A stretch of 64,000 bases of DNA from Spartobacteria bacterium (GTDB taxonomy: Bacteria; Verrucomicrobiota; Verrucomicrobiia; Chthoniobacterales; UBA10450): the NCBI GenBank assembly GCA_003167555.1, contig PMSN01000011.1, forward strand, positions 558,001 to 622,000, written 5' to 3'. This document shows positions 1 through 64,000 of this stretch, one piece after another. The first letter of the stretch is position 1; every line of letters starts with the position of its first letter. The notes beneath the pieces are model-generated. The model made no database searches and was not told the origin of the DNA. It worked only from the letters and a program-made list of their open reading frames with translations. The translations under genes were made by a program, and so were the position numbers.

Positions 1-330
1 TTTACTATCCGCAATTCCTTGAACCTGGAGTTCTTGAAATAGCAGAGTGCCGATAAAAAATCTCTTCGCCAGTTCCGGCAGCGCGCTCTTCGCCGCGGCC
101 TTGTTCTTGATGTCTTTCATCGAGGTTAGTGCGATCACCTCTTTCGGACCGATGCCAATGATGGATCCGTCCGGGTTCATTTTTGTTTTGTAGTCGTCTG
201 AAAGCTGAAGGTAAAACTCCGCATTGTCCGCAGGGTAATCGAGAGACTTCGCGGTCGCCGACGCCGAAGCGACCAGGATGCCGCAGGCAAGACCAAACCA
301 GAAGGAATTCGCGCTAGCTCTGGCGATCAT
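1..330 (-). CDS. Small secreted hypothetical protein (C-terminus beyond left edge)
   Basis: The reading frame is open from an ATG at 330 to the left edge (110 codons, no stop), so only the N-terminus is seen. Residues 1-28 form a signal peptide: a short Arg-containing n-region, then a hydrophobic stretch (FWFGLACGILVASASA). The mature part is polar and I do not recognise its family. The ATG lies 4 nt after the stop of the TIR-WD40 gene on the same strand, so the two are almost certainly co-transcribed. The context suggests an exported partner or simply an operon mate. No function is assigned. Confidence 0.6.
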   Translation of the reverse strand, partial: MIARASANSFWFGLACGILVASASATAKSLDYPADNAEFYLQLSDDYKTKMNPDGSIIGIGPKEVIALTSMKDIKNKAAAKSALPELAKRFFIGTLLFQELQVQGIADSK

Positions 331-334
331 GACA

Positions 335-3300
335 TCAGGGAATGGAGATGACGCGCAAGGTTCTCATTTGGTTGTCACAGATATGGACCACGAGATTGCT
401 TCCTTTGAATAGATTGTCTCGCAACTCTTTCCCAAGGGACTTAAAGAAGTCAGTTAGCCCCGGATTGTTCTCGGTGTCTTTTTGCACGACCGCTCGCATC
501 TCATAGGTTGTGCCAGTCTTGTTGAGTTGAATCGTTATCTTCGTTCCGTCGAAGACTCCCCGCTTGACCAGATAATTCCCTAACTTCCGCGCGTCGGCCT
601 CTGGAACAGATGCAGGGTAGTAGATTTCTCCTCCGTTAAATTCCAGCATCTTCCCCAGGTCGTCAGTCGCTTTGGGAAGCTTCGTGCGCGCTTCAGCAAT
701 TTGTTTCAGAGTCTCAGCGTTGCCGTTCGCGAGCCACTCTGCTTCCGCGAGTGAGTCCGGCGTTTTGTCGCTAATCCGGTTCTGGAGGTATTGAGGAATT
801 GTGAGTTTGGAAAAGGGTGAGATTGAACGCGTGGTGCGATCGGCGAGGAACCAGCGACCCCACCGCGCGCTGTCATCATCGGCCGGGGCCGCGGCGAGTT
901 CGCTCCGAATGTTCGCGAGCTTCTCGTTCCCATCAGGGAGCGGTTCGAAAACGCTGCGGTCGTTCAAGTGTTGACCCGACACTGCTTCAGCCAGGCGCAG
1001 CAACCAGTCGGGCGCCGCTTTGACCATGGGTGCTATGTCTCGAATGTAGGCTACGTTACCGGAAGCGGTCACCACTTGTCTGCCATCTGGACTAAACTGT
1101 GCCCATGTTACCGGCGCCGGATGGAAGAGATAGTCCGAAAGCGGTTTGCCGGTTTCGACATCCCAGATTCGCACCGTCTTATCATCGGAAGCTGTCACTA
1201 ATCGCCGGCCCTCCCGATCAAAGCGAGCCGACCTTACCTCGCCTTCATGGCGAAGTGCCTCGATGGTAGGTTTGCCGCTTTCCAATTCCCAAACTTGGGC
1301 GGTGCGATCAGCCAGGGCCGTTGCGAGATGTTTTCCATCCGGGCTAAACTCAGCTGCCCAGACTGCTATAGCTCTAAGGTTCAGAACTAACTTGCGAGTC
1401 TCCACATCCCAAACTTGCAAAGGAGTAGGAGCGAGCGGACTGGCCCCCAGAGTAAAGAGTCGTTTTCCATCCAGAGAAAACTGTGCGGCAAAGACGTTGA
1501 AGTCTTGCTCGAACGGTTCTGTCACCAGCTTGCCGGTCGCCACGTCCCAGACCCGGGCCTTTTTATTCTCGATCTCCCTGGCCGTGCCCTCCTTGTCTTC
1601 GGCCACCGTAACAACGCGTTTCCCATCCGGGCTGAACTGGGCCATCTGCAATGGGTTTTCTTGCTGAAGGGACGGCCCCAAGCTCTTGCCGCTCCTAGTA
1701 TCCCAAACCCGCGCGCTCCCATCCTTTGACGCGGTAACTACCTCGCCTCCATCCTGGCTGAATTTCGCGGACGCAACATCTGCTTTGTGTCGCATTGGTT
1801 CCGCCGCCGGTTGCCCGGTTTGAACGTTCCAAACTTTCACTTCATTCAGTGAACTAGCCCCGACTGTCACGGCCCATTCGCCTCCCGAGCTAAGTCTTAC
1901 CAAGCTGGGCTCAGCGCCAGTGCCCTTGAATAGCTCCTTCTCGAGCAGATCCTTCTCCGCGTCCCAGACTCGCACGGTATTGTCGTGTGATACCGTCAGG
2001 ATTTGTTTTCCGTCGTGCGAAAACTGCGCCGATTCGACAGCGGTGTCATGTTTCAAGGGCTCGGTTAGCATTCCTCCGTAGCGCACCTCCCAAACTCTCG
2101 TCGTGCCGTCCGAGCATAACGTGACGATGCGGTTGTTGTCCTCGGTGAACCGGGCCAGTTGCACGCCGTGATCGTGTTTGATGGGTTCGGATAGAAGCGC
2201 GCCGCTCTGAGCCCACCAGATTCGTGCGGTCCCATCAGACCCGGCGGTTACAACTCGCTTTCCATCCGGACTGAACTGCGCGGAGTTGATGGTGGCGGAA
2301 TGCGTTAGTTTTACGGAAAGCGGTTTGCCGGTCTGGACTGCCCAGACCTGCGCGATTTCGTTCCCGATGCCAGTTACTATTCGTGTTCCATCCGGGCTAA
2401 ATTGCGCGAACTGGACCGGACTCTCGTTAGGTATGGGATCGGTAATAGCGACGCCCTTTTCGGCATCCCATACCCGCACCGTGCCATCCTGTGAGGCCGT
2501 CACGATGCGCTTTCCGTTGGAACTGAATCGGGCGAGATATACTTCAGCGTCATGCGACAGAGGTGTCAGTAATGGCAGGCCGCTCTGTGCGTTCCAGATT
2601 CGCGCCGTCTTATCAGCTGCTGCGGTCAGGACGCGTGTTCCGTCCGGACTAAACTCCACCGAGCGAACATAACCGCCTTCATGTTTGAGCGGGGCCGTGA
2701 TGGGTTGGCCGGTCTTCACGTCCCAGACCCGCGCGGTGCCATCGACTGAGCCAGTAACCAAGCGAGTGCCATCCGGGCTGAATTGCGCACAAAGTATATC
2801 GCTCTTGTTCGCCAATGGTTCGGTAAGCGCTTTGCCGGTGTTAGGATCCCAAAAGCGCACCTCACCCGCGGGAGATTGGGTCATGACAACCTTTCCATCC
2901 GGACTAAAAACGGGATCTCCGCCTGCGAATGGCTCCGCCAAAGGTTTACCGGCTTCGCCATCCCAGATTTGCGCGACCCGATTCTGGGTTAGAGCTAGAA
3001 TCTGCCTTCCATCAGGACTGAAGACGGCGCGAAGGATCTCACCCGGCTCCTGTGTTTGCAGCGAGGGATCGTCGTGCTTTTCCAATAACGCCGCTGCCTT
3101 TCCCAGAATAGCTATCGCCGTGTCTCGCGTGTTCGCATCGAAGCTGAACTGCGGGTGGTGCACCGTCCCCGTGCTCGCGAACGATTGCAGCGGGAGCGCG
3201 AAGTCTCGATAGGATAGGAGAGTAATGAGGCGACAGATGGCGGCTTGGTTACCGGGATCCAAGGATAAGCTTCGAGCCAGTTGCGCCAGGGCGTTAAAGC

Positions 3301-4249
3301 TTTTCCCTTCATCGATCGAGCGAAGCGCTTGCAGAAAATCAGACTGGCTTAGAGTTGCACGAGTTTTGGCCAGGGCGGACTCGGCGCGAGTTCGCTCGGA
3401 TTCGGCCTGGGCTTGCGCGCGTTGTGCCTCCTGCTTCTGCTGGTAAGCAATCAAGCCAGCAGCCACCGCGATCAGGGCCAGAACAGCAAAGCCCGCGACT
3501 AGTTTGCGAAGGCGGCGGCTTCGGGCCCGTTCCTCTTTGATTTGCCGGTCCTTGTCGCGCTGGATCAGTTCGTCGAAGCCAACACCCATAAGGCCGGCGA
3601 TGAGTTTCAGTCGAGTTTGTTCCAAGGCCCGGCGGTGAAGAGACAGGTCGCCGCGCGTGGCCTCTCTCGGTGCTGAGTCAGCTTTCATTCGGACATCTCC
3701 CGCGATCGGCTCCTGCGCATCTCTGCGGGTGGTGTCCACTTCGCCCTGCCCATCGAGTGGATGGCGGAGCGCTGGGCAGAAACACTCATCCGCGGCCGTG
3801 TAGCCTTCCTTGCTCCCAAAACTGGCGTTCGGCTCGCCATCGATCATCAAGGTCATGATGCGATTCTGGCGGCCGAGAGTTTTGAAATAGCGCACCTCCT
3901 CGTTCACATAGCGCGACACCACGGCGCGCGGCGAGCAGACCACGATCAAAAAACGCGATTCCCGCAGAGCCGTTTGAATCGATTCTCCGAGATCGGCATT
4001 GATCGGAAGCTCCTTTTCATCCTGGAAAACCGGAAAGAAGCGCTCCGGCATCGGTTCGCCCGTCGACGTGGTCCGGTCCCGGAATTCTGCGGGCACGCGA
4101 TAATTCTCCAGAGCTTCGTGGAGCCATTCGGCCCAGCGAATGCGCCCGCGCTGGCCGTCCTTGCGCGTCTCCAGATTATCCTGATGACTGTAGCTAAGGA
4201 AGGCCCAGTATTTGAAACCAGTTCCCTTCGAATCTGGTTCCAAGCTCAT
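335..4249 (-). CDS. TIR domain-transmembrane-WD40 repeat protein
   Basis: 1304 aa. Residues 13-140 form a TIR-like fold: it opens with YWAFLSYSHQD and later has SPRAVVSRYVNEEV, where E117/E118 sits at the position of the catalytic Glu of TIR NADases. A single membrane helix follows at about 250-269 (LVAGFAVLALIAVAAGLIAY), then an Ala/Gln/Glu-rich coiled segment (270-300). Some 15-16 WD40 blades run from about 360 to 1095, each ending in variants of VWD and carrying SPDG. The last 200 residues are not WD40 and are unrecognised. The likely arrangement is a cytosolic TIR effector with the beta-propeller sensor across the membrane. In bacteria TIR domains often cleave NAD+ or make signalling nucleotides; whether this one is active cannot be seen. 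The gene is the first of a pair with the small secreted ORF downstream. Confidence 0.85.
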   Translation of the reverse strand: MSLEPDSKGTGFKYWAFLSYSHQDNLETRKDGQRGRIRWAEWLHEALENYRVPAEFRDRTTSTGEPMPERFFPVFQDEKELPINADLGESIQTALRESRFLIVVCSPRAVVSRYVNEEVRYFKTLGRQNRIMTLMIDGEPNASFGSKEGYTAADECFCPALRHPLDGQGEVDTTRRDAQEPIAGDVRMKADSAPREATRGDLSLHRRALEQTRLKLIAGLMGVGFDELIQRDKDRQIKEERARSRRLRKLVAGFAVLALIAVAAGLIAYQQKQEAQRAQAQAESERTRAESALAKTRATLSQSDFLQALRSIDEGKSFNALAQLARSLSLDPGNQAAICRLITLLSYRDFALPLQSFASTGTVHHPQFSFDANTRDTAIAILGKAAALLEKHDDPSLQTQEPGEILRAVFSPDGRQILALTQNRVAQIWDGEAGKPLAEPFAGGDPVFSPDGKVVMTQSPAGEVRFWDPNTGKALTEPLANKSDILCAQFSPDGTRLVTGSVDGTARVWDVKTGQPITAPLKHEGGYVRSVEFSPDGTRVLTAAADKTARIWNAQSGLPLLTPLSHDAEVYLARFSSNGKRIVTASQDGTVRVWDAEKGVAITDPIPNESPVQFAQFSPDGTRIVTGIGNEIAQVWAVQTGKPLSVKLTHSATINSAQFSPDGKRVVTAGSDGTARIWWAQSGALLSEPIKHDHGVQLARFTEDNNRIVTLCSDGTTRVWEVRYGGMLTEPLKHDTAVESAQFSHDGKQILTVSHDNTVRVWDAEKDLLEKELFKGTGAEPSLVRLSSGGEWAVTVGASSLNEVKVWNVQTGQPAAEPMRHKADVASAKFSQDGGEVVTASKDGSARVWDTRSGKSLGPSLQQENPLQMAQFSPDGKRVVTVAEDKEGTAREIENKKARVWDVATGKLVTEPFEQDFNVFAAQFSLDGKRLFTLGASPLAPTPLQVWDVETRKLVLNLRAIAVWAAEFSPDGKHLATALADRTAQVWELESGKPTIEALRHEGEVRSARFDREGRRLVTASDDKTVRIWDVETGKPLSDYLFHPAPVTWAQFSPDGRQVVTASGNVAYIRDIAPMVKAAPDWLLRLAEAVSGQHLNDRSVFEPLPDGNEKLANIRSELAAAPADDDSARWGRWFLADRTTRSISPFSKLTIPQYLQNRISDKTPDSLAEAEWLANGNAETLKQIAEARTKLPKATDDLGKMLEFNGGEIYYPASVPEADARKLGNYLVKRGVFDGTKITIQLNKTGTTYEMRAVVQKDTENNPGLTDFFKSLGKELRDNLFKGSNLVVHICDNQMRTLRVISIP

Positions 4250-4263
4250 TCTTTAAGCTACCA

Positions 4264-5421
4264 CTAATAGACGTCGCGCTTGTAACGCTTTTCGTTCTTC
4301 AGCTTTTCGACGTAGTCGTTGGCCGCCGTCACATCTTTGCCGCCTTGTTCCTGCACGATCTTGCGCAACGCGGCATCGACATCCTTGGCCATGCGGCGGG
4401 CGTCGCCGCAGACAAAAAACTGCGCGCCTTCGCCGTCGATCCATTTCCAAATCTCGCGCGCATTCTCGAGCATGAGGTTCTGGACATAAATCTTGTGGGC
4501 TTGATCGCGCGACCAGGCGCAATCGAGCCGGGTAAGAATGCCGTCGCGCTGGAAGCGAGCGAAATCCTCTTGGTAGGCGTAGTCGCATGCCTCCCGTTGC
4601 GCTCCGTAGAAGAGCCAGTTTTTTCCTTTCGCGCCGAGCGCCGCGCGCTCCTGCAAAAACGCGCGAAAGGGCGCGACGCCCGTGCCCGGTCCGATCATGA
4701 TGAGGGGGACATTGGAATCTTCGGGCAGATGAAAATGCTTCGCCGAGCTCGGATAAACCGGCACCGGCACGTCGTCTGCGCGTTCCGCCATGAACGATGA
4801 GCAGACACCCTTGCGGACCCGGCCATGGCTTTCATAGCGCACGACGTCGACTATGAAATGCACTTGCTCGGGATAAGCGCGCAAACTCGAGGCGACGGAG
4901 TAAAGCCGCGGCTGCAATTTCGTAAGCAGCCCAACAAATTCTTCCGGGCTAAATTTTACGGACGGATGCTCATTCAGGAAATCGATCGCTTCCATGCCCC
5001 AGAGGTAAGTATCGAGATCTTGTTTGCGCTCCGGATCGAGCAGCTCACCGAGCAGTGGCGCGGCGGAAGCGCGCTGCGCGATCGCCTTCAAGAATTTCGG
5101 CGTCGGCTTGGTGATGGAGTAATCGCGCAGAAGCGCCTTGCGTAAGGTTTTCTGGGTCTTCGCGGCCGTCACCGGCTCATCGCCCTTCGCGCCGAGCAGA
5201 TGAATGATTTCCTCGACCAACTTGGGATCGTTCGTGGGATATACCGCCATCGAGTCGCCGACTTCGAAGCTCAAGCCCCAGCCGGTGAGATCCACTTCGA
5301 GATGGCGGGTGTCCTTCTCCGACTCGGGGCCGCTCATCCGGCGATTGACGATGAGTTTGCCCGGGAACGGATTGCTCCGCGTGTAAGACGCTGGTTTGGG
5401 CGGAGCAGTAACGTTCGGCAT
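4264..5421 (-). CDS. CysJ-like FAD/NADPH reductase without FMN domain (copy 1)
   Basis: About 385 aa, homologous to the FAD- and NADPH-binding half of sulfite reductase flavoprotein alpha, cytochrome P450 reductase and nitric-oxide synthase reductase. Visible motifs are RLYSVASS (FAD), KGVCSSF (FAD phosphates), GPGTGVAPFRAFLQER and CGDARRMAKDV (NADPH), and a C-terminal KRYKRDVY like CysJ. The N-terminal flavodoxin-like FMN domain of full-length CysJ is absent. I place the start at the ATG at 5421 (MPNVTAPPKP); an upstream ATG at 5472 would add residues translated from short repetitive DNA. It lies 86 bp downstream of a close paralogue, itself downstream of a ferredoxin gene, so the pair probably moves electrons between NADPH and ferredoxin or a separate redox partner. 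The substrate is unknown. Confidence 0.85.
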   Translation of the reverse strand: MPNVTAPPKPASYTRSNPFPGKLIVNRRMSGPESEKDTRHLEVDLTGWGLSFEVGDSMAVYPTNDPKLVEEIIHLLGAKGDEPVTAAKTQKTLRKALLRDYSITKPTPKFLKAIAQRASAAPLLGELLDPERKQDLDTYLWGMEAIDFLNEHPSVKFSPEEFVGLLTKLQPRLYSVASSLRAYPEQVHFIVDVVRYESHGRVRKGVCSSFMAERADDVPVPVYPSSAKHFHLPEDSNVPLIMIGPGTGVAPFRAFLQERAALGAKGKNWLFYGAQREACDYAYQEDFARFQRDGILTRLDCAWSRDQAHKIYVQNLMLENAREIWKWIDGEGAQFFVCGDARRMAKDVDAALRKIVQEQGGKDVTAANDYVEKLKNEKRYKRDVY

Positions 5422-5429
5422 CAGGTGGA

Positions 5430-5465
5430 TGGAGTGTGGGAGTAAAGGAGTAGTGGAGTAATGGG
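5430..5465. repeat. Short GGAGTA-type motif array
   Basis: Five loosely spaced copies of GGAGT or GGAGTA occur in about 36 bp between the two reductase paralogues. The array sits in the stretch that would otherwise extend the reading frame of copy 1, which argues against the upstream start. Confidence 0.5.
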
Positions 5466-5507
5466 ACCGCAACTCAACAATTCATGACGCCGTCCTTCAA
5501 CGCTCCA

Positions 5508-6665
5508 TTAGTATACGTCGCGCTTGTAGCGCTTGTCGCTCTTCAGCTTCTCGACGTATTCGTTGGTTTGCTCTTCGCTCTTGCCGCCCTGTTCCTGAAT
5601 GATCGTGCGCAGCGCCGCGTCGACATCCTTGGCCATGCGCCGCGCGTCGCCGCAGACAAAGAAATGCGCGCCCTCCGCCTCCATCCACTTCCAAATCTCG
5701 GCGGCGCCTTCCAGCATCTTGTGCTGGACGTAGGATTTGCCCGCCTGATCGCGTGACCAGGCGCAATCGAGCCGGGTGAGAAAGCCGTCGCTCTGCATCT
5801 TTTCCAGCTCTTCTCTGTAAAAATAATTGCAATGCTCGTGCTGCGATCCGAAGAGGAGCCAGTTCTTTCCTTTCGCGCCGACTGCTTTTCGCTCCTGCAA
5901 ATACGCGCGGAATGGAGCGACGCCTGTGCCCGGCCCCACCATGATGATCGGTGTGTTTCCGTCGTCCGGCAGCCGGAACCGCGAAGTGTTCGGAAAAACT
6001 GGAACCGGCGCATTGTCCGCGCGCTCGGCTAGAAAAGTGGAGCAAACGCCTTTGCGCTGGCGGCCGCGGCTTTCGTAATGCACGACGTCGATCGTGAAAT
6101 GCACCCGCTCTGGATGCGCCTTCAGGCTCGAGGAGATCGAATACAGGCGCGGCATCAATTTCGCCAGCACATCCACGAATTCCTGCGGTGTCCACTTGAT
6201 CGACGGATGTTCGATCAGGAAATCGATCACTTCCATTCCCCAGAGATACGTGTCGAGCTCCTGCTTCCGTTCCGGCTTCAGGAGATCGTTCAGCAACGGC
6301 GCGGCGCTGGCGCGTTCCGCGATCGCTTTCAAAAATTTCGGCGTCGTTTGCGTGATGCGGCAATCGCGCAGCAGCACTTCGCGCAAAGGCTTCGTGCCAT
6401 TCGGTCCCTTCACTTCCTCGTCGCCCTTCACGCCGATGATCTTGATGATTTCATCGGCCAACGCGGGATCGTTCGTCGGCCAGACCGTCATCGAGTCGCC
6501 GACTTCATAGTGCAATCCCCAGCCCGTCAGATCGATTTCAAAATGACGCGTGTCCTTCTCGGAGTCTGAACCGCAGAGGCTGCGATTGACGATGAGTTTG
6601 CCGGGGAAAGGATTGGTGCGCGTGAAGGGCGAGGCCGATTTTGGAGCAGCAGGTTCAGTAGCCAT
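5508..6665 (-). CDS. CysJ-like FAD/NADPH reductase without FMN domain (copy 2)
   Basis: 385 aa with the same architecture as the downstream copy and high identity along the whole length (my estimate is about 60%). It carries RLYSISSS, KGVCSTF, GPGTGVAPFRAYLQER, CGDARRMAKDV and KRYKRDVY. It begins MATEPAAPKSAS at 6665. As in the other copy there is no FMN domain. A tandem duplication followed by divergence explains the pair; both keep all visible cofactor motifs, so both are probably functional. The upstream neighbour on the same strand is a [4Fe-4S] ferredoxin, with a palindromic element between them. Such an enzyme could act as a ferredoxin-NADP reductase analogue, but the physiological acceptor cannot be read from sequence. 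Confidence 0.87.
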   Translation of the reverse strand: MATEPAAPKSASPFTRTNPFPGKLIVNRSLCGSDSEKDTRHFEIDLTGWGLHYEVGDSMTVWPTNDPALADEIIKIIGVKGDEEVKGPNGTKPLREVLLRDCRITQTTPKFLKAIAERASAAPLLNDLLKPERKQELDTYLWGMEVIDFLIEHPSIKWTPQEFVDVLAKLMPRLYSISSSLKAHPERVHFTIDVVHYESRGRQRKGVCSTFLAERADNAPVPVFPNTSRFRLPDDGNTPIIMVGPGTGVAPFRAYLQERKAVGAKGKNWLLFGSQHEHCNYFYREELEKMQSDGFLTRLDCAWSRDQAGKSYVQHKMLEGAAEIWKWMEAEGAHFFVCGDARRMAKDVDAALRTIIQEQGGKSEEQTNEYVEKLKSDKRYKRDVY

Positions 6666-6676
6666 ATTTGGTTTTT

Positions 6677-6752
6677 GTAGCGGCGGTCTCTGACCGCCGA
6701 CGATTCGGAGCTGTTTTTGTCAAACGATCCGGCGGTCAGAGACCGCCGCTGC
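6677..6752. repeat. Intergenic palindrome, TGTAGCGGCGG family
   Basis: Inverted repeat with arms GTAGCGGCGGTCTCTGACCG and CGGCGGTCAGAGACCGCCGC around a 30-nt loop. Each arm is itself a GGTCTCTGACC-type hairpin. A near-identical left arm recurs at 50345. It lies between the reductase copy 2 and the ferredoxin gene. Confidence 0.75.
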
Positions 6753-6761
6753 AGGAAAGCG

Positions 6762-6995
6762 CTACTCGCCGTCGTTGCCGATGGCGAGTGTGGGGCAAAC
6801 ATCCATCGCGCGTTGCGCGGCTCCGGACTCGTCTTCGTTTTCCGGTTGTTTGAAAAAATAGACGTAGGTTTCGTCGTCGTTGTATTTCAAAAGGTTCGGA
6901 GCTTCCTCGAGGCACACCCGGCACGGCGTGCAGGTGTTGTCCACATACCAGGCACCAGGAGCATTTTCGGGTAGTTTGTTTGCTTTGTCGGCCAT
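6762..6995 (-). CDS. Single-cluster [4Fe-4S] ferredoxin
   Basis: 77 aa and acidic. C22-x2-C25-x2-C28 in NTCTPCRVCLEEAP, followed by C67-P (DVCPTLAI), supply four ligands for one [4Fe-4S] cluster. A longer-than-usual acidic insert (YNDDETYVYFFKQPENEDESG) lies between the Cys groups. This type is a soluble low-potential electron carrier. It sits directly upstream of two CysJ-like NADPH reductases that lack an FMN domain, which makes it a natural candidate for their one-electron partner, although this is inference. The predicted product has no signal peptide, so it acts in the cytoplasm and not with the exported decaheme cytochrome upstream. Confidence 0.85.
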   Translation of the reverse strand: MADKANKLPENAPGAWYVDNTCTPCRVCLEEAPNLLKYNDDETYVYFFKQPENEDESGAAQRAMDVCPTLAIGNDGE

Positions 6996-7055
6996 AAAAA
7001 ATTTCTACTGAAAACGGCGGCGAAGGGCAACGTCTTTTATCTGTGCGGCACATGA

Positions 7056-7104
7056 TAGGGACGGCGCGCTGCGCCGTCCGGTCGCCGCAGCGCGGCGACC
7101 CTAC
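7056..7104. repeat. Intergenic palindrome, GTAGGGACGGCGCGC family
   Basis: TAGGGACGGCGCGCTGCGCC followed by GGTCGCCGCAGCGCGGCGAC and CCTACC. Nested GC-rich hairpins with TAGGG/CCTAC ends. It directly follows the stop codon of the decaheme cytochrome gene (stop at 7105-7107), where it may form a transcription-ending hairpin. Confidence 0.7.
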
Positions 7105-10100
7105 CTATGGCGTGGGGAGCGGTGTCGGCTCGATATCGGGTACCAACTCCTCCGGCGCCGGAGTCGCCGTCGCCGCTGGCGTGGGAGTTGGAAGAGGAGT
7201 CAGGAGCATGCCGCTCTTTGTCATCAACTTGCCCTCGCGCGCACTCACATCTTCCACACGGTAAATATATCCCCGGCGCGCGAGACCATCTTTCGAGTCG
7301 CCGTATTCGGAATGCAGATAAAACCGTTCCATCTCCCCGAGATGAAATGGCCGCGACCCGCGCCGGCCGAAGACCACCGTCTGTCCGCCGGTTTCATCGA
7401 CCACGCGATCGCGTTCGAGCCCGCGCGAAACGGCGATCGTCTCGCCCTTGGTCGGGTAGGTCGCGATCAATTTCGGATTCGGCCGCGGACTGAATCCTTG
7501 CGCGCCGGCGACGGTGTCGGGCGAGATGAGTTGGACGACGCGCAAACCATTCCGGCCATCGGCCACGAGCGCGAATTGCGCCGCGTTCACGCTCCCGATC
7601 TGGACCGCGCGCGTGTCGTTGAGCGCGCCGCCTGCGTTGAACATTTGATCGAGTCGCGGCCGCTCCGGATTTTCCACGTCGATAATTGCGAGGCCTTCCG
7701 GCCCGTTCGCGACATAAGCGTAAGTGCGCGCGACGTAGAGCCGCCCCGGCGTTTGGAGGCGAACGACGGCATTCGAGATCGGCACGGGACGCGTCGGCTC
7801 GGTGATGTCGAGGACTTTCAATCCATCGTCATCGGTGACGAAGGCGTAACGGAACTGGATCGCGACGCAGTGCGGGTTGCGCAGGAAATTTCCCGTGTAT
7901 TGGCCGGCGAGCCGCGGATGCATCGGGTCGGTGCAATCGATCACGAACAATCCGCGCGGCGTCGTCATGTAAAGACGATGACCCGCGGCAGTGACAAAGC
8001 TGGCGCCGGTCAGCGCGCCGTCGGGATTGAAGGTAACGTCGCGCTTGAGGAAATTATTGTCGGGATTCCCGTCGACAAGCGTCGCCACGTTCGAGCCGAC
8101 CAGTCCTTCTTCGCGATCCGAGACGTAAACGAACGCATAAAACAGATCGATCGGTTGCTCTTCGTTTTCCGGGATATGCAAGCGCGCCGGATCGAGCGCG
8201 AGCGTGCTCGGCAGCGCGACAGAGGTCGCGTATTTCGTGTTCACTCGCGTGCGCTGGCCGAGCGGAGAAACCGGTGCGCTCACGATGCGCTCGGAAAATC
8301 CTTTCTGGTCGATGTTCGCTACGTCGAAAACTTCGAAGCCGCCCGGCCCGTTCGCGGTGTAGAGATATTCGCCGCGCAACACGATGTCCTGAATGTCGTG
8401 TCCGCTGTGTTCGTAGGCTTCCTTCAAAATGGAATTCGCCTCGAGATGTTTCCGGTAATTGTCCGGATACGCGATCTTGTGCAGATGGCTTCCGATCGCA
8501 GCCTGCGGTTCATCCGGTTCGGTCCAGACGACGGCGTGCAAACCCTCGCGGCCTTCGCCGATGTAGGCGTAACGGCCGAAGAAATTCACCGTGCCGGTGC
8601 CGAACCCGAGCAGTTGCGTCATCCAGGCGTTGTTGTCGTTGCTCTTCGAGAGATGGCAGTCGGTGCAATTCTTCGTCGTGCCAACGCTGCTCGTCGTGTG
8701 CGGGAAATGCGGATTGAACGCCTGGCCGCTGTAACCTTCCGCCGAGAAAGTTTGCTGCTGCGAGTAAACCCACTCGCGATTCGCGTTCTGCGAGCTGACG
8801 ACGACCGCGCTCGACGATCGCAAAACCGCCATCCGATTTTTCTTCACCGTGCCGTCAATGCCGAGCATGAAGACGTCGTCGCGCACGACCTGCGGATTGT
8901 AGGTCGTGTAATTCCGGTCGGTGACGCCCTCGAATTTATTCTGCGGCACACGCTGGTTCGCCTTCATCGGCAAGTGGCAGCCGAAACAACTCGTCGCCCA
9001 CGACGTGTGACAGATCTGGCAATCCATCGCGCTGTTATCGTGCGCCAGTTTCACGCGGCGCTCGGCGGGATCGGGCGAAACCGCGCCGCCCCATATATTC
9101 CCGTCGCGCCTCAGCGTCTTCGCGTAAGCCGACTTCGGATTGTAATGCGAGGAGAGGGGATCGATCGTGTCCATCGTCTGCGGCACTTCCCAGCGCACGT
9201 CCGGCGACATCGTCGATTGCTGGTAAAGCTTCGTCCCTTCCCAGGTGAAACGCGGCCCCCACGGCGTGTTGCTGTTGTTTAGCAGATCGATCGCGCCCGC
9301 GTTGCCGGTGGTGACGAGCGTCGGCCGGCGATCGATCGTGCCGTGGCAATCGATGCAATTGATCGTGGTCGCGTTGCGCGGCTCGCCGTAGAGCTGGCCG
9401 TTTCCGTGCACGTCCTTTTCGAAGTGGCAATCCGCGCACTGCATTCCGTGCGCGAGATGGACATCTTTCAAGTGAACCGCTTTCGCGAACTTGTCCGGAT
9501 CGTCGTGCGGGATTTTGTTGTCAGCCAGATCGAGCAGGTTGCCTTTGCGATCGTGTTTGAAGATCGCGCGGAAAACCCAGCCGTGCCCGTGGTAATCGGC
9601 GAACTGGGTGTTTTTGAGTTTCGGATTCAGTTCCGAAACGCGATCGAGAAAATCCTTGTCGCCCCAAAGTCCCTTCGCCGCGGCCGCCTCGGGATTGCTT
9701 TGCGTTTCGATGACCAGCTCGTCGTCTGTCGGGTTGCGTTGCTCCTTCGGGTACATGAATTCGCCGTCGGTCTCCTGGTCCCACCAGATGTAACCGAGGA
9801 ATGGATTCACGAAGAGATTGCCCTGATGCATGTGGCAGTTCATGCACTGGCTCGATGGGATCGCGCGCGTGAATTGATGGAGCACGGGATGGCCGCGCTC
9901 TTTTTTCGGTATGGTTTTGTCCGCGGTGAAACTGAGACCTTGATGTCCGTACTTGCTCCACCAGCCGGAATTCGTCGGCGAGCGATCGTTCGCGTAAACG
10001 ACGTGGCAGGCGGAGCAACCGCTCGAGCGATAATCCCCGGGGTGATCGTTCGAGCCGAGGAATCCGAGGAGCGGATCGTGCAATCGCGTTTTTTGCAGAC

Positions 10101-10986
10101 CGAGGAAAACCGGATCGGTCCGGTTGAGCGTGCCGAGCCCGCGCTCGGATAAACGCCGGAGCGGTTTGCCGTCGGGCTCTTCCGATGTGGGCACGCCGAG
10201 CTGCAATTGTTTTTCGCCGCCCTTCTCGAAAATGCGCAGGATGTTTCCGGGATTGCTCAGATTGAAGCGCGGGAGCGGATCGAGAAACGGCAGGATGCCG
10301 TGGAATTTGGTGTCGCTAGGCGTGACTGGCGTGTAGTTGACCACGCGGAGCGGGATGCCATTCGGGCCGTAGGCCTGGCCGAACCGGTAATTCTTGAGAT
10401 AGAAGCCGCTATTATTATAGAGCGCGGCGCCCCAGAGCATCGGGCCGGTGTTCATCATGCTGTGCTCGACGTTGCGGACGATTTCGCCGTGGCAAAGACC
10501 GCAGGATTGTTTTGCCACGCGCAGATCGCCGGGATTCATGAAGCGTACGAACTCGTCCGATTCGTGATTGAGCCAGATATTCGAGTTGGGCGGGTTGGCG
10601 GAAGTCTTCCAGAATTCGGGGTGGCTCGGGAGAATGTGCGCCTGTTCTTTCTTCAAGCCGCGCGCCGCGTTGCCGCCATGGCAATCGGTGCAACCGAGGA
10701 CGACGTGCGAGGCCTGATGCATCGGCTCGACGCCGCGGTGACACTCGTTGCAGCCGATGCTCTTGGCATCGGCGGCGGCCAGCGATTGATCGATCCAGTT
10801 TTGGGCAGGGCGAGAGGCGGGCTTGGTGGTGGAAAGGTTTTGCGGGACCGCAGTCGGAGGGCCGTAGCCGGAGGTGGGAAGATCCTGGGCTGTAACCCGC
10901 AAGGTAATGAGCACAGCGAAGAGAAGAAAACGCCGAACGCCGAACACCGAACGCCCAATGCCGAAGTCAGCGGAGCATTGTCTCAT
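7105..10986 (-). CDS. Secreted decaheme c-type cytochrome with LVIVD-type repeat domain
   Basis: 1293 aa with a hydrophobic signal segment (FLLFAVLITLRVTAQ) near residues 20-34. Ten CxxCH heme sites are present (CNECH, CTDCH, CGLCH, CSACH, CMNCH, CADCH, CIDCH, CQICH, CFGCH, CTDCH), all in the first two thirds. Many scattered His (for example MHQASH, HPEFWK, MHQGN) could be distal ligands. The last third holds beta-propeller-like repeats (EVFDVANIDQKG, KVLDITEPTRPV, AIIDVENPERPR) of the LVIVD surface-repeat type, then a short linker and a Pro/Thr-rich tail (PTPTPAATATPAPEE). It starts by an ATGA overlap with the four-helix gene, which abuts the outer-membrane barrel gene, so all three form one operon. 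The arrangement resembles porin-cytochrome conduits that move electrons across the outer membrane. Confidence 0.9.
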   Translation of the reverse strand: MRQCSADFGIGRSVFGVRRFLLFAVLITLRVTAQDLPTSGYGPPTAVPQNLSTTKPASRPAQNWIDQSLAAADAKSIGCNECHRGVEPMHQASHVVLGCTDCHGGNAARGLKKEQAHILPSHPEFWKTSANPPNSNIWLNHESDEFVRFMNPGDLRVAKQSCGLCHGEIVRNVEHSMMNTGPMLWGAALYNNSGFYLKNYRFGQAYGPNGIPLRVVNYTPVTPSDTKFHGILPFLDPLPRFNLSNPGNILRIFEKGGEKQLQLGVPTSEEPDGKPLRRLSERGLGTLNRTDPVFLGLQKTRLHDPLLGFLGSNDHPGDYRSSGCSACHVVYANDRSPTNSGWWSKYGHQGLSFTADKTIPKKERGHPVLHQFTRAIPSSQCMNCHMHQGNLFVNPFLGYIWWDQETDGEFMYPKEQRNPTDDELVIETQSNPEAAAAKGLWGDKDFLDRVSELNPKLKNTQFADYHGHGWVFRAIFKHDRKGNLLDLADNKIPHDDPDKFAKAVHLKDVHLAHGMQCADCHFEKDVHGNGQLYGEPRNATTINCIDCHGTIDRRPTLVTTGNAGAIDLLNNSNTPWGPRFTWEGTKLYQQSTMSPDVRWEVPQTMDTIDPLSSHYNPKSAYAKTLRRDGNIWGGAVSPDPAERRVKLAHDNSAMDCQICHTSWATSCFGCHLPMKANQRVPQNKFEGVTDRNYTTYNPQVVRDDVFMLGIDGTVKKNRMAVLRSSSAVVVSSQNANREWVYSQQQTFSAEGYSGQAFNPHFPHTTSSVGTTKNCTDCHLSKSNDNNAWMTQLLGFGTGTVNFFGRYAYIGEGREGLHAVVWTEPDEPQAAIGSHLHKIAYPDNYRKHLEANSILKEAYEHSGHDIQDIVLRGEYLYTANGPGGFEVFDVANIDQKGFSERIVSAPVSPLGQRTRVNTKYATSVALPSTLALDPARLHIPENEEQPIDLFYAFVYVSDREEGLVGSNVATLVDGNPDNNFLKRDVTFNPDGALTGASFVTAAGHRLYMTTPRGLFVIDCTDPMHPRLAGQYTGNFLRNPHCVAIQFRYAFVTDDDGLKVLDITEPTRPVPISNAVVRLQTPGRLYVARTYAYVANGPEGLAIIDVENPERPRLDQMFNAGGALNDTRAVQIGSVNAAQFALVADGRNGLRVVQLISPDTVAGAQGFSPRPNPKLIATYPTKGETIAVSRGLERDRVVDETGGQTVVFGRRGSRPFHLGEMERFYLHSEYGDSKDGLARRGYIYRVEDVSAREGKLMTKSGMLLTPLPTPTPAATATPAPEELVPDIEPTPLPTP
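10922..10966. repeat. GAAGAAAACGCCGAACGCC-type short repeat (copy 1)
   Basis: Tandem AACGCCG/AACACCG/AACGCCC units behind GAAGAAAACG. It lies inside the 5' end of the decaheme cytochrome gene and encodes part of the region before the signal peptide. The same unit occurs at 11401-11430 (opposite orientation) and 45336-45380. Confidence 0.7.
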
Positions 10987-11435
10987 TTTGCGTTTTTCTC
11001 TGTGGTGCGAACGCTCGCGGCGAAGATTCTGATTAACTCTTCGACTTCAGTGAGGCTCGAGCGGAGTTCGGCGGGTTGCGCGAATTGCAATCGTCCAATC
11101 AAACGCAGCCAGCGCCACGTTTCGCGCAGTTCTTTCAAACAGATTCGGAGTTTATGCAGGAAATCCCGTCGTGATTCGGCCGCTTCGACCTCGCCATGGT
11201 TGGCGAGCGGTGATGTGCCGCACCGCAGAAGTTGTCCAACAATGTGATTGCCTGCTTTGGTATTCGGAAGTGCGTCCGCTAACCGAACGATTTCCGCGGT
11301 GAATTCCAACAGTCGCTCTTCCAGATCGTATTTGGGTCGACGACCATAATCTCCATTCGAAGTCTCAGCGACGCGCCCGCCTCTGAATTCAAGATCGAGT
11401 GTTCGGCGTTGGGCGTTCGACGTTTTCTTTTGCAT
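10983..11435 (-). CDS. Four-helix-bundle (23S rRNA intervening-sequence type) protein
   Basis: 150 aa. From residue 36 (YDLEERLLEFTAEIVRLADA) through LPNTKAGNHIVGQLLRCGTS and ESRRDFLHKLRICLKELRET it matches the S23/IVP four-helix-bundle family, whose first members were found in insertions of 23S rRNA genes and whose function is unknown. The N-terminal 20 residues (KTSNAQRRTLDLEF) are translated from the AACGCCGAACG repeat and may be an acquired leader. Its ATG directly abuts the stop of the outer-membrane barrel gene (0 nt gap), and its stop overlaps the cytochrome start (ATGA). So it sits between the two predicted conduit genes. It may be a structural operon member or a mobile passenger. Confidence 0.75.
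   Translation of the reverse strand: MQKKTSNAQRRTLDLEFRGGRVAETSNGDYGRRPKYDLEERLLEFTAEIVRLADALPNTKAGNHIVGQLLRCGTSPLANHGEVEAAESRRDFLHKLRICLKELRETWRWLRLIGRLQFAQPAELRSSLTEVEELIRIFAASVRTTEKNAK
11401..11430. repeat. GAAGAAAACGTCGAACGCC-type short repeat (copy 2)
   Basis: Read on the minus strand this is AAAGAAAACGTCGAACGCCC then AACGCCGAAC. It encodes the N-terminus of the four-helix-bundle protein (KKTSNAQRR). Confidence 0.7.
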
Positions 11436-13814
11436 TTAGTAGGTCAGCGTGATCGTAAAAATCCCGCTATAAAGAAAATCATCCACCTTCCCCGGCTCGG
11501 GCGACGGATACCCAAACACCGGCCTCGTGTTCGCGCGGTAAATGTCCTTGTAACCCTGGCCTGGAACCAAAAACCCCGCGCCCGCCGTGAGGATGACGTT
11601 GTTCGTCAGCAGCGGCCGCCATTGAAATCCGAGGCTGCAATCCAGCCCGATCTCATTGCTGGTGTGATTCGTGAACAGCACCTCCCGGATCGGTGCCGTT
11701 TCGGCCATCCAGATGTAGTTCACGTTCAGAAACGCCTTCAATTTCGGCGTGATGTCCGCGTCGTTTCCGTAACCGACAATGATGGTCCCCGGATTCACGA
11801 AGTTCGATTGCCCTTCGCTTTTGCTCGTGCGCAGATCGATCACGAGACTGTCGGGCTGTTTAAAATTAACCGACGTGCCGCCAAGATTGAATCCCTGATG
11901 CACAAAGAAGCTGAATGGTCCGCCGATGAAAAATGGCCGGTCAAAAATCGTGTCGAACCCGGTCGCGTGTGAGTTGCGCGGATTCGAATCGCCGCTCGCG
12001 TAAAAGCCCGAGAGCTTGAAGCGGAGCCAATCCTTGTCGAGCGACAACTCGAGTGCCGCCATCTGCGCGTTGATCTGCACCCGTTTCTGCGCGATGCCGT
12101 TGAAGCCGTCTTCGCCGAGCGCTTCGTAGAACGCGTGCGTCAGATTCAACCGCCCGATGTGGCCGTCCCCCGTCCAGCCGAAGTAATAAGCCTGCACATA
12201 ATGATCGCGCACGCTCCCGATCGGCGCGGGACGCGTGATGAAATCGTTCTGGTCGAAGTGCCGCTCGCCGCCGTCGAAGTTCGCGTGAAAGCTGAGCTGC
12301 GCCGTGTATCCCTTCCAGAAAAAATCCTGACGGAAAACATTCGCGATGAAGATCTGCTGATCGCGCGAATCGAATTTGTTCAAACCGGAATAGGTGTCTT
12401 TCTCGCGCATGTCGAACGCGATCGCGTTGTATTGCCAAAGATTGTTGTCGTAGTTGCCGAAGATGCGGATGCCGAGGTTCGAGTCGTTGAAGATGAAGCC
12501 GCGGAAATCGCTCACAAACGGCTGGATGCCGAAGCGCGACGAAATGAAATCGTAATTATTCGTCAGGTCGCGGATGTGGATTTCCGCGAACGCTTCCTGG
12601 AGCGAGTACCACTGTTTCTCGCGCGTCGTGTAGCGCGTGTGCGCGAGGTCGCTCGCGATGGGCGTCAATCCGGGGCCGAGGCCCGAGGTCGGGTCGCCCG
12701 GATTCGGAAACGTGAGGACGGGTTGTGGCGTCGTAAAACCGGGCCCGCGCGGATCGGGATCGAGGGCGTTGTTCTCCTTGACCGTGATGTAGTTTTGGTT
12801 CGCGACAAAAAGCAGACGGAGCGCCCAAACCACCGGCTTGAAAGCGGTCTCGCCTTTGAACAAGTCGACGCCGATCGAGAAATCGTTCGAGTAAAACAAC
12901 TGCTCGCTGCGGCCGAAAAATTCCGAGCTATTCGGCCGCGCCGTGCTCACTCCGCTTGGCGTGGGAAGCCGGCGTCCTTCGAACTGAAAGAAATCGTCGA
13001 GCGTGAGGTCGAGAAAAATATCCTGACCGATGATCGGCGAGTCGCCCTTGAGTTTGCTCTGCAAATAAGGATGCCAGAAACGCAACGCGCCGGCTTGATA
13101 AGTCGTCTCGGTCGATGGATCGGCGTAACGTTGCCAGCGGCCGAACCCGATGAACCACCGATTCGGCACCGGCTCTGAAGCGGGGAGACCCGGCGCGTCT
13201 TCCGGGTAGCTTTGGTAATCGAGCTTGTGGCGGTCCGGTTCCATTTCGCGAATGCCGCGGCGCGGCAAGCGGAGAGAGCGGGGGACCGGTTCGTCGCCGT
13301 ACTCGGGCGGCTGCGGAAGGATCGGCGGAAATAAATCCGGCGGCTCGACCGGCTCCGGCTGAACGAGATTCCCGCCGCCCGGATCGGGATTGAATTGCGA
13401 AGGCGGCAGCGCCGGTTCTTCGAATTGCGCTTCTTGTTGCGCGAAGAGATAACGCCGTCCGGATTTGAAATGCGCACGAGCGTGCCGGCCGTTGATCTCG
13501 ATCGCGGTGTCTTTGCTCTCGGCATTGATTTCCACCGCGACGTCCTTGCTGTCCGGCGCATTGATGATCTCCACTGCGACGTCCTTGCTGTCCGATAGAT
13601 CGATCTCGACGCTCGCGGGCTTGCGTCGAGCGCGCCTGGTCTGAACGCCGGCATCTTTTTTGCGTCCGCCATTGATCTCGACCTGTGCTCCCTCGTCGGT
13701 CGATGAAATCTCGCCACCACCGATCGACGGGATGGCGCTCGCTATCAGCAATGCCGCCACGGCCAAACGCATTCGTCCGGTTCGCGCTTTAGCCTGTTGG
13801 CGAGACAAGGGCAT
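11436..13814 (-). CDS. Outer-membrane beta-barrel (porin-like), probable partner of the decaheme cytochrome
   Basis: 792 aa. A signal peptide (MRLAVAALLIASAIPSIGG) begins at M15, so translation may start at 13772 instead of 13814. Residues 45-110 hold a short tandem motif (VEINGG, VEIDLSDSKD, VEIINAPDSKD, VEINAESKD, IEINGR). A Pro-rich linker (PEPVEPPDLFPPILPQPPE) follows, then about 580 residues of alternating amphipathic strands rich in Tyr, Phe, Asn and Asp. The protein ends in TITLTY, the terminal aromatic typical of barrels recognised by BamA. It is first in an operon with the four-helix protein and the decaheme cytochrome. By analogy with porin-cytochrome complexes it could be the outer-membrane sleeve. 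An alginate-export-like or carbohydrate porin is an alternative; no family can be named firmly. Confidence 0.75.
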   Translation of the reverse strand: MPLSRQQAKARTGRMRLAVAALLIASAIPSIGGGEISSTDEGAQVEINGGRKKDAGVQTRRARRKPASVEIDLSDSKDVAVEIINAPDSKDVAVEINAESKDTAIEINGRHARAHFKSGRRYLFAQQEAQFEEPALPPSQFNPDPGGGNLVQPEPVEPPDLFPPILPQPPEYGDEPVPRSLRLPRRGIREMEPDRHKLDYQSYPEDAPGLPASEPVPNRWFIGFGRWQRYADPSTETTYQAGALRFWHPYLQSKLKGDSPIIGQDIFLDLTLDDFFQFEGRRLPTPSGVSTARPNSSEFFGRSEQLFYSNDFSIGVDLFKGETAFKPVVWALRLLFVANQNYITVKENNALDPDPRGPGFTTPQPVLTFPNPGDPTSGLGPGLTPIASDLAHTRYTTREKQWYSLQEAFAEIHIRDLTNNYDFISSRFGIQPFVSDFRGFIFNDSNLGIRIFGNYDNNLWQYNAIAFDMREKDTYSGLNKFDSRDQQIFIANVFRQDFFWKGYTAQLSFHANFDGGERHFDQNDFITRPAPIGSVRDHYVQAYYFGWTGDGHIGRLNLTHAFYEALGEDGFNGIAQKRVQINAQMAALELSLDKDWLRFKLSGFYASGDSNPRNSHATGFDTIFDRPFFIGGPFSFFVHQGFNLGGTSVNFKQPDSLVIDLRTSKSEGQSNFVNPGTIIVGYGNDADITPKLKAFLNVNYIWMAETAPIREVLFTNHTSNEIGLDCSLGFQWRPLLTNNVILTAGAGFLVPGQGYKDIYRANTRPVFGYPSPEPGKVDDFLYSGIFTITLTY

Positions 13815-13871
13815 AGGGAGGCAAAGAATGCCGGAAACCGTTTCCCCTTGGCAAGCTTAACGCCGTGGGGA

Positions 13872-13996
13872 GCACAGGCTGCCAGCCTGTTCATCTCGGC
13901 AGCCTGCCGAGATGTGTCTTTTCCCTCGTGGCGAAGCTCGTTTGCGTTATCGGATTGTTGCCGACAAGCTGCCGGCAACTGGTCGCCGCGGCGACC
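13872..13996. repeat. Cluster of three intergenic hairpins
   Basis: Three palindromes lie in the 267-bp divergent gap between the barrel gene and the HbpS-like gene: ACAGGCTGCCAGCCTGT (13875), CATCTCGGCAGCCTGCCGAG (13892) and GTTGCCGACAAGCTGCCGGC (13957), the last running into GGTCGCCGCGGCGACC. Apart from these and presumably two promoters, I see nothing coding in the gap. Confidence 0.65.
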
Positions 13997-14081
13997 GTTC
14001 CCCAAGCCAGAAACTCGTCCCTTCGCCACTCCGGTGTTTTTCATAGCCGAATCACCGTTCTTTTAGTATCAAGACTCCCCC

Positions 14082-16442
14082 GTGAAAGTTCGCGCGCTCT
14101 TCATCTCCTTCGCCGCCGGCCTGCTCCTCTGGCCCGCGCTCGCCGCAGCGCAGCTCACCGCCGCCGACGTGCAGACGATCATCAACCAGGCCGTCACGCG
14201 CGCCGTCCAGATTTCTCCGAACAGCGTCATCGCCGTGACTGATCGCGAAGGAAACGTCCTCGGCGTCTGGAACGTCCGCGGGGGCGAACCGGACGTCCTC
14301 GAAGTCTCGAGCTGCGTCTCAAAGGCCGGAACCGCCTCGTATTTGAGCAGCAATCAAAATGCGTTCACGTCGCGCACCGCCGGCTTCATCATCCAGCAGC
14401 ATTTTCCGCCCGGCGTCCGCAACACTTCGCCGGGGCCGCTCGTCGGCGTCGGTCTTTCGAATTTATTTTCGTCCGACATCAACAAATTCCGGGCGCCGGG
14501 GAGCATCATCAGCTTCAGCAGCCAGCCCGGCCTAACGATCAATCCCGTGTTCGGCACTTCCCTGGACGGTTCGCCGGGGGGTGTTCCGCTTTACAAGAAT
14601 GGAAAACTCGTCGGCGGCATCGGCGTGACAGGCGATGGCGTGCCAGGGCCGCTCGTCTTCCGTTCGCAGAATCCATTCACATTTATCCCGGGCTACGACG
14701 TAGACGAAGAGATCGCGCTCGCCGGGCAATTTGGATTTCGTCCCGACCGCTCGATTCAGGCCGACAACGTTTACATCAACGGCATCGCACTCGCCTACGT
14801 CTTGTCACCGGCGCCGGCGATCACTCCCATTGTCGTCACCGGCAATTCCGCTTCTGGCTACCCGGTCCAGGGTGCGCCGCCGCCATTTCCATATCCGATC
14901 GCGACCTTCGGTGGCGTTCAGGGCGAAATCCGCCAGCCGATTGTGGGCGATCCGCTGCCGGGAACGATCAACGGCCAGCCGCGCCTGACGGCCGCGGAAG
15001 TTGCGAGCATCATCTCCTTCGCCGCCGATCGCGCGCGGACAACGCGCGCCGGGATTCGTTTGCCCATCGGCGTGCCGATGCAGGTCTTCATCACCGTCGA
15101 AAATAATCCGAACGATCCGACGAAAAAGCCGACCGTCCTCGGCGCGTTCCGCACGGGTGAGGCCACGCTTTTCAGTTGGGACGTGGCGGTGCAAAAGGGA
15201 CGCACCGCCGTTGGCTTCTCGAACAATTCGTTCGCGGTTTCCACGCGCACCGTCGGCTTCCTCGCCCAAACGAAGTATCCGCCCGGGCTCGACGTGCAGG
15301 ACCCTGGTCCGTACTACGGATTGCAGGAACAGTTCTCTGGGTTCCGGCGCTCGGCGCTCCCTGACTACATCCTCGATTCATCCGGCACCGACGCGCGATT
15401 TCCAAATGGCATCACGATTTTCCCGGGAGGCTTTCCGCTCTATCGCAACGGCCAACTCATCGGCGCGATCGGCATCAGCGGTGACGGCGTTGATCAGGAC
15501 GACATCGTCAGCGTCTCCGGCACGCACGATTTTCTCGCTCCGATCGCGATCCGGGCCGATCAATTCGCCTACCTCGGCGCGCGTTTGCCGTACGCCAAAT
15601 TTCCGCGCGATCCGGATGGGACCGATGGAAGCGTCGAGATCGCACCCTTCAGTGTCGTAGCGGAAAAATTGGCGAACATTTCGACGCGCGTCGCCGCCGG
15701 CACCGGAGAGGGCCAGCTCATCGGCGGCTTCATCATCACCGGAAAAGAATCGAAGAAGGTGATCATTCGCGCGATCGGCCCATCACTCAACCAGTACGGC
15801 GTCGGCTCCGCGCTTTCCGATCCCATTCTGGAATTGCACGATCAATCCGGTGCGATCATCGCCACGAACGACAACTGGCGGGACACGCAGCAGGCCGAGA
15901 TCATGGCCTCTACCATTCCGCCGACGAACGATTTGGAATCCGCCATCGTCCAAACGCTCCCGCCCGGTTCTTACACGGCGGTCGCCAGCGGAAAAAACGG
16001 CGCGGTCGGCACGGCGCTCGTGGAAGTTTACGACTTGAGCGCGACGACCGATTCGACCCTCGCGAATATCAGCACGCGCGGCGCGGTCGGTCCTGAGAGC
16101 GACGTGATGATCGGCGGCTTCATCATCAGCGGCAGCAGCGGCGTCACCCGAGTTCTGGTCAGGTCCGTCGGTCCGTCGCTTGTTTCCTCAGGAATAAACA
16201 ACGCCATGCCCGATCCGATGCTGGAGCTGCGCGACGTCAACGGCACCCTCATCGCCGCGAACGACAATTGGAAGGACGGCCCGCAACAAGAAATCGAAGA
16301 AACAACCCTCGCGCCCACGAACGATCTCGAATCCGCCATCGTGACCACGCTTCCTTCCGGACCCTACACCGCCGTCATCCACGAGAAAAACGGCGCCAGC
16401 GGCGTCGGCCTCTTCGAAGTTTACAATCTCCAGGATCCCTGA
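14082..16442 (+). CDS. Secreted duplicated HbpS/GlcG-like heme-binding-type protein with two LANIST C-terminal modules
   Basis: 786 aa. Signal peptide: MKVRALFISFAAGLLLWPALAAAQ. Two copies of a GlcG/HbpS-like domain (the family holding heme-degradation protein HbpS) follow: about 25-220 (LTAADVQTIINQAVTRAV, SVIAVTDREGNVLGVW) and about 305-500 (LTAAEVASIISFAADRART, KKPTVLGAFRTGEATLFS). Each ends with a glycine-rich LYRNG/LYKNG-LVGGIGVTGDGV segment. Residues about 530-785 hold two copies of a beta-rich module (LANISTR, IGGFII, VRSVGPSL, NDNW, LESAIV) that I know as a common C-terminal unit on verrucomicrobial secreted proteins, function unknown. The protein is exported or surface-located. Single-domain HbpS-like proteins bind heme or sense redox; a role here is inference. 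The upstream divergent neighbour is the decaheme operon. Confidence 0.75.
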   Translation: MKVRALFISFAAGLLLWPALAAAQLTAADVQTIINQAVTRAVQISPNSVIAVTDREGNVLGVWNVRGGEPDVLEVSSCVSKAGTASYLSSNQNAFTSRTAGFIIQQHFPPGVRNTSPGPLVGVGLSNLFSSDINKFRAPGSIISFSSQPGLTINPVFGTSLDGSPGGVPLYKNGKLVGGIGVTGDGVPGPLVFRSQNPFTFIPGYDVDEEIALAGQFGFRPDRSIQADNVYINGIALAYVLSPAPAITPIVVTGNSASGYPVQGAPPPFPYPIATFGGVQGEIRQPIVGDPLPGTINGQPRLTAAEVASIISFAADRARTTRAGIRLPIGVPMQVFITVENNPNDPTKKPTVLGAFRTGEATLFSWDVAVQKGRTAVGFSNNSFAVSTRTVGFLAQTKYPPGLDVQDPGPYYGLQEQFSGFRRSALPDYILDSSGTDARFPNGITIFPGGFPLYRNGQLIGAIGISGDGVDQDDIVSVSGTHDFLAPIAIRADQFAYLGARLPYAKFPRDPDGTDGSVEIAPFSVVAEKLANISTRVAAGTGEGQLIGGFIITGKESKKVIIRAIGPSLNQYGVGSALSDPILELHDQSGAIIATNDNWRDTQQAEIMASTIPPTNDLESAIVQTLPPGSYTAVASGKNGAVGTALVEVYDLSATTDSTLANISTRGAVGPESDVMIGGFIISGSSGVTRVLVRSVGPSLVSSGINNAMPDPMLELRDVNGTLIAANDNWKDGPQQEIEETTLAPTNDLESAIVTTLPSGPYTAVIHEKNGASGVGLFEVYNLQDP

Positions 16443-16453
16443 CGCTCGCCGCC

Positions 16454-16545
16454 GTCATTCCGAGCGAAGCGAAACGGAGTCGAGGAACCCCGTGGAATAA
16501 GCTGTCGGTAGTGCTGCGGGGTCCCTCGACTGCGCTCGGGATGAC
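16454..16545. repeat. Intergenic palindrome, TCATCCCGAG-type
   Basis: Arms GTCATTCCGAGCGAAGCGAA...GTCGAGGAACCCC and GGGGTCCCTCGACTGCGCTC...GGGATGAC with a short AT-containing loop. It follows the HbpS-like gene by 12 nt. Confidence 0.75.
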
Positions 16546-16595
16546 CGAAATCATACGCGCACCCTCAAGCTTGCTTCCTATGTAGGTCGCGCTGC

Positions 16596-17111
16596 ATGAT
16601 CCGAATCATGCGTGCATGGAAAAATTCAATAGGACGAGGTTTTGCCATTATCTCGGTGCTAGCGGTGATGGGGGCGGGGTTGGTCGTGATGCAGACAGGG
16701 AATGCCGTCACCCCCGCTCCCAATACGACCCCCGGCGCCAGGCGACACATCATGCTCCCGAGCCGAACGGACTCATTGCCCTTCAGTGATGGAGTGTTAG
16801 TCGGCGATACTCTCTATCTGGCGGGACGCATCGGCATCGATCCTCAAACCGGCAAACCTCCGGAGGATGTCGAGAAAGAGATCCGGCTCCTGCTCGACGG
16901 AATGAAGGCTACTCTGAAGGAAGCCGAAATGACGATGGACGACCTGGTCTCCGTGCAAGTCTTTTGCCCGGACCTCTCCTTGTACGAAAAGTTCAACGAG
17001 ATTTATCGCACTTACTTCAGCAAGAATTTTCCCGCCCGCGCCTTCATCGGGTCCGGACCGCTTCTGCGTGGAGGACGTTTCGAAGCGCAGGGGATCGCGG
17101 TCCGGCGCTGA
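16596..17111 (+). CDS. Membrane-anchored or exported RidA (YjgF/UK114) family protein
   Basis: 171 aa. Residues 14-34 (GRGFAIISVLAVMGAGLVVM) form a signal anchor or signal peptide, unusual because most RidA proteins are cytosolic. The RidA fold runs from about 55 to the end: GVLVGDTLYLAGRIGIDPQTG, NLLDGMKATL-type helix, DLVSVQVFCPDLSLYEKFNE, then FPARAFIGSGPLLRGGRFEA. The Arg in PARAF is at the place of the Arg that binds the imine carboxylate in deaminating RidA, so enamine/imine hydrolysis is possible. The gene converges with the kinase-CHAT gene; the stop codons lie 2 nt apart with no room for a terminator. Confidence 0.8.
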   Translation: MIRIMRAWKNSIGRGFAIISVLAVMGAGLVVMQTGNAVTPAPNTTPGARRHIMLPSRTDSLPFSDGVLVGDTLYLAGRIGIDPQTGKPPEDVEKEIRLLLDGMKATLKEAEMTMDDLVSVQVFCPDLSLYEKFNEIYRTYFSKNFPARAFIGSGPLLRGGRFEAQGIAVRR

Positions 17112-17113
17112 AA

Positions 17114-20100
17114 CTACGGCTTGCCTTGCGAGCTCATGATGAATGGGCCGGCGAGACGGACAGCGGCGAGTAAGCCCTTTTCTTTCCGGAGCTTTACGAG
17201 CCAGTCGCGCTGCGTGTCGGCGAGTGCTTGCGGTGCGTTGCCGGTTTTGAATGCAGCGTCATAAAAATCGAGCATGATCTGCACAGTGATCTCGTCACTG
17301 ATTGGCCAAAGGGTCATCAAAAGATTTTGTGTGCCGGCTTGAACGAAGCCGCGGCGAAGACCCATCACGCCTTCACCTGCTTTAGCTTCACCGCTACCAG
17401 TGTCGCAAGCGGAGAGTACGACGAGCCACGTTCCATCGAGTTTCAATCCACCGACTTCTTCGGCGGTGACGATCCCGTCATTCTCAGTCGGAGGTACCTC
17501 GCCTTTCGCCCATGCATGGAGCGTCGTTTGCGCTCCGGCTACCGCGAGTCCACTTCGGTGCATCGGATTAACTAACTTGCCCTTTGGAATGTCAGCAGTA
17601 GTTCGCGACAAACCTTTTGGTGATGGACCAAGGTCAATTTCGGGAAGGAAAAATCCGTGAGTGGCCAAATGCAGAATGCGCGGCGAATTCACCTTGCGCA
17701 GCTCTGCTTCAGTGGCGTGTTCGCCGAGATTCAGATGAGCCTGCCAGCCTGACTTCTTCGCGCACTCTTCCAGTTTCGCCGATTCTCTGGCCGTGCCCGG
17801 TAACTCTGGAAGCGAAATGGATTGCAGCTCCCGTATCTCGATAGATCGAAAGGTAACCGTGTTTGTTTTGTTTTCTGCTAGAGTAACTCCATCACTCTTT
17901 GCCGCGAAATCAGGGTTCGCGAAGACTTGCATCGATGTTTTCGCGGCCGCGACCGGTTTGGTTTCTCGCAACAAGTCGCGACCGCTGGCGACATAGCGGA
18001 TGGAAAACTCTTCGCCGAGGAAACGGTCGTCAGGCGTTAACAATGTCGCGAACGAAACGAAGTTCAATTCGGCATCGGGGCTTACGACCATTGTCTTGAT
18101 GCCCGCGGGACACTCTTTCACGATCGGCGCCCAAACTTCCTCATCCAGCTTCTTAAGCACGGCGCTCAAAGCCGCCTCATTCGTTTGCCCACGAACGGAT
18201 TTTTTATACAACAGGATCTTCTTTTCAATCTCCGCCGCGGCGCCCAGCGGAATCCATTTCGGTTCGCTTCCAGAGGCAATCACGACCGCGCCATACCGCG
18301 GCTCGAATTTGTTCTTGCCCTGGTAACTCTCGTAGCGCAGGAACTCGATCAACGCCGCACCCGGGCCAAGCGCCGTCTGCACTTGAGCTACAGTCAGACT
18401 CAACGCGCGTCGTGCACGACCAAGCCCCGCGACCTGTCGCCCCAAACCTCCCTCGAGTTCCTCTACTTTCCGGGCGAGTTCCTTCTTTTCGGTCTCACGC
18501 TTCCTGGCCACCGTTTCTGAAATATCCTTCGGCACTTGCAATAGCAATTGCATGAGCTGCTGCTTGGCTGCGCGAAGTTGATTAATCGTTTCGCGCTGCC
18601 GGGGATCGGTGCTGGTTTCGGCTACGAGCCGGTCTTCCAATAATGAGTCGAGGACTATGCCTTTTCTTCTTAGAATGAGCTGGGCGAGTTCCGGACCGTT
18701 CCCGAGAATGGCGGGCAAGGTATAGGGCCGGGTTGTTTTCTGAAAAGCGAGACGCTGCTGCTCGGACGTAAAGGATAGGATGTTCGATAAGGTTTTCTCT
18801 TCCGCCCGCTGCGCCAGTTGGGCCAGGCGTAACTGTTCCTGTGCGTTGCCCATGTCTCCATAGAGCAGCGCAAGATTGTTGAGACTTGCCGCAGTGTTTG
18901 GATGGTCCGGGCCGAGCACTTTCTCGATGATCTTGAGGGAGCGTTGATAGAGTGGCTCGGCCTTGGCGTAATCGCCTGTTCGATGGTAAAGCCCGGCTAG
19001 ATTATTGAGGCTTAATGCTGTATCAGGGTGTTCCGGGCCGAGCGCTTTTTCGCGAATTTGAAGGGAACGTTGATAGAGTGGTTCAGCTTTGGCGTAGTCG
19101 CCCATCTTGGTATAAAGCTCCGCCAGGTTGTTGAGGCTTAAGGCGGTGCTTGGATGTTCAGGGCCCAGCACTTTTTCAAAGATCTTAAGTGAACGTTGGT
19201 AGAGCGATTCGGCTTTGGCGTAATCGCCCATCTCTCGATAAAGCTCTCCGAGGTTGTTGAGGCTTAAGGCGGTGCTCGAATGTTCCAGGCCGAGCACTTT
19301 CTCCCGGATACCTAACGACCGTTGATAAAGTGGTTCAGCCTTGGCATAGTCACCAAGGCTTACATAAAAGGCCGCCAAGCTATTGAGGCTGTTGGCGGTG
19401 CTGGGGTGTTCCGAACCGAGCGCTTTCTCAATGATTGCTAGCGAGCGTTGATAGAGAGGCTCAGCCTTGGCGTAGTCGCCCATGCTATCATAAAGGTCTG
19501 CCAGGTTATGGAGAGTGTTGGCGGTGTTTGGGTGTTCCGGGCCGAGCGCTTTCTCGTTGATCTTGAGTGAGCGCTGCAAGAGCGGCTCAGCCCTGGCGTA
19601 GTCTCCCATCTCCTTATAAACCTCGGCTAGGTTATTGAGGCTCGTCGCAGTGAGTTGGTGTTCCGGACCCAGCGTTTTCTCGTTGATGGCCAGGGAGTGT
19701 TGATAGAGAGGCTCAGCCTTGGCGTAGTCGCCCATGCTATCGTAAAGTTCGGCCAGATTGTTGAGGCTGTTCGCGGTGTTGGGATGTTCTGGGCCAAGGG
19801 TTTTCTCCCGGATTTTTAGGGAGCGTTGATAGAGTGGTTCGGCCTTGGCATAGCTACCCATGCTCACGTAAAGGCCTGCCAGGTTGTTGAGGCTTGTCGC
19901 AATGTCTGGATCTTCCGGTCCGAGCGCCTTCTCGCGGATCTTCAGTGAGCGCTGATAGAGCGGTTCAGCCTTGGCGTAATCGCCCATCTTATCATAAAGC
20001 GTCGCCAGGTTATTGAGGCTATTCGCAGTGTCCGGATGTTCCGGACCGAGAGCTTTCTCGCGAATGTTTAGCGAACGTTGATAGAGCGGTTCAGCCTTGG

Positions 20101-23100
20101 CGTAGTAACCCATCTTATCATAAAGCGCGGCCAAATCGTTGAGACTGTCCGCGGTCTTTGGGTCTTCGGGGCCGAGAACTTTCTCGCGGATTTTTAGCGA
20201 GCGCTGATAGAGCGGCTCGGCCTTCGCGTAGTCGCCGGAATCACTATAGAAGTTTGCGAGATTGTTGATGGTCAAGGCAGTGTTTAGGTGCTCCGGTCCG
20301 AAGGTCTTCTCGCGAATGTCCAAAAGCTGAAGAGCAAAAGGAACTGCCTCTGCATATTTACCGGCCTGATAAAGTTTCTTTATCTCCTGCTCGAGCTTAT
20401 CAGCCTCGGAAAGATATGGCGTCACGTCGAGCGCGCGGTCTTCGACCAACAACCCAACTTTCCCCGCCGTGAAGCCCTCAACGCGCATTGTCTTGCCGTC
20501 GCGCTTGACCTCGATCCAGCCACCTGGAAAAGTGTTGAAGCTCCAGTCATAAGCGCTGCGGATTGGATTGCCATTGGCCGAGAGAAGCTCATCGCCCGCT
20601 TTTAGCTCGGCCGCCTTGGGCTGTTCCGGCGCTACGCCTGTAACGATTACGCGCACTCCGTCGAGCGCAGTTCCGTCGCCGCGTTTGTGCGTGACACTCT
20701 GCAATTTTCCTTCAGCAAATTTCGCTTCGCGCACGCTGAAGCCGACGAGCTTCTCGTTGAATCCGGTTTCGTAAATCCGCTGCGGGCGATCGATCTCATC
20801 GAAATCCTCTTCCTTTCGCGCGCAAAAAACTCCACTGGAGAGGGAGCCGATCGGCTGGCGCTTCACGTCGCACGCCTGGCGAACCTGCCGTTTGCGCGCA
20901 CCTGTCTTATGCCATTCAGCGTCGATGCGAAAATCGGGAGATCCCGCCGATTCCGCGCATCCCAGTTGCCACGTGAGAATGACGCGCCCATTTTCATCGT
21001 AGGTCTCATCGATCGCCGCATAGGGAAGTCCGGCATCTACGGCGAGCTGTCCTTTTTCATTTTCAAAGCGCAACACGCTTCGGCGCAAGCGTCCTTGCGA
21101 ATCGTACTCCGGCTCGCTCACATCGCGGTAGTAGCGGAATCGCGTCGGGTCCTCGTCCTCTCTCGTTTGTCGCCGCAGGGCGCCGTTCGGATCGAATTCA
21201 GTGATCATCCGATGATAGCCGGCCTTGCAGTAGGTCTTCGCGCCCGCAGCGTCGAAGTAAGTCTCTTCCCAACTGAAACCGTCTCGACTAGACTTGTAGG
21301 CGCGGCGTTTGATGAGGTAGCCAATCTCTCCGGCTGATGCCCGGCCTTCCGCGTCGAGGTACTTTTCCTCGGTCACATTGCCGCTTGCATCATGAAGCAT
21401 GGCCGTGCGCCATTTGATTGTGCCCGCGAACTGAAGATCAGATGGATGGCCGAGTTCATCGTATGCGACCTTCCATTGAAAAAACGGGGACGTGGCGCCG
21501 TCCAGGCCGATCTTCAAAAACTTGTGTCCGATAATTTCGCCGCGTTCGTTGCGTTGCGTTTCCTGCACAGTCCAGTCAATTCCGCGCGCGGGCTTTCCAT
21601 CCGCGCCGAGTCGAACAAGGCCGATCAAATTACCCAATGCGTCGTAATCGATGGTCATCGCGGATACACCGTTCCACGCAGCTGGCTTTCCTGCGCCATC
21701 GCACATGTCGATGCGAACGACGCGGCCCGCCGGGCCCCACGTCATCGCGAGCGAGATCTGTCCCGCGTTGTTTGCCGCCGGTTGCCCATCTTGGCCAAGA
21801 TTGAAAAGACGCACAATCCTCCCGGCCGCGTCGCGCTCGAGCTTGTATCCGTAAACACCTTCTCCGTTTGCCGCCGGCTTGCCCTCGCCGTTGAAGAAAC
21901 TCACCTTCACGTCACGGCCGTTCGCGTCGCGCTCGATTTCCATTTGCGAAGCGCCGCTGGTGCTGGACTTCGCGAATCCCCGGAGATTAGCGAAGCGGGC
22001 CGGGATAACCACGGGAGCGTGCGGTGAAGACACCGGTCGATCATAAATAATGCGCCAGATCGGGTTGCCGTTTCGATCCAGCGCCGTCGCTTCGCTTGCC
22101 GTCTCGCCATTGTAGGAGAACTCAATCCTTGTGCTTTCCGGCGCTTTTTCGGCGTAAGGCTGCGTTCCCATTAATCCTTCGAGATAAATGGGAATCACCT
22201 CGGGATAGATCGGCCGGAGCACCGCCGGGTTTCCGCGAGAATTCAACACTTCCACGCGAGTGATCGGTCCGATCCTACCGCGGCGTGTCAGACGCAGGCT
22301 CACGCCGTGATGCGAAAGCGCCTTCTCATCCATCTTCAAGATCGGTTCAAATCCGCCCCTCACGTAATCGACTGCGGCCGCGTATTCCACATGGGGTCGC
22401 TGATAGAATTCCCATTGCCAGAGACGCTGGCCCGCCGCGGCCAGGGCGAGGGCGAGCGCACCTCCCGCGACGAAGCGCCAGGGATGGCGCTTGATCCATT
22501 TCACCGTGCGCACCGCCGTGGTCGGCGGCCGGGCCAGGATCGATTCGTCCTCGAGAAACCGGCGCAAATCTTCCGCAAACGCCGCGGCGCTTGAATAGCG
22601 GTCGCGCGGTTCCTTCTCCAGACATCTCAGGCAAATCGTCTCGAGATCGCGAGGGATGCCCGGCCGATGCCACGCGGGAGAGACCGGATCTTCCGTGATC
22701 ACGCGCACCATGATGGCGGTTTCGCTTTCTTCCGGCAGGAACGGCGGACGGCCCGCGAGAATTTCGTAGAGGATCGCACCTAACGAATAGATATCCGCCG
22801 CCGTTCCTACGCCACGACTCGTTCCCTTGGCTTGTTCTGGCGCCATGTAGGTCGGTGTGCCGATCACCACGCCGGAGAGCGTGAGCGAGCTGTCGCCGCT
22901 CAGGCGTTTCGCAATTCCGAAATCGGTCACCTTCGGCACGCCATCCGGATCCAACAGCACATTCGCGGGCTTCATGTCGCGATGGACCACTCCGTTCTGG
23001 TGCGCGAAATGCAGCGCGCGCGCGACGCTGATCAACAATTGCGCCGCCTCCCGCGCTGGAAGCATTCCGGCGCGAAGCCGGTCCGCGAGCGAACCGCTCT

Positions 23101-23494
23101 CGACATATTCCATCGAAAAAAACGGCGCGCCTTGATCCTCTCCCACCTCATAAATTTGGACGATGTTCGTGTGATGCAGACTCGCGGCCGTCTCTGCCTC
23201 CGCCCGGAAACGCGCCAGCTCGTCCGGCCCGTAATGACCGGTGAGCATCTTGAGCGCGACGAGGCGGTTCAGCTTTTTTTGCCGGGCGCGAAAGACCACG
23301 CCCATGCCGCCGCGTCCGAGTTCGCCTTCGACCTGGTAGTCTCCAAAGATGGGACGACCCGCTTTCGGCAGCGGCGACGGCGGAATGGAAGCGTTTGAAT
23401 CCGCGTTCACTTTCAAACGACCTTGATCATTTCCTGCCCCTTCGGCCAGCAGAGTATCTCGCTTCAACGACAAAGTAACGGCGTCGACGGCCAT
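17114..23494 (-). CDS. Ser/Thr kinase-TM-PDZ-TPR-CHAT protease-like fusion protein
   Basis: 2126 aa from the ATG at 23494 (MAVDAVTLSLKRD); an upstream ATG at 23581 would translate DNA belonging to a neighbouring duplication. Kinase domain about 51-320: GELGRGGMGVVF, Lys82 (VALK), HRDMKPAN with Asp173, DFG with Asp191, APE. A membrane helix at about 345-362 follows (WRFVAGGALALALAAAG). Next comes a 600-residue extracytoplasmic region of YD-like repeats (GRIVRLFNLGQDGQPAANN, NLIGLVRLGADGKPA). A PDZ-like domain follows (AELKAGDELLSANGNPIRSA), then 12 regular 42-residue TPRs (YAKAEPLYQRSL...LGPEHP). The C-terminal CHAT domain has His1946 (HLATHGF) and Cys2030 (LSACDTG), the caspase-like dyad. TPR-CHAT proteins are proteases in bacterial death pathways; the fused kinase suggests phospho-control. 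Substrate and trigger are unknown. Confidence 0.88.
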   Translation of the reverse strand: MAVDAVTLSLKRDTLLAEGAGNDQGRLKVNADSNASIPPSPLPKAGRPIFGDYQVEGELGRGGMGVVFRARQKKLNRLVALKMLTGHYGPDELARFRAEAETAASLHHTNIVQIYEVGEDQGAPFFSMEYVESGSLADRLRAGMLPAREAAQLLISVARALHFAHQNGVVHRDMKPANVLLDPDGVPKVTDFGIAKRLSGDSSLTLSGVVIGTPTYMAPEQAKGTSRGVGTAADIYSLGAILYEILAGRPPFLPEESETAIMVRVITEDPVSPAWHRPGIPRDLETICLRCLEKEPRDRYSSAAAFAEDLRRFLEDESILARPPTTAVRTVKWIKRHPWRFVAGGALALALAAAGQRLWQWEFYQRPHVEYAAAVDYVRGGFEPILKMDEKALSHHGVSLRLTRRGRIGPITRVEVLNSRGNPAVLRPIYPEVIPIYLEGLMGTQPYAEKAPESTRIEFSYNGETASEATALDRNGNPIWRIIYDRPVSSPHAPVVIPARFANLRGFAKSSTSGASQMEIERDANGRDVKVSFFNGEGKPAANGEGVYGYKLERDAAGRIVRLFNLGQDGQPAANNAGQISLAMTWGPAGRVVRIDMCDGAGKPAAWNGVSAMTIDYDALGNLIGLVRLGADGKPARGIDWTVQETQRNERGEIIGHKFLKIGLDGATSPFFQWKVAYDELGHPSDLQFAGTIKWRTAMLHDASGNVTEEKYLDAEGRASAGEIGYLIKRRAYKSSRDGFSWEETYFDAAGAKTYCKAGYHRMITEFDPNGALRRQTREDEDPTRFRYYRDVSEPEYDSQGRLRRSVLRFENEKGQLAVDAGLPYAAIDETYDENGRVILTWQLGCAESAGSPDFRIDAEWHKTGARKRQVRQACDVKRQPIGSLSSGVFCARKEEDFDEIDRPQRIYETGFNEKLVGFSVREAKFAEGKLQSVTHKRGDGTALDGVRVIVTGVAPEQPKAAELKAGDELLSANGNPIRSAYDWSFNTFPGGWIEVKRDGKTMRVEGFTAGKVGLLVEDRALDVTPYLSEADKLEQEIKKLYQAGKYAEAVPFALQLLDIREKTFGPEHLNTALTINNLANFYSDSGDYAKAEPLYQRSLKIREKVLGPEDPKTADSLNDLAALYDKMGYYAKAEPLYQRSLNIREKALGPEHPDTANSLNNLATLYDKMGDYAKAEPLYQRSLKIREKALGPEDPDIATSLNNLAGLYVSMGSYAKAEPLYQRSLKIREKTLGPEHPNTANSLNNLAELYDSMGDYAKAEPLYQHSLAINEKTLGPEHQLTATSLNNLAEVYKEMGDYARAEPLLQRSLKINEKALGPEHPNTANTLHNLADLYDSMGDYAKAEPLYQRSLAIIEKALGSEHPSTANSLNSLAAFYVSLGDYAKAEPLYQRSLGIREKVLGLEHSSTALSLNNLGELYREMGDYAKAESLYQRSLKIFEKVLGPEHPSTALSLNNLAELYTKMGDYAKAEPLYQRSLQIREKALGPEHPDTALSLNNLAGLYHRTGDYAKAEPLYQRSLKIIEKVLGPDHPNTAASLNNLALLYGDMGNAQEQLRLAQLAQRAEEKTLSNILSFTSEQQRLAFQKTTRPYTLPAILGNGPELAQLILRRKGIVLDSLLEDRLVAETSTDPRQRETINQLRAAKQQLMQLLLQVPKDISETVARKRETEKKELARKVEELEGGLGRQVAGLGRARRALSLTVAQVQTALGPGAALIEFLRYESYQGKNKFEPRYGAVVIASGSEPKWIPLGAAAEIEKKILLYKKSVRGQTNEAALSAVLKKLDEEVWAPIVKECPAGIKTMVVSPDAELNFVSFATLLTPDDRFLGEEFSIRYVASGRDLLRETKPVAAAKTSMQVFANPDFAAKSDGVTLAENKTNTVTFRSIEIRELQSISLPELPGTARESAKLEECAKKSGWQAHLNLGEHATEAELRKVNSPRILHLATHGFFLPEIDLGPSPKGLSRTTADIPKGKLVNPMHRSGLAVAGAQTTLHAWAKGEVPPTENDGIVTAEEVGGLKLDGTWLVVLSACDTGSGEAKAGEGVMGLRRGFVQAGTQNLLMTLWPISDEITVQIMLDFYDAAFKTGNAPQALADTQRDWLVKLRKEKGLLAAVRLAGPFIMSSQGKP
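18850..20290. repeat. 126-bp tandem repeats encoding 12 TPRs
   Basis: Direct repeats with a 126-bp period inside the kinase-CHAT gene. Each unit encodes 42 residues with the pattern SLNNLAxLYxxMGDYAKAEP then LYQRSLxIxEKxLGPEHPxTA. The units are unusually alike at DNA level, pointing to recent unit amplification or gene conversion. Confidence 0.85.
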
Positions 23495-25915
23495 TCGACA
23501 GGAGTTGCGACATCGCGTGAGGAAATTACCATTTCGTGCGCGGATGTGAATACAGACGCGTTCGCACATGCCTGACCGCAAACCACACGCGTCGCCACCG
23601 CCTTACGAATCGGCGCGGTCGGATCGACCAGCTTGCCTTTCGGGATGTCTTCGATCTTGCCAAGAACGTTTTTCGAATTACCCAGCTCACTCTCTGGTAA
23701 GAAAAAACCATGTGTTGCGAGGTGAAGAATGCGCGGAGAGTCCACCCGCCGAAGCTCTGCTTCAGTGGCAGCGGATCCAAGAAACACCGTGACCTTTCGA
23801 TTCGCCCTCTCGATGAGCTTTTGCAATCCAGTTGCTTCTGCCGCGGTTCCTGGAAGTGGAAACAGCAAAAGGTTTTGCAAGCCTCGCATTTCCATCAAGC
23901 GCACTGACCCTGCACTTGTTGTCGATTGTGCCGAGTTGGGAACGAGAGTCTTCCCTTCAAAATCCGGATCCGCGAAGATAACTGTTCCAAGATTACCGCC
24001 GGATTTCTTCCCCCCGAGCAAATCGCGTCCGCTTGCCACGTAACGAATCGAATATCGTTCGGCGAGAAATTTGTCATTGGAATCGGTGAGCGTAGTGAAC
24101 GAGACGAAATTAAGTTCACCATCAGGGCTGATTGCCACATTGGTGGTTTCCGCAGGAAGAACCTTCTCGATGGGTGCCCAAATCTGCGCATGCAAAGCGT
24201 GCAGCACACCAAGCAAAGTAGCTTCGTCTTTCTCTCCGTGGGCACATTCTTGATACAGCCGTATATTCTTTTCAATTCCAACGGCGCTGCCCAGCGGGCA
24301 CCAAACCGGCTTACCACCGGGAATAATTAGAATGGCTCCATAGCACCACTCCCATTTGTTTTTGCCGAGATAATCGTTGTAACGCGCCAGTTCTATCAAC
24401 GCCTCGTTCTTCCCGAGGCCCGCCGTACTTGCTCAACTGTAATGCTCAGCGCGCGCCTCGCTTTTCCCAGGCCGGCAACTTGCCTCGCGAGTCCGGCCTC
24501 GAGTTCATCTACTCGATTGGAAATCCGTTTCTTCTCGGTATCCCGTCGTTCTCGCGCGTCTTCAACAGGATATTTCGGTGCTTCCAACGACACCTGCATA
24601 AGACGCTGTCTGGCAATAAGAAGTTCTGCGATAATCTCACGCTGCTCCGGTTTCTCGCTGGCTTGAGAAATAAGCCGATCTTCCAGCAGCGAATCGAGAA
24701 CAACGCCTTTGCGACGGAGAATGGTCTGGGCTAGAACCTGGGACATGTTCAACCGAGCGGGAAGAGAATAGGGATTGACCGTCAGTTGAAAAACCAACCG
24801 CTGTTGCTCAGAGGTAAACGACAGAACATCGGCAAGATGGTTCTCTTCGCCTAGGTTGACACGCGAAGCCAGGTCCGCGGCCTTATCCGTTTTACCGTTA
24901 TCAAGATAGCGGTACGCCAAATTCATTAGGGCATTCGTTGTTTGCGGATGGTCGGACCCCAGAGTGTGTTCGCTGATCCTTATCGAACGGCTATAGAACA
25001 ACTCAGCCTCGGCAAAGTTTTCCATTTGAGTGTAGAGCATGCCCAAATTGTTTAGGATTACAGCGGTATCTGGGTGATCTTTGCCGAGCACGGATTCTTC
25101 AGGGCTCGCTGGAAAAGTGGCTCCGCTTTGGCAAAGTCTCCCTTGTGCAGATATAGCGTTCCGAGGCTACTGAGGAGAGGGGCAATGTTCGGGTGCTCGA
25201 CGCCCAAAGCCTTCTCATCGATCCTCAGAGCGCGCAAGCAGAGCGGTTCAGCTTTAGCGTAATCGCCCATATTGTCGTAGAGGCCTGCAAGGTTGGCGCA
25301 ACTGGCGGCTGTGTCAGGGTGTTCCGGGCCCGCTTTCTCTTCCGAAATTGCTAGGGCACGTGCAAAGGTGGCTTCTGCTTTGGCGTATTTTCCGCTCGCC
25401 GTGTAAACCAATCCTAGGTTGTTGAGAGTAACCGCAGTGTTTTGACTATCGCTGCTTTCAGTTGTTCTATCGATTCTCAATACCCGATCATAAAGCAGTT
25501 CAGCCTTAGTATATGCGCCCATGTGCTGGTAAAGGTCCGCTAGGTTATTAAGGGTCGCGGCCGTATGGACATCGTTCGAGCCGAGGGTTGTCTCGAAGAT
25601 GTTCAAGGCACGCTGGAATAGCGGCTCAGCTTTTGCGTATTGGCCCGCCGCATCATAAAGCTTCGCTAATTTGTCGAGAACCAAAGCCGTGGCGGGATTC
25701 TCTGCCCCCATCACCTTTTCACAGCGATCCAGGAGCTTGATGGCTAGTGGCAGCGCTTCAGCATATCTGCCTTCGCGCTCGAGTTGAACGACTTGCCGAT
25801 CAATCGTCTCCACATCTTGATCATCGGACGGTAGCGTCTCGCCTCCGAGAGCAGAGAGGCTGACAAGGGCGGCGATTGCCATGGCTACTAATACGTGACG
25901 TTTCTTCGCGCGCAT
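23464..25915 (-). pseudogene. Decayed TPR-CHAT paralogue of the upstream kinase-CHAT gene
   Basis: Three reading frames together give one protein. The first (from ATG 25915, signal peptide AMAIAALVSLSALGGE) carries about six 42-residue TPRs and breaks near 25095. The next (about 25091-24396) carries two more TPRs, then the SFTSEQQRLVFQ and RRKGVVLDSLLEDRL linker. A second break near 24405 leads to the CHAT part (LIELARYNDYLGKNKWEW, HLATHGFFLPE). Both breaks look like 1-nt shifts. CHAT homology stops after IPKGKLVDPTAPIR (about 23630), so the catalytic Cys segment (LSACDTG in the intact paralogue) is missing. The remaining codons run antisense into a copy of the MFS 5' end. Unlike its neighbour it has no kinase. 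Two frameshifts could be assembly errors, but the truncation could not. Confidence 0.85.
23537..23626 (+). repeat. 90-bp direct repeat, left copy: remnant of an MFS gene 5' end
   Basis: It aligns with 26051-26140 at roughly 78% identity with one 1-nt gap. It includes an ATG at 23568 followed by MPDRKPHASPPPYESARSD, matching MPDHEPHAPPPAYEAARSE at the true MFS start. After codon 20 the MFS homology ends and the truncated CHAT paralogue begins on the other strand. Confidence 0.8.
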
Positions 25916-26050
25916 GAAAACCTCGCCATACAGATTGAAAAGATCGAGGATTGCCTTCAATCCAAATGAAGCTCGGGTTCACCCTGTCTTCACTGATAGC
26001 GATTGCGCAAGCGTAGGTTGCGGCGCGAACTAACGCTTCTACAATCTACG

Positions 26051-26140
26051 TGCGCGTGTGTGAACGCAGACGCGTTCATCACATGCCTGATCACGAGCCG
26101 CACGCGCCGCCACCTGCCTACGAAGCCGCGCGCTCGGAAC
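26051..26140 (+). repeat. 90-bp direct repeat, right copy, spanning the MFS start
   Basis: Partner of 23537-23626. It covers the leader (TGCGCGTGTGTGAACGCAGA) and the first 20 codons of the intact MFS gene. The copies bracket the TPR-CHAT pseudogene in the same orientation. Confidence 0.8.
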
Positions 26141-27501
26141 GTGCCACCACCGCCGCAGGAACACTCGAGCGGTCCGAGGGAAAACATGATCCGTATGCGG
26201 CCTTTCGTTTTCCGGCCTTCAGCTTTTACACGGCGGGAAATCTCGTCTCGGTCGTCGGGCGCCAGATGCTGACGGTGTCGCTCGAATGGGAAATTTATGC
26301 GCGCACTCATTCGGCCACGGCGCTCGGACTTGTGGGGTTGATGATCGCGCTCCCGGTCGTGCTCCTCTCGCTGCCGGCCGGCCACATCGCCGACCGGTTC
26401 CCGCGCAAACGGATCGTGCTCGTGACGCAGGCGCTCAGCGCGATCTGCTCGCTCGCCCTGGCGTGTGTTTCCTGGCAGCACCTTGCGATTCCGAACTGGC
26501 CGGTCCTACAAAAAGGAAACCACGTTCTCTATTCGATCGCTTCGATCTTCGAGCGCCAGACGCATTTCCATTTCGACGATCTTTCCATCCCGCTGATCTA
26601 TTTAATCCTTCTCATCTCCGCGACCGGCCGGACGTTCGGTTGGGCGGCGCGCAGTTCCTTTTTCCCGCAGCTCGTGCCGCGCGATTCTTTCGCGAACGCG
26701 GTCACTTGGAACAGCAGCGTCTTTCAGATTGGCTCGGTCGTCGGCCCGGCGATCGGCGGTTTGCTGATCGTGCGCACCGGATTTCCTTTCATCTATGTGC
26801 TCGATGCGATCTGCGCGTTTTCGTTTTTCTTGTTGGTCCTGCCGATTCGCAGCAGCGATCGCGGCAGCAGCAGTGAGCGCAACGCGTGGCGCAGCCTGAA
26901 GGAAGGACTTCGTTTCATGATGAGCAAGAGGATCGTGCTGGCCACGATCACGCTCGATATGTTCGCGGTCTTTCTCGGTGGCGCGACGGCGCTCCTGCCG
27001 ATTTTCGCAGATCAGATTTTGCACTGCGGCCCGATTGGGCTCGGCTGGATGCGGGCGGCCCCCGGGATCGGCGCGTTCATCATGGCGCTGGTGATCGCAT
27101 ATCTGCCGCCGATGCGGCACGCGGGCAAAACGCTTCTCTGGTGCGTGACAGGGTTCGGCCTCGCCACCATCGTCTTTGGGTTCTCGCCGTATCTCTGGCT
27201 TTCGCTCGCGGCGCTGTTCATGACCGGCGTGTTCGACAGCGTGAGTGTCGTGGTGCGGCACACGTTGCTGCAATTGGTCACGCCCGATTCGATGCGCGGC
27301 CGGATTTCCGCCGTGAACAATATTTTTATCGGGACATCGAACGAGCTGGGCGCGTTAGAGTCGGGATTGACGGCGGCCCTCTTCGGTCCGGTGATCTCGG
27401 TCGTGGCCGGAGGCGTCGGAACGATTCTGGCGGTACTTGGCGTGTCGTTCGTCTGGCCAGAGACACGCAAGATCGGCGCGCTCGACAAGAATTTGCGGTA
27501 G
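26083..27501 (+). CDS. MFS transporter (enterobactin-exporter/MFS_3 type)
   Basis: 472 aa from ATG 26083, the start shared with the duplicated 5' fragment; a GTG 33 nt upstream is possible. About 12 membrane helices follow a polar 45-residue N-terminus, beginning PAFSFYTAGNLVSVVGRQML. The MFS loop motif after helix 2 is GHIADRFPRKR, and an Arg-rich loop recurs in the second half. An insert of about 40 residues (NWPVLQKGNHVLYSIASIFE) lies after helix 4. The family covers drug and siderophore exporters. The substrate is unknown. It is followed within 10 nt by a nitrilase-family gene on the same strand, so the two are probably co-transcribed. Confidence 0.85.
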   Translation: MPDHEPHAPPPAYEAARSERATTAAGTLERSEGKHDPYAAFRFPAFSFYTAGNLVSVVGRQMLTVSLEWEIYARTHSATALGLVGLMIALPVVLLSLPAGHIADRFPRKRIVLVTQALSAICSLALACVSWQHLAIPNWPVLQKGNHVLYSIASIFERQTHFHFDDLSIPLIYLILLISATGRTFGWAARSSFFPQLVPRDSFANAVTWNSSVFQIGSVVGPAIGGLLIVRTGFPFIYVLDAICAFSFFLLVLPIRSSDRGSSSERNAWRSLKEGLRFMMSKRIVLATITLDMFAVFLGGATALLPIFADQILHCGPIGLGWMRAAPGIGAFIMALVIAYLPPMRHAGKTLLWCVTGFGLATIVFGFSPYLWLSLAALFMTGVFDSVSVVVRHTLLQLVTPDSMRGRISAVNNIFIGTSNELGALESGLTAALFGPVISVVAGGVGTILAVLGVSFVWPETRKIGALDKNLR

Positions 27502-27510
27502 TTTCCCGTC

Positions 27511-28305
27511 ATGAAAGTTGCCGCTGCCCAAATCGCCTGCTCGCTCGGTGACATCGAGGCGAACGTTCGCAAGATGCGCGACTTCTGTTCGCGCGCGAAA
27601 GAAGCAGGCGCCGAGCTGATCGTCTTTCCCGAGACCGCTGACACCGGCTACTCGATGCCGATCATTCAAACGCATGCGAAACCGTGGACCGAAGGGCCCG
27701 TTCCCGCGCTTCAGAGAATGGCGAAGGAATTCTCGCTCGCAATTGTGAGCGGCGTTTCAGAACGCGTCGACGCGGCCATCTACAATTCTCAAGTCTTCAT
27801 CGATGCGAATGGCAGCATCGCGGCCAGCTATCGGAAGACACATCTCTTTGCGGTCGCGCCCGGGGATGAGAGCGTGTGCTTCGCGCCGGGCGACGCTTTC
27901 GCGAGCGTCGCGATGGGCGGATTCCGCTTCGGATTGAGCATCTGTTACGATCTTCGGTTTCCCGAGGTGTATCGAGCGCTCGCGATCGAACACGACGCGA
28001 ACGTTCTGATTAATTCCTCGGCCTGGCCGTTCCCGCGCGTCGAACATTTGCGGACGCTGGCCATCGCGCGCGCCATCGAAAACCAGAGTTACATGATTCT
28101 ATCGAATCGCGTCGGTGTGGACGATGGAGTTTCCTTATGCGGCATGTCGGCCATCATCGATCCGTCTGGGGTAACGCTGGCGCTGGCGTCGACGGATCGT
28201 GAAGAGCTGATCGTGGCTGAGATATCGGAAGAGGCGATTGCCACGGTCCGCGACAAGATGCCGGTGTTCGCGCACCGGCGGCGCGAACTGTACGGGGATC
28301 AATGA
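27511..28305 (+). CDS. Carbon-nitrogen hydrolase (nitrilase superfamily)
   Basis: 264 aa. The catalytic triad is visible: E41 (IVFPETADTGYS), K109 (YRKTHLF) and C145 (SICYDLRFPE). Length and motifs fit the NIT2/omega-amidase or deaminated-glutathione amidase branch, which hydrolyse 2-oxo acid amides or deaminated glutathione in the cytosol. FPE after the Cys and the short C-terminus support that branch over plant-type nitrilases. It starts 9 nt after the MFS stop, suggesting one transcript. It is followed by a convergent gene with a long palindrome in between. The exact substrate cannot be told from sequence. Confidence 0.85.
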   Translation: MKVAAAQIACSLGDIEANVRKMRDFCSRAKEAGAELIVFPETADTGYSMPIIQTHAKPWTEGPVPALQRMAKEFSLAIVSGVSERVDAAIYNSQVFIDANGSIAASYRKTHLFAVAPGDESVCFAPGDAFASVAMGGFRFGLSICYDLRFPEVYRALAIEHDANVLINSSAWPFPRVEHLRTLAIARAIENQSYMILSNRVGVDDGVSLCGMSAIIDPSGVTLALASTDREELIVAEISEEAIATVRDKMPVFAHRRRELYGDQ

Positions 28306-28328
28306 TTTTGTTCGTAGCCGTGACCTCC

Positions 28329-28496
28329 TGTCATCCTGAGCCGCGGAGACGGCGAAGGACCTCACAAGAGCTCAAAGATTACGCAAACGAAAAGCTGCGT
28401 GTTCGATGCGATCGCTTCGCGCAACGCGCCAGCGGTGAATCGCAGGCCCTTCTGCGACTGCGAGGTCCCTCGTCGTCTGCGCGACTCGGGATGACA
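28329..28496. repeat. Intergenic palindrome, TCATCCCGAG-type, long loop
   Basis: Arms TGTCATCCTGAGCCGCGGAG and CTCGGGATGACA (with GAGGTCCCTCGTCGTCTGCG) around an 85-nt loop. It fills the convergent gap between the nitrilase gene and a DUF6268-like gene; I see no gene in it. Confidence 0.7.
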
Positions 28497-28498
28497 CG

Positions 28499-29428
28499 CT
28501 AAAACGCCGCGTGCAGGGCCAGCATGCCGTACGGCACGCCACCGTCCTGGTGATAGCGGATGTCGGTGCGATGGAAATCGAAATTCCGGAAAGGAATGAA
28601 TCCACCCTCGGCGGAAACTTTAATGGCTGAAGTCAATTTCCAGTCGAGGCCGCCGCCGACCCGCACTTCTTCGTAGGTGATCGCGGCGTGATTCAACGCC
28701 GGGTTGCCGCGCAAGGTGCCGAACATTTTGTCTACGCGATAACTCGTGGCCCTGATGTCCGCGCCGGCATACAGCATCAGGCTGTTGCTCGCTTCGAATT
28801 CCAACCGCGGCGTTGGCGCGACCGCGTTCAGGACCCATTGCGGCGCAAATTTCCAGCGAATGCCGCCGCCCGGCAGCACGGGATATTTTCGGAATGCGTC
28901 GATACCCACGCCGAAGATAACCTGGAAGCCGGAATTGAAAATGTAAGTACCGCCAAGAACGACCGGGACGTTAAAGGTGCCCTGCCCGAAGTCATCGACA
29001 TCGGTTCCGTAAAATCCGGGTTGCGCTTCGAGCCGAATGAGAAACGAATCGGAGAATTCCGTGTCGAGACCGATGACGAGCGCGGTCGATTCGAGGACAT
29101 CGGGAATGGCGGCGTTGTGGGAGAAGCCAAACGAGTAGCGTTCCGCCTGCACGCCGAGCCGGAGAATCCCGATCTTGACGCGCGGCGTCAGGATGAAATG
29201 GAAGTGCACGTCGCTTTCATCGAAATCCTGGACGCGGAGTGTGCCGCGTTGCACGTCACCGCCGCCGACGTAGGTCGCGTCCGCATCGAACTCGAAGGAG
29301 ACGGAAGATTCCGACTCGACCAGCGCCACGTCCTTCGAGGAAGTGGAATTGACTTCGACTTGCACCGCGAAGAGGCGGATGGCGGCCAGGGAAAGGCAGA
29401 GGGCGACAAGCCGGATGGTGGTTTTCAT
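28499..29428 (-). CDS. Outer-membrane beta-barrel protein, DUF6268-like (copy 1)
   Basis: 309 aa. Signal peptide: IRLVALCLSLAAIRLFA. The mature part alternates amphipathic strands (FEFDADATYVGGGDVQRG, AITYEEVRVGGGLDWKL, FDFHRTDIRY) and ends in a terminal Phe (LHAAF). It is similar in length, strand pattern and end (Y/F-D-FxRxDxxY) to the gene at 32760. This fits the DUF6268 family of unknown-function barrels common in Verrucomicrobiota. Residues 29-35 (SSKDVAL) echo the SKDVAVEI units of the barrel at 11436. It follows a secreted hypothetical gene by 23 nt on the same strand. Confidence 0.7.
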   Translation of the reverse strand: MKTTIRLVALCLSLAAIRLFAVQVEVNSTSSKDVALVESESSVSFEFDADATYVGGGDVQRGTLRVQDFDESDVHFHFILTPRVKIGILRLGVQAERYSFGFSHNAAIPDVLESTALVIGLDTEFSDSFLIRLEAQPGFYGTDVDDFGQGTFNVPVVLGGTYIFNSGFQVIFGVGIDAFRKYPVLPGGGIRWKFAPQWVLNAVAPTPRLEFEASNSLMLYAGADIRATSYRVDKMFGTLRGNPALNHAAITYEEVRVGGGLDWKLTSAIKVSAEGGFIPFRNFDFHRTDIRYHQDGGVPYGMLALHAAF

Positions 29429-29451
29429 GGACGGAAAGGAGCAGATATTGC

Positions 29452-30471
29452 CTACCTGCCCCCGCCTGTGTCACGCTTAAACGCAGACACCGACCGCGAA
29501 ATATCCCGCATCATGGAGGATTCGGAGGCGACCCGCTCGATTCCATGGAGTCCGGCTACGGTGGCGGAGGAGATAAGATCGCCGCGCCAAACCAAAGTAG
29601 AAGGCTTGCCGCCGATATCGACCGGCCACATTTGATAGAGGGTGAGACCGACGTAATAACCGCCGCTCGCATAGTAGAGTGCATCCGCGGCTTGGAAGGT
29701 TCCGTTTGCTCCTGAGCGGCGGTAGGAAGCGCCCAGCGTTAGAACGCCCTGTTCGTCGGCCGTCAGCAATTCCCAAAACTGCTCGCCCTTGCCCTCTAGC
29801 ACTCCGGAGAACCGGCCGCGAATTTTGTCGTTTGCGCGAAGCAATGCATTGAGTTCCTCAGAAGGCCGCACACTTTGACCGGTACGATCATATGGGGGTT
29901 GCGCCGATCGGCCGGCGCGCGCCCGCGCGCTCAAGACATCGGCCCATGCCGCTGCGATGGGACCCGGCATTCCACCGCCCGTGACGCTCGCAACTGCGGC
30001 GAAGCGTTTTTCCTCCTCTTTACTGATCTGAAGATCCGGCGAGAGCTTTTGCGTAGCGCTGACGAGCGATCGCACCGCTGAGTTGTCGGGCGCGCTGCTC
30101 AGCCGGGAAAAATTCGCGGCGGACGGCGAGGACGGGAGATCGGAATGGATCAGGACCTTTAGTTCCGAATGGCGTGCCGGGCTCCATTGCCGAAGAGCCT
30201 CGCTCACCCGCGCCGGCACACCGGCAACGACGAAGCAGCTTTGCGCGGAAATGTAGCGGCCACTCATGGGGGGGCCGTGCGCCACTTTGGGTTCGCCTTT
30301 GGCGAGCTCGGCCAGATCGGCTTTGTCGAAAACAGAAAAGCTGGCCAGCTCGGACGCGGCGTCGGCGAGAGCATTCGGAATCCAGAGAGCGAGAAGGCAA
30401 AGGACGGAAAATATTTTCACAAATCTTGAGACGCGATTCCGCCGGATTGCTTCAGGTATTTTCGTTTCCAT
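29452..30471 (-). CDS. Secreted hypothetical protein
   Basis: 339 aa from ATG 30471 (METKIPEAIRRN); an ATG 45 nt upstream would prefix an atypical segment. Hydrophobic segment RFVKIFSVLCLLALWIPNALA is a signal peptide. The mature protein has a short HGPPMSGRYIS segment, a central helix-rich part, and a C-terminal beta-rich part (GTFQAADALYYASGGYYVGL). No Cys pair or catalytic motif stands out, and I do not recognise the family. It is probably co-transcribed with the DUF6268-like barrel gene downstream, so a periplasmic or outer-membrane role is likely. Confidence 0.65.
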   Translation of the reverse strand: METKIPEAIRRNRVSRFVKIFSVLCLLALWIPNALADAASELASFSVFDKADLAELAKGEPKVAHGPPMSGRYISAQSCFVVAGVPARVSEALRQWSPARHSELKVLIHSDLPSSPSAANFSRLSSAPDNSAVRSLVSATQKLSPDLQISKEEEKRFAAVASVTGGGMPGPIAAAWADVLSARARAGRSAQPPYDRTGQSVRPSEELNALLRANDKIRGRFSGVLEGKGEQFWELLTADEQGVLTLGASYRRSGANGTFQAADALYYASGGYYVGLTLYQMWPVDIGGKPSTLVWRGDLISSATVAGLHGIERVASESSMMRDISRSVSAFKRDTGGGR

Positions 30472-30530
30472 TTTGAAGAAGTCACATCTATCCCATAGTG
30501 CTGCGGTTGCAAACAACCTGGAGGCCTGTT

Positions 30531-30603
30531 GGTAGGGCGAGACTCTGTCGAGCCGCTATTATGCATAAAGCTCAACGAAGGCTCAACGGAGTTTCGCCCT
30601 GCC
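30531..30603. repeat. Intergenic palindrome, GGTAGGGCGAGACTC family (degraded right arm)
   Basis: Left arm GGTAGGGCGAGACTCTGTCG and right arm GGAGTTTCGCCCTGCC around an AT-rich loop. Similar elements lie at 57702 and 59781. It sits in the divergent promoter region of the ABC transporter. Confidence 0.7.
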
Positions 30604-30616
30604 AAACACAATCTCC

Positions 30617-31567
30617 ATGACAGAACCCGCCATCCATCTGGAGCGTTTGAGCAAGTCGTTCGGCGAGATCACTGCGGTCGACAATCTCTCGCTCACAATC
30701 GCGCCCGGAACGATTTTCGGTTTTCTCGGCGCGAACGGCGCGGGCAAGACAACGACGATCCGGATGCTTTGCGGTTTGGCGCATCCCACCAGCGGAACGG
30801 CCACGATCGGCGGCGCCGATGTTTGGCGCGAGCGCCATATCGTGCGCTCGAAGTTCGGTTATGTCGCGCAACGTTTCAGCCTCTATCCCGATCTGACCGT
30901 GGAAGAAAATATTCGCTTCTTCGGCGGCGCCTGCCGGGTGCCGCGGAGCGAATTGCCGGGGCGCGTGGAACGATTGCTCGCCCTCACCGATCTGAAAGCG
31001 AAACGCGACGCGAGCGCGGGAGATCTTTCCGGTGGCATGCGGCAACTGCTCGCGCTCGCCTGCGCGCTCGTGCACGAACCGCCGCTGCTCTTTCTTGACG
31101 AGCCCACTTCCGGGCTCGACCCGGTCCATCGCCAGCAGATGTGGAATTTGCTCTACGACTTGAGCAACCGCGGCATCACGATTTTTGTTACGACCCATTA
31201 CATGGATGAAGCGGAACGTTGCACAGAAGTCGGCTTCATCGAGCGCGGACGCTTGCTCGCGAAAGCTTCGCCGCGAGCCTTGAAAGATAGCTTTCACGCG
31301 AAGCTTTTGGAGATCGACGTCGAGCCGGTCATGCCGGCGCTCGTGCGCCTGCGCGATACTCCGGGAATTCTCGGCGTGTCGCTCCGCAGCGGAAGCTTGC
31401 GGCTCTACGCCGCCGACGCGGAAAAACTCGTGGCGGAATGGCGCAAGACGTGGCCGTTCCCGGATATTCGCTGGCTCGGCGAACGGTGGGTCGAACCGGA
31501 CATGGAAGACGTCTTCACCGCGTATTCGCAGGGTTACGACGCGGTCCTGAGGCCGGCGAAATCATGA
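30617..31567 (+). CDS. ABC transporter ATP-binding protein (ABC-2 exporter)
   Basis: 316 aa. Walker A is GANGAGKTTT; the signature is LSGGMRQLLALA (one residue off LSGGQ); Walker B is LLFLDEPTSGLDP; H-loop is VTTHYMDEAERC. A C-terminal extension of about 80 residues (GILGVSLRSGSLRLYA) is typical of the CcmA/YbhF-type ATPases that drive ABC-2 permeases. The stop overlaps the permease start by ATGA, so translation is coupled. With its partner it forms an inner-membrane exporter. No membrane-fusion protein is next door; the substrate is unknown. Confidence 0.92.
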   Translation: MTEPAIHLERLSKSFGEITAVDNLSLTIAPGTIFGFLGANGAGKTTTIRMLCGLAHPTSGTATIGGADVWRERHIVRSKFGYVAQRFSLYPDLTVEENIRFFGGACRVPRSELPGRVERLLALTDLKAKRDASAGDLSGGMRQLLALACALVHEPPLLFLDEPTSGLDPVHRQQMWNLLYDLSNRGITIFVTTHYMDEAERCTEVGFIERGRLLAKASPRALKDSFHAKLLEIDVEPVMPALVRLRDTPGILGVSLRSGSLRLYAADAEKLVAEWRKTWPFPDIRWLGERWVEPDMEDVFTAYSQGYDAVLRPAKS

Positions 31568-32751
31568 ATCGAGGATCTTTCAGCGCCATCGCGAGCGTGG
31601 CTTACAAAGAATTCCTCCACATCTATCGGGACAAGCGTGTCCTGATTCTGCTGCTGGTGTTGCCGCCGGTGTTCACGCTCGTTTTCGGTCACGCGTTTGA
31701 AGCGGGCGAGATGACCAATGTGCCCGCGCTTCTCATCAATCGCGATGGCACACCGCGCGCCGAGCGTTTCATGACACTGATCCTCGCGAACAAAACTTTT
31801 CAATGGCAAACGCAGCCGCCTTCGATCACGGGCGAAGACGATTTGCTCGGTCGCGGCGTGCAGGCTGCGCTCGTGATTCCGCAAAACTGGAGCGAGAGCC
31901 TGAGCAACGGCAACCCCGTTCCGCTTCGGCTCTACGTTGACGGAAGCGACACCAACACGGCGGACTTGCTGGAAGGAAGTGTCCAGAAAACGCTGGCCGG
32001 TTTTCAACTGGGCGAACGCCAGGTAATGATCGACGCGCTGCCCGAAGATGTTTTCGAGCTCTCGAAGAAACTGCCGGTGCAGGTGCGCAAACAATTCGTC
32101 TCGATGATGGAGCCGTGGGCGGTCGACCGCAAAGTTCTCTACAACCCGAAAACGCGCTTCATCGATTACGTTCTGCCCGGCGTGATCGGGCTCATTCTCC
32201 AGCTCATCACCGTCACGCTGATGGCCTCCACGCTCGCGCGCGAACGCGAGGCCGGCACGCTTTACCAGCTGATGGTCACGTCGCTGCGGCGGCGCGAAAT
32301 TGTGATCGGGAAAATCCTGCCGTACCTCGGCATTTCGATCGCGCTCATTCTATTCATCATTCTGCTCACGGGCTGGCATTTCCAGGTGCAGTTCCATGAT
32401 CCGGGGGCACTCGCGCTCATTTGTTTTCTGTTTCTCCTCTGCTCGTTAGGCATGGGGCTGCTCATCTCCGCCATCTCGCGCACCCAGACGCAGGCGATCC
32501 AGTTTTCCGTTTTCTTTTTGCTTCCCGTCTTCGTGCTTTCCGGTGCGTTCGCGCCCCTCGAACAATTGCCGAGAGTGATCCGTTACATTTCGGAACTCTT
32601 TCCGCTCACCCATTTCTGCCGTGCGTTTCGGCTCGTGAATCTCTACCGGGCAGCGCCGGAATTTTACGCGGCCGATCTTATCATGCTCGCTGCCGGCGTC
32701 CTCATCACGTTTGTCGGCGCGGGTTATCTTTTGAGGCGGATCGAGCAGTAG
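31564..32751 (+). CDS. ABC-2 type permease (YhhJ/YbhS-like)
   Basis: 395 aa. The start is the ATG in the ATGA overlap with the ATPase stop. It has one N-terminal helix (VLILLLVLPPVFTLVFG), a large extracytoplasmic domain of about 150 residues, then five C-terminal helices including PGVIGLILQLITVTLMASTL and FFLLPVFVLSGAFAPLEQLP. The conserved LAREREAGTLYQLMV motif after helix 2 is typical of ABC-2 permeases. It is probably a homodimer with two ATPase subunits. It converges with a DUF6268-like gene 8 nt away. Confidence 0.9.
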   Translation: MNRGSFSAIASVAYKEFLHIYRDKRVLILLLVLPPVFTLVFGHAFEAGEMTNVPALLINRDGTPRAERFMTLILANKTFQWQTQPPSITGEDDLLGRGVQAALVIPQNWSESLSNGNPVPLRLYVDGSDTNTADLLEGSVQKTLAGFQLGERQVMIDALPEDVFELSKKLPVQVRKQFVSMMEPWAVDRKVLYNPKTRFIDYVLPGVIGLILQLITVTLMASTLAREREAGTLYQLMVTSLRRREIVIGKILPYLGISIALILFIILLTGWHFQVQFHDPGALALICFLFLLCSLGMGLLISAISRTQTQAIQFSVFFLLPVFVLSGAFAPLEQLPRVIRYISELFPLTHFCRAFRLVNLYRAAPEFYAADLIMLAAGVLITFVGAGYLLRRIEQ

Positions 32752-32759
32752 AAGCTATC

Positions 32760-33674
32760 CTAGAACTTCGCTTTGAACTCGAGGCGCAGATAAGGCGCGG
32801 CGTCCGCTTTGTAGGTCATGTCGGCGCGATAGAAATCGAAGCGCCGCTGAATCGCATAGCCGCCACCGAGATCGATGCTGATCGCGTCGCACGGCGAATA
32901 AATTACTCCGGCGCCGACCCGATAGTCCGAGTAATCGACCTGGGCGCTGCTGAGTTTGCTTGGCGTGATGGTGTTGTCTTTGTTGGTTCGGAACGAGCCG
33001 CCGCCCAGTTCGCCGCCGACCCAAAAATCCCATTTGTCGTTAGGCGAATAAATCACCCGCGGCTCCGGCAGCACGCCGAGCACCTTCCATTTCGCGTTCG
33101 GCATCCAGACCAGGCCCAGGATCGGCACGACCGGGAATCGCCCGCGCAGAAACGCAGCGTTCGCGCCGACGAAGAGATACAACTTGTCCTGCTCCAAAAC
33201 GAAAATCCGTCCCAACGTGATGGGAGCGTCAAAGGAGGAAGAGTTGAAATCGTCTTCGCCGTAGAAGCCGGGCTTTATCTGGAGAAAGGCGCCGACGTCG
33301 TTGTTGTGCATGTAATCGATGCCGATCACACCGGCCATGCTTTGCAAATGCTCGGGGACCGGCGCCCCGGTCGTCCCGAAATCGAAGCGGTCGTAGGCGA
33401 CGCCCAGATGCAGATAAAGATGGCCGCCGAGCAGAAAACGGTGGGCGTAGGAAAAGGAATTCTGCACCTCGTATTGGTTGCCGAAACTTCCGCCGCGATG
33501 CAGGTCGCTTTCGAAAACGTAACTATTTTCGAACTCGATTAGATCGCAGGAGACGGGCTCGGTTTTCGCGTCGGCCACTGTCTGGATGCGTTCCTCGACC
33601 GAGGAAGCCCACGCGGTCGCACCAAAAAGCGAAAGTGCGAGGAAGAGGAAAAGCGAGCGCATTGGGTTTTTCAT
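32760..33674 (-). CDS. Outer-membrane beta-barrel protein, DUF6268-like (copy 2)
   Basis: About 304 aa from ATG 33674 (MKNPMRSLFLFLALSLFGATAWA, a clear signal peptide). Strand-rich mature part (FLLGGHLYLHLGVAYDRFDF, ITLGRIFVLEQDKLYLFVG, YSDYRVGAGVIYS) ending in LRLEFKAKF with the terminal Phe expected of a barrel. It parallels the gene at 28499 in length and in the last third (RRFDFYRADMTYKADAAPY against RNFDFHRTDIRYHQDGGVPY). The two are divergent paralogues 3.3 kb apart on the same strand, with the ABC exporter between them on the other strand. Function unknown. Confidence 0.7.
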   Translation of the reverse strand: MKNPMRSLFLFLALSLFGATAWASSVEERIQTVADAKTEPVSCDLIEFENSYVFESDLHRGGSFGNQYEVQNSFSYAHRFLLGGHLYLHLGVAYDRFDFGTTGAPVPEHLQSMAGVIGIDYMHNNDVGAFLQIKPGFYGEDDFNSSSFDAPITLGRIFVLEQDKLYLFVGANAAFLRGRFPVVPILGLVWMPNAKWKVLGVLPEPRVIYSPNDKWDFWVGGELGGGSFRTNKDNTITPSKLSSAQVDYSDYRVGAGVIYSPCDAISIDLGGGYAIQRRFDFYRADMTYKADAAPYLRLEFKAKF

Positions 33675-33750
33675 CCGGTGTGACCGTAGCTGAATCGGAC
33701 GCCGAGACAAAACGGATTGTATGCCGCAACGAAATTGTTATTGAAAGCCA

Positions 33751-34377
33751 ATGAAACGTGCCATCAATCATCTCGCCCGGAGCGATCCGCGCTTTGCCGC
33801 GCTCATTGCCCGGGCCCGGCCCTACAACGTCCTCGCGCAACCGCTCGTTAGGCCGTTCGACGCCCTGGCGGAATCGATCGCTTACCAGCAGTTGAGCGGC
33901 AAAGCTGCCGCGACGATTTTCGGCCGCGTTCGGGCGCTTTATCCCCGGAAGAAGTTTCTCGATCCCAAATCGGTCCTTGCGACGCCTGATGAAAAACTGC
34001 GCGCCTGCGGTCTCTCGCGGAGCAAGGTCGCGGCCTTGAAAGACCTGGCTGCAAAGACACTCGACGGCACGGTGCCGACCGGGCGCGCTCTCTTGCGGAT
34101 GAGCGACGAGGAAATCATCGAGCGGCTCACCGCGGTGCGTGGCATTGGCCGCTGGACGGTCGAGATGCTGCTTCTCTTCGAGCTGGCCCGGCTCGATGTC
34201 TGGCCGGTGGCCGACTACGGTGTGCAGAAAGGTTTCGCGAAAACATTCGGGCGGAAAAAATTGCCGACAGCAAAACAGTTTCAAAAGATCGGCGAGAAAT
34301 GGCGGCCCTATCGATCGGTCGCGGCCTGGTATTTCTGGCGCGCGCTCGATGCGCCGGAGAAGTCGAATCGATCGTAG
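33751..34377 (+). CDS. AlkA-like DNA-3-methyladenine glycosylase (HhH-GPD)
   Basis: 208 aa, the length of single-domain HhH-GPD glycosylases. The helix-hairpin-helix and GPD motif is RLTAVRGIGRWTVEMLLLFE, followed by LDVWPVADYGVQKG, whose Asp is the catalytic residue of the family. An earlier helix (ESIAYQQLSGKAAATIFGR) matches the substrate-pocket region of AlkA/Mag1-type enzymes. It excises alkylated bases such as 3-methyladenine in base-excision repair. There is no Cys4 iron-sulfur cluster, which separates it from Nth/MutY. It is a stand-alone gene. Confidence 0.88.
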   Translation: MKRAINHLARSDPRFAALIARARPYNVLAQPLVRPFDALAESIAYQQLSGKAAATIFGRVRALYPRKKFLDPKSVLATPDEKLRACGLSRSKVAALKDLAAKTLDGTVPTGRALLRMSDEEIIERLTAVRGIGRWTVEMLLLFELARLDVWPVADYGVQKGFAKTFGRKKLPTAKQFQKIGEKWRPYRSVAAWYFWRALDAPEKSNRS

Positions 34378-34431
34378 AAGTCGACGCGTTGCGATTGACT
34401 TGCGGAAGGCGGTTCCGTAAAACGAGCTTCT

Positions 34432-35328
34432 ATGGCGACAATTCACGTGGCTCGGGCTGGAGCGAATCTCGGTTCGTTTTCTTTGGATGAAATTCGGGAA
34501 GGTCTGCGGACCGGGCGATTCCTGCCCACGGATCTGGCTTGGCAAACCGGGATGACCGATTGGCGTCCGCTTTCCGAAGTGGTCGCCGCCGCACCGACCG
34601 CCGCCGCCGCCGCGCCCGGAACCGGAGGAACGCCGCCGCCGCCGCAAATCACCGCGCCAGTCGCGTCCGGCACAACCGCCACGGCAGCGCCCGGCAGCGG
34701 ATTGCCGTGGGAGCATCGGCAACAACTCGGTTTGGTGAAAGCCTTTGTCGACACCGTCATCCTCGTTTTGAGCAAACCGGTCGAGGCGTTCGCCATGATG
34801 AAGACCGAGGGCGGCTTGGTGGAGCCGGCAATCTACGCGGTCATCGGCGGAACATTTGCGAAGCTCGTGGCCACTTTGGTTTTCCTTCCGCTCCATGCGA
34901 TCGGATTCATGGCCAATCGGGAGAGCGCTTTCTTGGGTGGGTTCGGAATGGGCTTTGGCCTCATTGTTAATCTCGTCTTGTGGCCGTTGTGGGTCGCGAT
35001 CGGAATGTTCATCGGCAGCGGCCTGATCCATTTGAGCTTGATGCTCCTGGGCGGCGCGAAGAAGCCGTTCGAGACAACGTACCGGGTGGTCTGTTTTGCT
35101 TTCGGAAGCACTTATCTATTGTCCATCATTCCAGTTTGCGGCTCGTTCGCCGCCATGATCTACAACCTCGTGCTCGATTGCATGGGCATCGCGCGCACGC
35201 ATGAGATCGACACCGGCAAGGCGGTCATGGCCGTGCTTCTGCCCTGTCTCGTCTGCTGCGCCATCGCGGGGGTGTTCGGCCTTCTCATCGGCGGGAGTCT
35301 GGTGAGCATTTTCTCGCACGTGAAATAA
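34432..35328 (+). CDS. GYF_2 domain plus Yip1-type membrane protein
   Basis: 298 aa. Residues 1-52 match the GYF_2 domain of bacterial membrane proteins (IHVARAGANLGSFSLDEIRE, TDLAWQTGMTDWRPLSE). An Ala/Pro-rich linker with repeats of TAAAAAPG type follows (60-100). The rest holds five predicted membrane helices of the Yip1 family (AFVDTVILVLSKPVEAFAMM, LVATLVFLPLHAIGFM, GFGLIVNLVLWPLWVAIGM). GYF_2 domains probably bind short peptides. The gene is followed 5 nt later by a DUF2752 gene; GYF_2, Yip1 and DUF2752 genes often travel together in verrucomicrobia. Role unknown. Confidence 0.82.
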   Translation: MATIHVARAGANLGSFSLDEIREGLRTGRFLPTDLAWQTGMTDWRPLSEVVAAAPTAAAAAPGTGGTPPPPQITAPVASGTTATAAPGSGLPWEHRQQLGLVKAFVDTVILVLSKPVEAFAMMKTEGGLVEPAIYAVIGGTFAKLVATLVFLPLHAIGFMANRESAFLGGFGMGFGLIVNLVLWPLWVAIGMFIGSGLIHLSLMLLGGAKKPFETTYRVVCFAFGSTYLLSIIPVCGSFAAMIYNLVLDCMGIARTHEIDTGKAVMAVLLPCLVCCAIAGVFGLLIGGSLVSIFSHVK

Positions 35329-35333
35329 TCTCG

Positions 35334-35762
35334 ATGCGTCTGGTGCGGCGCCGTCTTCCGGCGAATGGAGTTGATCACGAACTGATCTGGCTGGTGGTCT
35401 CCGTGACAGCGGGAGCGATGGGGTTGCTGGCATTCGGATTCGGATTCGGATTGAACTGGCCGCGCTGTCCGTTTCTCGCGATTACCGGTTTTCCGTGTCT
35501 CACTTGCGGCGCGACCCGGGCCACGATCGCATTTCTCCATGGAAATTTTTCTCTCGCGTGGTGGTGGAACCCGCTGGCATTCGTGGCGCTTTGCGGAGTC
35601 GCGATATTTGATCTCTACGCCGTCGCCGTTCTGCTCAGCCGTTCCGCGCGAATCCGGATCGTGGACTGGACGAGCGTCGAAAAAAACTTCGTGCGGATCG
35701 CGGTCGTTTCGATGCTTGCCGTGAACTGGATTTATCTGCTGAGCCACCGGGAGCGTTTTTAG
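35334..35762 (+). CDS. DUF2752 membrane protein
   Basis: 142 aa with three predicted helices. The DUF2752 hallmark is present: CPFLAITGFPCLTCGATRA, with its Cys-x2-Cys and the TRA motif, followed by NGNFSLAWWWNPL-like FLHGNFSLAWWWNPL. The function of the family is unknown; the conserved Cys suggest metal or redox chemistry at the membrane. It is in one transcription unit with the GYF_2-Yip1 gene. A palindromic element starts at the first base after its stop codon. Confidence 0.85.
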   Translation: MRLVRRRLPANGVDHELIWLVVSVTAGAMGLLAFGFGFGLNWPRCPFLAITGFPCLTCGATRATIAFLHGNFSLAWWWNPLAFVALCGVAIFDLYAVAVLLSRSARIRIVDWTSVEKNFVRIAVVSMLAVNWIYLLSHRERF

Positions 35763-35843
35763 TGTCATCCCGAGCGCAGTCGAGGGATCCCGTGGCATCT
35801 CGATCGACGCTCGCCGGGGTCCCTCGACTGCGCTCGGGATGAC
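35763..35843. repeat. Intergenic palindrome, TCATCCCGAG-type
   Basis: TGTCATCCCGAGCGCAGTCG...GGGATCCC and GGGGTCCCTCGACTGCGCTC...GGGATGACA: nearly perfect arms of about 34 nt. It fills the convergent gap between the DUF2752 and M23 peptidase genes. Confidence 0.8.
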
Positions 35844-35864
35844 AAGCACGGATCACCGCTGACC

Positions 35865-36554
35865 TTATGGCAATGGTTTCCGCCCGACATCATCCTCCGG
35901 CGCGCCGCGATGGCTCGCGATGAAAGCGGATGGATCGATCCAGCCCCGCGGGTCGTCCCGGTAACCAGGACCAACAAAAGGCGTGGTGAACTCACGCATT
36001 TCGAAATGGAGATGCGCCCAGTAGCGCCCGTTCGCCGTCCCGATCGTCGCGATCTGCTCACCGCGCCGCACGTTTTGCCGAGGCTGCACCAGGATGGTGT
36101 CGAGGTGTCCATAATAAGACTGCACAAATTTCCGCACGCCGTTTTCTTCATAGGCGTGAAGCACAATGATCACGTTACCCCAACCGGGGCCGGCCTCGCG
36201 CGCGAGGAGCACGCCGCCATCGGCCACCGCAAAAACCGGATCTCCGAGATCGCTGTTCTCACCGCCGATGCCGTTTAGATCGTCACCGAGATGGCGGTTG
36301 TCGGTGAAATGTTGCGCGTTGTACGCGAGCGCGCCGTTCTCGCTCCCGATCGGGAAATCGAAGCGCGCCGCGGTAGGCAGCGATGCCAGCAACATCGCGG
36401 GCGCGATCTGAAACGCGGGACCGACCAGGGTCGGCCGCCGCAATTCCGGCCCGAGTCGGAAAGAAATTCCGGCCACCAGCGCAAGCAAAAACAGGCCGGC
36501 GAGCAATAACATCCATGGCAGACTCGTTCTTCCCTTGCTCGCTGTTGGCTTCAT
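35865..36554 (-). CDS. M23 family (LytM-type) metallopeptidase, membrane-anchored
   Basis: 229 aa from ATG 36554 (MKPTASKGRTSLPWMLLL); upstream in-frame ATGs would overlap the divergent epimerase gene. Signal anchor: MLLLAGLFLLALVAGISF. The peptidase core carries the two Zn motifs: HxxxD in RHLGDDLN and HxH in WAHLHFEMRE, with the intervening GWGNVIIVLH and SYYGHLDTILV strands. The family cuts peptidoglycan cross-bridges or activates amidases in the periplasm. It is divergently transcribed from the epimerase with only 15 bp between start codons, so the promoters must overlap coding sequence. Confidence 0.85.
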   Translation of the reverse strand: MKPTASKGRTSLPWMLLLAGLFLLALVAGISFRLGPELRRPTLVGPAFQIAPAMLLASLPTAARFDFPIGSENGALAYNAQHFTDNRHLGDDLNGIGGENSDLGDPVFAVADGGVLLAREAGPGWGNVIIVLHAYEENGVRKFVQSYYGHLDTILVQPRQNVRRGEQIATIGTANGRYWAHLHFEMREFTTPFVGPGYRDDPRGWIDPSAFIASHRGAPEDDVGRKPLP

Positions 36555-36569
36555 CTTTACGCTCGCGCG

Positions 36570-37535
36570 ATGCGAATTCTGGTCACGGGCGGCGCGGGTT
36601 TCATTGGTTCGCATCTCGTCGAGAAGCTGCTCGCAACTGGACACGAAGTCGCGATCCTCGACGATTTCAACGATTTTTACGACCCGCAAATCAAGCGGGC
36701 GAACGTCGCGGCGTTCGCGGGAGACGTCGCGATCCATCGGGTGGATTTGCGCGACAGCAACGCGGTGAACATGCTGTTTCATCGCGAGAAATTCGACGCC
36801 ATCGCGCACCTCGCCGCCCGGGCTGGGGTGCGCCCGTCAATTCAGCAACCGCAGTTGTATTACGACACGAATGTTGGCGGAACGCTCCATCTTCTGGAGG
36901 CCGCGCGGCACACCGGAATCGAGTGCATCATTTACGCCTCGAGCTCGTCGGTCTATGGCGTTTCAAAAACGGCGCCGTTCTCGGAAAGTTTGCATCTCAC
37001 CCAGACGATCAGCCCGTACGCGGCGACGAAAATCGCGGGCGAATTTCTTTGCTCGACCTACTCGCATCTTTACCAGATGCGCATCACCGCGCTGCGTTTC
37101 TTCACCGTTTACGGCGCGCGGCAACGGCCCGATCTCGCCATCCATCAATTCACGAAAAAGATTCTGGCGGGCGAGCCGATCGATCAGTTCGGCGACGGGA
37201 CGACGCGGCGCGATTACAGCTACATCGACGACATTATCCAGGGCGTGATGGCGGCGCTGGATTACCAAGGGCCGATGTTCGACATCTTTAATCTGGGCGA
37301 GAGCGATACGATTCAGTTGAAGGATTTGATCGGGGCGATCGAGAATGCGCTCGGCCGGAAGGCGAAGATCAATCAACTGCCCGAGCAACCCGGCGACATG
37401 CCGATGACCTGCGCCGACATCTCGAAGGCGAGAAAGCTGCTCGCGTACAACCCCATGACGCCGTTGAGCGTGGGGTTGCCGAAGTTCATCGACTGGTTCA
37501 TGAAGACACAAAGACCGAATCAGCAGTCATCCTGA
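36570..37535 (+). CDS. NAD-dependent sugar-nucleotide epimerase (UDP-glucuronate 4-epimerase-like)
   Basis: 321 aa, extended short-chain dehydrogenase. The Rossmann motif is TGGAGFIGSH at the N-terminus, the catalytic set is S (ASSSSVYG) and SPYAATK, and the family segment RFFTVYGARQRPDLAIHQF and DGTTRRDYSYIDD matches UDP-glucuronate 4-epimerases. It would make UDP-galacturonate or a similar precursor for surface polysaccharide in the cytosol. Its last codons (CAG TCA TCC TGA) are formed by the left end of a TCATCC palindrome, so the repeat has supplied the C-terminus and stop codon. Confidence 0.88.
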   Translation: MRILVTGGAGFIGSHLVEKLLATGHEVAILDDFNDFYDPQIKRANVAAFAGDVAIHRVDLRDSNAVNMLFHREKFDAIAHLAARAGVRPSIQQPQLYYDTNVGGTLHLLEAARHTGIECIIYASSSSVYGVSKTAPFSESLHLTQTISPYAATKIAGEFLCSTYSHLYQMRITALRFFTVYGARQRPDLAIHQFTKKILAGEPIDQFGDGTTRRDYSYIDDIIQGVMAALDYQGPMFDIFNLGESDTIQLKDLIGAIENALGRKAKINQLPEQPGDMPMTCADISKARKLLAYNPMTPLSVGLPKFIDWFMKTQRPNQQSS

Positions 37536-37615
37536 GCGGAGCGAAGCGCAGTCGAAGGACCCCGCAGAGCGTCGCTCGACATGCCACGGGGTCCCTCGAC
37601 GGCGCTCGGGATGAC
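37526..37615. repeat. Palindrome, TCATCCCGAG-type, overlapping the epimerase stop
   Basis: GTCATCCTGAGCGGAGCGAA...GAAGGACCCCGCAG and GGGGTCCCTCGACGGCGCTC...GGGATGAC. The first 10 nt are the last codons of the epimerase gene. Confidence 0.78.
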
Positions 37616-37981
37616 GACCCGGCAGGTTGACTGTTTCTCTATCTGTTCAGCCCTCGCCTCTTGCATTCCAGCGTTCTACCCGCCATAATTGTCCGCAGAT
37701 GTCGGGAATGTTCTTCGAGAATCCGGGCGTTCGCTTTTCACGACGACTCAGTTTGTTTCAGGTTCGGATGCGGTTCGTCGCATCAAGACTGTTTCGTTGG
37801 CTGACTGGTGCGGACAGCCGTTGCTTTCGAATGGATTCCCGATACGACGAGGCGGAGTTCCCAGCGGCGCAGACTGCTTACCAGCTACATGCAGGGACTT
37901 TTTTTGGTTCGCGCGCAAGGGACTGTGCATCCACGGATGCGCTCCGCCTGCTTAACAATTGGGTAAAACCTGAGGATCAAT
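37616..37981 (+). promoter_or_regulatory. Long non-coding leader before the RRM protein gene
   Basis: 366 bp without a convincing gene. It is flanked by a palindrome on the left and an RRM gene on the right, which begins after GAGG at 37972-37975 (6-nt spacing, one of the clearer ribosome sites here). Inverted segments include CGACGACTCAGTTTG and GGCGCAGACTGC. Genes for small RRM or cold-shock proteins often have long structured 5' leaders; this is offered as inference only. Confidence 0.35.
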
Positions 37982-38488
37982 ATGGCATCTCAATCATCGG
38001 GGAGAAATGGCCGGCGTTCGCGCGGCGGCTCCCGCAGAAGGGGCGACAATCGCCCGCGCCACCAGAGCGCGCCCATGAGGGCGCCGGCGAAGAAATCGTT
38101 CTGGGAAAAAATCACGGCGTTCTTTTCCGGTGGAAAACCGGCGGCACGGCCGGTGGCGCCCGTGCGCAACAACGGCTACGAACCTTCGCGTTCGCCGCGC
38201 AAACCTGAATCGGTCGAAGTCACGACGCCCCGGCTATACGTCGGGAACTTGTCCTTCGACGCGACGGAGAGCGATCTCTCCGAGCTCTTCAACGGCGTCG
38301 GTGCAGTCCAAAACGCGGAGGTCGTGACCTACAAACACAACCAGCGCTCGAAAGGATTCGCCTTCGTCCAAATGCAGACGGTGGACGAAGCGAAGCGGGC
38401 CGTGGCGGAATTGCACGACAAAGAATTCCTCGGCCGCAAGCTGGTGGTGAGCGGAGCGAAATCGAGCGAGCATCATTCGGCAAATTAA
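37982..38488 (+). CDS. RRM-type RNA-binding protein with basic N-terminal tail
   Basis: 168 aa. The first 75 residues are low-complexity and very basic (NGRRSRGGSRRRGDNRPRH), with a short hydrophobic piece (SFWEKITAFFSG). One RRM follows at about 83-160: RNP2 LYVGNL and RNP1 KGFAFVQM with the three aromatic/aliphatic RNA-contacting positions in place. Bacterial RRM proteins act as RNA chaperones or regulators, often cold-induced. The N-terminal extension is longer than in cyanobacterial Rbp proteins and may bind rRNA or DNA. A strong intrinsic terminator follows 18 nt after the stop codon, so the gene is the last of its transcript. Confidence 0.9.
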   Translation: MASQSSGRNGRRSRGGSRRRGDNRPRHQSAPMRAPAKKSFWEKITAFFSGGKPAARPVAPVRNNGYEPSRSPRKPESVEVTTPRLYVGNLSFDATESDLSELFNGVGAVQNAEVVTYKHNQRSKGFAFVQMQTVDEAKRAVAELHDKEFLGRKLVVSGAKSSEHHSAN

Positions 38489-38506
38489 CGATCTGTTTGT
38501 CTTGCA

Positions 38507-38553
38507 AACCGGGAGACGAGGTGGCGTGGGCCGCCAGTCTCCCGGTTTTTTTT
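38507..38553 (+). terminator. Rho-independent terminator after the RRM gene
   Basis: Perfect 11-bp stem AACCGGGAGAC / GTCTCCCGGTT with a 19-nt GC-rich loop, followed by a run of eight T (38546-38553). Confidence 0.9.
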
Positions 38554-38568
38554 GGATTGCCGAAGGCC

Positions 38569-38630
38569 AAGGAGCGGCGATTTCCAAATCGCCGACGTTT
38601 TCAGACGGCGGTTTCAAACCGCCGCTCCTT
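38569..38630. repeat. Intergenic palindrome, GGAGCGGCGATTT family
   Basis: AAGGAGCGGCGATTTCCAAA... and ...GGTTTCAAACCGCCGCTCCTT: two inner hairpins inside outer complementary ends. It ends 8 nt before miaA. Confidence 0.7.
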
Positions 38631-38638
38631 GTTAAGCA

Positions 38639-39541
38639 ATGAACCGCGCCTTCTTCATCGTCGGCCCCACCGCGGCGGGAAAATCGGAGATCGCGGCGAA
38701 AATCGCGCACCGTCTCGGCGCGGAGATCGTGAGCGCGGACGCGTTTCAAATTTATCGCGGACTGGATTTGCTCACGGCGAAACCTGAGCCGGCGACACTG
38801 GCGAAGGCGCCGCATCATTTGATCGGCACCGTACCGTTGAGCGAGGAGATGAACGTGGAGAAATTCCGCAACCTGGCAACAGGCGTGATCCACGATCTCG
38901 AGGTGCGAGGGAAGCCGGTGATCGTCGTCGGCGGAAGCGGTCTCTATATCAAGGCGCTCACGCACGGTCTGTCCAAATTGCCGAGCGCGAATCAGCAGCT
39001 GCGCGAGGAGTTAGAGAAAGCGAGCACGGGGGAATTGTTCGCGCGGCTCTCCGAACTCGATCTCGCGGGCGCGGACAAAATCGATCGCAAGAACAAGCGG
39101 CGATTGGTGCGCGCGGTGGAGGTTTGCCTGCTCAGCGGCAAACCATTCTCAGCTCAGCGGACGAAATGGGATGACACGCCGTCTTTCAACGGCGTTCTCG
39201 TTTTCCGCGAACGGGCTGAACTCTACGATCGGATCAATCGCCGGGTAGAGAAAATGTTTGCGGATGGCGTCGTCGAAGAAGTGCGGGCACTGGGCGCGGT
39301 GGGTCCGACCGCGGAGAAGGCACTCGGCTTGCCCGAAATTCGCGAATTGATTGCGGGCAAAATTTCAGAGCGCGACTGCATCGCAAAGATCCAGCAGGCC
39401 ACGCGGCGTTATGCCAAAAGGCAGTTGACCTGGTTTCAACGCCAAACTAATTTTCAACCGCTGAACCTCTCCTTACACGGCTCCTCTGAAGCCATCGAAT
39501 CGATCGCGCAAAACGTCTCTCGCGTGTGCGCAAATGGATGA
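38639..39541 (+). CDS. miaA: tRNA dimethylallyltransferase
   Basis: 300 aa. P-loop GPTAAGKSE at residues 9-17, catalytic region SADAFQIYRGLDLLTAKP, VGGSGLYIKAL and the C-terminal QATRRYAKRQLTWFQR motif are all present, so this is a complete MiaA. It transfers a dimethylallyl group to N6 of A37 in tRNAs reading UNN codons. The family's DSMQ/R motif reads DAFQ here, a variant. The stop overlaps the next gene (ATGA), so miaA and hflX form a translationally coupled pair, as in many bacteria where hfq lies between them; hfq is absent here. Confidence 0.93.
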   Translation: MNRAFFIVGPTAAGKSEIAAKIAHRLGAEIVSADAFQIYRGLDLLTAKPEPATLAKAPHHLIGTVPLSEEMNVEKFRNLATGVIHDLEVRGKPVIVVGGSGLYIKALTHGLSKLPSANQQLREELEKASTGELFARLSELDLAGADKIDRKNKRRLVRAVEVCLLSGKPFSAQRTKWDDTPSFNGVLVFRERAELYDRINRRVEKMFADGVVEEVRALGAVGPTAEKALGLPEIRELIAGKISERDCIAKIQQATRRYAKRQLTWFQRQTNFQPLNLSLHGSSEAIESIAQNVSRVCANG

Positions 39542-40806
39542 TTGAAGTTCGCCCGAAGAAAATCCAGGAGCGCGCTCTCCTTATCGGCCTTGAGAAGGAA
39601 GGCGTCTCGAAATGGGACCTGCGCGATTCCATGGACGAATTGCGCGAGCTGGCCAACTCCGCCGGCGCGCATGTGGTCAACACCGTTACGCAGAAATTGC
39701 GGAAACCGACCGCGCCTTACTACATCGGGCGCGGCAAAGCGGAGCTGATCAAGGAATCGTTCAAGGACCAGCAGGTCACGTCGGTCATTTTCGACGACGA
39801 GCTTTCGCCGGCGCAGGGACGCAACCTGGAGAATTTGCTCTCGCGCAAGGTGCTCGACCGCACGCAACTGATCCTCGATATTTTCGCGCAGCGCGCCCGC
39901 AGCCGCGAAGGCCGATTGCAAATCGAGCTGGCGCAATTGCAATACCTGCTCCCGCGTCTGACGCGGATGTGGAACCACTTGTCGCGTCAGACTGGCGGGA
40001 TCGGCACGCGCGGTCCGGGTGAAACGCAGTTGGAAGTGGACCGCCGCCGTGTGCAGGAACGCATCGCGCGGCTCGAGCGCGAGTTGGAAGGCGTGCGCAA
40101 AGTACGGTCGGTCCAACGGCAGGGCCGGAAGCGGCATCAATGGCCGGTGGCCGCCGTCGTCGGATACACGAACGCGGGAAAGTCGACGCTTTTGAATTTG
40201 CTCACCGGCGCCGACGTCGTCGCGGAGAACAAACTTTTTGCGACGCTCGATCCGACCACGCGCAGTCTCACCTTGCCAAACAGACAGCGTCTTCTGCTCA
40301 CGGACACGGTCGGTTTCCTGCGCAAGCTGCCGCACACGCTGATCGAATCGTTCAAGGCGACGCTCGAAGAAGTGAGCGAGGCGGATTTGCTGATTCACGT
40401 CGTCGATCTCAGCCATCCGCGCGTCGATGAGCACATCGAAGCGGTGAACAAGGTCACGAAAGAATTGGGCGCCTTCGGCAAACAAACCTTGCTGGTCTTC
40501 AATAAAATCGACGCGCTCGCGAACGATGAGCTGGTCGGCGCTTGCAGAAATAGATTTCCCGGCAGCGTCGCGATCTCCGCGCGGACAGGAGCGGGCGTTG
40601 CGGGGCTCGTGCAAGCGTTGCAGGATGGACTCGCGTCATGGCGTTTGCGTTCTCGCTTTCGCGTGCCGCTGAGCGAGGCGGGATTGATCGCGGAAATTCA
40701 TCGCATCGGGCACGTCCTCGAATTGCGCTATGAAGATGAGTTCGCGTTGATCGTTGCGCACGTTCCGCCGCAGCTGCAGCAGAAACTGGCGGCCTTTGCG
40801 GTGTAG
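39538..40806 (+). CDS. hflX: GTPase HflX (ribosome-splitting)
   Basis: 422 aa from the ATG in the ATGA overlap with miaA (MIEVRPKKIQERALL); a GTG 12 nt upstream is also in frame. The N-terminal HflX domain has the GRGKAELIKE and QTGGIGTRGPGETQLEVDRR signatures. G motifs: GYTNAGKST (G1), DTVGFLRKLPH (G3) and NKIDAL (G4). It binds the 50S subunit and rescues or splits stalled ribosomes, especially under heat stress. A palindromic element follows 24 nt after the stop codon. Confidence 0.93.
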   Translation: MIEVRPKKIQERALLIGLEKEGVSKWDLRDSMDELRELANSAGAHVVNTVTQKLRKPTAPYYIGRGKAELIKESFKDQQVTSVIFDDELSPAQGRNLENLLSRKVLDRTQLILDIFAQRARSREGRLQIELAQLQYLLPRLTRMWNHLSRQTGGIGTRGPGETQLEVDRRRVQERIARLERELEGVRKVRSVQRQGRKRHQWPVAAVVGYTNAGKSTLLNLLTGADVVAENKLFATLDPTTRSLTLPNRQRLLLTDTVGFLRKLPHTLIESFKATLEEVSEADLLIHVVDLSHPRVDEHIEAVNKVTKELGAFGKQTLLVFNKIDALANDELVGACRNRFPGSVAISARTGAGVAGLVQALQDGLASWRLRSRFRVPLSEAGLIAEIHRIGHVLELRYEDEFALIVAHVPPQLQQKLAAFAV

Positions 40807-40829
40807 AGATCCCCGGCACGGCGCACGCC

Positions 40830-40920
40830 GCTCTTCTGTAGCCGCTTCGCTGTGCGAAGCGTGAGAGGGACGGCCGCTGCAATCCGGCGTCGCCCCACAG
40901 GGCGACGGCTACAGAAGAGC
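40830..40920. repeat. Intergenic palindrome, CTGTAGCCGCTTCGC family
   Basis: Outer arms GCTCTTCTGTAGCCG and CGGCTACAGAAGAGC pair perfectly. The inner CGCTTCGCTGTGCGAAGCG is its own hairpin. Related elements lie at 45392 and 6677. Confidence 0.78.
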
Positions 40921-40960
40921 AGCATTGACGCGTTATCAGAGCGCAGCGACGTAACATCTG

Positions 40961-41236
40961 ATGAAATTGCTTTCGCGAATCTGGGCCGCGTTCAGCTTGA
41001 GAGGCGTGGCCGCGCATCTCCGCAAACTCATCGTGGCGGTCATCGGTGGAACTGTGCTCTTGATTGGAATCGCGTTGATCGTCTTGCCGGGACCGGCCTT
41101 CATCGTCATTCCGGTCGGCCTCGCGATTTTGGCGACCGAGTTTGCCTGGGCTCGCCACGCGCTCACGCGTACTCGCGATTTTGTTTCTCGACGGAAGAAT
41201 ACGAAAACAACCGCGGTCGTGCGCACCGAACAATGA
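40961..41236 (+). CDS. PGPGW-type small membrane protein
   Basis: 91 aa with two helices (LIVAVIGGTVLLIGIALIVL and FIVIPVGLAILATEFAWARH) joined by LPGPAF, the hallmark of the PGPGW putative membrane protein family, here with Ala in place of the usual GW. The function of the family is unknown. Its stop overlaps the nth start by ATGA, so the two are translationally coupled. The basic C-terminus (RRKNTKTTAVVRTEQ) faces the cytoplasm by the positive-inside rule. Confidence 0.8.
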   Translation: MKLLSRIWAAFSLRGVAAHLRKLIVAVIGGTVLLIGIALIVLPGPAFIVIPVGLAILATEFAWARHALTRTRDFVSRRKNTKTTAVVRTEQ

Positions 41237-41931
41237 CCAGCCGGGAACGCGTCGGCCAGCTCGTCAAAGCGCTGCCGAAGGTTTATCCCGGCGCGCATTG
41301 CGAGCTCGATTTCCGGAACCCGCTCGAGCTTCTCGTCGCGACGATTCTCTCCGCCCAATGCACCGACAAGAGGGTGAATATGGTTACGCCCACGCTCTTC
41401 GCGAAATATCGGACGGCAAAGGATTACGTGAAGGCGTCACCTGCGACGCTGGAAAAACTGCTCCGGCCCACCGGATTCTTTCGGGCCAAAACGAAGAGCA
41501 TTCGCGCGGCGGCGGCTGCGATCGAGACGAAGCACGTCGGCCGCGTTCCCGACACGATGGAGGAATTACACGCGTTGCCCGGCGTCGGACGCAAGACCGC
41601 GAACGTGGTTCTCGGCAACGCGTTCGGCAAAGATGAAGGCATCGTCGTGGATACGCACGTGACGCGCCTTTCCCACCGGTTCCGACTCACTCGCGAGACC
41701 GACCCGGAAAAAATCGAGCGCGATCTGATGAAGCTTGTTCCGCGCGAACACTGGACGAACTGGAGCCACTGGCTCATCTGGCACGGACGGCGGCGCTGTT
41801 TCGCGAGAAAACCAGATTGTCGTCAGTGCGAGATCTTCGGGCTTTGTCCGAGCGGAAAAATATTTATCCGCAACGGAGAAGCGCGAGCGGTGGAACCTGC
41901 CGAGCCAGTCAGCGATCAGCGGCGGCCTTAA
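41233..41931 (+). CDS. nth: Endonuclease III
   Basis: 232 aa. Helix-hairpin-helix ELHALPGVGRKTANVVLGNA contains the catalytic Lys (GRKT); the catalytic Asp lies in VDTHVTRLSHR. The C-terminal C-x6-C-x2-C-x5-C iron-sulfur loop (CFARKPDCRQCEIFGLC) is complete. It is a DNA glycosylase and AP-lyase for oxidised pyrimidines. The ATGA overlap with the PGPGW gene fixes the start. The 3' end overlaps the convergent iron-permease-like gene by 23 bp. Confidence 0.94.
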   Translation: MTSRERVGQLVKALPKVYPGAHCELDFRNPLELLVATILSAQCTDKRVNMVTPTLFAKYRTAKDYVKASPATLEKLLRPTGFFRAKTKSIRAAAAAIETKHVGRVPDTMEELHALPGVGRKTANVVLGNAFGKDEGIVVDTHVTRLSHRFRLTRETDPEKIERDLMKLVPREHWTNWSHWLIWHGRRRCFARKPDCRQCEIFGLCPSGKIFIRNGEARAVEPAEPVSDQRRP

Positions 41932-42379
41932 GTTCTTCGACTTTTTCCTTCGCACCCGCCGCTTTTTTTCGCACCTTTTCGAATTCCTGCTCAAGGGTTT
42001 GCAGCTCGTCGTCCGAAAGTTTTTCAAGGTCGACGAGTTTGTTTCGAGCCGGGCCGACCGCTCGAATCAGTTCATCGAGCTTGAGATGGACGGCCTTCGC
42101 GTCGCGGTTTTGCGTGCTCTGGAGGAGAAACACCATCAGGAACGTGACGATGGTCGTTCCCGTATTGATGATGAGCTGCCACGTATCGGAATAATGAAAA
42201 GTCGGGCCGCTCAAGGCCCAGACGGCAATGATGACGATGGCGCAGACGAAGGCCCAGGCGCTTCCGAGAATCCTGGACGCTTTTCGGGCGAACACGCCGA
42301 AGGCATCGCGAATGCGGCAGAATAAATCTCTCCCCCCATTGCCGTTCGCGTTCCTTTTGTGATTTGTTCGCTTCGCCAT
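41909..42379 (-). CDS. Low-affinity iron permease family membrane protein
   Basis: 156 aa from ATG 42379 (MAKRTNHKRN); upstream ATGs overlap the divergent gene. Two helices (ILGSAWAFVCAIVIIAVWAL and WQLIINTGTTIVTFLMVFLL) and the motif QSTQNRDAKAVHLKLDELI match the low-affinity iron permease family (FET4-like, DUF-type bacterial members). A C-terminal coiled coil (LSDDELQTLEQEFEKVRKKA) follows. Despite the name, bacterial members are short and an iron-transport role is unproven. It overlaps the 3' end of nth on the other strand by 23 bp. Confidence 0.85.
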   Translation of the reverse strand: MAKRTNHKRNANGNGGRDLFCRIRDAFGVFARKASRILGSAWAFVCAIVIIAVWALSGPTFHYSDTWQLIINTGTTIVTFLMVFLLQSTQNRDAKAVHLKLDELIRAVGPARNKLVDLEKLSDDELQTLEQEFEKVRKKAAGAKEKVEELKAAADR

Positions 42380-42467
42380 GTTACTGATGCATCGCGCTTG
42401 CTCTGTGCGACGCGCGCATCGGAATCTGCGCTTTTGCTTTCCTGCGTCCCACAGCAAAGGTTGAGTC

Positions 42468-43310
42468 TTGGGCAATGCGCTTCATCTCAACCTGGATAAC
42501 GCCTGGCCAGCCGCCGCGCTTCCTTTCCAGACCAGGGACGCGACCGCATGGGGTCCGCAGCTCCGCTTCTCGGCGCCGGCGAAATTGATCGAAGATTTTT
42601 ACCGCGAGATCGGTGGCAAACTTCCACCGTTTCTCCTCTACGGCTCCGGAGATTTTCATCATCTCAGCGCGCTTTGGATTCGAAGCGCGACCGGGCCGCT
42701 TGTGCTCGTGTCGTTCGATAATCATCCGGACTGGGACATCCGGCCGCCGAGGTGGGGCTGCGGCGGCTGGGTCAACCGCGCGCTCGAATTGCCGGCTGTG
42801 AAAAAAGTCAGCGTGTGGGGTTGCGGAAACTTCGAGTGCTGGTGGCCGCGCCAGCTCTTCGGCAACCGGCGCGCGGAACGCGAGGGACGACTCGAAGTGC
42901 ATCCCTGGGCGGACAACCGTCCCATCTCCGATCAGGCCCGGCGCGGGGCGATCCTGCGCGCGAATTGGCGCGAACATTTCTCCCGGTTCGCCGGTGAGCT
43001 GACGGGCGCGAACGTTTACATCACGATCGATCTCGATTGTCTGCGCGCGGAAGAGGCGGTCACGAATTGGGAAAGCGGTCGATTCGCGGTGGACGATGTG
43101 GTTTGGGCGTTGACTCAGTTGCGTGCGTCGACTTCGCGAATTGTGGGCGGCGACATTTGCGGCGCGTTCTCAATGCCCACCTATGCGCGGCGCAAACAGC
43201 GTTTCGCCGCGGAAATGGATCATCCGAAGTTGCCCGCGCCCGATTTGGCGGCGGCGGCGAAGCTTAATCTTCACGCTTTCGAAACGCTTTGGCCGCTGTT
43301 AGCGGGCTAG
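42468..43310 (+). CDS. Arginase/ureohydrolase-fold family protein, divergent
   Basis: 280 aa beginning with TTG at 42468; a stop codon lies two codons upstream in frame and no ATG occurs near the N-terminus. Metal-site-like motifs of the ureohydrolase fold are visible: GSGDFHH, SFDNHPDWD and TIDLDCL, in the right order and spacing for the GGDHS, DAHxD and DxD sets. Each is altered compared with true arginase or agmatinase, so the substrate may be different. No signal peptide. It is followed at once by a GTAGGGACG palindrome. An alternative is a metal-binding protein with no hydrolase activity. Confidence 0.6.
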   Translation: MGNALHLNLDNAWPAAALPFQTRDATAWGPQLRFSAPAKLIEDFYREIGGKLPPFLLYGSGDFHHLSALWIRSATGPLVLVSFDNHPDWDIRPPRWGCGGWVNRALELPAVKKVSVWGCGNFECWWPRQLFGNRRAEREGRLEVHPWADNRPISDQARRGAILRANWREHFSRFAGELTGANVYITIDLDCLRAEEAVTNWESGRFAVDDVVWALTQLRASTSRIVGGDICGAFSMPTYARRKQRFAAEMDHPKLPAPDLAAAAKLNLHAFETLWPLLAG

Positions 43311-43396
43311 GTAGGGACGCCGCGCTGCGGCGTCCGATCGATTCTCCAAGTCGCGACGAACATGCTCCGCCGGACGGCGCAGCGCGCCGTCCCTAC
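43311..43396. repeat. Intergenic palindrome, GTAGGGACGCCGCGC family
   Basis: GTAGGGACGCCGCGCTGCGG and GACGGCGCAGCGCGCCGTCC plus CTAC. It begins at the first base after the arginase-like stop and fills the convergent gap to the EamA-half gene. Confidence 0.8.
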
Positions 43397-43405
43397 CTCT
43401 TGAGA

Positions 43406-43750
43406 TTAACTGAGTGAGACCAGCACGATTCCGATGGTGATGAGGAGGGCGCCGATCGTCAGCTGAAGCGTAAGTTTTTCACGAAGCACGAGCGCCGCGG
43501 AGAAGCTGATGATGATCACACTTAAGCCTTGAAACGGGTAGAGGTAGCTGAGATCGAAACGCTGGAGCAATCCCAGCGTGAGGAAGAACGAAATCGTCAT
43601 CAGAAAGATGCCGGCAGCGAGCAGGCCAATTAATCGTGCGCGGGTCCCGTCCGTTCTCGTGGTCGACTCCATGGCGCGTTTCAAAAAAAGCTGGCCCGCC
43701 ACTAATGTGACGAGAGAAGTGACGATGAACAAGAACGCAAGGAGGTTCAC
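43406..43750 (-). CDS. Small EamA/SMR-like membrane protein (second half of a pair)
   Basis: 114 aa starting at GTG 43750, which overlaps the stop of the upstream gene (GTGA). Four helices: LLAFLFIVTSLVTLVAGQLF, LIGLLAAGIFLMTISFFLTL, YPFQGLSVIIISFSAALVL and LTLQLTIGALLITIGIVLVS. The pattern (GQxxxKRAM, LREKLT) is that of EmrE- and ArnE/ArnF-like proteins, which export drugs or flip lipid-linked sugars. With the coupled upstream gene it probably forms a heterodimer. The downstream neighbour converges across a palindrome. Confidence 0.78.
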   Translation of the reverse strand: MNLLAFLFIVTSLVTLVAGQLFLKRAMESTTRTDGTRARLIGLLAAGIFLMTISFFLTLGLLQRFDLSYLYPFQGLSVIIISFSAALVLREKLTLQLTIGALLITIGIVLVSLS

Positions 43751-44148
43751 AATCGCTCCTCCAATCGCGCGACAGGCTTGGCGACGACGGCCAGACCGAT
43801 GACCACGAGCGCGATGCCGCACCAGCGCCGGGCCGAGATTATTTCGCCCAGAAAAATCCAGCAACTCAGCGGCACCAGCACATCGACCACGCGCGAGAGA
43901 GGGAAAGCGACGGTGAGCGGGATGTATTTGAGGACGTAAAGCCAGCTCAGGAAGCTCGCGATCACGAAAAGAATTCCCCACCACACGAGCGGCGAAGCGA
44001 GGCTATTGATGCCGGTCCACGACCAGGCAGTCGCACTCGCCGTTTCGGTGGCGCCGCGCTTCAGAAGCAGCTCGGAGACGAGCACGCAAAGAACGCTCAG
44101 CGCCAGTTGCAGCCGCGGGCTACGCCATCCCGAAGGTTGGTTCTCCAT
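43747..44148 (-). CDS. Small EamA/SMR-like membrane protein (first half of a pair)
   Basis: 133 aa with four helices (LQLALSVLCVLVSELLLKRG, LVWWGILFVIASFLSWLYVL, VAFPLSRVVDVLVPLSCWIF, WCGIALVVIGLAVVAKP). SELLLKRGA parallels GQLFLKRAM of its partner and FLGEIIS parallels LREKLT. The two short genes are thus related and overlap by GTGA, as in ArnE/ArnF-type or paired SMR transporters. It lies 13 nt downstream of the FemAB-like gene on the same strand, so the three may be one operon concerned with envelope lipids or peptidoglycan. Confidence 0.78.
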   Translation of the reverse strand: MENQPSGWRSPRLQLALSVLCVLVSELLLKRGATETASATAWSWTGINSLASPLVWWGILFVIASFLSWLYVLKYIPLTVAFPLSRVVDVLVPLSCWIFLGEIISARRWCGIALVVIGLAVVAKPVARLEERL

Positions 44149-44161
44149 GGAGTCTGATTTT

Positions 44162-45325
44162 CTAAGCGAGCAATTGGTCCGCGTTTCGAAAACGTTTCAA
44201 AACTTTATCGTGCCGGGTGGGCTCGAGAAATTTTAGAGCGGGCCGGAAGATTGGGTTAAGCCAGGCGGAGGTGTGTTGCACGTAAAGATCGAGCGGATAC
44301 AGATCGCAGCCGAGGTGAAGTTTCGGATGATAATTCAGCGGGCTGCTCCGATAACGCTCCAGGCCCTGGGCAAGAGCCCAGCGGATGATGTCGCGAAAGG
44401 TGTAGAAATAAAGATGGAGATCCAGCGCCACGCGGTAGTCGAGGCCGAGGTAATCGTCATAGATGGTCCCGTCGTGCACCAACGCAATGCTGAAAGCAAT
44501 CGCCTTTCCCTCCTGCCGCCAGAGAAAAAAACGCGCGCGGTCCGGCATGCGTCGACCCAACTCGCTTAGATATTTTTTCGTCAGGCGTTCGAACTTCAAA
44601 GGCGAGCGCTCATGCACCTGGAGATAGAGCGGATAAACTTCGTCGACGAACGGCGTGAGGTCGGTGAGGACTTCCACGCTGATCGGTGGCGCGGCTGCGA
44701 TCTTGCGGAATTTCCGCCGCAAATCTTTGCGCGTGGAACTGCCGAGCGTGCTGACGTAGTGCTCGAAGTCGGTGTAGTTCAGGAGCAGTTCCGTCATCGG
44801 CATGCTCGGCACTCGCGTGTAGCCGTGCGCGGAAAAATTGCGCATGGCTTGCCGGTATTTGGCGGGGAAATCTTTGAAGACGACCAGGGAAGCCTTCGAT
44901 CGGCGCGCGTAGGTCTTGAGAGTCGCGAAGAGCGCGTCGGCCACCCAGGCTTCGTCTACAGGTGCGCACGCTCCCAGATGACCTTCGCCCGCGGCGTTGC
45001 CGGCCATCAGGACACGCATCGTGAGGAAACGCGGGAAACGGCGCCGGATTAATTCGACCGCGCCGCGTAATGCGGGGATACCTTCGACCAGATTTTGCTG
45101 GACGAAGAAGATTGGTTGGACCGCGCGAACTTTTCCCGCGCCATCTTCGAGCACGAGATAGTGATGCTCGAAGTTTGAATCGAGCGTTTGCTCAACGATC
45201 TCGTAGAACCGGTGGTCCTTGCTCTTGCCGGCGAATGCCTTTGGCCAAGCGTCGAGATTTTGCAGATCGGCAAGGGAAAGGACGCGCGCGATGCCCGAAG
45301 AAAAAGGAATGGTCTGGCGCGGCAT
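44162..45325 (-). CDS. FemAB/GNAT-like acyltransferase family protein
   Basis: 387 aa from ATG 45325 (MPRQTIPFSSGIARVL). An ATG 105 nt upstream would translate the AACGTCC repeat and is rejected. The C-terminal half has the FemAB_like/Acetyltransf_6 features (DLRRKFRKIAAAPP, FFLWRQEGKAIAFSIALVHD, TIYDDYLGLDYRVALDLHLY, YHPKLHLGCDLYPLDLYV). The family transfers amino acids or acyl groups to peptidoglycan precursors or other acceptors, in the cytoplasm. The two EamA halves downstream would suit a lipid-linked substrate, which is inference. Confidence 0.78.
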   Translation of the reverse strand: MPRQTIPFSSGIARVLSLADLQNLDAWPKAFAGKSKDHRFYEIVEQTLDSNFEHHYLVLEDGAGKVRAVQPIFFVQQNLVEGIPALRGAVELIRRRFPRFLTMRVLMAGNAAGEGHLGACAPVDEAWVADALFATLKTYARRSKASLVVFKDFPAKYRQAMRNFSAHGYTRVPSMPMTELLLNYTDFEHYVSTLGSSTRKDLRRKFRKIAAAPPISVEVLTDLTPFVDEVYPLYLQVHERSPLKFERLTKKYLSELGRRMPDRARFFLWRQEGKAIAFSIALVHDGTIYDDYLGLDYRVALDLHLYFYTFRDIIRWALAQGLERYRSSPLNYHPKLHLGCDLYPLDLYVQHTSAWLNPIFRPALKFLEPTRHDKVLKRFRNADQLLA

Positions 45326-45335
45326 GAAGGAAGGC

Positions 45336-45380
45336 AGAAGAAAACGTCCAACGCTCAACGTCCAACGTCCAACGTTCAAC
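45336..45380. repeat. GAAGAAAACGTCCAACGCTC-type short repeat (copy 3)
   Basis: AGAAGAAAACGTCCAACGCTC followed by CAACGTC units. Same unit as at 10922 and 11401, but here without a four-helix-bundle gene beside it. Confidence 0.7.
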
Positions 45381-45391
45381 TGGAGAAGTTC

Positions 45392-45469
45392 CTGTAGCCG
45401 CTTCGCTATGCGAAGCGTGAGATTCGGCAACGTCGCGGGAGAACGCTTCGCACAGCGAAGCGGCTACAG
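45392..45469. repeat. Palindrome, CTGTAGCCGCTTCGC family, supplying the MscS stop codon
   Basis: Outer arms CTGTAGCCGCTTCGC and GCGAAGCGGCTACAG pair perfectly; inner TATGCGAAGCG and CGCTTCGCACAG. The CTA at 45464-45466 is the minus-strand TAG of the MscS-type gene. Confidence 0.8.
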
Positions 45470-46555
45470 CGGGTTCTCCGCTTTCAGCGCGCCGCTGCGG
45501 ATGTGCAGATCGCGTTGCGGGAAGGGAATCTCGATACCGGCTTCGCGAAATTTTTCTTCGATCGCGAAATTGAGATCGCTCTTGAACCGGCTCGGCCGAT
45601 GGCTCATCTCGCTGCTCCAGACGACCAGCTCGAATTCGATCGAGCTTTCGCCAAATTGTTTCAGGAAAACGCTCGGTGCCGGGTTCTGCAGGACATGCGG
45701 ATTCGATGCGCCGGCCGCGATGAGCGCGTTGCGGACTTTGTTCACGTCGCTTCCATACGCGACGCCGACCGGGACGCGAAAGCGGACGCGGGGATCGCCA
45801 TACGTCCAGTTCGTCACGGGCGAGTCGATGAATTTCGTGTTGGGCACGATCATGGCGATGTTGTCGTTCGTCCGGATCACCGTGCTGCGGGCGCGAATCA
45901 ATTCCACCTGACCGGCCACGCCCGCGACCTCGACGCGGTCGCCGATGGTGATCGGTCGTTCGGCCAGGATGACGAGACCGCTGATGAAATTACTCGCGAT
46001 ATTTTGCAATCCGAAGCCGACACCGACGCCGACCGCGCCGGCGAAAACCGTGAGCGCGCCGAGATGAATGCCGGTGTTCTCGAGCACGATGAAGATGCCG
46101 ACGACCAGGACGAGGTTGCTGACGATCTGGGCGATCGCGTATTGCAAAGCGCGATCCAGCCCGCTTTTGACGAGGACGCGATTGAAAAGAAAACGCTTCG
46201 TGCGCGACGAAACCCAGAAGACCGCGATGAGCAGCCCGATGAGGAGGAAGATCTGGACGAGGCTGAGCGCCACGCCCGGCATTGGTGCGGTCCAAAGGAG
46301 GGGAATGCCGGCGGCGTTGACCGCGTTGACGGTGAAGAAGACCAGTGCCGAGAGGCTCAGGATCGTGGTGACGATCGCGATGAAATTAGTGTCGAGCTTA
46401 AAGCGGGCGAAGAAACGCCGGACCGTTTCACTTTGGAGAACGCGCGCCACGAGAAGGCCCGCTGCGAAAAGCGCGCTGAAGGCGACGAGACCGAGGAACG
46501 ACACGTAATGCCCCGCCACATAAAAGAGCGGTCTTTCGAGCAGGCCGAAATTCAT
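45464..46555 (-). CDS. MscS-type mechanosensitive channel
   Basis: 363 aa from ATG 46555 (MNFGLLERPLFYVAGHYV). Five predicted helices; the last is the pore helix TVFAGAVGVGVGFGLQNIAS, rich in Gly/Ala and followed by NFISGLVILAERPITIGDRV, the MscS signature. The cytoplasmic beta domain and the vestibule (VPNTKFIDSPVTNWTYGD) are present. It is larger than E. coli MscS (286 aa), with two extra N-terminal helices. It opens under membrane tension to release osmolytes. The stop codon is part of a palindromic element. A terminator for acpP lies upstream of it. Confidence 0.88.
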   Translation of the reverse strand: MNFGLLERPLFYVAGHYVSFLGLVAFSALFAAGLLVARVLQSETVRRFFARFKLDTNFIAIVTTILSLSALVFFTVNAVNAAGIPLLWTAPMPGVALSLVQIFLLIGLLIAVFWVSSRTKRFLFNRVLVKSGLDRALQYAIAQIVSNLVLVVGIFIVLENTGIHLGALTVFAGAVGVGVGFGLQNIASNFISGLVILAERPITIGDRVEVAGVAGQVELIRARSTVIRTNDNIAMIVPNTKFIDSPVTNWTYGDPRVRFRVPVGVAYGSDVNKVRNALIAAGASNPHVLQNPAPSVFLKQFGESSIEFELVVWSSEMSHRPSRFKSDLNFAIEEKFREAGIEIPFPQRDLHIRSGALKAENPL

Positions 46556-46594
46556 CGTTTCAGTCTGGGCGGGTTGCCCCCGTCTGCAACCGGG

Positions 46595-46622
46595 AAACAA
46601 AAAAACACGGCCGCAGCCGTGT
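46595..46622 (-). terminator. Rho-independent terminator downstream of acpP
   Basis: Read on the minus strand: ACACGGC TGCG GCCGTGT, then TTTTTTGTTT. The 7-bp stem with a 4-nt loop lies about 60 nt after the acpP stop. Confidence 0.85.
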
Positions 46623-46650
46623 CTCTTTGCATTGTCAGCGTCTTGCGCTG

Positions 46651-46680
46651 AAGCGGACGCAGCAGCGCGGCGTCCCTACC
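46651..46680. repeat. Half-element of the GTAGGGACG palindrome family
   Basis: AGCGGACGCAGCAGCGCGGC then GTCCCTACC matches the right half of the element at 43311. It abuts the acpP stop codon. Confidence 0.6.
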
Positions 46681-46682
46681 GA

Positions 46683-46931
46683 TTACTGCTTCGAAGATTT
46701 CTCTTCGATGTACTTCACCACATCGCCCACGGTCTGAAGCTTCTCAGCGTCTTCATCCGGGACTTCGACCGAAAATTCCTCCTCGAAAGCCATCACCAGC
46801 TCCACGATATCGAGCGAGTCCGCGCCCAAATCCTCGATGAACGACGCCGTGGGCGTGACCTGTTCCGGGTTCACGCCGAGCTGCTCGACGATGATGTCTT
46901 TCACCTTCTCTTCAATTGATTTGTCGGCCAT
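46683..46931 (-). CDS. acpP: Acyl carrier protein
   Basis: 82 aa, very acidic. Ser39 in [11 protein letters not shown] is the 4'-phosphopantetheine attachment site. Length and sequence ([20 protein letters not shown]) match AcpP of type II fatty-acid synthesis. It stands alone here, without fabD/G/F neighbours, and ends in its own terminator. The start ATG at 46931 follows GGAGAAG at a normal distance on the minus strand. The 168 bp upstream, up to the divergent gene at 47100, contain no other gene. Confidence 0.96.
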
Positions 46932-47099
46932 AAAACTTCTCCGTTCGCGTTGGGTTGAGGGGGCAGTCTTTAATCCATCCCCGGCAAGGATGGCAAGTAA
47001 ATGAATTAGCGATCTTGTCAATCAATTTTCAGGTAAACCCAAGCACCGTCGCCCGTTCCGGCAGTTTACTTCGCGGGCGCTTGAGGTAAGAGAGAATGG

Positions 47100-48635
47100 A
47101 TGCCGCCTGAGACCACACCGGCCGATTTGCTCGACCTGAAACTTTTGCCCGCCTGGGTGAATGAGCCCGCGCGCCCGAACGATTACGCCAATTTCGAGGG
47201 GGAGGAGGAACAGTCGCCCCGGCGCAGCGGCGGCGGGCCCAACCGTAATCGCGATCGCGACCGGCGCGCTCCGCGTGCGCGTGACAAAGGCGGCCCGCGT
47301 TCACGCGATGATCGCCCTCGGCGCCCACGCCCGGAGCGGAGCGAAGGGCCGCGCGAAAATGACCGTCACCGCGAACGCGAGAGAGAGGAGCCGATCAAGC
47401 CCATCGCGGTCACGGTTCGGTTCCTGCCGCACGCGCCCGCTCTCCACAATGTCATAGCGCAAATCAAGGAAGGCTCGGTCGCCTATTCTGTTTTCGCGCT
47501 CGCCCGTCTTTTCCTCGAAAAGCCGGAGCGCTACGATGTTCGCCTGACCACCCCGGAAGAATCGCCTCTGCATCAACTGGGTGAAACGGGCGCGGTCGCG
47601 TCCGATCGCCGCATTCTGGAGAGCAGCGCATTTGCCAGCACGCGTGACGATTTTTATGCGGTCGAAGTTACGCAGACCGAGCCCATCAAGGGAAATTTCA
47701 CGAACGTCGCCCGCTGCCGGCTCAGCGGCACGTTGCTGGGTCCGACCAATCATCACAACTATCAGCCGCAGTTGCGCAACCTTTACGAAGCGCGTTTTAG
47801 CCGCCGGATGAGCTTCGCCGATTACCAGAAGCAGATCGATGTGGTGAGCGACCCGGCGGTAGTGGAGGAATGGAAAGAACAGGCGCGGAGCGTTACGACG
47901 TACTCCACCAAGAACGTTGAGCCGCCGATCACCTTCGCGAATGCCGCCGAGGCCGAGCGGCATTTTCGGCAAACGCATCTGCCCACTTTGTTGCGCAGCG
48001 CCCATGAGCTGACGATCGATGGCGTCTTGAGCCGGCGCCTGCCCGACCGCGCCCTGGGGCGCGCGATTGAAGACGCCTGGTCGGCGGAAACCCGATCGCC
48101 TTCGAAGATGATGCAGGAACTGGCGGCCGCGTTGAGGCAGGCAGCCCTGGTTATTTTCCGGCATCGCCGTGGGATGCTTTTCGTCTCACCGATTCGATTG
48201 CGGACGTTTGGCCACGAGAGCGCGGGCGTGTCCGCTTCGATCAACGGCATTCTGGAGAAAGTAGCCGCCGCTCCCGGCATCCATCGCAAGCAATTGGCGG
48301 AGCAGTTGGCTCCCGCCGGCGCGGAACCAGCCGATCTCGAGAAAGCGAAGCTGGCCCTGGCGTCCGATCTGCACTGGCTGGTGAGCGAAGGTTACGTCAT
48401 CGAGTTCAACGACGGCTCACTCGACCTGCCCCGCGCCAAACCGCCTCCGGCACAGAATCCGGCGGAAGAAAAACCAGCCGCCGCGGCAGATGCGCCTAAC
48501 GAATCAAGCGCGCCGGTCCAGCCGATTGAAGAAAGATCAGACGAATCTGTGCCGGAAAAAGAAGAAACCGAAATCCCTGCAGTGCAGTCGCCGGTTGAAG
48601 CAATCAGCGAGCCGGCGGATGCCCCCACGGTTTAG
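47100..48635 (+). CDS. Arg-rich conserved hypothetical protein
   Basis: 511 aa. Residues 45-100 form an Arg/Asp/Pro-rich, probably disordered and nucleic-acid-binding tract (NRDRDRRAPRARDKGGPR). A folded region follows from about 105 (VTVRFLPHAPALHNVIAQIK, FALARLFLEKPERYDVRLTT, RLSGTLLGPTNHHNYQP) to about 430. The final 85 residues are Pro/Glu/Ala-rich. A winged-helix-like part may lie at about 380-440 (ILEKVAAAPGIHRKQLAEQL). I recall it only as an uncharacterised protein of Verrucomicrobiota and related phyla; function unknown. The basic tract suggests RNA or ribosome association. Confidence 0.7.
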   Translation: MPPETTPADLLDLKLLPAWVNEPARPNDYANFEGEEEQSPRRSGGGPNRNRDRDRRAPRARDKGGPRSRDDRPRRPRPERSEGPRENDRHREREREEPIKPIAVTVRFLPHAPALHNVIAQIKEGSVAYSVFALARLFLEKPERYDVRLTTPEESPLHQLGETGAVASDRRILESSAFASTRDDFYAVEVTQTEPIKGNFTNVARCRLSGTLLGPTNHHNYQPQLRNLYEARFSRRMSFADYQKQIDVVSDPAVVEEWKEQARSVTTYSTKNVEPPITFANAAEAERHFRQTHLPTLLRSAHELTIDGVLSRRLPDRALGRAIEDAWSAETRSPSKMMQELAAALRQAALVIFRHRRGMLFVSPIRLRTFGHESAGVSASINGILEKVAAAPGIHRKQLAEQLAPAGAEPADLEKAKLALASDLHWLVSEGYVIEFNDGSLDLPRAKPPPAQNPAEEKPAAAADAPNESSAPVQPIEERSDESVPEKEETEIPAVQSPVEAISEPADAPTV

Positions 48636-48645
48636 GGTGAAAAGC

Positions 48646-48800
48646 TGTCATCCCGAGCCGCGCAGACGGCGAGGGACCTCGCCCATGCAATTTGCGTTAT
48701 CTCAAAACAGGAGGCGTGACCTGACATAGGTGCCTGATGTAGCGCGAAAGCGATGGAGCGATTGCGAGGTCCCTCGCCGTCTGCGCGGCTCGGGATGACA
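48646..48800. repeat. Intergenic palindrome, TCATCCCGAG-type, long loop
   Basis: TGTCATCCCGAGCCGCGCAG...GGGACCTCGC and GCGAGGTCCCTCGCCGTCTG...GGGATGACA: near-perfect arms of about 38 nt around an 80-nt loop. It fills the convergent gap to rpmB. Confidence 0.8.
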
Positions 48801-48830
48801 CCGAAATGATCCGTTGCAGCAGATCGCGAA

Positions 48831-49100
48831 TTACGCCGGCACCAGCCCGGCCTTCTTCAACGTGGCGTAGGCGCCGTTCTTGTTCAGCGTCTTCATCCCG
48901 CGGGCGGTGACGCGGATGCGCACAAACTTCTTCAGCTCCGGCACCCAGATGCGGCGCTCGTGCAAATTGGGGCCGAAAGTGCGCGGAACGTTCTTGGTCA
49001 CGTGCCGGCCCACGCCGCCTTTTTTCTTCGCCATGCCCCGGCGGTGAATTACACTGCCGCGCGTGACTTTTGATCCTGTGATACTGCAAACTTTTGACAT
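48831..49100 (-). CDS. rpmB: 50S ribosomal protein L28
   Basis: 89 aa from ATG 49100 (MSKVCSITGSKVTRG). The bL28 core is complete: CxxTG near the N-terminus, KKKGGVGRHVTKNVPRTFGP, NLHERRIWVPELKKFVRIRV, and a basic C-terminus ending KAGLVPA. A structural component of the large subunit. The zinc CxxC pair found in some L28 proteins is absent (a single Cys in SKVCSITG). It stands alone, not with rpmG. Confidence 0.95.
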   Translation of the reverse strand: MSKVCSITGSKVTRGSVIHRRGMAKKKGGVGRHVTKNVPRTFGPNLHERRIWVPELKKFVRIRVTARGMKTLNKNGAYATLKKAGLVPA

Positions 49101-49297
49101 AACGAGCCTCGAAGAGTGCGTAAGCTGGCGCGCCCGCCCCGATGGGTCAAGCGAATCTTCCACTCGCGAATAGGCTTGCTCGCGAAAGCTTTCGGAGTTC
49201 GGAGTTGAACGTTAACCGCGCACGAGAGTCAAAGATACTTCACGCCGCGATCCTTATTCGCTAAGTCATTAAGTCGCCAGATCGCTAATTGCCCAAA
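49101..49297. other. Divergent intergenic region with short-motif array
   Basis: 197 bp between rpmB and the Gfo/Idh gene. It should hold both promoters. At 49255-49290 there is a loose array of CTAAGTCATTAAGTCGCCAG-type motifs, comparable in style to the GGAGTA and AACGCC arrays elsewhere in the window. No gene seen. Confidence 0.45.
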
Positions 49298-50338
49298 ATG
49301 AGCCGGACGAATCACCAGAAATTGCGGGTCGGAATCATCGGCGCGGGCGACATCGTGAAAAAACGCCACCTGCCGGGGCTGCAAAAGCATTCCGAGGTCG
49401 AGATCATGGCGGTCTCGAATTCCACCTACGAAAGCGCGGAGAAATTCTGCCAGGAAAATGTGCCGCACGCCACGCCGATGCAGAATTGGGCCGACCTCCT
49501 CGCGATCCCGGATATCGACATCATCTGGATCGGCACGCCGCCGTATATGCATTCGGCCATCACCATCTCCGCGCTGGAAGCGGGCAAACACGTCTTCTGC
49601 CAAGCCCGGATGTGCATGGACCTCGCGGAGGCGGAAGAAATGCGCGCGGCGTCGAAGCGATTCCCCGAGCTGGTCACGATGCTTTGCCCGCCGCCCTTCG
49701 GATTGCGCGGCGATCTGCTCGTGAAGAAATTGCTCGCCGAAAATTATCTCGGCCGCCCGCATCACCTCCGCCTGCAATGTTTCACCGGCGCTTATTTGAA
49801 CCCCGACACTCCGGCGCATTGGCGGCAGCGGATCGAGATCAGCGGCTTGAATATTCTGGCCCTCGGCATCTACGTCGAAGTCCTCCAGCGCTGGTTCGGC
49901 GAGATCACCGGCGTTTTCGCCCGCGGGAAAATCCTGCACGCCATCCGGCAAGGCTACGAAGTCATCGTGCCGGACATGGTCACGATCCTGTGCAAATTTG
50001 CCAACGGCGCCGAGGGCGTCCTCGAGTTCAGCGGCATCAACGCGCTCGCTTCCGGCGATCGTCTCGAGGTCTACGGCGAAGCCGGCACGATGACCTATGA
50101 CTTCGGCACCGACACCTTGAATGCCGGTCGCGCCGGCGATCGCGCTTTGCATGCGATGGAAATAACTCCGGAGCTCGAAGGCGGCTGGCACGTCGAGGAC
50201 GATTTCATCGCCGCCGTGAAATCGAAAGGCCGGGTTCGCCCGCACCCCGATTTCGAAGACGGCGTTAGTTACATGCGCGTCGTGCAAGCCGTCGCCGATT
50301 CCCGCGCGCGCAACGAGTGGGTCGAAATCAAGCACTAA
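49298..50338 (+). CDS. Gfo/Idh/MocA family oxidoreductase
   Basis: 346 aa from ATG 49298 (MSRTNHQKLRVGIIGAGD); a TTG 9 nt upstream is possible. The Rossmann motif VGIIGAGDI is at residues 10-18. The second half is the GFO_IDH_MocA C-terminal beta-sheet domain (GVLEFSGINALASGDRLEVY). The EKP motif of the family is replaced by GKHVFCQARMCM, so the usual Lys-Pro is lost. Members oxidise or epimerise sugars and cyclitols with NAD(P). The altered motif leaves the substrate open. Several Cys lie near the active site. It is the last ordinary gene before the cassette array. Confidence 0.85.
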   Translation: MSRTNHQKLRVGIIGAGDIVKKRHLPGLQKHSEVEIMAVSNSTYESAEKFCQENVPHATPMQNWADLLAIPDIDIIWIGTPPYMHSAITISALEAGKHVFCQARMCMDLAEAEEMRAASKRFPELVTMLCPPPFGLRGDLLVKKLLAENYLGRPHHLRLQCFTGAYLNPDTPAHWRQRIEISGLNILALGIYVEVLQRWFGEITGVFARGKILHAIRQGYEVIVPDMVTILCKFANGAEGVLEFSGINALASGDRLEVYGEAGTMTYDFGTDTLNAGRAGDRALHAMEITPELEGGWHVEDDFIAAVKSKGRVRPHPDFEDGVSYMRVVQAVADSRARNEWVEIKH

Positions 50339-50344
50339 AGTTTC

Positions 50345-50420
50345 TGTAGCGGCGGTCTCTGACCGCCGAAGTTTGTAGCGGGCGTTGCTTGCAGCCCGAC
50401 ACGACGTCCGTGTCCAGGCT
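50345..50420. repeat. Intergenic repeats: TGTAGCGGCGGTC half-element and a second hairpin
   Basis: TGTAGCGGCGGTCTCTGACC is identical to the left arm at 6677. It is followed by TGTAGCGGGCGTTGCTTGCA and ACACGACGTCCGTGTCC, a small palindrome. Confidence 0.65.
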
Positions 50421-50494
50421 TGTATGTTTCCGGCATGCTGTGGTAATAATTAGCCGTGTTTCCTCCGCGGCTTCCCATCAATGTCCCCCGAAAT

Positions 50495-50519
50495 AGGCGG
50501 CCAAATGGCGCCTTTTTTT
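50495..50519 (+). terminator. Probable terminator before the cassette array
   Basis: AGGCGGCC AAAT GGCGCCT with one bulge, followed by seven T (50513-50519). It would isolate the cassette ORFs from transcription of the Gfo/Idh gene. Confidence 0.6.
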
Positions 50520-50552
50520 ACGTCATTATGACGTCCAATTCTCGTTAGATCT
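50520..50552 (+). other. Left boundary of the cassette array: palindrome plus GTTAGAT box
   Basis: ACGTCATTATGACGT (a perfect inverted repeat with a single central base) is followed at 50544-50550 by GTTAGAT in the context TTCTCGTTAGATCTATG. The same TTCTCGTTAG precedes the next cassette ORF at 51181. It may be the remnant R box of a first attC or of an attI-like site. Confidence 0.5.
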
Positions 50553-51068
50553 ATGAAGCGTCTTTCAGTGCTTGCGATGTTGTTCGCGATGTCGGTCGGC
50601 GAGGTTCTCGCAGATGCCCGCGTATCTCTCGGACGAAAACCGGTTTGGCCCGAGCCGCCTTTCACGCCCGAAAAACACACATATGCACAACGGTTGGTTA
50701 GTGGCCGCTTCGCGCTTGTCCGTGATCTACGTTCCATGGACCCGTCTGCGCGGGCCGCATTTCACAAGATGGTTCCGCGGCGACAGATAGCTGTTGGAAA
50801 CGAACCGTTTGGTGCAACTGACATCGTCGGCGACGCGCGTCCTCGAAGACTCCGGATCGCCGGCCACGATTCCGACTTATGGTTTGTCCTTTATGAGGTT
50901 GGCGCCGGCCCAAACCATGACGCAGTCTTGATTTTTCAGCGTCACGGCGCCCGCTGGCAGCAAGTCTTGGCGGCCATAGGCTACGTTGGAAGCGATGACT
51001 ACCCGAGCTTTCTGAGGGCTCTGAAAAGAGGCAAATTTCACGAGGTGTTCACTGATCTCAACCTATAG
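50553..51068 (+). CDS. Cassette ORF 1: small secreted hypothetical protein
   Basis: 171 aa. A signal peptide (KRLSVLAMLFAMSVGEVLA) is followed by a mature domain with LGRKPVWPEPPFTPEKHTYA, DIVGDARPRRLRIAGHDSDL and WFVLYEVGAGPNHDAVLIFQ. I do not recognise it. It starts 3 nt after a GTTAGAT box and ends one base before a RYYYAAC box, so the ORF fills its cassette. Codon use is less GC-biased than the flanking housekeeping genes. As is usual for integron cassettes it has no obvious promoter of its own. Confidence 0.65.
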   Translation: MKRLSVLAMLFAMSVGEVLADARVSLGRKPVWPEPPFTPEKHTYAQRLVSGRFALVRDLRSMDPSARAAFHKMVPRRQIAVGNEPFGATDIVGDARPRRLRIAGHDSDLWFVLYEVGAGPNHDAVLIFQRHGARWQQVLAAIGYVGSDDYPSFLRALKRGKFHEVFTDLNL

Positions 51069-51192
51069 ATCTAACCATGCGATGGAGCGAACGTCGGACC
51101 GCTCCGCGTCCACATTTTGAAATGACTTCCACACCCTCACTCCGAGCGACACGCGGTCTCGTCCGCCGTCGCTCATCTAATTCTCGTTAGGC
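51069..51192 (+). other. attC-like site 1
   Basis: 124-bp imperfect palindrome starting ATCTAAC and ending GTTAGGC. The 5' part (CTAACCATGCGATGGAGCGA) pairs with the reverse of the 3' part (CTAACGAGAATTAGATGAGC) through a shared GAGCGA...GCGGAC core. The same 5' end and the central TTTTGAAATGACTTC-like segment recur at 52355. These features match integron attC sites. Confidence 0.75.
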
Positions 51193-51198
51193 GTACGT

Positions 51199-51648
51199 AT
51201 GACCTTGTTCCGGCTTTGCATCTGCACGTCTATAGTTGTCTTTTCCGGGTGTGCCGGGTCGCCGGTTGTGAGGTTCGGTACCGTTCATGGAATTGATGTC
51301 ATTCCGACCACTCAGATCCATTACCGGCTCGGCACTCGATTCGGCTATCAACTAAATTTTTCCCGCGACGTCGGAGTTATTAAAGTCCGACAAGAAATGT
51401 TTCTGCCCGGCCCGGCGCGCTGGGCCATCGATCCGTCGTCTGACAAAACCCTCACTCGGCATGACGTGATACGTCAATCGCGCGACGGGAGTCTGAGAAT
51501 CCGACAATTCGAGTTAGCGGGCTACGGAGCGGGTGGTTGGTTCCGGTCGTCCTACAAAATTTCCCCTGGCGACCCCCAAGGCGCATACAAGATACGTCTC
51601 TGGCTAAATGGAAGGCCACCCAAAGAGTTTAATTTTCGGGTGGAATGA
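51199..51648 (+). CDS. Cassette ORF 2: putative small lipoprotein
   Basis: 149 aa. A short hydrophobic N-terminus ends in VVFSGCAG, a plausible lipobox with the acylated Cys at residue 18. The mature part (IHYRLGTRFGYQLNFSRDVG, GDPQGAYKIRLWLNGRPPKE) looks beta-rich, ending like an extracellular immunoglobulin-type strand. No family is recognised. It begins 7 nt after the GTTAGGC box and is followed by a degenerate attC-like site. No promoter seen. Confidence 0.62.
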   Translation: MTLFRLCICTSIVVFSGCAGSPVVRFGTVHGIDVIPTTQIHYRLGTRFGYQLNFSRDVGVIKVRQEMFLPGPARWAIDPSSDKTLTRHDVIRQSRDGSLRIRQFELAGYGAGGWFRSSYKISPGDPQGAYKIRLWLNGRPPKEFNFRVE

Positions 51649-51654
51649 GCCTAG

Positions 51655-51763
51655 GCTCAACTTTGTAGTGCAACATTTGCTAGGTCTGAAGGAAGAATTA
51701 AGAATTATGAAACCAAAGACGCTCGCTCTCGCCAGCCGTCGCTGATCTTGTGTCTCGTTAGGA
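51655..51763 (+). other. attC-like site 2 (3' half conserved, 5' half replaced)
   Basis: Starts GCTCAAC (fits RYYYAAC) and ends GTTAGGA. The 3' 38 nt (CTCGCCAGCCGTCGCTGATC then TTGTGTCTCGTTAGG) match site 3 with only one or two changes, but the 5' half shares nothing with sites 1 and 3 and pairs poorly with the 3' half. Confidence 0.55.
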
Positions 51764-51769
51764 GCTAAC

Positions 51770-52360
51770 ATGAAGTGGCAGGACATAATCTCGACTCCGC
51801 TATTTTGGATAGTTTCTACTACCGGAACCGTAGCCCTCTCGATTGTCGCCAACCTTCTCACTCCCCGGGTTTCTGCGTTCGTCACCAGGAATCTCCACGC
51901 GAGGAAATCAGGCCTGCGAAAGAAACAAATTCAACGCCGTGATAAGGTGGTTACCCTCCAGGCAAATCTGTCCCGCCGCACTGGCGCTAAACTTGATGCC
52001 ATCTTCAAGCTTCTACTCGCGACGTCACTACTATTGCTGGGTCTCTTTCTTTTTCAGCTCGGCTCCAACGGGTTTCATATCACTGAGGCAAACAAGCCGT
52101 CGCCTCTAATTCAGATTCCCTTACTTCTCACGGTTCTGCTCGCAATCCTCGGAGCTATAGGGGTCGGCAAATTGGGATTGGATGATATGACACTTGCGCT
52201 CACTGCAGATCGTCGCGAACGAGTTGGTGATGATTTTCTCAAACAACACGGGCCAGCCTCCGCACAGGAGTTGGAGCAGCTTGAAGACGAGTGGGATTTG
52301 CGTGAGTTCGGAGTGAACTCGAAGCATGCCGACTTACCAGCAATCAACGAAGTCTCCTAA
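51770..52360 (+). CDS. Cassette ORF 3: small membrane protein
   Basis: 196 aa. An N-terminal helix (LFWIVSTTGTVALSIVANLL) is followed by a basic segment, then two helices (LLLATSLLLLGLFLFQLGSN and PLLLTVLLAILGAIGVGKLG) and an acidic tail (LEQLEDEWDLREFG). Family not recognised. It starts 7 nt after GTTAGGA, and its TAA stop is part of the TCCTAAC box of the next attC-like site, a common feature of cassette ORFs. It is AT-richer than the flanking chromosome. Confidence 0.65.
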   Translation: MKWQDIISTPLFWIVSTTGTVALSIVANLLTPRVSAFVTRNLHARKSGLRKKQIQRRDKVVTLQANLSRRTGAKLDAIFKLLLATSLLLLGLFLFQLGSNGFHITEANKPSPLIQIPLLLTVLLAILGAIGVGKLGLDDMTLALTADRRERVGDDFLKQHGPASAQELEQLEDEWDLREFGVNSKHADLPAINEVS

Positions 52361-52477
52361 CCATGCGATGCAGTGAACCGCTGGCCGCTCCGCGCTTACG
52401 CTTTTGATGACTTCGACATTCAACCTGCAGCCGTACGCGCCCTCGCCAGCGGTCGCTGATCTTGTGTCTCGTTAGGT
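52355..52477 (+). other. attC-like site 3
   Basis: 123 bp, starts TCCTAAC and ends GTTAGGT. Its 5' side CTAACCATGCGATGCAGTGA plus ACCGCTGGC pairs with the reverse of its 3' side through CAGCGACCGCTGGC. The best-preserved site of the array. Confidence 0.78.
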
Positions 52478-52484
52478 CTTACAC

Positions 52485-53054
52485 GTGCTCCACATCACTC
52501 AAGCACTCCGTTGGCGCCTGATTCTTGGAACGGTGGCCGCAGTCGTTCTTGGCAGCATATTATTTCCTGTGTGGACGGTCATTCCTCCCGATGGCGGTTC
52601 ATACACTGACCCGCCACAGTGGCGGGCGTTTCTAGCGAGCCATCCTTCGAGCTATCCTGACTACTCGGGCCGAGTGATGATTGATATCCGCGGGACCATC
52701 GAGGCGATCCTGCTCCTGGCTTTTCGTCTCTTCGTTTTGTATTTAGCGTTTGCTTTTGCTTACCAGTTGGCGCTTCAGAATACGTGCGCGGCGTGGAAGT
52801 CATACCTGCTAGCCGTGGCGTCAGCCGCCGTTCGGGCGTACTTGTCTTGGTTGACGTACGGCACGCACACAGAAGATTCCGACCCTATTTTTGGCGGTGG
52901 AGATGTTGTGGACGATTTTCAGCCCACGTCGCACCAGCGGGAGCAGCACGCGCTCTTTGTATTCGCCTTCTTGGTTATCCCTGCGATTGGCGGCACGTTT
53001 TTTGGACGCCGCGAGGCTGCGCAGACGAAAAACCTAACCAAACGATGCAGCTAA
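52485..53054 (+). CDS. Cassette ORF 4: small membrane protein
   Basis: 189 aa starting at GTG 52485, 7 nt after GTTAGGT. Four helices are predicted (WRLILGTVAAVVLGSILFPV, AILLLAFRLFVLYLAFAFAY, SYLLAVASAAVRAYLSWL, ALFVFAFLVIPAIGGTFFG) with a large loop carrying the motif HTEDSDPIFGGGDVVDDFQP. Family not recognised. The last seven codons (NLTKRCS) are encoded by the 5' end of a fourth attC-like site, so the ORF reads into the recombination site. Confidence 0.65.
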   Translation: MLHITQALRWRLILGTVAAVVLGSILFPVWTVIPPDGGSYTDPPQWRAFLASHPSSYPDYSGRVMIDIRGTIEAILLLAFRLFVLYLAFAFAYQLALQNTCAAWKSYLLAVASAAVRAYLSWLTYGTHTEDSDPIFGGGDVVDDFQPTSHQREQHALFVFAFLVIPAIGGTFFGRREAAQTKNLTKRCS

Positions 53055-53100
53055 CGGCTGTGGTTCGTTGTGGACAGCGGAATGCCGTAGTGGTTCGCCG
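53032..53100 (+). other. attC-like site 4, truncated
   Basis: Starts ACCTAACCAAACGATGCAGC, matching the 5' end of sites 1 and 3, but no GTTRRRY box follows before the convergent DUF47 gene. It marks the right end of the array. Confidence 0.55.
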
Positions 53101-53103
53101 GCC

Positions 53104-53742
53104 TCAAGAATACTTGAGCACGACCTGGAGGATGATGTTGCCGGCGTCGCGGCAACGGTCGATCACTTTTTCGAGCAGCTCGTAGAGATCGCGCAGGAAA
53201 AGGATCTGCTTCGTGTTGTAATCGCCGTGATACAAATCGCTGAGCAGCTCCAGCTCCAGTTTGTCGGCGTCGCCTTCGATCGTCTGGAGCCGTGCGTTTT
53301 TCTCGCGCGCGGTCGCGACATCGGTCCCTTTGCGCAATTCTTTTACCATCGCGAGAACCGCTTCCGCGGCTTGATCGAGTAACTCCAGATGCTTCTTGAA
53401 ACTGCGGCCGTGGAGTTCGGCAGGAAAGATCAGGATGCGTTCGCCGATTTTTTCCACGGTCTTGGGAATCTTATAGAGCGCGGACGCGAGCGCCTGGATG
53501 TCCTCGCGTTCCAGCGGCGTAATGAATGTCTTGCAGAGCTGCTCGGTCAGCTCCTGCGTGATCTCTTTATCCTTTCGCCGGCTGTGGACAAATTCATCCA
53601 GACTCGCGGGCGAATCGTGATGTTCCAACTTCGCCAGAAGGGCCACGAGATGATGGACGCTGTTGTCGGCCTGCTCCGCGCTGGCTTCCAGCAAATCGAA
53701 GAACTTCGTGTCTTGTCCAAAGAATTTGCGGATCGAGAACAT
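53104..53742 (-). CDS. DUF47 (PhoU-like) phosphate-transport accessory protein
   Basis: 212 aa, almost all alpha-helical. The repeated helical motif ExEADKLxxE appears as TIEGDADKLELELLSDLYHG, and the C-terminus DLYELLEKVIDRCRDAGNII is characteristic of the DUF47/Pit-accessory family. Such genes are usually followed by a Pit inorganic-phosphate transporter, and the pair controls phosphate uptake. Here the place downstream on the same strand is taken by the cassette array, so the transporter has been lost or moved. mgtE lies upstream on the same strand. Confidence 0.88.
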   Translation of the reverse strand: MFSIRKFFGQDTKFFDLLEASAEQADNSVHHLVALLAKLEHHDSPASLDEFVHSRRKDKEITQELTEQLCKTFITPLEREDIQALASALYKIPKTVEKIGERILIFPAELHGRSFKKHLELLDQAAEAVLAMVKELRKGTDVATAREKNARLQTIEGDADKLELELLSDLYHGDYNTKQILFLRDLYELLEKVIDRCRDAGNIILQVVLKYS

Positions 53743-53767
53743 ACAATTACCTTACGGTTTCCTTACG

Positions 53768-53860
53768 TGTCATCCCGAGCACCACGTTTTCTTCGCCATT
53801 AAGACCCATGATGAACAATGAGAGATTCTTCGACTCCGCTCCGCTTCGCTCAGAATGACA
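53768..53860. repeat. Intergenic palindrome, TCATCCCGAG-type, degraded
   Basis: TGTCATCCCGAGCACCACG on the left and CGCTCAGAATGACA on the right; the arms have drifted more than in other copies. It lies between DUF47 and mgtE. Confidence 0.65.
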
Positions 53861-53923
53861 ACGTATCGATCATAGCGTTGCAGCGCGCATGATGGGCGAT
53901 GAGATGGTGAAGTAAATCATTAA

Positions 53924-55306
53924 TCACAAGAGCGTGCCGCGAAGAATGAAGAGCGCCACGTTGAAATAAATTACCAGGCCCGTCACATCCACCAGCGTCG
54001 CCACGAACGGCGCGGATGACGTGGCCGGATCGAGCCGGCAACGGCGGAGGAGGAAGGGAAGCATCGCCCCGCTGATCGTGCCCCACAAAACCACTCCAAT
54101 GAGCGCAGTGCCGACGGTGAAGGCGACCAGCCAATGGTATTTTCCGTAATCAAAAATGTGGAGGTATTGCCAGAGCGTGATCCGGAAAAAGCCGATCGTC
54201 CCAAGAATCAACCCGAGCGACAACCCCGAGAGGAGTTCCTTGCGGACCACTCGAAACCAATCGCCCAAACGCAATTCGCCCAGAGCCATCGCGCGGATCA
54301 CCAACGTAGTCGCTTGCGATCCGGAATTGCCGCCGCTCGAAATGATCAACGGCAGGAACATCGCCAGGATCGCGGCCTTTTCGATTTCGCCATTGTAACC
54401 CTGCATCGCGGTCGCGGTGAGCATTTCGCCGAGGAAGAGAATGATCAGCCAGGTCGCTCTCTTCTTCACCATCCGCATCAGCGGAATCGTCGTGTATGGC
54501 TCGTCCAACGCTTCCATACCGCCGAGTTTCTGGATGTCCTCGGTCGCCTCTTTTTCCGCGACGTCGAGCATGTCGTCGATTGTGACGAGCCCGACGAGCA
54601 CGCCGCCCGAATCCACCACCGGCAGCGCGGTGCGATCGTATTTTCGAAAAATATTGACCGCGTCTTCCTGCGAATCCGTCACACTAAGGGTGACGTAGTT
54701 GTGGTCCATTAAGTCGCTCACTTTCGCCGTGAGCGGCTTGAGGAGAAATTCGCGCATTCGAATATCGTCGAGCAGCTTCCCGCGATCATCGACCACGTAG
54801 ATGACGTTGAGCGTCTCGGAGTCCTGGCCATTTTCGCGCATGTAATCGAGGACCTCTTTCACCGACCAGCCGGCATCGACCGCGATCAAGTCCGGCGTCA
54901 TCAACCGGCCGACGCTGCCTTCCGGATAACCGAGGAGCGCTCGCGCGATGCTGCGTTCCTCGGGCGTGAGGAGCTTGATGAGCTGGCGCGCCGCGGCGCT
55001 GGGCAATTCCTCCAGCAGCGCCGTGCGATCGTCCGGCGACATTTCGTTCAGAATCCCGACGACCTGTTCGTGCGCCATCGCGCGGAGCAATTTCTGTTGC
55101 GCCTCGACGTCGAGATATTCGAAAACGTCGGCAGCTTGATCGTGCGGCAGGACGCGGAAGACGATGACCTGTTCGTCTTCGGAAAAATCAGTGATGCATT
55201 CGGCGATATCGGCCGGGGGCCACTCGGCAAAAAGCTCCCGTAACGCGCCGAAATTTCGGGCGTCGATCAGGCTTCTGATTTCCGGTTGGACAATTTTCCC
55301 GACCAT
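53924..55306 (-). CDS. mgtE: Magnesium transporter MgtE
   Basis: 460 aa from ATG 55306 (MVGKIVQPEIRSLIDARN). MgtE N-domain repeats (ELFAEWPPADIAECITDF, VLPHDQAADVFEYLD) are followed by two CBS domains (DLMDHNYVTLSVTDSQED, GGVLVGLVTIDDMLDVAE) and five C-terminal helices with the pore motif SSGGNSGSQATTLVIRAMAL and the family PFLLRRCRLDPATSSAPFVA. A Mg2+-gated channel in the inner membrane, closed by Mg2+ bound to the N and CBS domains. All key segments are present. Confidence 0.94.
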   Translation of the reverse strand: MVGKIVQPEIRSLIDARNFGALRELFAEWPPADIAECITDFSEDEQVIVFRVLPHDQAADVFEYLDVEAQQKLLRAMAHEQVVGILNEMSPDDRTALLEELPSAAARQLIKLLTPEERSIARALLGYPEGSVGRLMTPDLIAVDAGWSVKEVLDYMRENGQDSETLNVIYVVDDRGKLLDDIRMREFLLKPLTAKVSDLMDHNYVTLSVTDSQEDAVNIFRKYDRTALPVVDSGGVLVGLVTIDDMLDVAEKEATEDIQKLGGMEALDEPYTTIPLMRMVKKRATWLIILFLGEMLTATAMQGYNGEIEKAAILAMFLPLIISSGGNSGSQATTLVIRAMALGELRLGDWFRVVRKELLSGLSLGLILGTIGFFRITLWQYLHIFDYGKYHWLVAFTVGTALIGVVLWGTISGAMLPFLLRRCRLDPATSSAPFVATLVDVTGLVIYFNVALFILRGTLL

Positions 55307-55627
55307 GATGATGACGAAATAAAACGAGAGACGGTGCGCCGCCGAGTTTTGTAGCACTCGCCTCCGCGAAGCGCAATCGCTCACCGCACTGGCGCATTGT
55401 TTTTGCCTGTCATCCCGAGGCACGCAGACGCCGAGGGACCTCGCAAACGCACGAGCGACCTCCTTGCGAGACTACGTGAACCCGGCACTGATGACGTTGT
55501 GCCTTTGTTGCGAAGTGTGGCGTCTACTGACGACTGAGAGGTCCCTCGCTGTCTGCGCAGCTCGGGATGACAGCATCGGGAACGCCGCACCCTCTCTGCA
55601 CTTGGAATTTGGGAGAAAGTGGCCAAT
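55307..55627. other. Divergent intergenic region between mgtE and the FadB-like gene
   Basis: 321 bp. Its central half is a TCATCCCGAG-type palindrome (listed separately). The left 100 bp must hold the mgtE promoter and leader; no clear Mg2+ (M-box) riboswitch could be identified by eye. GGGAGA at 55611-55616 is the ribosome site of the FadB-like gene. Confidence 0.5.
55408..55572. repeat. Intergenic palindrome, TCATCCCGAG-type, long loop
   Basis: TGTCATCCCGAGGCACGCAG...GGGACCTCGC and GAGGTCCCTCGCTGTCTGCG...GGGATGACA around about 90 nt. Closely related to the elements at 28329 and 48646. Confidence 0.78.
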
Positions 55628-57706
55628 ATGAACCCGATGACAGCGACAGCCACCGCCGCAATGATCCGGCGCGAAATTGACGCAGACGGAATTTGCGTGC
55701 TCACCTTCGATCGGCCGGAATCCGGCGCGAATATCTTCGACCCGCCGACGATGCGGGACTTGAGCGATCATCTCGATGCGATCGAAAAAGATTCGTCGAT
55801 CACAGGCGTCGTCGTGACTTCCGCGAAGAAATCGATTTTCATCGCCGGCGCCGATCTCAAGACGCTGCTCAAACAAGCGCAGAGTGGTGAGCTGCGCGCT
55901 TTCATTTCCGAAGGCCAGAAGGTTTTCAATCGCCTCGCGGCGCTGAATGTCCCGACCGTGGCGGCGATCCACGGCGCTTGCGCCGGCGGGGGCTATGAGA
56001 TCACGCTCGCGTGCGATCATCGCGTCGCTTCCAACGATCCGGCGACGAAGATCGGTTTGCCCGAGACGACGCTCGGTCTTGTCCCGGCTTGGGGCGGCGC
56101 CACCCGGCTGCCGCGTTTGATCGGAGCTGATGCCGCGGCGGAAGTAATCCTTAAGGGAAAACTTTATGGCGCGGACGAGGCGCTCAAGCTCGGGCTCATC
56201 GATGAAGTAGTCGCGAAGGAGCAACTGCTCGAGGCCGCGCGCAAGAAACTTGCCGAGGGGAAACGCGAGGCGGCGACGATGAAGAGCGGGATTGCCGCCG
56301 CGGCGCCGAAGGCATCAGGGAACGCCGCGCCAGGGCGCGCTTATGAAATCATCCGGCGCGGCGGGGATTCTTCCCTCGACGAATCGCTCGCGATGGAGGT
56401 CGATGCCATCAGCGAACTGGGAGCGACCGATGCGACGCAAAACCTGATCCGCATTTTTTTCCTCGCGGACAAGTATCGCAAAGGCTCGTCCAAAACCGCT
56501 CCGGAAAAAATCATGCACGCTGCCGTCATCGGCGCCGGCATCATGGGCTCCGGGATCGCGCAATGGCTCAGCTCGCGCGGCGTCTCGGTGATTCTGCGCG
56601 ACGTGGATTCCGCGGCGATCGATCGCGGCCTGGCCAACATCGAGAAGACGTACGCCGACGCGGTCAAGCGCGGCTTGCTCAGCGAAGCGAAAGCGAAGGA
56701 AGGCCGCGCCCGCATCGTTGCTTCAGTCGCTGCGCTGGCGATTCTGCGCGACGTGCAGATCGTGATCGAGGCGGCCTCGGAAAAATTGGAGATCAAGAAG
56801 AAGATTTTCGCCGACTTGGCGGTCAAGACGCCTTCCACGACCATCCTTGCCACGAACACATCCGCGCTGCCAATCGAGGAACTGGCCACCAGCACCGGTT
56901 CGCCCGCGCGCGTCGTTGGCCTTCATTTTTTTAATCCGGTCAGCCGCATGAAGCTGATCGAAGTGGTCATCGGCCGGCAGACTTCCGATGAAATCCGCGA
57001 TCGCGCGCTCGCCTTTGCCCGCCAGATCGGGAAGCTGCCGGTGGTCGTGCGCGATTCGCCGGGCTTTCTGGTTAACCGCGTTCTCTTCCCCTACCTCCTC
57101 GATGCCGCCGAACTCTTTCAGAACGGTGTGAGCGCGGAGGAAATCGACCAGGCGCTGCTGGTATGGGGAATGCCGATGGGGCCGCTGCGGTTGATCGACG
57201 AGATCGGTGTCGACATAACGGTCGATATTGCGGAGACGCTGGAGAAAGCGTTCGGTGCGCGCGCGCGGGCCACGGAAATCTTGCGGAAGATGTACGAGGC
57301 GAAAATGCTGGGCCGAAAGTCGGGCAAGGGTTTTTACAAATACGAGGGCAAACAGCAGACGCCGAACAACGCGCTCCAGGAATGGCGGGGTCCCTCGGCT
57401 TCGCTGCGCTCCGCTCGGGATGACATCACGGACCGGCTCACTTTTCTCATGGTCAACGAAGCGGCCCGCTGTCTGGAAGAGAAAGTGGTCGCGACACCGG
57501 AAGACGCGGACTACGGCATGGTGCTCGGCACCGGGTTTCCGACTTTTCGCGGCGGTCCATTGCGTTACGCCGAAAACTATGGTTTGAAAAAACTAGTAGC
57601 CGAGATGGATGGAATCCATGCGCGCGCCGGCGCGAAATTTGCGCCTTGCGATTTGCTTCGGCAACACGTGCAGAATGGGACTACCTTTTATGGAGACAAC
57701 CGGTAG
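55628..57706 (+). CDS. FadB/FadJ-like enoyl-CoA hydratase/3-hydroxyacyl-CoA dehydrogenase
   Basis: 692 aa from ATG 55628; a GTG 9 nt upstream is possible. The N-terminal hydratase (about 10-200) has SIFIAGADLKTLL, HGACAGGGYEITLACDHRV and GLPETTLGLVPAWGGATRL with both catalytic Glu. The dehydrogenase NAD motif is VIGAGIMGSGIAQ (about 299), with HFFNPVSRMKLIEVV and DSPGFLVNRVLFPY after it. Two C-terminal dimerisation domains follow. The linker between them contains QEWRGPSASLRSARDD, encoded by a palindrome half-element (57385-57424). The stop TAG is formed by another palindrome. It does beta-oxidation steps 2 and 3 and could take crotonyl-CoA from lysine breakdown. Confidence 0.92.
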   Translation: MNPMTATATAAMIRREIDADGICVLTFDRPESGANIFDPPTMRDLSDHLDAIEKDSSITGVVVTSAKKSIFIAGADLKTLLKQAQSGELRAFISEGQKVFNRLAALNVPTVAAIHGACAGGGYEITLACDHRVASNDPATKIGLPETTLGLVPAWGGATRLPRLIGADAAAEVILKGKLYGADEALKLGLIDEVVAKEQLLEAARKKLAEGKREAATMKSGIAAAAPKASGNAAPGRAYEIIRRGGDSSLDESLAMEVDAISELGATDATQNLIRIFFLADKYRKGSSKTAPEKIMHAAVIGAGIMGSGIAQWLSSRGVSVILRDVDSAAIDRGLANIEKTYADAVKRGLLSEAKAKEGRARIVASVAALAILRDVQIVIEAASEKLEIKKKIFADLAVKTPSTTILATNTSALPIEELATSTGSPARVVGLHFFNPVSRMKLIEVVIGRQTSDEIRDRALAFARQIGKLPVVVRDSPGFLVNRVLFPYLLDAAELFQNGVSAEEIDQALLVWGMPMGPLRLIDEIGVDITVDIAETLEKAFGARARATEILRKMYEAKMLGRKSGKGFYKYEGKQQTPNNALQEWRGPSASLRSARDDITDRLTFLMVNEAARCLEEKVVATPEDADYGMVLGTGFPTFRGGPLRYAENYGLKKLVAEMDGIHARAGAKFAPCDLLRQHVQNGTTFYGDNR
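57385..57424. repeat. TCATCCCGAG-type half-element inside the FadB-like coding sequence
   Basis: GGCGGGGTCCCTCGGCTTCG and CTGCGCTCCGCTCGGGATGAC are the right arm of the intergenic palindrome family. Here they are read in frame as about 13 residues of a linker. Confidence 0.8.
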
Positions 57707-57764
57707 GGCGAGACTCCGTCGAGCCGCCGACATTTCTCGCGGCTCCGCAGAGCGTCGCCCTGCC
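57702..57764. repeat. Palindrome, GGTAGGGCGAGACTC family, supplying the FadB-like stop
   Basis: GGTAGGGCGAGACTCCGTCG...GCCGC and GCGGCTCCGCAGAGCGTCGC...CCTGCC. TAG at 57704-57706 is the stop codon. Confidence 0.8.
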
Positions 57765-57775
57765 AACAGACGAAA

Positions 57776-59698
57776 ATGAACTCACCGCTCGAAGCACCGG
57801 AGAAACAGATCGCAGAAGAAACCAGCGCGAAACCGCAGGCGGCGTCCGTCATCGACACTTCGAAAATGTCCGCGGGCAAAGCGGCTGCGCTCGACCTGGC
57901 CGAAAGCTCGCGCGATCCACTCGATGAACGCGGCAGCTTCGCGAGCAATCTTTTCATCGGCCGCTACGATTTCGGCCGCATCTTTCCCTATCCGGACCAG
58001 AGCGCGGAGGATCGTGCCGCGGGCGAAGGTTTTCTCGCGGAACTCCGTGCCTATCTCAAAGCGAATGTCGATGCGGACGAGATCGATCGCACCGGCGAGA
58101 TCCCGCAGAAAAATATCGATGAGCTTTTCGCGATGGGCGCATTCGCCATCAAGATACCGAAGCAGTACGGCGGGCTCGGTTTGTCCCAAGTTAATTACGG
58201 CCGGGCCGCGATGCTGCTCGGCAGTTGGGACGCAAACGTGACCGCGCTCGTCTCCGCGCACCAATCGATCGGCGTCCCGCAACCGCTCTTGATCTTTGGG
58301 ACCGAAGAGCAAAAAGCGAAATATCTCCCGCGGGTCGCGCGCAAGGAGATTTCCGCCTTCGCGCTCACGGAAATGAATGCGGGGTCCGACCCGGCAAACA
58401 TGAGTCTGCGGGCCGATCTCTCCGCAGACGGTTCCGCCTGGGTGCTCAATGGCGAGAAACTTTGGTGCACGAATCTAATCAAGGCCGGCGTGCTCGTAGT
58501 CATGGCGAAGACGCCGCCCAAGATGGTCAACGGCAAGGAGCGGAAACAGATCAGCGCCTTCATCGTCGATGTCGATACGCCCGGCCTCGAGATCACGTAT
58601 CGCTGCCACTTCATGGGCCTGCGCGCGCTCTACAACGGCATCGTGAAATTTACCGACGTGCGCGTGCCGCGCGAGAATCTGGTCGCGAAAGAAGGACAGG
58701 GATTGAAGGTCGCGCTCACTACTTTGAACACCGGTCGCCTGACGATACCGGCGGCTTGCGTTGGGTTGTCGAAGCGCCTGGTGGAAATCTGCCGCAAATG
58801 GGCGAGCGAACGCATCCAGTGGGGCGCCCCCATCGGCCAGCATTCCGCCATCGCGGGCAAGGTCGCGGAGATGGCCGCCAACACGTTCGCCATGGAAGCG
58901 ATGACTTTCCTCACTTCGGCGCTGGTCGATCGGAAGGCGGGCGATCTGCGGATTGAAACGGCCATGTGCAAGATGTGGTCGACCGAGATGACGTGGAAGA
59001 TAGCCGACGAAGCGATGCAAGTGCGCGGGGGCCGCGGTTACGAGACCGCGCAATCTCTCGCCGGCCGGGGCGAAGAACCGATCGCGGTCGAACGTTTCCT
59101 GCGCGATTGCCGCATCAATCTGATCTTCGAGGGCTCGAGCGAAATCATGCGGCTCTTCATTGCGCGCGAAGCGCTCGATCCGCACCTCAAAGTCGGCGGC
59201 GCGATTTTCAACACGCAGTTGCCGATGACGACGCGGATCAAGGCGATGTTCAGCTCCGGCTCGTTTTACGCGCGCTGGTATCCGAAGCAGTGGTTCGGCG
59301 GCAGCCCCGGCAATCTCGCTCAGTTGCACGCGGACCTGCGCGAGTACGCGACCTATGGCGCCTCGACGAGCAAGAAACTCGCGCGCGGTTTATTCCACGC
59401 CATGATGCGCTTCGGTCCCAAACTCGATCGCGAGCAACTGTTGCTCTCGCGTTTTGTCGGTATCGCCACGGAACTTTTCGCGATGAGTGCCACCTGCGCG
59501 TTCGCCCAGGCGAAGATCAACGCGGGTGAGCCCGCTGCGGAAGTTCTCTCGCTCACGCATTATTTCTGCCGCTCCGCCCGGGCGCGGATCGATCATCACT
59601 TTGCCGGGACGAGCCGCAACGTCGATCAGCGCGGCTACGATCTCACGCAGGAGTTGCTCGCCGGCAAACATGAGTCGATGCGCGAGGGCATCGTATAG
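57776..59698 (+). CDS. Acyl-CoA dehydrogenase, VLCAD/ACAD9-like
   Basis: 640 aa, longer than medium-chain enzymes (about 380) by a 90-residue N-terminal and a 170-residue C-terminal extension, as in VLCAD/ACAD9. FAD/substrate motifs: AFALTEMNAGSDPANMS, LNGEKLWCTN, and LIFEGSSEIMRLFIAREALD, whose Glu is the catalytic base of this type. Segments MQVRGGRGYE and RFLRDCRINL fit the family. It oxidises long-chain acyl-CoA to enoyl-CoA. It lies 70 nt after the FadB-like gene on the same strand, so they may act in sequence. Confidence 0.92.
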   Translation: MNSPLEAPEKQIAEETSAKPQAASVIDTSKMSAGKAAALDLAESSRDPLDERGSFASNLFIGRYDFGRIFPYPDQSAEDRAAGEGFLAELRAYLKANVDADEIDRTGEIPQKNIDELFAMGAFAIKIPKQYGGLGLSQVNYGRAAMLLGSWDANVTALVSAHQSIGVPQPLLIFGTEEQKAKYLPRVARKEISAFALTEMNAGSDPANMSLRADLSADGSAWVLNGEKLWCTNLIKAGVLVVMAKTPPKMVNGKERKQISAFIVDVDTPGLEITYRCHFMGLRALYNGIVKFTDVRVPRENLVAKEGQGLKVALTTLNTGRLTIPAACVGLSKRLVEICRKWASERIQWGAPIGQHSAIAGKVAEMAANTFAMEAMTFLTSALVDRKAGDLRIETAMCKMWSTEMTWKIADEAMQVRGGRGYETAQSLAGRGEEPIAVERFLRDCRINLIFEGSSEIMRLFIAREALDPHLKVGGAIFNTQLPMTTRIKAMFSSGSFYARWYPKQWFGGSPGNLAQLHADLREYATYGASTSKKLARGLFHAMMRFGPKLDREQLLLSRFVGIATELFAMSATCAFAQAKINAGEPAAEVLSLTHYFCRSARARIDHHFAGTSRNVDQRGYDLTQELLAGKHESMREGIV

Positions 59699-59780
59699 CG
59701 GAACACAGACTTTCATTCTGTTATCTCCCTCGGGGACGATAAGAACGGCCTTCTATTCGTGGAGGCAAATCACGGGATTT

Positions 59781-59844
59781 GGTAGGGCGAGACTCAGTCG
59801 AGCCGCGCGCTTGTCCGAGCGGCTCCGCGGAGCGTCGCCCTACC
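59781..59844. repeat. Intergenic palindrome, GGTAGGGCGAGACTC family
   Basis: GGTAGGGCGAGACTCAGTCG...GCCGC and GCGGCTCCGCGGAGCGTCGC...CCTACC. The arms are the best preserved of this family in the window. Confidence 0.8.
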
Positions 59845-59897
59845 AAAGCTGTGCTCCGTCGGTTGACCAACTCCAGCGCCCCAGCTAACCTCAGCGG

Positions 59898-61301
59898 ATG
59901 AGTATGCCGCCCGTGCTCACGGAGGCGGCCCGCATATCGTCGCGGCGCCGCACCAGCGAGAGCAAATCGAAACGTCGCGATGAAGATCACGGCGCTGCCG
60001 GCGTCTTGAAAACGCTCGAGCAACACGTCCTGCTCGATGGTTTCAAGATCGTGATCGATCTGGAAAAAAGCCGCGGCTCTTATTTGTACAACGCGGTCAA
60101 CGATCAACGCTTGATCGATCTCTATGGATTTTTCGGCTCGAATCCAGTCGGCTTTAACCATCCGCATTTCGACCGGCCCGAAGTAAAGGCCGATCTCCTC
60201 CGCGGCGCGCAAGTCAAGATCGCGAACTCCGATATTTACTCCGTGGCCTACGCCGAATTTGTCGAGACCTTCGTGCGCGTGGCGCCGCTGCCGCCGCTTG
60301 AGCGCTATCTTTTTATCGAAGGCGGCGCGCTCGCCATCGAGAACACGCTCAAGGCCGCGATGGATTGGAAGGTGCGCAAGAATATCGCGGCGGGGCGAGG
60401 GGAGCGCGGCACGGAGATTTTGCATTTCCGCCAGGCGTTTCACGGTCGCAGCGGCTACACCATGAGCCTCACGAACACCGATCCGCGCAAGACCGATTTG
60501 TTCGCGAAGTTCAACTGGCCGCGCGTTTCCAATCCGCACATCGATTTCGCGCTGTCCGAGCCGCGCCGGACCGAAGATGTGATCGAGCGGGAAAAAAAGT
60601 GCGAGCAGGAGATCATGAAGTTCATCGCCGAGCGCGGCGTCGAGATCGCGGCGATCATCATCGAGCCGATCCAGGGCGAAGGCGGCGACAATCATTTCCG
60701 CGGCGAATGGCTCCGGACGTTGCGTCGCATCTGCGACGAGAACGAGATGCTTCTCATTTTCGACGAAGTGCAATCCGGCATGGGCACGACCGGCCGCAAC
60801 TGGTGTTGCGAGCATTTCGACGTGAAGCCCGACCTGATGGCGTTCGGAAAAAAGGTGCAAGCCTGCGGCGTGATGGCCGGCCCGCGGCTGGATGAAGTGC
60901 AGGACAACGCGTTCCGTTTGCCGAGCCGGCTCAACTCGACCTGGGGTGGCAATTTCACCGACATGGTGCGCTCGACGCATTACCTGCGGATCATCGAAGA
61001 GGAGAACCTCGTGGCGAACGCGGCAAAAGTCGGCGCGCATTTTTTGAACGCGCTGCAAGAATTGCAGCGTGACGAACCGATCGTGACGGCCGTGCGCGGC
61101 CGCGGACTTTTCCTCGCCTTCAATCTGCCCGATCCGAAGACGCGCGATGAATTCTGGAAGGGCGTCTTCGACTGCGGCGCGCTCGTTTTGAAATCGGGCG
61201 AACGCGCGATTCGTTTCCGTCCGGCGCTCGATATTTCCACCGAGGTGATCGACGAAGCGATGGAACTCTTGCGCCAGCAATGCCAACAAATGCGACGATG
61301 A
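59898..61301 (+). CDS. lat: L-lysine 6-aminotransferase
   Basis: 467 aa, class III PLP aminotransferase. The Lat-specific features include VIDLEKSRGSYLYNAVNDQR, YGFFGSNPVGFNHP, FIEGGALAIENTLKAAMDWK and HGRSGYTMSLTNTDP. The PLP lysine lies in LMAFGKKVQACGVM, with the Asp of IFDEVQSGMGTTGRNW contacting the pyridine nitrogen. It moves the epsilon-amino group of lysine to 2-oxoglutarate, giving 2-aminoadipate 6-semialdehyde. A Ser/Arg-rich 35-residue N-terminal extension may be a wrong start; Met3 is an alternative. The next gene encodes the matching semialdehyde dehydrogenase. Confidence 0.93.
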   Translation: MSMPPVLTEAARISSRRRTSESKSKRRDEDHGAAGVLKTLEQHVLLDGFKIVIDLEKSRGSYLYNAVNDQRLIDLYGFFGSNPVGFNHPHFDRPEVKADLLRGAQVKIANSDIYSVAYAEFVETFVRVAPLPPLERYLFIEGGALAIENTLKAAMDWKVRKNIAAGRGERGTEILHFRQAFHGRSGYTMSLTNTDPRKTDLFAKFNWPRVSNPHIDFALSEPRRTEDVIEREKKCEQEIMKFIAERGVEIAAIIIEPIQGEGGDNHFRGEWLRTLRRICDENEMLLIFDEVQSGMGTTGRNWCCEHFDVKPDLMAFGKKVQACGVMAGPRLDEVQDNAFRLPSRLNSTWGGNFTDMVRSTHYLRIIEEENLVANAAKVGAHFLNALQELQRDEPIVTAVRGRGLFLAFNLPDPKTRDEFWKGVFDCGALVLKSGERAIRFRPALDISTEVIDEAMELLRQQCQQMRR

Positions 61302-61376
61302 GGTGGATCGTGCGCTCCGCGCGCGATGCTTTGATTGTCGCGGCTTCGTCGCCATTTTGTTATCGAGCCAACTCTA

Positions 61377-62912
61377 ATGCACTCGATTCTCAATAAGCTC
61401 GGCATCTCTGAAGACAATCTGGGCGCGTTCGCCGGCGAATGGCGCGGCGGCGGTAACGTCATCGAAAAGATTTCGCCCGTCGACGGAAAGGTGCTGGCCC
61501 GGGTTCACTCCGCCTCAGCGGAGGATTACGAGTGGGCGGTCGGACGCGCGCACGAAGCTTTCCTGAAGTGGCGCGTTACGCCCGGCCCCGTTCGAGGTGA
61601 AACCGTCCGCCGCCTCGGTAACGCGTTGCGCGAGGCGAAGTCCGATCTGGCGACGCTCGTTACGCTCGAGACCGGGAAAATTATCGCGGAGGGCGAAGGC
61701 GAAGTGCAGGAGATGATCGACATCTGCGATTTTGCAGTTGGTCAGTCGCGAATGCTCTATGGCCTGACGATTCAGTCGGAACGGCCCAGTCATCGTTTGA
61801 TGGAGCAATGGCATCCGCTCGGCGTTGTTGCAGTGATCAGCGCTTTCAATTTTCCGGTCGCGGTCTGGTCGTGGAACGCGGCGCTGGCCGCCGTCTGCGG
61901 CGACGCCACGGTTTGGAAGGCTTCGGAAAAAACACCGCTCACCGCGATCGCCGTGACAAAGATCGCCGAGCGCGTCTGTCGCCAGACCGGGGCCGATCCG
62001 GCGATTTTTACCTTGCTCATGGGCGACCGCAAAACCGTTGGACAAAGGTTGGCGGCTGACCGGCGGATTCCGTTGATCTCGGCCACAGGCTCCGTCCAAA
62101 TGGGCATACATGTTGCGCAAACAGTCCATGGCCGGCTGGGCAAAACGATCATGGAACTGGGCGGCAACAATGCGCTCGTCGTTGCACCCAGCGCCGACAT
62201 CGAAATGGCGACCCAATCGATCTTTTTCGGCGCAGTCGGCACGGCGGGGCAGCGCTGCACCTCGACGCGGCGCGTAATTCTGCATGAATCAGTCGCCGAT
62301 AAAGTGCGCAAGAAGCTCTTGGCGGCTTACAAGACGATGCCGATTGGAAATCCGCTCGATCGCAAAACGTTGATGGGTCCCTTGATCGACAAGAACGCAG
62401 TCGACATGGTGCAGCATTCCATCCAGCGATTGAAGGATGAAGGCGGCGAGGTCCTTTATGGTGGAGATCCGCTCGATGGCGCGGAATTTCCCGGCGGTTG
62501 TTATATGAAACCGTGTCTCGCAGTCGCGAAGCCGGATCTCGAGATCGTGCAGCACGAGACGTTTGGTCCGCTGCTTTATCTCATGACCTATCGCGATTTT
62601 GATGAAGCGCTCGCGATCCACAACAATGTTCCGCAAGGATTGACCTCCGCGATTTTCACCAACGATGTGCGCGAGGCGGAGAAATTCCTGAGCGTGGCCG
62701 GAAGCGATTGCGGCATTGCAAACGTGAACACGGGGACGAGCGGCGCGGAGATCGGGGGGGCGTTTGGCGGCGAAAAAGAAACCGGCGGCGGCCGCGAGAG
62801 CGGGAGCGATTCGTGGAAGAGTTACATGCGCCGGCAGACGAACACGATTAACTTTTCGACCGAGTTGCCACTGGCCCAGGGAATCCAATTCGGCAGTGAC
62901 GATGCGGGGTAG
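61377..62912 (+). CDS. ALDH7-type aldehyde dehydrogenase (2-aminoadipate semialdehyde dehydrogenase)
   Basis: 511 aa from ATG 61377 (MHSILNKLGISEDN); a TTG 42 nt upstream is less likely. The catalytic Cys is in TAGQRCTSTRR and the Glu in MELGGNNALVV. The ALDH7A1/AmaB hallmark GTSGAEIGGAFGGEKETGGG plus RESGSDSWKSYMRR is present. It oxidises 2-aminoadipate 6-semialdehyde to 2-aminoadipate with NAD+. It follows the lysine 6-aminotransferase by 75 nt on the same strand, so the two convert lysine to 2-aminoadipate. The gene converges with gcdH 9 nt away. Confidence 0.93.
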   Translation: MHSILNKLGISEDNLGAFAGEWRGGGNVIEKISPVDGKVLARVHSASAEDYEWAVGRAHEAFLKWRVTPGPVRGETVRRLGNALREAKSDLATLVTLETGKIIAEGEGEVQEMIDICDFAVGQSRMLYGLTIQSERPSHRLMEQWHPLGVVAVISAFNFPVAVWSWNAALAAVCGDATVWKASEKTPLTAIAVTKIAERVCRQTGADPAIFTLLMGDRKTVGQRLAADRRIPLISATGSVQMGIHVAQTVHGRLGKTIMELGGNNALVVAPSADIEMATQSIFFGAVGTAGQRCTSTRRVILHESVADKVRKKLLAAYKTMPIGNPLDRKTLMGPLIDKNAVDMVQHSIQRLKDEGGEVLYGGDPLDGAEFPGGCYMKPCLAVAKPDLEIVQHETFGPLLYLMTYRDFDEALAIHNNVPQGLTSAIFTNDVREAEKFLSVAGSDCGIANVNTGTSGAEIGGAFGGEKETGGGRESGSDSWKSYMRRQTNTINFSTELPLAQGIQFGSDDAG

Positions 62913-62921
62913 CGCGACGAC

Positions 62922-64000
62922 CTAACCGGCGAACGCCGGCATTCCGGTGATCTGCTCGCCGAGAACGAGCAGATGGATGTCATGCGTGCCCTCGTAGGTC
63001 TTCACGCTTTCGAGGTTGCACATGTGCCGAAAGCACTGGTGCTCATCGAGGATGCCGACACCGCCAAGGATGTCACGCGCGGTGCGCGCGGCGTCGAGCG
63101 CGATCTCGACGTTGTTCATCTTCGCCATGGAAATGTGATAGTGCCTCGCCGTGCCGGCGTCTTTCAATTGCGCGAGGCGGTGGGCCAGGAGCTGGGCCTT
63201 GGTAATCTCGGTCAGCATCCGCGCCAGCTTTGCCTGCACCAGCTGGAAACCGCCGATGGGACGGTCGAACTGCACGCGGCTCATTGCGTACTGCCGCGCC
63301 TCGTCGTAACACGCCATCGCCGCTCCGATCACGCCCCAGGCGATTCCGTATCGTGCCTGGTTGAGACATAAGAGCGGCGATTTCATTCCGCCGCTTTGCG
63401 GCAACAACGCGCTCGCCGGGATGGCGCAGTCGTCGAATTCGAGAGTCGCCGTCAACGCCGCGCGCAGCGAGAGTTTACCCTCGATCAGCGCCGACGTGAA
63501 TCCCGGCGTATTTTTTTCGACCAGAAATCCACGGATCGCGCCGGCACTTTCCGGATCGACTCCGGCCTCGCCCTCGACCTTGGCCCATACAATGGCCACG
63601 TCAGCGATGGTTCCATTGCCGATCCACTTCTTTGCGCCGCTCAGGCGATAACCGTCCGCAGTCTTGCGCGCGCGGCAGCGCAGCCCACCGGGATTTGAAC
63701 CGAAGTCCGGTTCCGTCAGTGCAAAACAACCCAGCTTCGTTCCCTGCGCCATCGCCGGCAGCCATATTTTTTTTTGCTCTTCCGAGCCGAACAAATTGAT
63801 TGCCATCATGGCGAGCGAGCCCTGCACCGAGGCGAAGGTGCGCAGTCCGCTGTCGCCACGTTCTAGCTCCTGCATCATCAGTCCCGCGGCGATGCTCCCA
63901 AGCCCGGCACAGCCGTACCCTTTGATGCTCGGCCCGAAGACACCGAGTTGGGCCAGCTCCGGTACGAGCTCCATGGGGAAGGTGCCAGCGCGATAATGTT
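62922..64000 (-). CDS. gcdH: Glutaryl-CoA dehydrogenase (N-terminus beyond right edge)
   Basis: About 359 residues visible; the frame continues open past the edge (HYRAGTFPMELVPELAQLGV), so the start is outside. Motifs: FALTEPDFGSNPGGLRCRAR, GAKKWIGNGTIADVAIVWAK, the Arg in RVQFDRPIGGFQLVQAKL, and TYEGTHDIHLLVLGEQITGM, where the Glu is the catalytic base of glutaryl-CoA dehydrogenase. It oxidatively decarboxylates glutaryl-CoA to crotonyl-CoA. With lat and the ALDH7 gene on the facing strand it completes the ends of a lysine-to-crotonyl-CoA route; the middle steps (aminoadipate transaminase, 2-oxoadipate dehydrogenase) are not in the window. Confidence 0.9.
   Translation of the reverse strand, partial: HYRAGTFPMELVPELAQLGVFGPSIKGYGCAGLGSIAAGLMMQELERGDSGLRTFASVQGSLAMMAINLFGSEEQKKIWLPAMAQGTKLGCFALTEPDFGSNPGGLRCRARKTADGYRLSGAKKWIGNGTIADVAIVWAKVEGEAGVDPESAGAIRGFLVEKNTPGFTSALIEGKLSLRAALTATLEFDDCAIPASALLPQSGGMKSPLLCLNQARYGIAWGVIGAAMACYDEARQYAMSRVQFDRPIGGFQLVQAKLARMLTEITKAQLLAHRLAQLKDAGTARHYHISMAKMNNVEIALDAARTARDILGGVGILDEHQCFRHMCNLESVKTYEGTHDIHLLVLGEQITGMPAFAG

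What the first reader, a model, noticed from the sequence alone, without database searches (positions are those of the whole stretch)
23464..26140. TPR-CHAT pseudogene bracketed by 90-bp direct repeats: trace of a CHAT-MFS gene-pair duplication
23537-23626 repeats 26051-26140, including the leader and the first 20 codons of the MFS gene (MPDRKPHASP against MPDHEPHAPP). At codon 20 the MFS homology stops and the CHAT paralogue, on the other strand, also stops, lacking its catalytic Cys. The simplest history is an ancient tandem duplication of a CHAT(-)/MFS(+) pair, followed by a deletion between the two converging 3' ends, then frameshifts. It implies CHAT and MFS were once a linked pair, so the MFS exporter may belong functionally with the CHAT protein.
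Basis: partly seen in the sequence, partly recalled or inferred. Interest (0 to 1): 0.7.

Follow-up and report, generated by a model that had tools for sequence, protein, structure and literature searches.

The report
Recombination scar beside a truncated TPR-CHAT gene
The 90-base repeat around a broken caspase-like gene is not an old tandem duplication but the end of a stretch of DNA that came from, or was exchanged with, a related soil bacterium: an ordinary gene-transfer scar, though a clear one.

Summary
The two MFS 5' ends (23535-23628 and 26049-26143) match in 76 of 96 columns, and the TPR-CHAT reading (25915-23629, minus strand) is frameshifted twice and cut before its catalytic Cys. 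The proposed history does not hold. Relatives show that the left copy is a xenologue, not a paralogue. Window 17118-23629 is colinear with same-genus genome G003, where kinase-TPR-CHAT stands head-to-head with an intact MFS gene and no second CHAT lies between. Third-position identity to G003 is 49-65% in flanking genes and 54% in the last 181 codons of CHAT, but 84% in the rest of the gene; the break near 17661 is sharp. The stub matches G003's MFS start better (84/96) than the window's own. MFS is single-copy in the genus and follows the species tree. The broken CHAT falls outside the local kinase-CHAT clade. Best reading: a G003-like kinase-CHAT/MFS fragment replaced resident DNA, anchored by homology inside CHAT and joined at a 9-11 base microhomology to the resident TPR-CHAT, which lost its 3' end. 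CHAT-MFS adjacency occurs in 2 of 30 relatives, so a functional pair is weakly supported.

The parts
17114..23494 (-). kinase - RHS/PDZ-like middle - TPR - CHAT gene (2126 codons), intact, with His and Cys motifs
   Evidence: 94% aa to G003, 72.6% to G001
17118..17661 (-). 3' end of that CHAT gene, at background divergence from G003 (third positions 97 of 181 identical)
17662..23629 (.). xenologous block: most of the kinase-TPR-CHAT gene, shared upstream region and MFS codons 1-20, like G003
   Evidence: 91.5% nt over 17118-23629 against 76-82% in flanks; third positions 1626 of 1944 identical; changepoint 17661-17663
23495..23567 (+). intergenic leader of the stub, G003 type
   Evidence: 66 of 72 bases (23495-23566) as in G003; 67% to the window's own MFS leader and start over 138 columns
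23568..23629 (+). truncated MFS 5' end (codons 1-20/21)
   Evidence: 56 of 63 bases (23567-23629) as in G003
23619..23629 (.). junction microhomology TCGGATCGACC, shared by the G003-type MFS start (Ser-Asp-Arg-Pro codons) and the CHAT Lys-Leu-Val-Asp-Pro codons (9-11 bases)
   Evidence: the CHAT part beyond Asp is inferred from the conserved N-P-M of homologues
23629..25915 (-). broken TPR-CHAT: signal-peptide-like start, TPRs, CHAT without its last ~150 codons and Cys; two frameshifts
26016..26082 (+). resident MFS leader, shared with G002, G004 and G006
26083..27501 (+). intact resident MFS transporter gene, vertical orthologue
16623..17114 (+). RidA/YjgF-type (Ribonuc_L-PSP) gene converging on the CHAT gene; present in G006 and G007, absent at this place in G003

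Best explanation
The direct repeats are two alleles of one MFS 5' end from two lineages, brought side by side by recombination. The resident locus carried RidA, a CHAT gene or genes including a signal-peptide TPR-CHAT, and MFS. An incoming fragment of G003-like DNA, reading from inside CHAT through the kinase start and shared upstream region to MFS codon 20, recombined with it. At one end it crossed over by homology in the conserved HLATHGFF part of CHAT (about 17661). At the other it joined by 9-11 bases of microhomology to the resident TPR-CHAT (23619-23629), removing that gene's 3' end and Cys. The remnant then gained frameshifts. Shown: the block, its left edge, the kinship of the stub, the vertical history of MFS, and the separate place of the broken CHAT. 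Inferred: that the window's lineage was the recipient, that one event made both ends, and that a second CHAT 3' end stood beside RidA.
For: Colinear block 17118-23629 to G003 at 91.5% nt, flanks 75.7-81.8%. Background third-position identity to G003 49-65% in six flank genes, against 1626/1944 inside the block and 97/181 left of it. Changepoint at 17661-17663, log-likelihood gain 34.8 against at most 8.9 in 200 shuffles. Stub nearer to G003 than to own MFS. Species and MFS trees agree and do not pair the window with G003. Broken CHAT outside the kinase-CHAT clade. Junction microhomology fits the G003-type MFS start (TCGGATCGACC) but not the window's own (TCGGAACGTGCC).
Against: Direction is not proven: the block could have moved the other way or come from a third lineage. 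The left edge could reflect a separate exchange in G003. Block divergence is uneven (second, weaker changepoint at 18023), so it may be a mosaic or vary in rate. The last 11 bases of the stub could be CHAT-derived, so the exact right edge is uncertain. The resident TPR-CHAT has no orthologue in any genome searched, so its original surroundings are unknown.
Confidence: 0.8

Rival explanations
1. Two steps: transfer first placed a complete G003-like kinase-CHAT/MFS pair beside the resident TPR-CHAT/MFS pair (a xenologous tandem), and a later deletion at the microhomology removed the rest of the first MFS and the 3' end of the TPR-CHAT.
Against: One more step; no intermediate with two MFS genes in the genus genomes.
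Confidence: 0.25
2. One reading: vertical tandem duplication of a CHAT/MFS pair, deletion between converging 3' ends, then frameshifts.
For: Repeat and truncation are real; CHAT-MFS head-to-head exists in G003 and G001; runs of neighbouring TPR-CHAT genes exist in the order (G447:C273).
Against: Stub allied with G003's MFS; MFS single-copy and vertical; CHAT copies far older than MFS copies; sharp identity block.
Confidence: 0.06
3. Assembly chimera of two strains at 17661 and 23629.
For: The genome is a 29-contig assembly and reads could not be seen; the left edge lies in a conserved motif.
Against: Needs two misjoins, one at only 9-11 shared bases; the kinase-CHAT frame stays open through 17661; no G003-identical DNA (91.5%, not 99%) is involved; frameshifts in the remnant point to real decay.
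Confidence: 0.05

Closest known systems
Homology-facilitated illegitimate recombination (HFIR), as summarised in PMC3240628 (passages read)
   Same: One end by homology, the other by illegitimate joining of foreign DNA.
   Different: Known mainly from transformation experiments; here inferred from one scar, with donor and direction unproven.
Displacement of T6SS effector genes leaving orphan genes in Vibrio cholerae, PMC5361080 (passages read)
   Same: Incoming module anchored by a conserved stretch displaces a resident gene and leaves a remnant; the authors propose an HFIR-like mechanism.
   Different: No effector-immunity pair is known here; a single locus with one remnant.
TPR-CHAT proteases such as Csx29 of Craspase (starts of abstracts seen in the listing)
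   Same: TPR joined to a CHAT caspase-like domain.
   Different: Here fused to a Ser/Thr kinase, or with a signal-peptide-like start; no CRISPR link was tested.

Membership tests
Tandem duplication of a CHAT/MFS pair | The two MFS 5' ends are each other's closest relatives, or belong to two paralogue clades | tested here: not met
Tandem duplication of a CHAT/MFS pair | The two CHAT copies are sisters with an age like that of the MFS copies | tested here: not met
HFIR-type foreign DNA integration | A foreign segment flanked by resident DNA | tested here: met
HFIR-type foreign DNA integration | One end in homologous sequence | tested here: met
   left edge inside the conserved CHAT motif, frame kept
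HFIR-type foreign DNA integration | Other end joined at short microhomology without wider homology | tested here: met
   23619-23629, 9-11 bases; part of the CHAT side inferred
HFIR-type foreign DNA integration | Both ends made in one event | not testable with these tools
   no intermediate genomes
CHAT peptidase family (PF12770), broken copy as an active member | CHAT domain with His-Cys dyad | tested here: not met
   broken copy keeps His, lacks Cys; the left kinase-CHAT gene has both

The most novel reading that the evidence does not exclude
The kinase-TPR-CHAT locus is a recombination-driven, fast-turnover locus in these soil Verrucomicrobia: whole sensor and protease parts are swapped between species on conserved anchors (the CHAT 3' domain and the MFS start), leaving CHAT 3' stumps in the genomes, much as Rhs or T6SS modules do. 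That would suggest a self/non-self or defence role.
Probability: 0.12. Interest if true: 0.5.

Novelty: new member of a known kind. Interest (0 to 1): 0.25.

Why it matters
It shows that a direct repeat around a pseudogene, which reads as a duplication in one genome, can be a transfer scar once relatives are compared. It gives a clear natural example of a homology-plus-microhomology junction in a group with few cultured members. It warns against inferring a functional CHAT-MFS pair from this locus.

Tried and rejected
Single in-lineage tandem duplication with ends in CHAT and at MFS codon 20 (my own first idea): rejected by the kinship of the stub and the age of the CHAT copies. The resident broken CHAT as the source of the 3' end at 17118-17661: unlikely, because that end is 92% aa to G003 where about 75% would be expected from the pattern of other pairs, and the 90-base overlap with the broken copy shows no excess identity (59 of 95 columns, against 60 of 100 for G003). 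A CHAT remnant upstream of MFS in G002, G006 or G007: none; other genes lie there. A defence label: the PADLOC hits shown for the kinase gene (25 of 35 families) are to its kinase and TPR parts, and of the three broken TPR-CHAT pieces two give none and one gives three weak hits in its TPR part, so this was not pursued. Promoter scan of 23400-26200: no consensus site in either leader. A first MFS tree with a mis-extracted G004 row was discarded and rebuilt. For the CHAT tree I dropped 9 rows by hand (fragments, duplicates, partial hits).

Full report
Observation. The repeat and the truncated TPR-CHAT are as described. The two 5' ends match in 76 of 96 columns. The TPR-CHAT is read in three frames (25061-25960, 24399-25091, 23629-24399, minus strand) and ends at KLVDP, short of the Cys motif. 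The breaks near 25095 and 24405 do not lie in long homopolymers.

Relatives. The window lies in a 4.2-Mb, 29-contig genome. Seven other genomes of the genus are held; six have the MFS gene at 85-88% aa and one, G005, lacks an orthologue. I fetched the DNA around MFS for 30 relatives. Kinase-TPR-CHAT stands head-to-head with MFS in G003 (77 bases between the matches) and G001 (kinase match 387 bases from the MFS match), and was not seen in the other 28. Of these, G004 (493 bases) and G032 (1174 bases) had too little upstream sequence to tell. G011 has a kinase match (46% aa) 1250 bases upstream, without a CHAT match in the 5173 bases available. G002, G006 and G007 have other genes there. MFS hits in further genomes (G016 and those of other families) were not examined for neighbours.

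The block. Compared with G003, the window is 78.0% identical over 14038-16443 and 75.7% over 26052-29430, but 91.5% over 17118-23629, in register for 6512 bases. Third-position identity is 49-65% in six flank genes, 97 of 181 over the last part of CHAT, and 1626 of 1944 over the rest of the gene. The best single changepoint is 17661 (all sites) or 17663 (third positions), log-likelihood gain 34.8 against at most 8.9 in 200 shuffles. It falls in the codons of the conserved HLATHGFF motif. The high identity continues through the intergenic region (66 of 72) and the MFS stub (56 of 63) to 23629, where homology ends.

The stub is a xenologue. Over the 140 bases from 23495 the stub region is 89% identical to G003 and 67% to the window's own MFS start. 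The window's own leader is most like those of G002 and G006 (78%, 77%). A tree of two flanking proteins (2080 columns) gives three branches: the window; G003 with G002 and G004 (87/90); and G006, G007 and G001 (100/100). The MFS tree has a compatible shape. MFS is therefore most simply vertical and single-copy, the window's own included. The kinase-CHAT gene (94% aa to G003 against 68-88% for neighbours) is the exception.

The broken TPR-CHAT. In a tree of 31 rows it lies outside the clade of the kinase-CHAT genes of the window, G003 and G001 (98/97), in an unresolved fork with sequences of other families. It is 50-55% identical to those genes. Its CHAT part has no closer relative among 58 genomes, 213 of the order or 384 sampled from the class; outside the genus the best long matches are 42-49%, apart from a 46-residue piece at 63% in G014. 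Its GC3 is 51-58%, against 71-78% for ordinary neighbours and 64% for the kinase-CHAT gene. It has a signal-peptide-like start (my reading) and no kinase. It is an old, separate CHAT gene, so it cannot have been duplicated together with an MFS gene that differs only at genus level.

The junction. TCGGATCGACC (23619-23629) fits both the G003-type MFS codons for Ser-Asp-Arg-Pro and the CHAT codons for Leu-Val-Asp-Pro, 9-11 bases depending on how much of the lost CHAT sequence is inferred from the conserved N-P-M. The window's own MFS reads TCGGAACGTGCC there, so the join most likely formed with a G003-type allele. A homologous edge on one side and a microhomology edge on the other is the pattern of homology-facilitated illegitimate recombination (PMC3240628, passages). 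An HFIR-like displacement that leaves orphan genes has been proposed for Vibrio T6SS loci (PMC5361080, passages). Whether one event or two made the junction cannot be decided, nor can the direction be proved. I favour the window's lineage as recipient, because it is the one with a truncated MFS fragment.

Function. The intact kinase-TPR-CHAT gene has a Ser/Thr kinase, weak RHS-repeat and PDZ matches, many TPRs and a CHAT domain with both catalytic motifs, so a signal-controlled protease is likely, by inference. The remnant is probably inert. Since MFS is kept in relatives that lack CHAT next to it, MFS most likely has its own role.

Verdict. A real feature and an ordinary kind of event, with a corrected history: transfer and replacement rather than duplication.

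Noticed in passing
window 17114-23494: Very large fusion: Ser/Thr kinase, weak RHS-repeat and PDZ matches in the middle, long TPR array, CHAT with His and Cys. Unusual architecture, possibly a signal-controlled protease.
   Followed up: partly
L143 8968-9207; L144 7367-7670; L146 1402-1859; G002:C84:137117-137245: Short CHAT 3'-end remnants stand alone elsewhere in G003, G001, G014 and G002: signs of repeated CHAT gene loss, or simply the best-conserved part surviving detection.
   Followed up: partly
G447:C273 838-15493 (L181 covers part): Four TPR-CHAT matches in a row on one contig of the same order.
   Followed up: no
window 16623-17114: RidA/YjgF-type gene converges on the CHAT gene with a few bases between stops; present in G006 and G007, missing in G003, where CHAT ends directly beside the next gene.
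   Followed up: partly
window 18023: Second, weaker changepoint inside the block: the 360 bases next to the left edge are nearly identical to G003 (3% third-position mismatches against 17% further on), so the block may itself be a mosaic.
   Followed up: no

Follow-up and report, generated by a model that had tools for sequence, protein, structure and literature searches.

An integron cassette array with an attI-like head and no integrase of its own in the place of a phosphate-permease gene in a Spartobacteria genome

The window (the whole 64,000-nucleotide stretch of DNA analysed, on contig C23 of the genome) contains an integron cassette array at ~50544-53067, in which two of the four proposed attC sites are intact and no integrase is found nearby. 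The array is located where relatives keep the gene for a PiT phosphate permease (pit), which has been displaced. The explanation that we consider probable is that this is a short integron array, consisting of an attI-like site and four cassettes in the slot of pit, which has no integrase of its own and was served in trans by an integron integrase (IntI), with its second attC broken by an IS30-family element and its fourth present as a stub (Table 1). An array of at least two attC sites without a neighbouring intI is operationally defined as a CALIN (PMC9024848). A preliminary description of the window had proposed such a CALIN without local integrase, and this is supported, as attC1 and attC3 matched an independent covariance model and no intI is adjacent; a complete integron, in which intI adjoins attI and cassettes, is not present at the locus. 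The term CALIN undersells the array, however, since an attI-like element is located at its head.

Table 1. Features of the array and its flanks in window coordinates. G000 is this genome and C numbers are contigs; R1 and R2 are the attC covariance model and the head-element sequence model, and the R1 E-values come from a shortened calibration.
Feature	Positions	Strand	Basis
Flank: Gfo/Idh/MocA oxidoreductase gene	49289..50338	+	homology and domain search
attI-like head, hairpin element ending TCTCG^TTAG, 63 bp	50486..50548	+	R2 match 50487-50551, 74 bits
Cassette 1	50545..51186	+	G50544^T to G51186^T, boundaries read directly from sequence
ORF1, 171 aa, likely secreted (signal peptide by eye)	50553..51068	+	no known family
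attC1, intact	51069..51192	+	R1 105.7 bits, E 1e-27
ORF2, 149 aa, likely lipoprotein (by eye)	51199..51648	+	no known family
IS30-family left-end remnant, 45 bp, at attC2 R'' box	51651..51695	+	same sequence beside IS30 transposase at C3, C12 and C20 ends; complete copy in G003
attC2, 3' part left (L'-R'; R'' and L'' lost)	51696..51763	+	R1 20.5 bits; complete relative in G019:C24
ORF3, 196 aa, membrane segments (by eye)	51770..52360	+	no known family
attC3, intact	52355..52477	+	R1 93.5 bits, E 3e-24
ORF4, 189 aa, membrane segments (by eye)	52485..53054	+	no known family
attC4 stub (CCTAAC..., no R' box)	53032..53067	+	ends at G53067^TT; read directly
pit remnant, 33 bp (peptide ...ANHYGIPLSTT)	53068..53100	-	homology to pit of relatives
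Flank: DUF47/PhoU_div protein gene, pit neighbour in relatives	53104..53742	-	homology and domain search

The attC sites were searched with a covariance model (R1) built from 12 aligned attC sites on other contigs of the same genome and containing no window sequence. The expected hairpin was written down for this alignment, and 95.7% of the cells in the 12 sites were paired, with 11 of 23 pairs changed on both sides. None of 500 shuffles was as good, and slid controls were far worse. R1 gave three matches in the window, of which those to sites 1 and 3 scored far beyond chance, and 27 matches on 13 contigs over the whole genome. Sites 1 and 3 have the R'' box (RYYYAAC), the R' box (GTTRRRY) and a paired imperfect hairpin with unpaired extra bases that are expected of an attC; sites 2 and 4 do not. 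The four palindromes of 109-124 bp described previously are therefore reduced to two intact sites. The halves of site 2 do not pair because an IS30-family element end makes up the 5' half, and site 4 (~36 bp, no GTTAGG box) is a stub to which R1 gave no match. Both of the shared motifs described are present, the 5' one in sites 1 and 3 and the 3' one in sites 2 and 3. Energy-only folding of site 2 or of a single attC gave weak z-scores even for real attC sites and was hence uninformative. attC sites of the same type adjoin an integron integrase in the arrays on C18 and C14.

All four same-strand ORFs of the preliminary description are present, and no family was matched by the four cassette proteins in Pfam, NCBIfam, PHROGs or PADLOC. 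The cassettes are AT-richer in codon use, as had been noted, with a GC3 of 0.55-0.62 compared to 0.73-0.79 in six flanking genes. The stop codon of ORF3 falls within the R'' box of site 3 and ORF4 runs into site 4, also in agreement with the first reading. The cassette ORFs were not found in relatives at the DNA level among the matches listed, which comprised only attC, head and IS pieces, and the same four genes and spacers were not seen in synteny. Since attC2 has lost R'' and L'', cassettes 2 and 3 would have no working site between them, and since attC4 is a stub, cassette 4 would be fixed to the pit remnant. On paper, cassettes 1 and 3 would thus keep a working attC, whereas cassette 2 would have none and cassette 4 would be stuck. 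Rfam and tRNA scans of the window gave no matches.

The left limit of the array had been placed at 50544, which is a valid G^TT point, but the 63-bp element just upstream had been missed. Head elements of this kind were collected in a sequence model (R2) that includes the window copy, and the element recurs among congeners in unrelated contexts. In a Chthoniobacterales MAG (L126) it is located just upstream of intI, and similar elements lie between intI and the cassettes on C14, G016:C33, G003:C10 and at L130. attI sites are organised with L and R boxes (PMC4792948), and at these other loci elements of this kind occupy the attI position between intI and the first cassette. Many head copies end in GTCTAAT-TCTC-GTTAGAC, an inverted pair as expected for attI L and R boxes; the L box of the window head is CCAAT and is degenerate. 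The head hairpin covaries across 50 distinct copies that were aligned by sequence alone, although RNAalifold predicted no structure on 55 head elements. As a conserved, covarying element located between intI and the cassettes in intact integrons, it is attI-like, and the position and sequence of the window copy suggest that it may function as attI. Short hairpins in the arrays were also considered as a second attC class; this was ruled out, as these hairpins proved to be head elements with non-cassette DNA in front of them. At G005:C24 (L241, G005:C24:12448-16386), intI and the cassettes run in the same direction and an attI-like element lies downstream of the intI stop, and in the other integrons intI is divergent from the cassettes.

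No TIGR02249 match was found in the window's span of C23, consistent with the earlier statement that no integrase lies in the 64 kb. Although the locus has no integrase, the genome encodes two intact IntI above the TIGR02249 cut-off, on C18 and C14. Both genes are divergent from their own cassettes, which end in the window's attC type, and the C14 IntI aligns over its full length with the solved IntI4 (2a3v, E 4e-85). Among the 39 genomes sampled (38 relatives plus the present one), at least 24 encode IntI and at least 33 contain R1-type attC. We suggest that the cassettes were joined in trans at the G^TT of the head by an IntI tyrosine recombinase, most likely that of C18 or C14, and such loading may continue at present. 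Against this, both known intI adjoin attI variants unlike the window head, so that recognition may fail.

The space between the Gfo/Idh and DUF47 genes is occupied, in congeners and further members of the family, by a PiT phosphate-permease gene of ~349 codons (PF01384, E 2e-99). Alignment with the pit genes of 17 relatives places the start of the homology in the window at G53067 for 10 of them and at 53063-53066 for another five; the remaining two gave no meaningful alignment. The right edge of the array thus falls on a G^TT of pit or no more than a few bases from it, which is what IntI would leave on joining the end of an attC to a GTT of the chromosome. G53067^TT is, however, a signal of three bases only, and the alignments of five relatives begin 1-4 bases earlier. 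The start of pit, on the right, and its end, on the left, are both gone, and therefore deletions also occurred. The loss of the pit part left of the insertion point counts against our explanation, to which at least one deletion must be added. The DUF47 gene, which is of the Pit-accessory type, persists without an adjacent phosphate permease, and two further PiT-family genes are present in the genome, on C26 and C28.

Across the genus, attI-like heads are found repeatedly, in most cases with no intI. R2 copies numbered 12 in this genome and at least 14 in G007 (97% complete), where no integron integrase at E 1e-60 was among the matches listed. At 29 sampled head loci, all R1 matches were downstream on the strand of the head and none upstream. 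At least one R1 attC match was present at 22 of the 29, and among the matches listed an integron integrase lay within 1.5 kb of three of these 22. For the heads at L291, L290, L295, L299, L306 and L307, no attC could be recognised within the following 1.5-2.5 kb; such heads are either empty landing sites or arrays with decayed attC. In this genome, ordinary chromosomal DNA lies in front of the heads on C20, C3, C12 (two) and C26. We favour the reading that IntI made elsewhere would load cassettes at several attI-like heads. Alternatively, a complete integron may once have been present in the window and lost its intI by deletion, so that the head is the original attI and the array a fossil without service in trans, which we regard as possible but rather doubtful. 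Loss of intI does happen, as the C4 head (L305, G000:C4:1-4000) is immediately preceded by a C-terminal intI remnant at ~1230-1840, in the same direction as the cassettes that follow. CALINs have been proposed to arise via intI loss (PMC8618304), and the deletions on both sides of the pit remnant would also agree with such a history. In contrast, no trace of intI is found in the 147 bp up to the intact Gfo/Idh gene, and many heads of the genus are without intI behind varied ordinary chromosomal DNA, which would need many clean losses. Loading in trans and loss of intI may both apply.

It is unlikely that IntI inserted the cassettes off-target at a secondary GTT in pit, with the sequence before cassette 1 being an insertion-attracting hairpin repeat rather than an attI. 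CALINs are known to originate in this way (PMC8618304), and the G^TT within pit at the right end of the array would be accounted for, but the left edge is not pit sequence and the head matches elements located between intI and the cassettes in intact integrons. That the locus is no integron at all, but ordinary small genes with repeated hairpins between them, as four same-strand ORFs without assigned family in a window without intI could suggest, has practically no chance of being correct and is refuted by the covariance test and the genome context, since the attC matches include conserved unpaired bases, on other contigs intI lies beside the same sites, no ORF is common to relatives at the DNA level among the matches listed and pit occupies the slot in relatives.

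Site 2, described as a whole at 51649-51763, carries in its 5' part a sequence that recurs at contig ends of the genome, where it is attached to the 3' end of a transposase gene of the IS30 family, and a divergent attC was ruled out on this ground. The IS30-type transposase was detected above the NF033563 cut-off at C20, C3 and C12. A complete copy of 1,087 bp in the congener G003 has a 354-aa transposase ORF with HTH_38 and rve domains, the latter just below its curated cut-off. GTGCAACA is found inside both IS ends as terminal inverted repeats which, together with the transposase, place the element in the IS30 family. GATC borders this single complete copy on both sides. A 7-bp target duplication was ruled out, as the left and right junction sets have no 7-mer in common, and no pair of left and right junctions with matching flanks was found among the contig ends of the genome. 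The left ends in the genome begin with CTAGG and are preceded by R-C. Four of six right ends directly precede an R1-detected attC (C1, C8, C25 and C11), and left-end remnants are found among attC sites in G003, G005 and G006 and near a weak attC in G004. Together, these positions suggest that the element enters the attC R'' box at NNRY^CTAACC, with a complete attC left on its right, and that it has repeatedly occupied such boxes.

In a complete G019 attC of the same subtype as attC2, CTGAAGGATGAATTAAGAATGATGAAACC occupies the position that in the window, behind the IS end, is taken by CTGAAGGAAGAATTAAGAATTATGAAACC, and the IS end and the remainder of attC2 are joined at microhomology. The simplest history would be that the IS30-family element hit attC2 at its R'' box and that a later deletion between two CTGAAGGA copies took the IS body together with the 5' half of the site (R'' and L''). 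IS30 of E. coli prefers nearly palindromic hot spots and makes 2-bp target duplications (PMC9333248); the element described here shares its transposase family, but its one complete copy is flanked by GATC. Other mobile elements that settle in attC are the IS1111-attC insertion sequences and group IIC-attC introns (PMC11187229, PMC7923331), from which the present element differs in belonging to the IS30 family (DDE transposase) and in its apparent entry at NNRY^CTAACC in the R'' box with a complete attC behind. In G000, contigs C1, C3, C4, C8, C11, C12, C14, C18, C20, C21 and C25 begin or end with one or the other end of a single IS30-family element (CCTAGGCTCAACTTTGTAGTG / GCACTTAGTTTGTGAATTCGCG), in many cases beside attC sites. 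The draft assembly is therefore broken at IS copies inside cassette arrays.

Integrons are common yet hardly described in environmental Verrucomicrobiota. CALINs are usually taken as decayed or misassembled integrons, partly because general tools cannot recognise attI. With an attI-like site that is recognisable across a genus, integrase-less attI-headed arrays become countable and service in trans becomes testable, which bears on cassette spread and expression in environmental Verrucomicrobiota. In addition, the locus documents the displacement of a phosphate-transport gene by an integron array and gives a hint of an IS30-type element that prefers attC. The window array is of a known kind, as integrons and CALINs have already been found in Verrucomicrobiota (PMC8618304, PMC9024848), and its attI-like head is a variant feature. 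Like the CALINs of those reports, it has two intact attC with cassette ORFs and no neighbouring intI, in a genome with intI elsewhere, so that off-target or trans loading would be possible. It differs from them in its head, the integrase-less headed state recurring genus-wide. Sedentary chromosomal and class 1 integrons resemble it in their attC, G^TT joints and, on C14 and in relatives, a head between intI and the cassettes, whereas the window has no intI and the cassettes are split among numerous small arrays instead of forming one large array. The newer points are the scattered integrase-less attI-headed arrays and the apparently attC-seeking IS30 element. In the openly accessible literature searched, nothing was found on dispersed integrase-less attI-headed arrays or Udaeobacter-type integrons, and no description of an IS30 element in attC or of attC as an IS30 target. 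Tentatively, and with somewhat less than even confidence, we propose that the integron of this genus is dispersed, with many scattered attI-like heads that each hold zero to few cassettes, usually lack intI and depend on one or two integrases acting in trans. In this view the heads would also be mobile, for example by attI x attI recombination or through a 5' GTTAGRC box that lets some travel like cassettes, and the IS30-family transposon would be specialised on the attC R'' box, rebuilding a complete attC behind it.

Elsewhere in the sample, the congener G002 has a far larger cassette load, with at least 91 attC matches (contigs C54, C43, C20 and C13) and three integrase matches among those listed. 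In the window, a short dispersed repeat (TTCTGTAGCGGCGGTCTCTGACCGCCG) is located at 50341-50368, with exact 28-29 bp copies in G017, in G011 and on other contigs of the genome.
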